A stretch of 12,237 nt of DNA, taken from the NCBI GenBank assembly GCA_017411665.1, contig JAFQPT010000056.1:1-12237 (forward strand). Direction: 5' to 3'. The position numbers were made by a program, and so were the translations under genes. The notes under the pieces were generated by a model, which made no database searches, was not told where the DNA came from, and worked only from the letters and a program-made list of their open reading frames with translations. The first letter of the stretch is position 1, and every line of letters starts with the position of its first letter. Origin of the DNA: Oscillospiraceae bacterium. Lineage in GTDB: Bacteria; Bacillota_A; Clostridia; Oscillospirales; Oscillospiraceae. Shown piece after piece: positions 1-12,237 of this stretch.

Positions 1-22
1 ATGGCAGCCCGGTTGCCAGTAT
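1..22 (+). promoter_or_regulatory. 3' end of a probable cyclic-di-GMP-I (GEMM) riboswitch, truncated by the window edge
   Basis: Bases 4-18 read GGCAGCCCGGTTGCC. This is a 4-bp stem (GGCA/TGCC, extended by a T-A pair on the outside) closing a 7-base loop GCCCGGT. It matches in length, stem and loop pattern the final hairpin of the cyclic-di-GMP-I riboswitch, whose well-studied Vibrio example reads GGTAGCGGGGTTACC. The rest of the aptamer (the GNRA-loop stem and the ligand pocket) would lie upstream, outside the window. Only about 40 bases separate the hairpin from the adhesin start and no terminator lies between, so any control here would act on translation or on a structure overlapping the aptamer. 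A weak CTCT (32-35)/AGAG (44-47) pairing next to the Shine-Dalgarno is possible. The alternative is an unrelated short hairpin. Confidence 0.62.
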
Positions 23-59
23 TTTGTGATACTCTATTCAACGAGAGGAGAACGAAATA

Positions 60-2399
60 ATGGCTAAGAAAATGAAAAAGTTTATGTCTATGATGTTGGT
101 ACTGTGCATGATGGCAAGCATGCTGAGCGTAGGCGCATTTGCAGCAGACGGCACTGTCGTGGAAAACGAAAGCACCACTGTTGACGGTGTAACTACCGAC
201 GTAACGACCACCATCACTACCACCACCGACGAAAACGGCAATGTAACTGTCAATCTGAAGATTGAAAGCACCACCGCAGGCACTGACAGCGAAGGTGTTA
301 CCATCAATGGTCAGGAAACCTATGAACAGACTACCGTTACCGACGCAAACGGCAAGCAGATTGCCAGCGACTACGTCCTGGACGGCAGCGAAACCAAGGA
401 ATGGGTAGAAGAAGACAGCGGCGATACAGCAGGTCAGCCTGTTGTGGAAGCACCCGTCGTCCCCGGTGAAACCACCGTAGCAACCGGCGGCGTTACTTCC
501 GAAACCGTGACCAATGCTGACGGCTCCGTAACCACCACTACCACCACCGATCGTACCGTAACTACTACCACCACCAAGGCAGAGGTTACCGTAAATGAAA
601 CCGATACCGGAATTGTTGGCGACAGCGAAACCGGCCTGATTGGTCCCGCTCCCGTTTATGATGAAACCGACGACGTAGTTCGCGGTTCCAACGGCAAAAT
701 TAAGGATGCCAACGGCAAGGATGGCGTGTTTGATCGCAACTACCTGTCCGGCAGCAATATGGATCCCTCCAAGTGGACCGATATTCCTCCCGAAGGCGAA
801 TACCGCTACATTGGTACCGGTGAACATAGCAAGTATTTTGTAGGCCTGGTGAAGGTTATTTATCAGAAGGACGAAGAGGGCAATACCGTTTATGACGAAA
901 ATGGTAATCCCGTCATTGAAAAGCTGGTCAATAACGTAAGCGGCGACGACCATACTTCCAATGGTGAAGTACTGGACGAAATCGTTGCCGAATACGAAGT
1001 CGATGGCGGTTTCTCCGGAAGCCGAGCACAGAACTTCATGCTGATGGATAAGGAAGGCAACCGTGTTTTTGCGTACTGCAGTGACGCTCAGACCGGTGCT
1101 GTAAACGGCAAGTGGTACAGTGTTTCCAATCTGGAAGACAGCGATTACTACACTCCCGAAGCAGAAGGTCACATCCGTTCCATCGCACTCAACGGTTACT
1201 GGGGTACTTCTGATATCGCAAAGGAAGACGGTTCTTACGAAATGGGCAGCCTGGAAAACATCAAGGCTCAGATGATCGAAGCAATCAACAACGGCGAAAT
1301 AGAACGCTACGTTCTGGTTCCCGTTCGTGATACCAGCACTGAAGGTGCAGGCAAGATCCAGGTCGATGAAAACGGCGACCCCATTTACTACGAAGAAAAG
1401 ATGGACCTGCTGGAAGTTCTGTCCGGCATGACCGCAGGCGAAGCTCTGCTGGCTACTCAGGCAGCAATCTGGAGCTTTGCAAATGGCAGCCAGGGCGCAA
1501 CCAGCGGCATTGACGGTGCAGTTGTAATTACTCCCGACTGGTACAGAAACCATCAGATTGGCTACAGTAAGAACGAAGGCGAACATCTGGACGATGCAGC
1601 AGGCATTCGAGTTGCAGCAATGTACGAATGGCTGATGAATCTGGAAGAAACCGAACAGAAGACCGTTGTTATCAACGAAAAGAACTTCGTAAAGGACGTA
1701 AGCCTGTCTATCGGCGATAAGGTTTCCGACGCAAAGGAAAACCAGGACGACAACAAGGACAACGACGTTTACAACTCCGATCTGAACTTCAAGCTGGCTT
1801 TCATTCCTGGTGAGAAGGACGATCTGCTGGTTCAGATTACCTACACCGATCTGGATGGCAATGACGTTACCGTCATTAAGCGTCTGGCAGGTGAAAACGC
1901 AGAAGGCCAGTCCTATGAGGACATCAAGCCCGAAGCAGACGGCAGCTACGTTCTGAAGGGCCTCAAGCTCAGCGAAAACAAGGACTTTGCATTCGACCTG
2001 AGACTGGAAGGCGCTCAGTATCTGGAAGACGGCGTTTACCTTTACCAGGCAGTTGGCGGTCGTGACATTTCTCAGACCTTCGTTGGCGTAGCACAGGGTT
2101 CCCGCAATGTTGACGTTTCCATCGGCGTAACCGTAAAGTTTGACGTTGATGAAAACAACAACGTAGTTGCAGAACGCACCTGGCACGACGAAGCTGATCC
2201 CGAAGAAGCTCCCGTACCTTTCAACTTCGGTCACGTAGTACCCAGACCCCTTGACAACATTCCCGATGAAGAAGTGCCTCTGGCAGACGCACCTCAGACA
2301 GGCGACGAAGCAGCAGTCTTCGCAATCCTGACTGTTCTGGCAGGCATCTCTCTGATGGCAATGCACGTTTCCGAACAGAAGCGCAAGGAAGAAGCTTGA
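60..2399 (+). CDS. Cys-Gln thioester-domain surface adhesin with sortase-type C-terminal anchor
   Basis: This is a 779-residue secreted wall protein that probably attaches covalently to host or matrix amines. Seen: a signal peptide (Lys-rich start, hydrophobic 8-25, AFA cleavage near 28); two Thr-rich stretches (45-56 and 158-172) forming a low-complexity N-terminal stalk; a thioester domain (about 220-530) with Cys340 in AYCSD and Gln467 in TQAAIW; and a C-terminal beta-rich region (about 545-730). The tail has APQTGDE (744-750), a hydrophobic span and a basic EQKRKEEA end. In this family the Cys and Gln side chains form an internal thioester that reacts with amines. The anchor motif is a variant of LPXTG. 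Start: ATG at 60 with AGGAG at 46-50. It is monocistronic, with its own terminator, and is probably controlled by the riboswitch fragment just upstream. The very regular codon choice (ACC, GAA, AAG, GGC) suggests high expression. Confidence 0.9.
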   Translation: MAKKMKKFMSMMLVLCMMASMLSVGAFAADGTVVENESTTVDGVTTDVTTTITTTTDENGNVTVNLKIESTTAGTDSEGVTINGQETYEQTTVTDANGKQIASDYVLDGSETKEWVEEDSGDTAGQPVVEAPVVPGETTVATGGVTSETVTNADGSVTTTTTTDRTVTTTTTKAEVTVNETDTGIVGDSETGLIGPAPVYDETDDVVRGSNGKIKDANGKDGVFDRNYLSGSNMDPSKWTDIPPEGEYRYIGTGEHSKYFVGLVKVIYQKDEEGNTVYDENGNPVIEKLVNNVSGDDHTSNGEVLDEIVAEYEVDGGFSGSRAQNFMLMDKEGNRVFAYCSDAQTGAVNGKWYSVSNLEDSDYYTPEAEGHIRSIALNGYWGTSDIAKEDGSYEMGSLENIKAQMIEAINNGEIERYVLVPVRDTSTEGAGKIQVDENGDPIYYEEKMDLLEVLSGMTAGEALLATQAAIWSFANGSQGATSGIDGAVVITPDWYRNHQIGYSKNEGEHLDDAAGIRVAAMYEWLMNLEETEQKTVVINEKNFVKDVSLSIGDKVSDAKENQDDNKDNDVYNSDLNFKLAFIPGEKDDLLVQITYTDLDGNDVTVIKRLAGENAEGQSYEDIKPEADGSYVLKGLKLSENKDFAFDLRLEGAQYLEDGVYLYQAVGGRDISQTFVGVAQGSRNVDVSIGVTVKFDVDENNNVVAERTWHDEADPEEAPVPFNFGHVVPRPLDNIPDEEVPLADAPQTGDEAAVFAILTVLAGISLMAMHVSEQKRKEEA

Positions 2400-2418
2400 T
2401 TCACAATCAACTGAACAT

Positions 2419-2448
2419 AAAAAACGAGGTCTTTTGACCTCGTTTTTT
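2419..2448 (+). terminator. Rho-independent terminator after the adhesin gene
   Basis: A perfect 13-bp stem, AAAAAACGAGGTC paired with GACCTCGTTTTTT, closes a TTTT loop and ends in a T run. It lies 19 bases after the adhesin stop codon. The A-tract on the 5' side also makes it usable from the other strand, but no gene converges here. Confidence 0.93.
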
Positions 2449-2483
2449 ATTTGGATGAGTATGAAAAGATGTAAAGATTTCGT

Positions 2484-2511
2484 TTTACATCTGCGGAAAA
2501 GATGGTATACT
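2484..2511 (+). promoter_or_regulatory. Sigma-A type promoter with extended -10 for the transglutaminase lipoprotein
   Basis: The -35 candidate TTTACA (2484-2489) and the -10 TATACT (2506-2511) are 16 bases apart, and TGG just before the -10 gives an extended -10 element. Transcription would begin near 2518. That is downstream of an in-frame ATG at 2502, so the later ATG at 2562 must be the translation start. Confidence 0.75.
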
Positions 2512-2561
2512 ATAAAATAGATTATTATGACGAATACTGTCGAAACGATAGAGGTGTCAAT

Positions 2562-3572
2562 ATGCGATATAGAATCATAGCGGCAGCGCTTGCTGTGGTC
2601 ACCCTGCTTTCTGTTGCGGGCTGCACCGAGACACAGACGAAGACCGTGATTGAAGATGCAACGGAAGTGGCAGGCTCGGAAGGCATTTACATTGATGCGG
2701 TGGAAATGCTGACGGGTGGACTGGAAAACGAAGCGAATATCATCTCTTCTGCTCTGGAAGCGGCCATTCCCGATGTGATGGAACCGGTAGCATCCGGTGT
2801 GCTGGTGGAGGATAACGGCAAGGCCACAATCGACTACTCCAACACCAAGGATGGGTATATTATGGCGCGCTACTACGGCAACAGCAGTGCCAGACTGAAG
2901 GCGCAGGTTGTCGGTCCGAAAACCACCTATACATATAATCTGACCAAGGGAGAATGGTCTGTTCTGCCCTTGACCGACGGAGAAGGAAAGTATCAGTTTA
3001 AAATTTTCCAGAACGTATCCGGAACACAGTATGCTCTCGTGCTTGCTGCGTCTGCAACCGTAACACTGGAGGACGAATTTGCACCCTTCCTGCGCCCCAA
3101 TAAATATGTGGACTACAGCATTTCCAGCGAGACCGTAAAAATGGCTAGGGAACTGACCAAGGGAATTGACAATCCTTTGGGAAAGGTGGAAGCGATTTAT
3201 AATTACGTCGTCAAGAATATGAGCTATGACAAGCAGAAGGCTGCTACAGTGAAGAGCGGTTATGTGCCTGTGCTGGATGATGTTCTGGCGGAACAGAAGG
3301 GTATTTGCTTTGACTATGCCGCTTTGATGACGGGGATGCTCCGCAGTCAGGGGATTCCCTGCAAAATGGTATTCGGCTATGCGGGGTCTGCCTACCATGC
3401 GTGGATCAGCATCTGGACCGAGGATACCGGCTGGGTGGACGGTGCGATTTTCTTTGACGGTACCACCTGGCAGAGAATGGACCCCACCTTTGCTTCCAGT
3501 GCAAATCAGAGCGACTACATCATGAAGTATATCGGTGACGGTAAAAATTATAAGGAGAAGTACCTGTACTGA
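2562..3572 (+). CDS. Transglutaminase-like domain lipoprotein
   Basis: This is a 336-residue lipoprotein with a papain-fold transglutaminase-like core. Seen: an N-terminal lipoprotein signal ending in SVAGC (modified Cys21), a roughly 150-residue region of unknown fold, then a C-terminal core with Cys249 in GICFDYA, His279 in YHAW and Asp307 in MDPTF. These are the Cys-His-Asp triad of the family. Bacterial members are often proteases or amidases of wall peptides or proteins rather than true cross-linkers, so the reaction is not fixed by the sequence. It should sit on the outer face of the membrane. Start: ATG 2562, supported by GAGGTG at 2551-2556, by the lipobox distance and by the promoter position; an in-frame ATG at 2502 lies inside the promoter and is rejected. 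It lies between a thioester adhesin and a pilus-like operon, which suggests a role in surface protein or wall processing. Confidence 0.86.
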   Translation: MRYRIIAAALAVVTLLSVAGCTETQTKTVIEDATEVAGSEGIYIDAVEMLTGGLENEANIISSALEAAIPDVMEPVASGVLVEDNGKATIDYSNTKDGYIMARYYGNSSARLKAQVVGPKTTYTYNLTKGEWSVLPLTDGEGKYQFKIFQNVSGTQYALVLAASATVTLEDEFAPFLRPNKYVDYSISSETVKMARELTKGIDNPLGKVEAIYNYVVKNMSYDKQKAATVKSGYVPVLDDVLAEQKGICFDYAALMTGMLRSQGIPCKMVFGYAGSAYHAWISIWTEDTGWVDGAIFFDGTTWQRMDPTFASSANQSDYIMKYIGDGKNYKEKYLY

Positions 3573-3595
3573 TCCATTGAAGCAATGATTGGTTA

Positions 3596-3629
3596 TGGGC
3601 TTGCCGAATTTCGCAAGCCCATTTTGCTT
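3596..3629 (+). terminator. Imperfect, possibly leaky terminator hairpin before the pilC-like operon
   Basis: The 9-bp stem TGGGCTTGC/GCAAGCCCA (3596-3604 with 3613-3621) closes an 8-base loop. It is followed by TTTTGCTT, a T tract broken after four bases. It lies 23 bases after the lipoprotein stop and ends about 22 bases before the next start codon. The broken T tract and the lack of any recognisable promoter between it and the next gene suggest partial read-through. Confidence 0.7.
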
Positions 3630-3651
3630 ATCTCACCAAACGGAGTGTTTT

Positions 3652-4698
3652 ATGAAACAGTTGGAACTGACAAATCTCGAAATATCTGACCTGTGTCGGG
3701 AACTGGCACTGCTGCTGCATGCGGGAGTGGGCGTTGCCGACGGGCTGTATCTGCTGACGGAAGAAGAAACCGATCAGAAGCATAAGCAGCTGCTGAAACA
3801 GCTGGCACAGCGCGTGGATGAAGGTGCGTTTCTGCATCAGGCCTTTGAGGAAGCTGCCTGCTTTCCTGTTTATGTGACAGGGCTGCTGCGGGTCGGTGAG
3901 CACGTGGGACGTACAGAAGAAACACTCAATGCATTGTCGGCCTATTATGAGCATCGAGAACGCACCAACCGACAGATTCGCAGTGCGCTGACCTATCCTG
4001 CTATTTTGCTGCTGCTGATGGTCGTGGTCATAGTTGTGCTTTTGAGTCGGGTTTTGCCCGTGTTTAATGACATTTATGCCTCTTTGGGCGGACGTCTGAC
4101 AGGTGTTGCGGGAGGCTTGCTGCTGTTTGGGCAGATTCTTGACCGCGGCATGCCGATTTTGTGTGGGTTGTTGGCAGCGATTCTGGCGCTGTTTGGGGCT
4201 TTTTCCGTGCATCGCGGTTTCCAAAGCACAGTGATTGGATTCTGGAATCGGCACTGGGGTGACCGCGGAGTCTCTCGCTCCATGAACAATGCCCGTTTTG
4301 CACAGGCGCTGTCCATGGGCTTCAGCAGTGGTCTGACCTTGGAGGAATCTGTGGATTTGGCAGCGCTGCTGCTCAAGGATGTGCCCGCAGCGGTAACTCG
4401 TTGTGAGCAGTGCCGTAAGCTGCTGGACGAAGGACAGTCTCTGGCACAGGCACTGGGAGAAACAGGTCTGATGTCTGCTGCATCCTGCCGTCTGCTGACG
4501 CTGGGGATGCGTGGCGGTGCAGGGGACAGTGTGATGAAAGAAATTGCACGCCGTATGCAGGAAGAAGCGCAGTTGGAGCTGGAAAGCAAGGTGGCAAAAA
4601 TCGAGCCTGCGCTGGTATTGGTTACGTCCATGCTGGTTGGTGTGATTTTGCTGTCTGTTATGCTGCCTTTGATGAACATTATGACGGCAATCGGGTGA
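3652..4698 (+). CDS. pilC: PilC/GspF-family inner-membrane platform protein of a type IV pilus or type II secretion-like system
   Basis: This is a 348-residue polytopic protein with the duplicated GspF fold. The first helical repeat (about 1-110) carries LALLLHAGVGVADGL, followed by ALTYP and membrane span 1 (about 115-137). A second span lies at about 167-186. The second helical repeat carries ARFAQALSMGFSSGLTLEES, and the last span is at about 318-343. Family members form the membrane platform that couples the cytoplasmic ATPase to pilin movement. It is about 50 residues shorter than the usual 400, missing the N-terminal extension. Start: ATG 3652 with GGAG at 3642-3645. An in-frame ATG at 3589 is rejected because it precedes the hairpin. 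It is the first gene of a compact operon whose next start is 4 bases after its stop. The symbol is by family and not a proven orthologue. Confidence 0.87.
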   Translation: MKQLELTNLEISDLCRELALLLHAGVGVADGLYLLTEEETDQKHKQLLKQLAQRVDEGAFLHQAFEEAACFPVYVTGLLRVGEHVGRTEETLNALSAYYEHRERTNRQIRSALTYPAILLLLMVVVIVVLLSRVLPVFNDIYASLGGRLTGVAGGLLLFGQILDRGMPILCGLLAAILALFGAFSVHRGFQSTVIGFWNRHWGDRGVSRSMNNARFAQALSMGFSSGLTLEESVDLAALLLKDVPAAVTRCEQCRKLLDEGQSLAQALGETGLMSAASCRLLTLGMRGGAGDSVMKEIARRMQEEAQLELESKVAKIEPALVLVTSMLVGVILLSVMLPLMNIMTAIG

Positions 4699-4702
4699 GT
4701 GT

Positions 4703-5014
4703 ATGGGAAAGAGAAAAAGAAGCGGACTGCTGATGGGAATTTGGATGCCCGTCCTTGCGGTGATTGTTTTGCTGTGCTTTCTCAGCGGCTTATCTAATCT
4801 CAGCCGCGGCCATGCGGATGAAGATAAACAGCGTCTGGAGGATGTGGTGCGCCGTGCTGCGGTTGCCTGTTATGCTGCAGAGGGCATGTATCCGCCCAAT
4901 CTGGAGTATCTGGAAGAGCATTACGGCATTCAAGTAAACCACAGCCGCTATGTGGTGGACTATATTTCCATTGCAGAAAATCTGATGCCGGATATTACCG
5001 TATTGGAAAAGTAA
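4703..5014 (+). CDS. Small single-span pilin-like protein, family unrecognised
   Basis: This is a 103-residue protein with a basic start (KRKRSG), one membrane span (about 9-30) and a small extracytoplasmic domain with two Cys-free helices and a YPPNLEYLEEHYGI segment. That segment resembles the soluble part of small pseudopilins. I recognise no named family. Seen from the N-terminus, Gly8 followed by a hydrophobic run recalls a prepilin site, but the Glu expected at position +5 is Ile13, so normal prepilin processing is doubtful. Start: ATG 4703, four bases after the upstream stop, with only a weak GGTGAG ahead of it, which suggests translational coupling. Its position inside a pilC-to-pilT operon suggests a structural or minor component. 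Confidence 0.78.
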   Translation: MGKRKRSGLLMGIWMPVLAVIVLLCFLSGLSNLSRGHADEDKQRLEDVVRRAAVACYAAEGMYPPNLEYLEEHYGIQVNHSRYVVDYISIAENLMPDITVLEK

Positions 5015-5016
5015 TT

Positions 5017-5508
5017 ATGAGAGAACAAATCAAAAAAAGCAATAGAAGCGGACTTCTGGTGCTTCTGGTGTTTGCGGCATTTATGGTATCGGTTTTGTTG
5101 GTGCTTTTGACAGGTGCGGATGTGGTGCAGAAGCTGACTGCCCGTGACCAGGCGGGCTTTGACCGCCGTACAGCGGCCCAGTATATCGCCACCAGAACCC
5201 GACAGGCAGACTGTGCAGGCATGATTTCCGTCCGCAGTTTTGGCGGCGGAGATGCCATTGTGTTTGCAGAAGAAATCGACGGTGTGCGCTATGAAACACT
5301 GGTGTATTGCCATGAGGGCTATCTGCGGGAAATGTTTGTGGAAGCCGGCATGGAGCAGTCTCCGGAGTTTGGGGAAAAAATCATTGCCATGACGGCTTTG
5401 CAAGCAGATGACTGCGGGGGGTATTTGAAAGTGCATCTGCAAATGGCAGATGGCACTGAGGAGCGCGTGCTTCTCGATTTGCGCAGTGAGCGGGAGGGTC
5501 ATGTATGA
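5017..5508 (+). CDS. DUF4860-like single-span pilin-associated protein
   Basis: This is a 163-residue protein with a short basic cytoplasmic leader (IKKSNRSG), one membrane span (about 13-34) and an extracytoplasmic domain. From memory of the family, the combination of a RSGLLVLLVF start, a QYIATRTRQAD helix, AEEIDGVRYETLVYCHEG and a final LDLRS strand resembles DUF4860 proteins of clostridia, which have no assigned function. The helix after the span followed by beta strands is the general plan of a pseudopilin. Gly12 followed by a hydrophobic run mimics a prepilin site, but position +5 is Leu17 and not Glu. It starts two bases after the upstream stop and its own stop overlaps the next start (ATGA). 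Confidence 0.78.
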   Translation: MREQIKKSNRSGLLVLLVFAAFMVSVLLVLLTGADVVQKLTARDQAGFDRRTAAQYIATRTRQADCAGMISVRSFGGGDAIVFAEEIDGVRYETLVYCHEGYLREMFVEAGMEQSPEFGEKIIAMTALQADDCGGYLKVHLQMADGTEERVLLDLRSEREGHV

Positions 5509-5924
5509 AAAACAAAGCACCTCTGGCTCTGATGGAGCAGCTTGTGATGCTGCTGGTGTTTGCACTTGCGGCAGGCCTGTGTCTGCAGGTGTTTGTGTTG
5601 TCTGACCGTATGTCAAAACGGTTTGAAGCCAGAGACTATGCGGTCCTTGCGGTACAGAATACTGCGGAAACAATGAAAGTATGTGAAGGTGATTTGGATG
5701 CCTGTATGAAGCTGCTGGGCGGGAGTGTTGCCGACAGTCGGTGGGAAACGGGCTACGACGCGCAGTGGAGCAGTGTGCCTGCACAGCAGGCGGAATACCG
5801 CGTAATTGTGGAAGTGAGAGAAACAACGTCTCTGCTCGGGTCGGCTGATATCGCAGCTGTGACTGCAGATGGGGATGTATTATTTGCCCTTACGGTTTCC
5901 TGGCAGGAGGCTGCGTATGAATAG
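5505..5924 (+). CDS. Pilin-like single-span protein retaining the Glu of the pilin helix
   Basis: This is a 139-residue protein with a short basic leader (MKNKAP), a hydrophobic helix (about 7-33) and a small soluble domain. LALMEQLVMLLVF looks like the start of a type IV pilin helix. Glu11 would be residue +5 of the mature protein if cleavage followed Pro6, but the usual Gly at -1 is missing. It is therefore either uncleaved or cut by an unusual peptidase. It has two cysteines (59 and 66 by estimate) that could form a disulphide outside the cell. Start: ATG 5505 with GGAGGG at 5493-5498, overlapping the preceding stop by four bases. Family is otherwise unrecognised. Assignment as a minor pilin is inference from the helix and the operon. 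Confidence 0.78.
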   Translation: MKNKAPLALMEQLVMLLVFALAAGLCLQVFVLSDRMSKRFEARDYAVLAVQNTAETMKVCEGDLDACMKLLGGSVADSRWETGYDAQWSSVPAQQAEYRVIVEVRETTSLLGSADIAAVTADGDVLFALTVSWQEAAYE

Positions 5925-6321
5925 ACAGGAACAACGCAATGCCGCACCTGTTGTGGGCGGCAGCTCTCTGCTGGTGATTTTTGCGGTGCTGTGTCTGACC
6001 GTGTTTGCGCTGCTGGGGCTGAGCACCGTGCAGGCAGACGGACGATTGTCTGATATCAGCGCCCTTGCGGTTACGGATTATTATACCGCAGACAGTATGG
6101 CGGAGGAAATCCTGGCACAGCTGCGCAGTGGGGAGATACCCGACGGCGTGGCAGAGCGGGATGGAGTATATACGTATGCCTGCCGTATTTCGGATACGGG
6201 AGAGCTGCAGGTGGCAGTCAAAATAAACGGCGGAGACTATGAAATTCTGCGCTGGCAGGCAGTGACTACTTCAGAGTGGACTGCAAACGATGCGCTGTCT
6301 GTATGGGACGGAGAATCTTAA
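5917..6321 (+). CDS. Small single-span pilin-associated protein, family unrecognised
   Basis: This is a 134-residue protein with a hydrophilic leader of about 15 residues ending in VVGG, one membrane span (about 17-39) and a soluble domain with an early helix (DYYTADSMAEEILAQL) followed by strands. The plan is again that of a pseudopilin. Gly15 then SSLLV leaves Val20 at the position where pilins carry Glu; in known systems the tip pseudopilin GspK also lacks this Glu, so a tip role is possible but unproven. Start: ATG 5917 with a perfect AGGAGG at 5905-5910, overlapping the upstream gene by eight bases. A longer in-frame start at 5869 is rejected because it has no good ribosome binding site and would spoil the leader-membrane layout. 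Confidence 0.78.
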   Translation: MNRQEQRNAAPVVGGSSLLVIFAVLCLTVFALLGLSTVQADGRLSDISALAVTDYYTADSMAEEILAQLRSGEIPDGVAERDGVYTYACRISDTGELQVAVKINGGDYEILRWQAVTTSEWTANDALSVWDGES

Positions 6322-6343
6322 GTGAAAGAATCGGGAGGTTTCC

Positions 6344-7402
6344 ATGGCACAGTTAATGGAATATTTGGAACGGGCGGTATCGGAAGGAGCTTCCGACCTG
6401 TTTGTGGTAGCGGGAGGACCTGTAATTATCAAGGTGGAAGGGCAGCTGTGCCCCATCGGGGAAGGCCGCATGCTTCCCAATGATACGGAAGCACTGATTT
6501 CCGAGATTTATACGCAGGCGAAGCGCTCGATGCATGAATTTCAGCGCAGCGGTGACGATGACTTTTCCTTTGCGATTCCCGGTCTGGCGAGATTTCGCGT
6601 GAATGCGTATCGTCAGCGTGGGTCTATGGCAGCGGTTATTCGTGTGGTATCCTTTGATATTCCCGACTGGAAGAAAATCGGGATTCCCGAGCGGGTTATG
6701 GAGCTTGCCAATCTGGATCATGGCATGATTCTGGTAACGGGTACTGCCGGCAGCGGCAAGTCCACCACGCAGGCTTGTTTGATCGACCGCATTAATCAGA
6801 CCAGAGGCTGCCATATCATTACACTGGAAGACCCTATTGAATTTCTGCATCGTAACCATCGCAGCATTGTCAGCCAGAGAGAAATTGCGGTGGATACCGA
6901 GGACTATCTGTCCGCGCTGCGCGCTTGTCTGCGTCAGGCACCCGATGTAATCCTGCTGGGTGAAATGCGCGATGCGGAAACCATCCGCACCGCTATCACA
7001 GCGGCGGAAACAGGACATCTTCTGATGGCAACACTGCACACCAAGGGTGCGGTTAATGCCATTGACCGTATTATCGACAGCTTTGACAGCACCCATCAGT
7101 CGCAGATTCGTATGATGCTGTCTGCGGTGCTGCGTACGGTCGTTTCTCAGCAGCTGCTGCCCGATGTGAACGGGGATATGGTGCCTGCAGTCGAATTGAT
7201 GCACGTGAACAGTGCCATTCGCGGATTGATTCGAGATAACAAGAACCATCAAATCAACAATGTTATCGCTTCGGGACGACAGGAGGGTATGATCACCATG
7301 GATCAGTCCATTCTGGAGCTGTACCGGGCAGGCCGTATCACAAAGGATACTGCTCTGGATTATGCGGATAACCCCGAACAGATGAAGAGAATGCTTCAGT
7401 AA
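6344..7402 (+). CDS. pilT: PilT-type retraction ATPase of a type IV pilus-like machine
   Basis: This is a 352-residue hexameric ATPase of the secretion/twitching family. The N-terminal PAS-like domain (about 1-110) includes ASDLF. The RecA-like core has Walker A GTAGSGKST (133-141, Lys139), an Asp box around TLEDPIEF, and Walker B DVILLGEMRD (201-210) with the likely catalytic Glu207. It continues with the His box TGHLLMATLHT and the PilT hallmark AIRGLIRDNK (291-300), which matches the AIRNLIRE motif that separates PilT from PilB. Length is normal for PilT. Start: ATG 6344 with GGGAGG at 6333-6338. It lies 22 bases after the fourth small protein and closes the operon before a strong terminator. 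No PilB-type ATPase is present in the window, so this may be the only motor of the cassette or may share one encoded elsewhere. Confidence 0.93.
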   Translation: MAQLMEYLERAVSEGASDLFVVAGGPVIIKVEGQLCPIGEGRMLPNDTEALISEIYTQAKRSMHEFQRSGDDDFSFAIPGLARFRVNAYRQRGSMAAVIRVVSFDIPDWKKIGIPERVMELANLDHGMILVTGTAGSGKSTTQACLIDRINQTRGCHIITLEDPIEFLHRNHRSIVSQREIAVDTEDYLSALRACLRQAPDVILLGEMRDAETIRTAITAAETGHLLMATLHTKGAVNAIDRIIDSFDSTHQSQIRMMLSAVLRTVVSQQLLPDVNGDMVPAVELMHVNSAIRGLIRDNKNHQINNVIASGRQEGMITMDQSILELYRAGRITKDTALDYADNPEQMKRMLQ

Positions 7403-7404
7403 AT

Positions 7405-7438
7405 AAAAAGGACCTCAGCGAAAGCTGAGGTCCTTTTT
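7405..7438. terminator. Bidirectional Rho-independent terminator between convergent operons
   Basis: A perfect 15-bp stem, AAAAAGGACCTCAGC with GCTGAGGTCCTTTTT, is capped by a GAAA tetraloop and flanked by A and T runs on the two sides. It stands between the pilT stop (7402) and the stop of the minus-strand cyclic-di-GMP gene (7448), so it can end transcripts from both directions. Confidence 0.94.
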
Positions 7439-7447
7439 TGTTTGGGG

Positions 7448-10006
7448 TTAGTTTCTTTGCAGGAAAGACAGAGGATCGACGGGAAGATCGCCTTCGGGAA
7501 GCGCGGTCAAGCCGCGGATTTCCAGACTGCCGCTTTCCACCAGTTCGATGAAGATTTCCACCAGATTGGGGTCGAACTGCTTGCCTGCTTCCGCCCGAAG
7601 CACCTTCAGCGCATCTTCGGGAGAACCGGCCTCCTTGTAGTTACGAATGGAGGTGATGGCATCAAAGGCATCTGCGATGCAGAGGATACGGCCTGTGATG
7701 GGGATGTTATCGCCGGCCAGTCTGCGGGGATAGCCTCTGCCGTCATACCGTTCGTGGTGGGAGAATACGGCGGGGATGACGTAGTCCAGAGAAGGCAGAT
7801 ATCGAATGATATTGACTGCGTTTTCAACGTGGCCCTTCATAATTTCGTACTCATCGGCAGTCAGCTTACCGGGCTTATTGAGGATGTCTTCGCGGATACC
7901 GATTTTTCCGATGTCATGCAGCAGACCTGCTTCACGGACGATTTCCACCAAATCGCCAGACATGCCGGCTGCCTTTGCCAGCTCTGCGGCATAGTATGCC
8001 ACATTTCTGGAGTGATGGAAGGTGTAGTGGTCCTTGGCGTCGATCGCAGCGGTCAGTGCGTAAATGGTGCTTGCGTGTTCATTGTAGCCGCTCTTGTAGG
8101 AGCTGCGGTTGGTATCTCTGCGATAGTTATCAGCAGAGTACATCAAAACAGCGTTCTTGCCGGTGCGCTTTACGGTGTAAACCGTGGTGTCTGCGTTGCG
8201 GTACAGCTCCTTGGCGGTGGATGCCATGTAAGGCGCTGCGCAGATGCCGATACTCAAGGTCAGCTTGTGAGAGGAATCGCCGGAGAAGAATGCATTGATT
8301 TCTCCGACCTGTGCGGCAATGTTATCAGCCAGACATTTTGCGGAATAGATATCGTACCCGGGCAGAATCAGTGCAAATTCATCGCCGTCAATACGGGCGG
8401 CGTAGCCGTTGGTACCTACGCTGGCCTGCAGAATCCCTGCAATGCGCTGCAGAGCAAAGTCGCCTTCATGAGTGCCGTACAGCTGGTTATACAGTCTGAA
8501 ATCGTCGATATCCAACAGACACAGGGACAGAGCGTCAGTATTCTTTTCGAATTCCCGATCCAGCAGTTCCAGGAAGAATTTGAAGTTGATTAGGCCTGTC
8601 AGATCATCGCGCTGTGCATCTTCGATTGCCTTTTCATATGTGTAGGCGTTCTTAATGGCAACTGCACTGATTTCGGACACGGACTTCAAAAACTGTACGG
8701 TACCGACGCGGGTGATGGGCTTGCTCTGCTTGCCAGACATCATCACAAAGCCAATCAAATCGTCATCGCAAATCAAAGGCAGGAAATTGTCAATTTGCAG
8801 ATTCTGCAGCAAAGTCTTTTCCTTTTCCCACATGCTGCGGTACAGGGTCTTACGGGTGAAGTCCTGATAGTAAAGACATTCGTTGTTTGTTTTCAGATAA
8901 GACAGCAGAGGGTGGTCATTACGGAAACAGAAGTTTCTTTCTTCCAAAGGCTTAATGGTGTGTTCGATGTAGTAGTTGCCGTCCATGCCGCGGATGAGTA
9001 CAAACAGACGATTAACGTCAACAGCACTCTGAATCGTTTCCGCCACAAGCTGCAGGATATCTTCCATATTCAGCATATAGGTGACTTCCTCGCTGAAGTG
9101 TGCGAGGCTTTCCTTCTGCTTTTGTTCGGTGCGGGTGAAAATGGAGGTAGACACGGACTTGATGATGAGATACCATGCAGCGACCATGAGGATCAGGAAT
9201 GTGCATACGAGAATCATTAAGAAGGAGTATGTCACATTGAAGCGATTCATCAGGAAGTCCTGCAGTGTGACTGCGAAGCGGGAGAAAATCAGAAGGCTCA
9301 CCGCAACGGCAATGTAAACGAAATTGTACTTGGACAGCAGAATGCTCATGGAGAACAATTTGCGCCTATACAATGCGAAGAACACAAACAGGATATTGAC
9401 AACGCCGGAGAGCATGTCAATGGGGATGCCGATGAAGAACGGCAAAACAGTCAGAGCGTGGCCGAACAGCAGAATGAAGATACCGCATGCGATGGGGAGC
9501 AGCTGCTGGAAGGCGATGTGGTTGCCGCGGCAGTGTCGCCAGATGATGACAGCCAGCTGACTGAGGATAATGACAAAGGGAATGAAAATCAAACCGGTTG
9601 TCCAGCTGTAATGGTACAGGAACTGGGTGCTTCCGGCTGTTGTGACAACCTCGGGCAGCGGAATAAAGATACCGGTGAAGCAGTTGACGATGAACAGCAG
9701 GATAAAGATTGCCATCCAAATCTTACCGGCAAGAGACGTGCGTTTCTCCAGATATTCTGTGACGAAGTGATAATACCCGACAGCCAGCAGCATCATGCCC
9801 AACAGAGACATGTGGTGCCAGACATTTACCATGCCAAGGAGCTGAAGGCGCATGAACAGAGAGCCGCCGTTCCAGAGAATCATGATCACCAGCAGTTCCA
9901 CGAAGGTGCTGATTACAGCGTTTTTTCTGCTGTGGGGCAACAGAGAAATCAGCAGGAAGATATAACAGAATAGGGAGATACCGGTGACCCAACTATATCC
10001 AATCAT
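7448..10006 (-). CDS. Membrane GAF-GGDEF-HD-GYP protein (cyclic-di-GMP synthesis and breakdown)
   Basis: This is an 852-residue bifunctional signalling protein. About nine membrane spans fill residues 8-285, resembling the 7TM sensor region of some histidine kinases with extra spans. A GAF-like domain follows (about 300-455). The GGDEF domain (about 462-625) has DDLTGL, LDIDDF and the active-site signature DGDEF (540-544), where the first Gly is replaced by Asp but the metal and substrate residues remain. No RxxD inhibition site lies at the usual distance upstream. The HD-GYP domain (about 645-835) is complete: HSRNVA, His697-Asp698 in LLHDIGK, MKGH, HHERYDGRGYP (Gly758-Pro760) and ADAFDA, so phosphodiesterase activity is expected. 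Start: ATG at 10006 with AAGGGGG upstream, overlapping the GH3 gene by 14 bases. It is the third gene of the minus-strand operon. Which activity dominates cannot be read from sequence. Confidence 0.95.
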   Translation of the reverse strand: MIGYSWVTGISLFCYIFLLISLLPHSRKNAVISTFVELLVIMILWNGGSLFMRLQLLGMVNVWHHMSLLGMMLLAVGYYHFVTEYLEKRTSLAGKIWMAIFILLFIVNCFTGIFIPLPEVVTTAGSTQFLYHYSWTTGLIFIPFVIILSQLAVIIWRHCRGNHIAFQQLLPIACGIFILLFGHALTVLPFFIGIPIDMLSGVVNILFVFFALYRRKLFSMSILLSKYNFVYIAVAVSLLIFSRFAVTLQDFLMNRFNVTYSFLMILVCTFLILMVAAWYLIIKSVSTSIFTRTEQKQKESLAHFSEEVTYMLNMEDILQLVAETIQSAVDVNRLFVLIRGMDGNYYIEHTIKPLEERNFCFRNDHPLLSYLKTNNECLYYQDFTRKTLYRSMWEKEKTLLQNLQIDNFLPLICDDDLIGFVMMSGKQSKPITRVGTVQFLKSVSEISAVAIKNAYTYEKAIEDAQRDDLTGLINFKFFLELLDREFEKNTDALSLCLLDIDDFRLYNQLYGTHEGDFALQRIAGILQASVGTNGYAARIDGDEFALILPGYDIYSAKCLADNIAAQVGEINAFFSGDSSHKLTLSIGICAAPYMASTAKELYRNADTTVYTVKRTGKNAVLMYSADNYRRDTNRSSYKSGYNEHASTIYALTAAIDAKDHYTFHHSRNVAYYAAELAKAAGMSGDLVEIVREAGLLHDIGKIGIREDILNKPGKLTADEYEIMKGHVENAVNIIRYLPSLDYVIPAVFSHHERYDGRGYPRRLAGDNIPITGRILCIADAFDAITSIRNYKEAGSPEDALKVLRAEAGKQFDPNLVEIFIELVESGSLEIRGLTALPEGDLPVDPLSFLQRN

Positions 10007-11633
10007 TCAGATATGCCCCCTTTCCGGTGTTTTCGTACATATGACATGCCATCAAATCATTGATTTCACAGCTTTCCGGATTCATGGTACGGATGGTCTG
10101 TCCGTACTTCTGCTCATACAGCTCGAAGGTACCGCATTTGAGCAGGGTAATCTTCAAGGGGTCTACACCCAGAATCTTCTTCAGGTCTTCATAATCCTGG
10201 TCCAGATAACGGAAGTAGATGCCCAGCTGTTCCTGCAGGATGCGGATACTGATGGCGCTGTTGAGCAGATTGCTGCGCTGCAGCTCTACATACAGGTGCA
10301 GGTAGGGACGGTAATTATCGGTGTATTCCTTCTTGGCGGTCCATGCTGCAATCGGCAGTCTGGACAGCTGGATGGCCTGATTGATGGACTTTTCCGTAAT
10401 ACGGGTGAAGCCCGCAATGTCGATAATCTGGGGAACACGGTCGATGTACTGGAATCTGGGAATGGAATTTCCTTCCAGCTGGCTGCCGATGCCGATGCAG
10501 CGGAATACGTCACCTACGCGATAACGTGCAAATGCGCCGCCCTTCAGAACGGTCAGTACCAGCTCATAGATTCCGCCGGGCACAACTTCGTCCCAGAGTA
10601 CGGTTCTGGGCTGATAGTTGGGGTCGACCATGTTCTTATCCAGTTCTTCCTCGGGGATGAATTCATAGAAGCAGGGGTCGGGGAAGAAGTATACGCCTTC
10701 GCGGCTCCAGGTTTCACAGCCAATGCAGGTAGGCTCAGTGCCTGCGAAGATTTCCATGGGCGTAATGCCCCACATTTCTTCCAAATCGGCCTTGTAGCAG
10801 CGATTGTCGGTGCCTGCATACATAAAGCCCTTCAGATGGAACAGGTCCTTGGGGAGCAGCTCGCGGTTTTCCTTCTTGCATTTTTTCTTGGCAATCAGAT
10901 ACCGCAGCATCATCTTGGGAGAGGTACCCAGAATTTTTTCCTTCAGACTCTTCTGACCGCTCTGCATGGAAGTGATGCTCTGGCTGACGTAATACAGTAC
11001 GCTGCCCGGACCGAAGAAGTATTCAATGCCCTTCTTCATGCCCAACTTGAAGCCCTGTACATTGCGCTCCTTAAAGGTCATGTTCACCGCGTCCTTGACG
11101 GAGGGCAGGAAATCAATGTCGATTTCGTCCTTGAACAGCAGGGGCAGCAGACCGGTGACGTAGGGCAGGGGTGCCAGTGCGTACAGCATATGGTCGGTGA
11201 CGCTGATGTCAAACTCACCCTTTTTGCGACTGGTGGAGAGAATCATGGCAGTCATCAGATTGTGCTTGAAGGTCTCCAGCATGCCCTTGGTGTAAGGTGC
11301 AGTCTTGATGGGATGTACGCCGCCTTCCCATGTGGTCTGTACCCAGAGCACAGGGTCGCATGGCAGAGCGCTGGTCTGCTTGGACAGCAGTGTGGGAGCA
11401 TAGTCTTCATAGGTGGTCAGAGGAACCATTTCACGGAACTCTTCAACGGTGTGAGGATACTTTCCCTTCAGAATACTTTGGCCCAGACCGCTGGCAGACC
11501 ACAGCTCGATCTGTTCCAGCAGCAAGCGCTTCTGAATGGCCATGAATTCCTCGGAAGTCAGGGTCAGAAAACCGCAGTATTCTTCCCAAATCTCTTCTTT
11601 GGAGTATTGATGGAGTTTTTCTTGGAATCTCAC
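9993..11633 (-). CDS. GH3-family acyl-adenylating enzyme homologue with an altered nucleotide loop
   Basis: This is a 546-residue, apparently soluble protein. It matches GH3 enzymes (ANL superfamily), which activate a carboxylate with ATP and pass it to an amine, as in plant auxin-amino acid conjugation; bacterial members are mostly uncharacterised. Seen: PLTTYEDYAP near the N-terminus, FAGTEPTCIG (296-305), YRVGDV (371-376) and FQYIDRVPQIIDIAGFTRI with the following ITEKSINQAI, all at the expected order and spacing. The first ATP-binding motif, normally like SSGTTGGKPK, is replaced by TTWEGGVHPIK (100-110), so adenylation may be altered or lost. Start: GTG 11633, its TG shared with the upstream stop (GTGA), with AGGAGG at 11641-11646. 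It overlaps the next gene by 14 bases. Substrates are unknown. Confidence 0.85.
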   Translation of the reverse strand: MRFQEKLHQYSKEEIWEEYCGFLTLTSEEFMAIQKRLLLEQIELWSASGLGQSILKGKYPHTVEEFREMVPLTTYEDYAPTLLSKQTSALPCDPVLWVQTTWEGGVHPIKTAPYTKGMLETFKHNLMTAMILSTSRKKGEFDISVTDHMLYALAPLPYVTGLLPLLFKDEIDIDFLPSVKDAVNMTFKERNVQGFKLGMKKGIEYFFGPGSVLYYVSQSITSMQSGQKSLKEKILGTSPKMMLRYLIAKKKCKKENRELLPKDLFHLKGFMYAGTDNRCYKADLEEMWGITPMEIFAGTEPTCIGCETWSREGVYFFPDPCFYEFIPEEELDKNMVDPNYQPRTVLWDEVVPGGIYELVLTVLKGGAFARYRVGDVFRCIGIGSQLEGNSIPRFQYIDRVPQIIDIAGFTRITEKSINQAIQLSRLPIAAWTAKKEYTDNYRPYLHLYVELQRSNLLNSAISIRILQEQLGIYFRYLDQDYEDLKKILGVDPLKITLLKCGTFELYEQKYGQTIRTMNPESCEINDLMACHMYENTGKGAYLNDWI

Positions 11634-12220
11634 GTGTCATCCTCCTCTCCGCCCGGAATGTGAAAGGTTTCTACAGCCAGACGGATACTTTCTCCTGTGG
11701 GGATCAAAAAGGGGATTTTCTTCTGATATGCTTCATAATCGCAAAATGTTCTGGGGAACGTAATGCGATCTTGAAACCATGCGTAGGCAAGGTTCATCAG
11801 AGAAAAGGCCATACCGTGCATCAGCAGGTCGCTTGGCAGGGCTGCTGCACCAAGCAGCAGATACATGCCGAAGAAACACAGGATGCCCGGGTGTCGGCAC
11901 AGGGCGTAGACACCGCCGTCGTAGACACGGCGGTCGTTTGTTTGTTCTGTATAAGTTGCTTTGAACGGCAAAGCAAAAAATAAGCAGTAAATCAGTGCGG
12001 CAAAACAGAGTATTCCGCCAATCAGCAGCAGGACATCTGCGATGCCCGAAAAGGCATGCATCATAATCGCAGTGCGGAGATCCAGCAGGGTTGCGGCACC
12101 GACCAGCAGTGTGCCCAGCATGAAAAAGCTGCGGGGCAGGGAATGCTGCCATTTGAAGCTGTTGATATCATACAGCAGGTAAAGGAAAAAACCTGCTGTT
12201 CCCAGACAAAGTGAAATCAT
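11630..12220 (-). CDS. ICMT/PEMT-like integral membrane methyltransferase
   Basis: This is a 196-residue protein with about five membrane spans (3-19, 32-48, 60-84, 113-129, 131-148). The core signature VYDGGVYALCRHPG (Arg109-His110-Pro111) followed by YEAYQKKIPFLIP matches isoprenylcysteine carboxyl methyltransferases and phospholipid N-methyltransferases, which bind S-adenosylmethionine at the RHP site and methylate lipid-linked substrates within the membrane. The acidic pair that often follows (EE before the FG..Y motif) is changed to QDR, so substrate and activity are uncertain. Start: ATG 12220 with AAAGGAGA upstream (12224-12232). It is the first visible gene of the minus-strand operon; its stop overlaps the GTG start of the GH3 gene by four bases. 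The promoter lies outside the window. Confidence 0.85.
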   Translation of the reverse strand: MISLCLGTAGFFLYLLYDINSFKWQHSLPRSFFMLGTLLVGAATLLDLRTAIMMHAFSGIADVLLLIGGILCFAALIYCLFFALPFKATYTEQTNDRRVYDGGVYALCRHPGILCFFGMYLLLGAAALPSDLLMHGMAFSLMNLAYAWFQDRITFPRTFCDYEAYQKKIPFLIPTGESIRLAVETFHIPGGEEDDT

Positions 12221-12237
12221 GGTCTCTCCTTTGTCGG

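Follow-up and report, generated by a model that had tools for sequence, protein, structure and literature searches.

The leader of a surface adhesin gene at the start of the analysed DNA (the window, 12,237 nucleotides from an Oscillospiraceae bacterium) is most probably an ON-type c-di-GMP-I (GEMM-I) riboswitch that acts on translation. The leader begins with the 3' tail of the aptamer, relatives carry whole aptamers, a covarying hairpin spans the start codon, and one strand is common to this hairpin and to aptamer helix P1. In the proposed mechanism, the aptamer tail (bases 15-27, which comprise base 16, presumably the ligand-contact base C92 in the Vc2 numbering, and the 3' strand of P1) would fold without ligand onto bases 52-64, so that the ribosome-binding site, the AUG and codon 2 would be buried and translation would be off. 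Binding of c-di-GMP would hold C92 in the pocket and let P1 form with a partner strand that lies upstream of the window; the tail would then leave the start codon, the adhesin would be translated, and high c-di-GMP would bring the thioester adhesin to the cell surface. We infer that the ligand is c-di-GMP, that the sign is ON and that translation rather than transcription is controlled. The kind of sensor is already known, and the switching scheme is readable from the sequence. The coordinates of the features are listed in Table 1.

Table 1 Features of the window that bear on the predicted riboswitch
Feature	Coordinates	Strand	Basis or remark
Putative c-di-GMP-I aptamer, 3' end	1..17	+	RF01051 match, tail profile, comparison with L031, whole aptamers in relatives
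P1, 3' strand	17..25	+	By homology; 5' partner upstream of the window
Predicted OFF hairpin	15..64	+	Helices 15-18/61-64 and 20-27/52-59, inner helix 32-35/44-47
Ribosome-binding site AGAGGAG	44..50	+	Read from the sequence, 9 bases before the ATG at 60
Putative surface adhesin, 779 aa	60..2399	+	Pfam TED; signal peptide, Thr-rich part, sortase signal
Inverted repeat with T-run, terminator-like, after the adhesin gene	2421..2446	+	By eye; absent from the terminator scan
Membrane protein, GAF + GGDEF + HD-GYP	7448..10006	-	Pfam GGDEF 1.1e-31, HD_5 1.2e-36

The thioester domain of the adhesin was located at residues 338-526 (Pfam TED, PF08341; 29.6 bits, cut-off 22), and Cys340 and Gln467, which we take to be the residues forming the thioester bond, were invariant in 36 aligned homologues (alignment A1). 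The signal peptide at one end of the protein and the APQTG-type sortase signal with its hydrophobic tail at the other were recognized by eye. Together with the Cys/Gln-bearing domain, they mark the predicted product as a TED surface adhesin. A PDB search with the adhesin alignment gave four weak matches (E 0.4-0.5), all to one unrelated protein.

When bases 1-60 alone were scanned against Rfam, positions 68-87 of the RF01051 model were aligned to bases 1-20 with 10.7 bits (E 3.1 over 4227 families). This match is truncated at its 5' side, lies below the RF01051 gathering score of 35 and is by itself not significant; the scan of the whole window at E 10 listed no riboswitch, the 1-20 match being absent as well, and the matches for which it gave alignments were located on terminator-like hairpins. 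Only the last 20 model positions are inside the window, and the remainder of the aptamer lies upstream of it. Rfam aligns bases 3-5 and 8-14 with the 3' strand of helix P3, whose partner strands are upstream of the window, and bases 15-17 with the end of the pocket; G20, A47 and C92 are the pocket bases named in the available part of PMC11218506. Since the window opens inside the RNA, the proof of the aptamer has to be comparative. A profile of the relatives' aptamer tails, built without the one tail identical to that of the window, scored bases 1-20 at 30.7, and the best of 138,306 background 20-mers reached 16.3. Counted with its relatives, and only then, the predicted c-di-GMP-I aptamer ending at the window start is well above chance, and the window's own upstream DNA would hold the rest of it. 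It is extremely unlikely that the tail alone survives as a decayed or chance remnant whose upstream part has been lost: the aptamer body does lie outside the window, but the profile score is far above all background 20-mers, and the 59-base leader of L031 (G252:C98) agrees with the window at 56/59 positions and shows no difference over the first 37. This leader follows a complete aptamer of 76.8 bits which ends at the base corresponding to that of the window.

The relatives were collected by a protein search with the adhesin, which gave 186 homologues at E <= 1e-3 (the best 120 of the 186 were listed). Five loci of A1 were found in genome contigs. One of them, L001 from an Oscillospiraceae MAG of goat rectum, contains a tandem of three adhesin-type genes, and each leader includes a c-di-GMP-I aptamer; the first of these aptamers scored 31.0 bits where the locus edge cuts it and 69.6 bits when whole in the genome, and the aptamer tail and the spacer to the ATG resemble those of the window. 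No c-di-GMP-I aptamer was found in the other four loci (L002-L005), though the gene start of L005 may lie off its contig. A1 matched 5 of 400 genomes in the family of the L001 genome and 4 of 394 in its order, one genome being common to both. These eight genomes contain 11 adhesin genes (two each in G001, G197 and G252; one each in G205, G314, G573, G003 and G563), which is an undercount because only two candidates were scored per genome and copies were missed. Of these genes, 9/11 are immediately preceded by an RF01051 aptamer on their own strand, in tandem in the case of G314, and the genomes of G003 and G563 have an adhesin without any RF01051 match. No relative was found in viral contigs. 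The predicted N-terminus of a metagenome homologue (P0022), MMTARLPVF..., is like the read-through of the aptamer tail of L026, MTARLPVF....

Seventeen leaders, the window and 16 relatives, were aligned (alignment A2). The relatives were those of the 26 RF01051 matches that precede an ATGGC start; left out were L013 (16.5 bits, below the cut-off), L028, L032, L034 and L037 (another leader type), and L029, L033, L036, L039 and L041 (the G314 tandem arrays). Neither the G075 arrays nor the G573 leaders are part of A2. The search for an aptamer upstream, run on the relatives, found whole aptamers before the adhesin in L001, L027, L031 and others, each ending at the base that corresponds to the window's. 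Together with the tail match, they bear out the proposal of an earlier note on this DNA that the first bases of the adhesin leader are the 3' end of a c-di-GMP-I riboswitch. The variant family RF03167 (c-di-GMP-I-GGC) was considered and rejected: its criterion, read from the name and the model consensus, is a G instead of an A at pocket position 47, and the relatives have A47. Two L001 aptamers were labelled RF03167 (69.8 and 65.8 bits), and the same places scored 75.3 and 74.0 bits with RF01051. A scan of four genomes for class II (RF01786) gave no match, a result that carries no weight because the control gave none anywhere either.

The earlier note had also described a GGCA/TGCC stem around the 7-base loop GCCCGGT at bases 4-18. 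The letters are present, but at 3-6, 7-13 and 14-17, one base off, and taking them for the last hairpin of the GEMM-I aptamer was a misreading, as these bases are the 3' side of P3 and the pocket end. The observation is partly confirmed and its interpretation partly supported. Taken alone, bases 2-18 can form a 7-bp hairpin (bases 1-20, -8.9 kcal/mol, z -2.0; 10/200 shuffles as good). As an aptamer element the GGCA/TGCC hairpin was rejected: in the 17 leaders of A2, pair 6-14 is broken in nine and pair 4-16 in three, and the 82.4% of cells paired with no double change were matched by 500/500 shuffles. The same hairpin raises the question of a c-di-GMP-I riboswitch that terminates transcription, in which the 2-18 hairpin and GTATTTTG would be an intrinsic terminator. 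The hairpin was listed as terminator-like by a pattern scan and occurs in the minimum fold of bases 1-66, but the three matches of that scan are at the shuffle level (2.7 expected), the T-run is short and interrupted, and the hairpin is not conserved, so that termination is very unlikely.

Control of translation is suggested by the hairpin predicted over the start codon. Bases 13-66 fold into one hairpin of -17.8 kcal/mol (z -4.54; 1/200 shuffles as good), which in this prediction covers AGAGGAG in part, along with the U and G of the AUG and the GC of codon 2. In the minimum fold of bases 1-66 (-18.9) the helices 20-27/52-59 and 32-35/44-47 are kept, while the 2-18 hairpin displaces the four outer pairs and the AUG and codon 2 are open; P3 should keep bases 3-14 paired in the actual RNA. 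A similar hairpin between the GCC tail and the start region was found in 15/15 relatives folded (L012 is not among these), and L008, L075 and L076 (the last two in G573) form a similar hairpin with different letters. Among other ORF starts, 1/58 folds as strongly, with its start codon left free. On A2, 95.6% of the cells of the hairpin are paired, against 20-42% when it is slid, and there are nine double-change cells; the cells paired and the score were reached by 0/500 shuffles. Two measures were weaker, the three double-change pairs being reached by 34/500 shuffles and the further pair types by 292/500. As the choice of rows with an ATGGC start favours the four outer pairs, the count was repeated without them: 93.0% of cells were paired with nine double-change cells (0/500 shuffles), and the weaker measures were reached by 32/500 (double-change pairs) and 262/500 (pair types). 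An exact-seed search for inverted repeats of at least 6 in bases 1-120 gave one, 13-18/112-117, and missed the OFF hairpin because of the G-U pairs or short arms of its helices. The position of the ribosome-binding site is conserved in the relatives. Met-Ala starts were found in 64 of the 114 M-starting homologues among the matches listed and are not universal in the family. In 15 of the 16 relatives the free-fold minimum coincides with the OFF state, the sixteenth, L008, being misaligned in A2. Over the aptamer-side fold (P1 allowed, not forced), the OFF state has an advantage of 3.8-13.6 kcal/mol, and the ligand must therefore act during transcription or add energy that is absent from the model.

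On the aptamer side, P3 as drawn in Rfam has 93.5% of its cells paired and five double-change cells, with a score reached by 0/500 shuffles (17 leaders, the 5' P3 strand of the window itself being absent from the count). An A at pocket position 20 is the mark of cGAMP sensors. G20 and A47 were found in all 16 relatives, in 13 by script and in L038, L040 and L042 by eye, where the core GGCAAACC was read inside the listed stretch (the script pattern began too early), and C92 (C16 of the window) is invariant in 17/17 leaders. Although GEMM-I members which bind cGAMP exist (the available part of PMC8835794), these bases make it highly improbable that the aptamer senses cGAMP or another cyclic dinucleotide, with the proviso that the window's own base 20 lies outside the window.

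P1 is less strongly marked. L007 has an upstream GAAATACATG that is the complement of CAGTATTTC at the place of the P1 3' strand. Over the leaders, 82.5% of the P1 cells are paired, but the covariation is weak (score reached by 55/500 shuffles, cells paired by 65/500), partly because bulges shift between leaders. Duplexes of a leader's own strands beat swapped ones in a test which ignores relatedness (6/20000 for P1 and 4/20000 for the OFF hairpin; 15 and 22 of 20000 after removal of duplicates, relatedness still ignored). The OFF hairpin uses as its 5' strand the P1 3' strand, which makes P1 and the full hairpin mutually exclusive. This bears on the sign of the switch. In an OFF-type translational switch, the ligand-bound aptamer would hinder initiation, and OFF designs seem to coexist with this one, as the leaders L032 and L034 (G197, G205) have their ribosome-binding site in the presumed P1 strand (by eye). 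In the window, however, a single strand is contested by P1 and the start-codon hairpin, the start is freed when P1 forms, and an OFF switch is quite unlikely here. The ON reading is thus preferred.

Aptamers of this class were also seen before other surface-protein genes. G005 has a c-di-GMP-I aptamer ahead of a VWA/GBS104 tip-pilin-like gene and a sortase, with a transglutaminase gene further on, and the N-terminus of one further gene product resembles the T2SSF protein of the window (by eye). Ten products behind such aptamers were scanned, excluding those behind L008, L030 and the L028/L032/L034/L037 type, and they have TED, Cna_B, SLH, FctA or tip-pilin-like domains. A second leader type, at L032 (- strand, near 725) and L034 (+ strand, near 1569), precedes a secreted protein which resembles the window's transglutaminase-like gene product (by eye); with the ribosome-binding site in the presumed P1 strand (ACTC/GAGT), it would be an OFF switch beside ON switches in the same genomes. 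As a separate observation, G075 has 17 c-di-GMP-I matches at E <= 0.001 (16 over the cut-off) in arrays of 5, 5, 4 and 3 (loci L052, L055, L056, L059, L061 and L063; the array loci of G314 are L071 and L074). Pocket position 20 within arrays reads G, G, A, A, C or G, G, A, and because of the A these arrays may mix sensors. The G075 arrays have more aptamers each than the doublets (347) and triplets (12) counted in the available part of PMC9481103, and tandem c-di-GMP-I arrays are enriched before transglutaminase-like genes of Bacillota according to the available part of PMC12452182.

Downstream of the adhesin gene, a transglutaminase-like gene is followed by a type II secretion/type IV pilus-like cluster. 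Rfam gave no second riboswitch before the start of the gene at 2502. Four small genes of the cluster (4703-6318) have the look of minor pilins; one matched Pfam (DUF4860), and the other three had no Pfam match at E <= 0.01. A perfect inverted repeat with T-runs on both strands (7406-7442) lies between the PilT-like gene and the convergent GGDEF/HD-GYP gene; it is likely a shared terminator, which drew chance sRNA matches. The HD-GYP part of this convergent gene's product aligned with the solved phosphodiesterase 4mcw (E 3e-36) across the HD and HHExxDGxGYP motifs, so that the protein is a probable c-di-GMP phosphodiesterase; its GGDEF motif reads DGDEF, which makes cyclase activity uncertain. 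The gene lies 5 kb from the end of the adhesin gene and 7.4 kb from the leader, and its link to the leader, raised in the earlier note, is only suggestive, as nearness is no proof of a private circuit. Beyond it, a GH3-family protein (Pfam GH3 domains; 9996-11633, - strand) adjoins a small membrane protein (11630-12220, - strand). The GH3 family is best known from plant hormone conjugation.

The predicted switch can be compared with three known systems. Like RF01051, its tail corresponds to the last stretch of the model and the relatives' whole aptamers have the canonical pocket bases; the window differs in holding this tail only and in its very short platform, with 42 bases from base 18 to the ATG. 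Class I riboswitches that sequester translation signals are known, and Bc1 of Bacillus thuringiensis is a class I example in which a stem can trap the ribosome-binding site and the AUG (PMC11218506, available part). According to the same source, the platform of Bc1 is up to 220 bp long with two terminators, and the trap occurs with ligand bound, whereas the trap predicted here forms without ligand and no terminator is conserved. The third is Clostridioides difficile. The earlier note states that such riboswitches are known to control adhesins and pili in clostridia; those described in the available part of PMC11477304 belong to class II and not class I. There, c-di-GMP acts via class II riboswitches to raise a collagen-binding protein and the thioester-domain protein CD3246. 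The CD3246 and CD2831 system has in common with the window a thioester surface adhesin that c-di-GMP raises by way of a leader RNA; the RNA class differs, II against I, and the two classes are described as not homologous (PMC12452182, available part). No class I switch on a thioester adhesin was found in the available parts of PMC11477304, PMC9481103 and PMC11218506, which leaves its absence from print unproven.

Whether these leaders represent a conserved design of gut clostridia is, in our estimate, evenly balanced. Such a design would be a minimal c-di-GMP-I ON switch for several kinds of surface protein, in which the partner of codon 2 in the OFF state is C92 itself; assembly of the pocket would thereby release the start codon in one event, and the Met-Ala start would be shaped by the RNA, in parallel to the class II control of a thioester adhesin in C. 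difficile. Because the leader is short and both states are spelled out in it, the model is easy to test. It would tie c-di-GMP directly to the thioester surface adhesins of gut bacteria that are mostly known from assemblies alone, and it suggests that one kind of adhesin has come under two unrelated classes of c-di-GMP RNA, both acting with the same sign.
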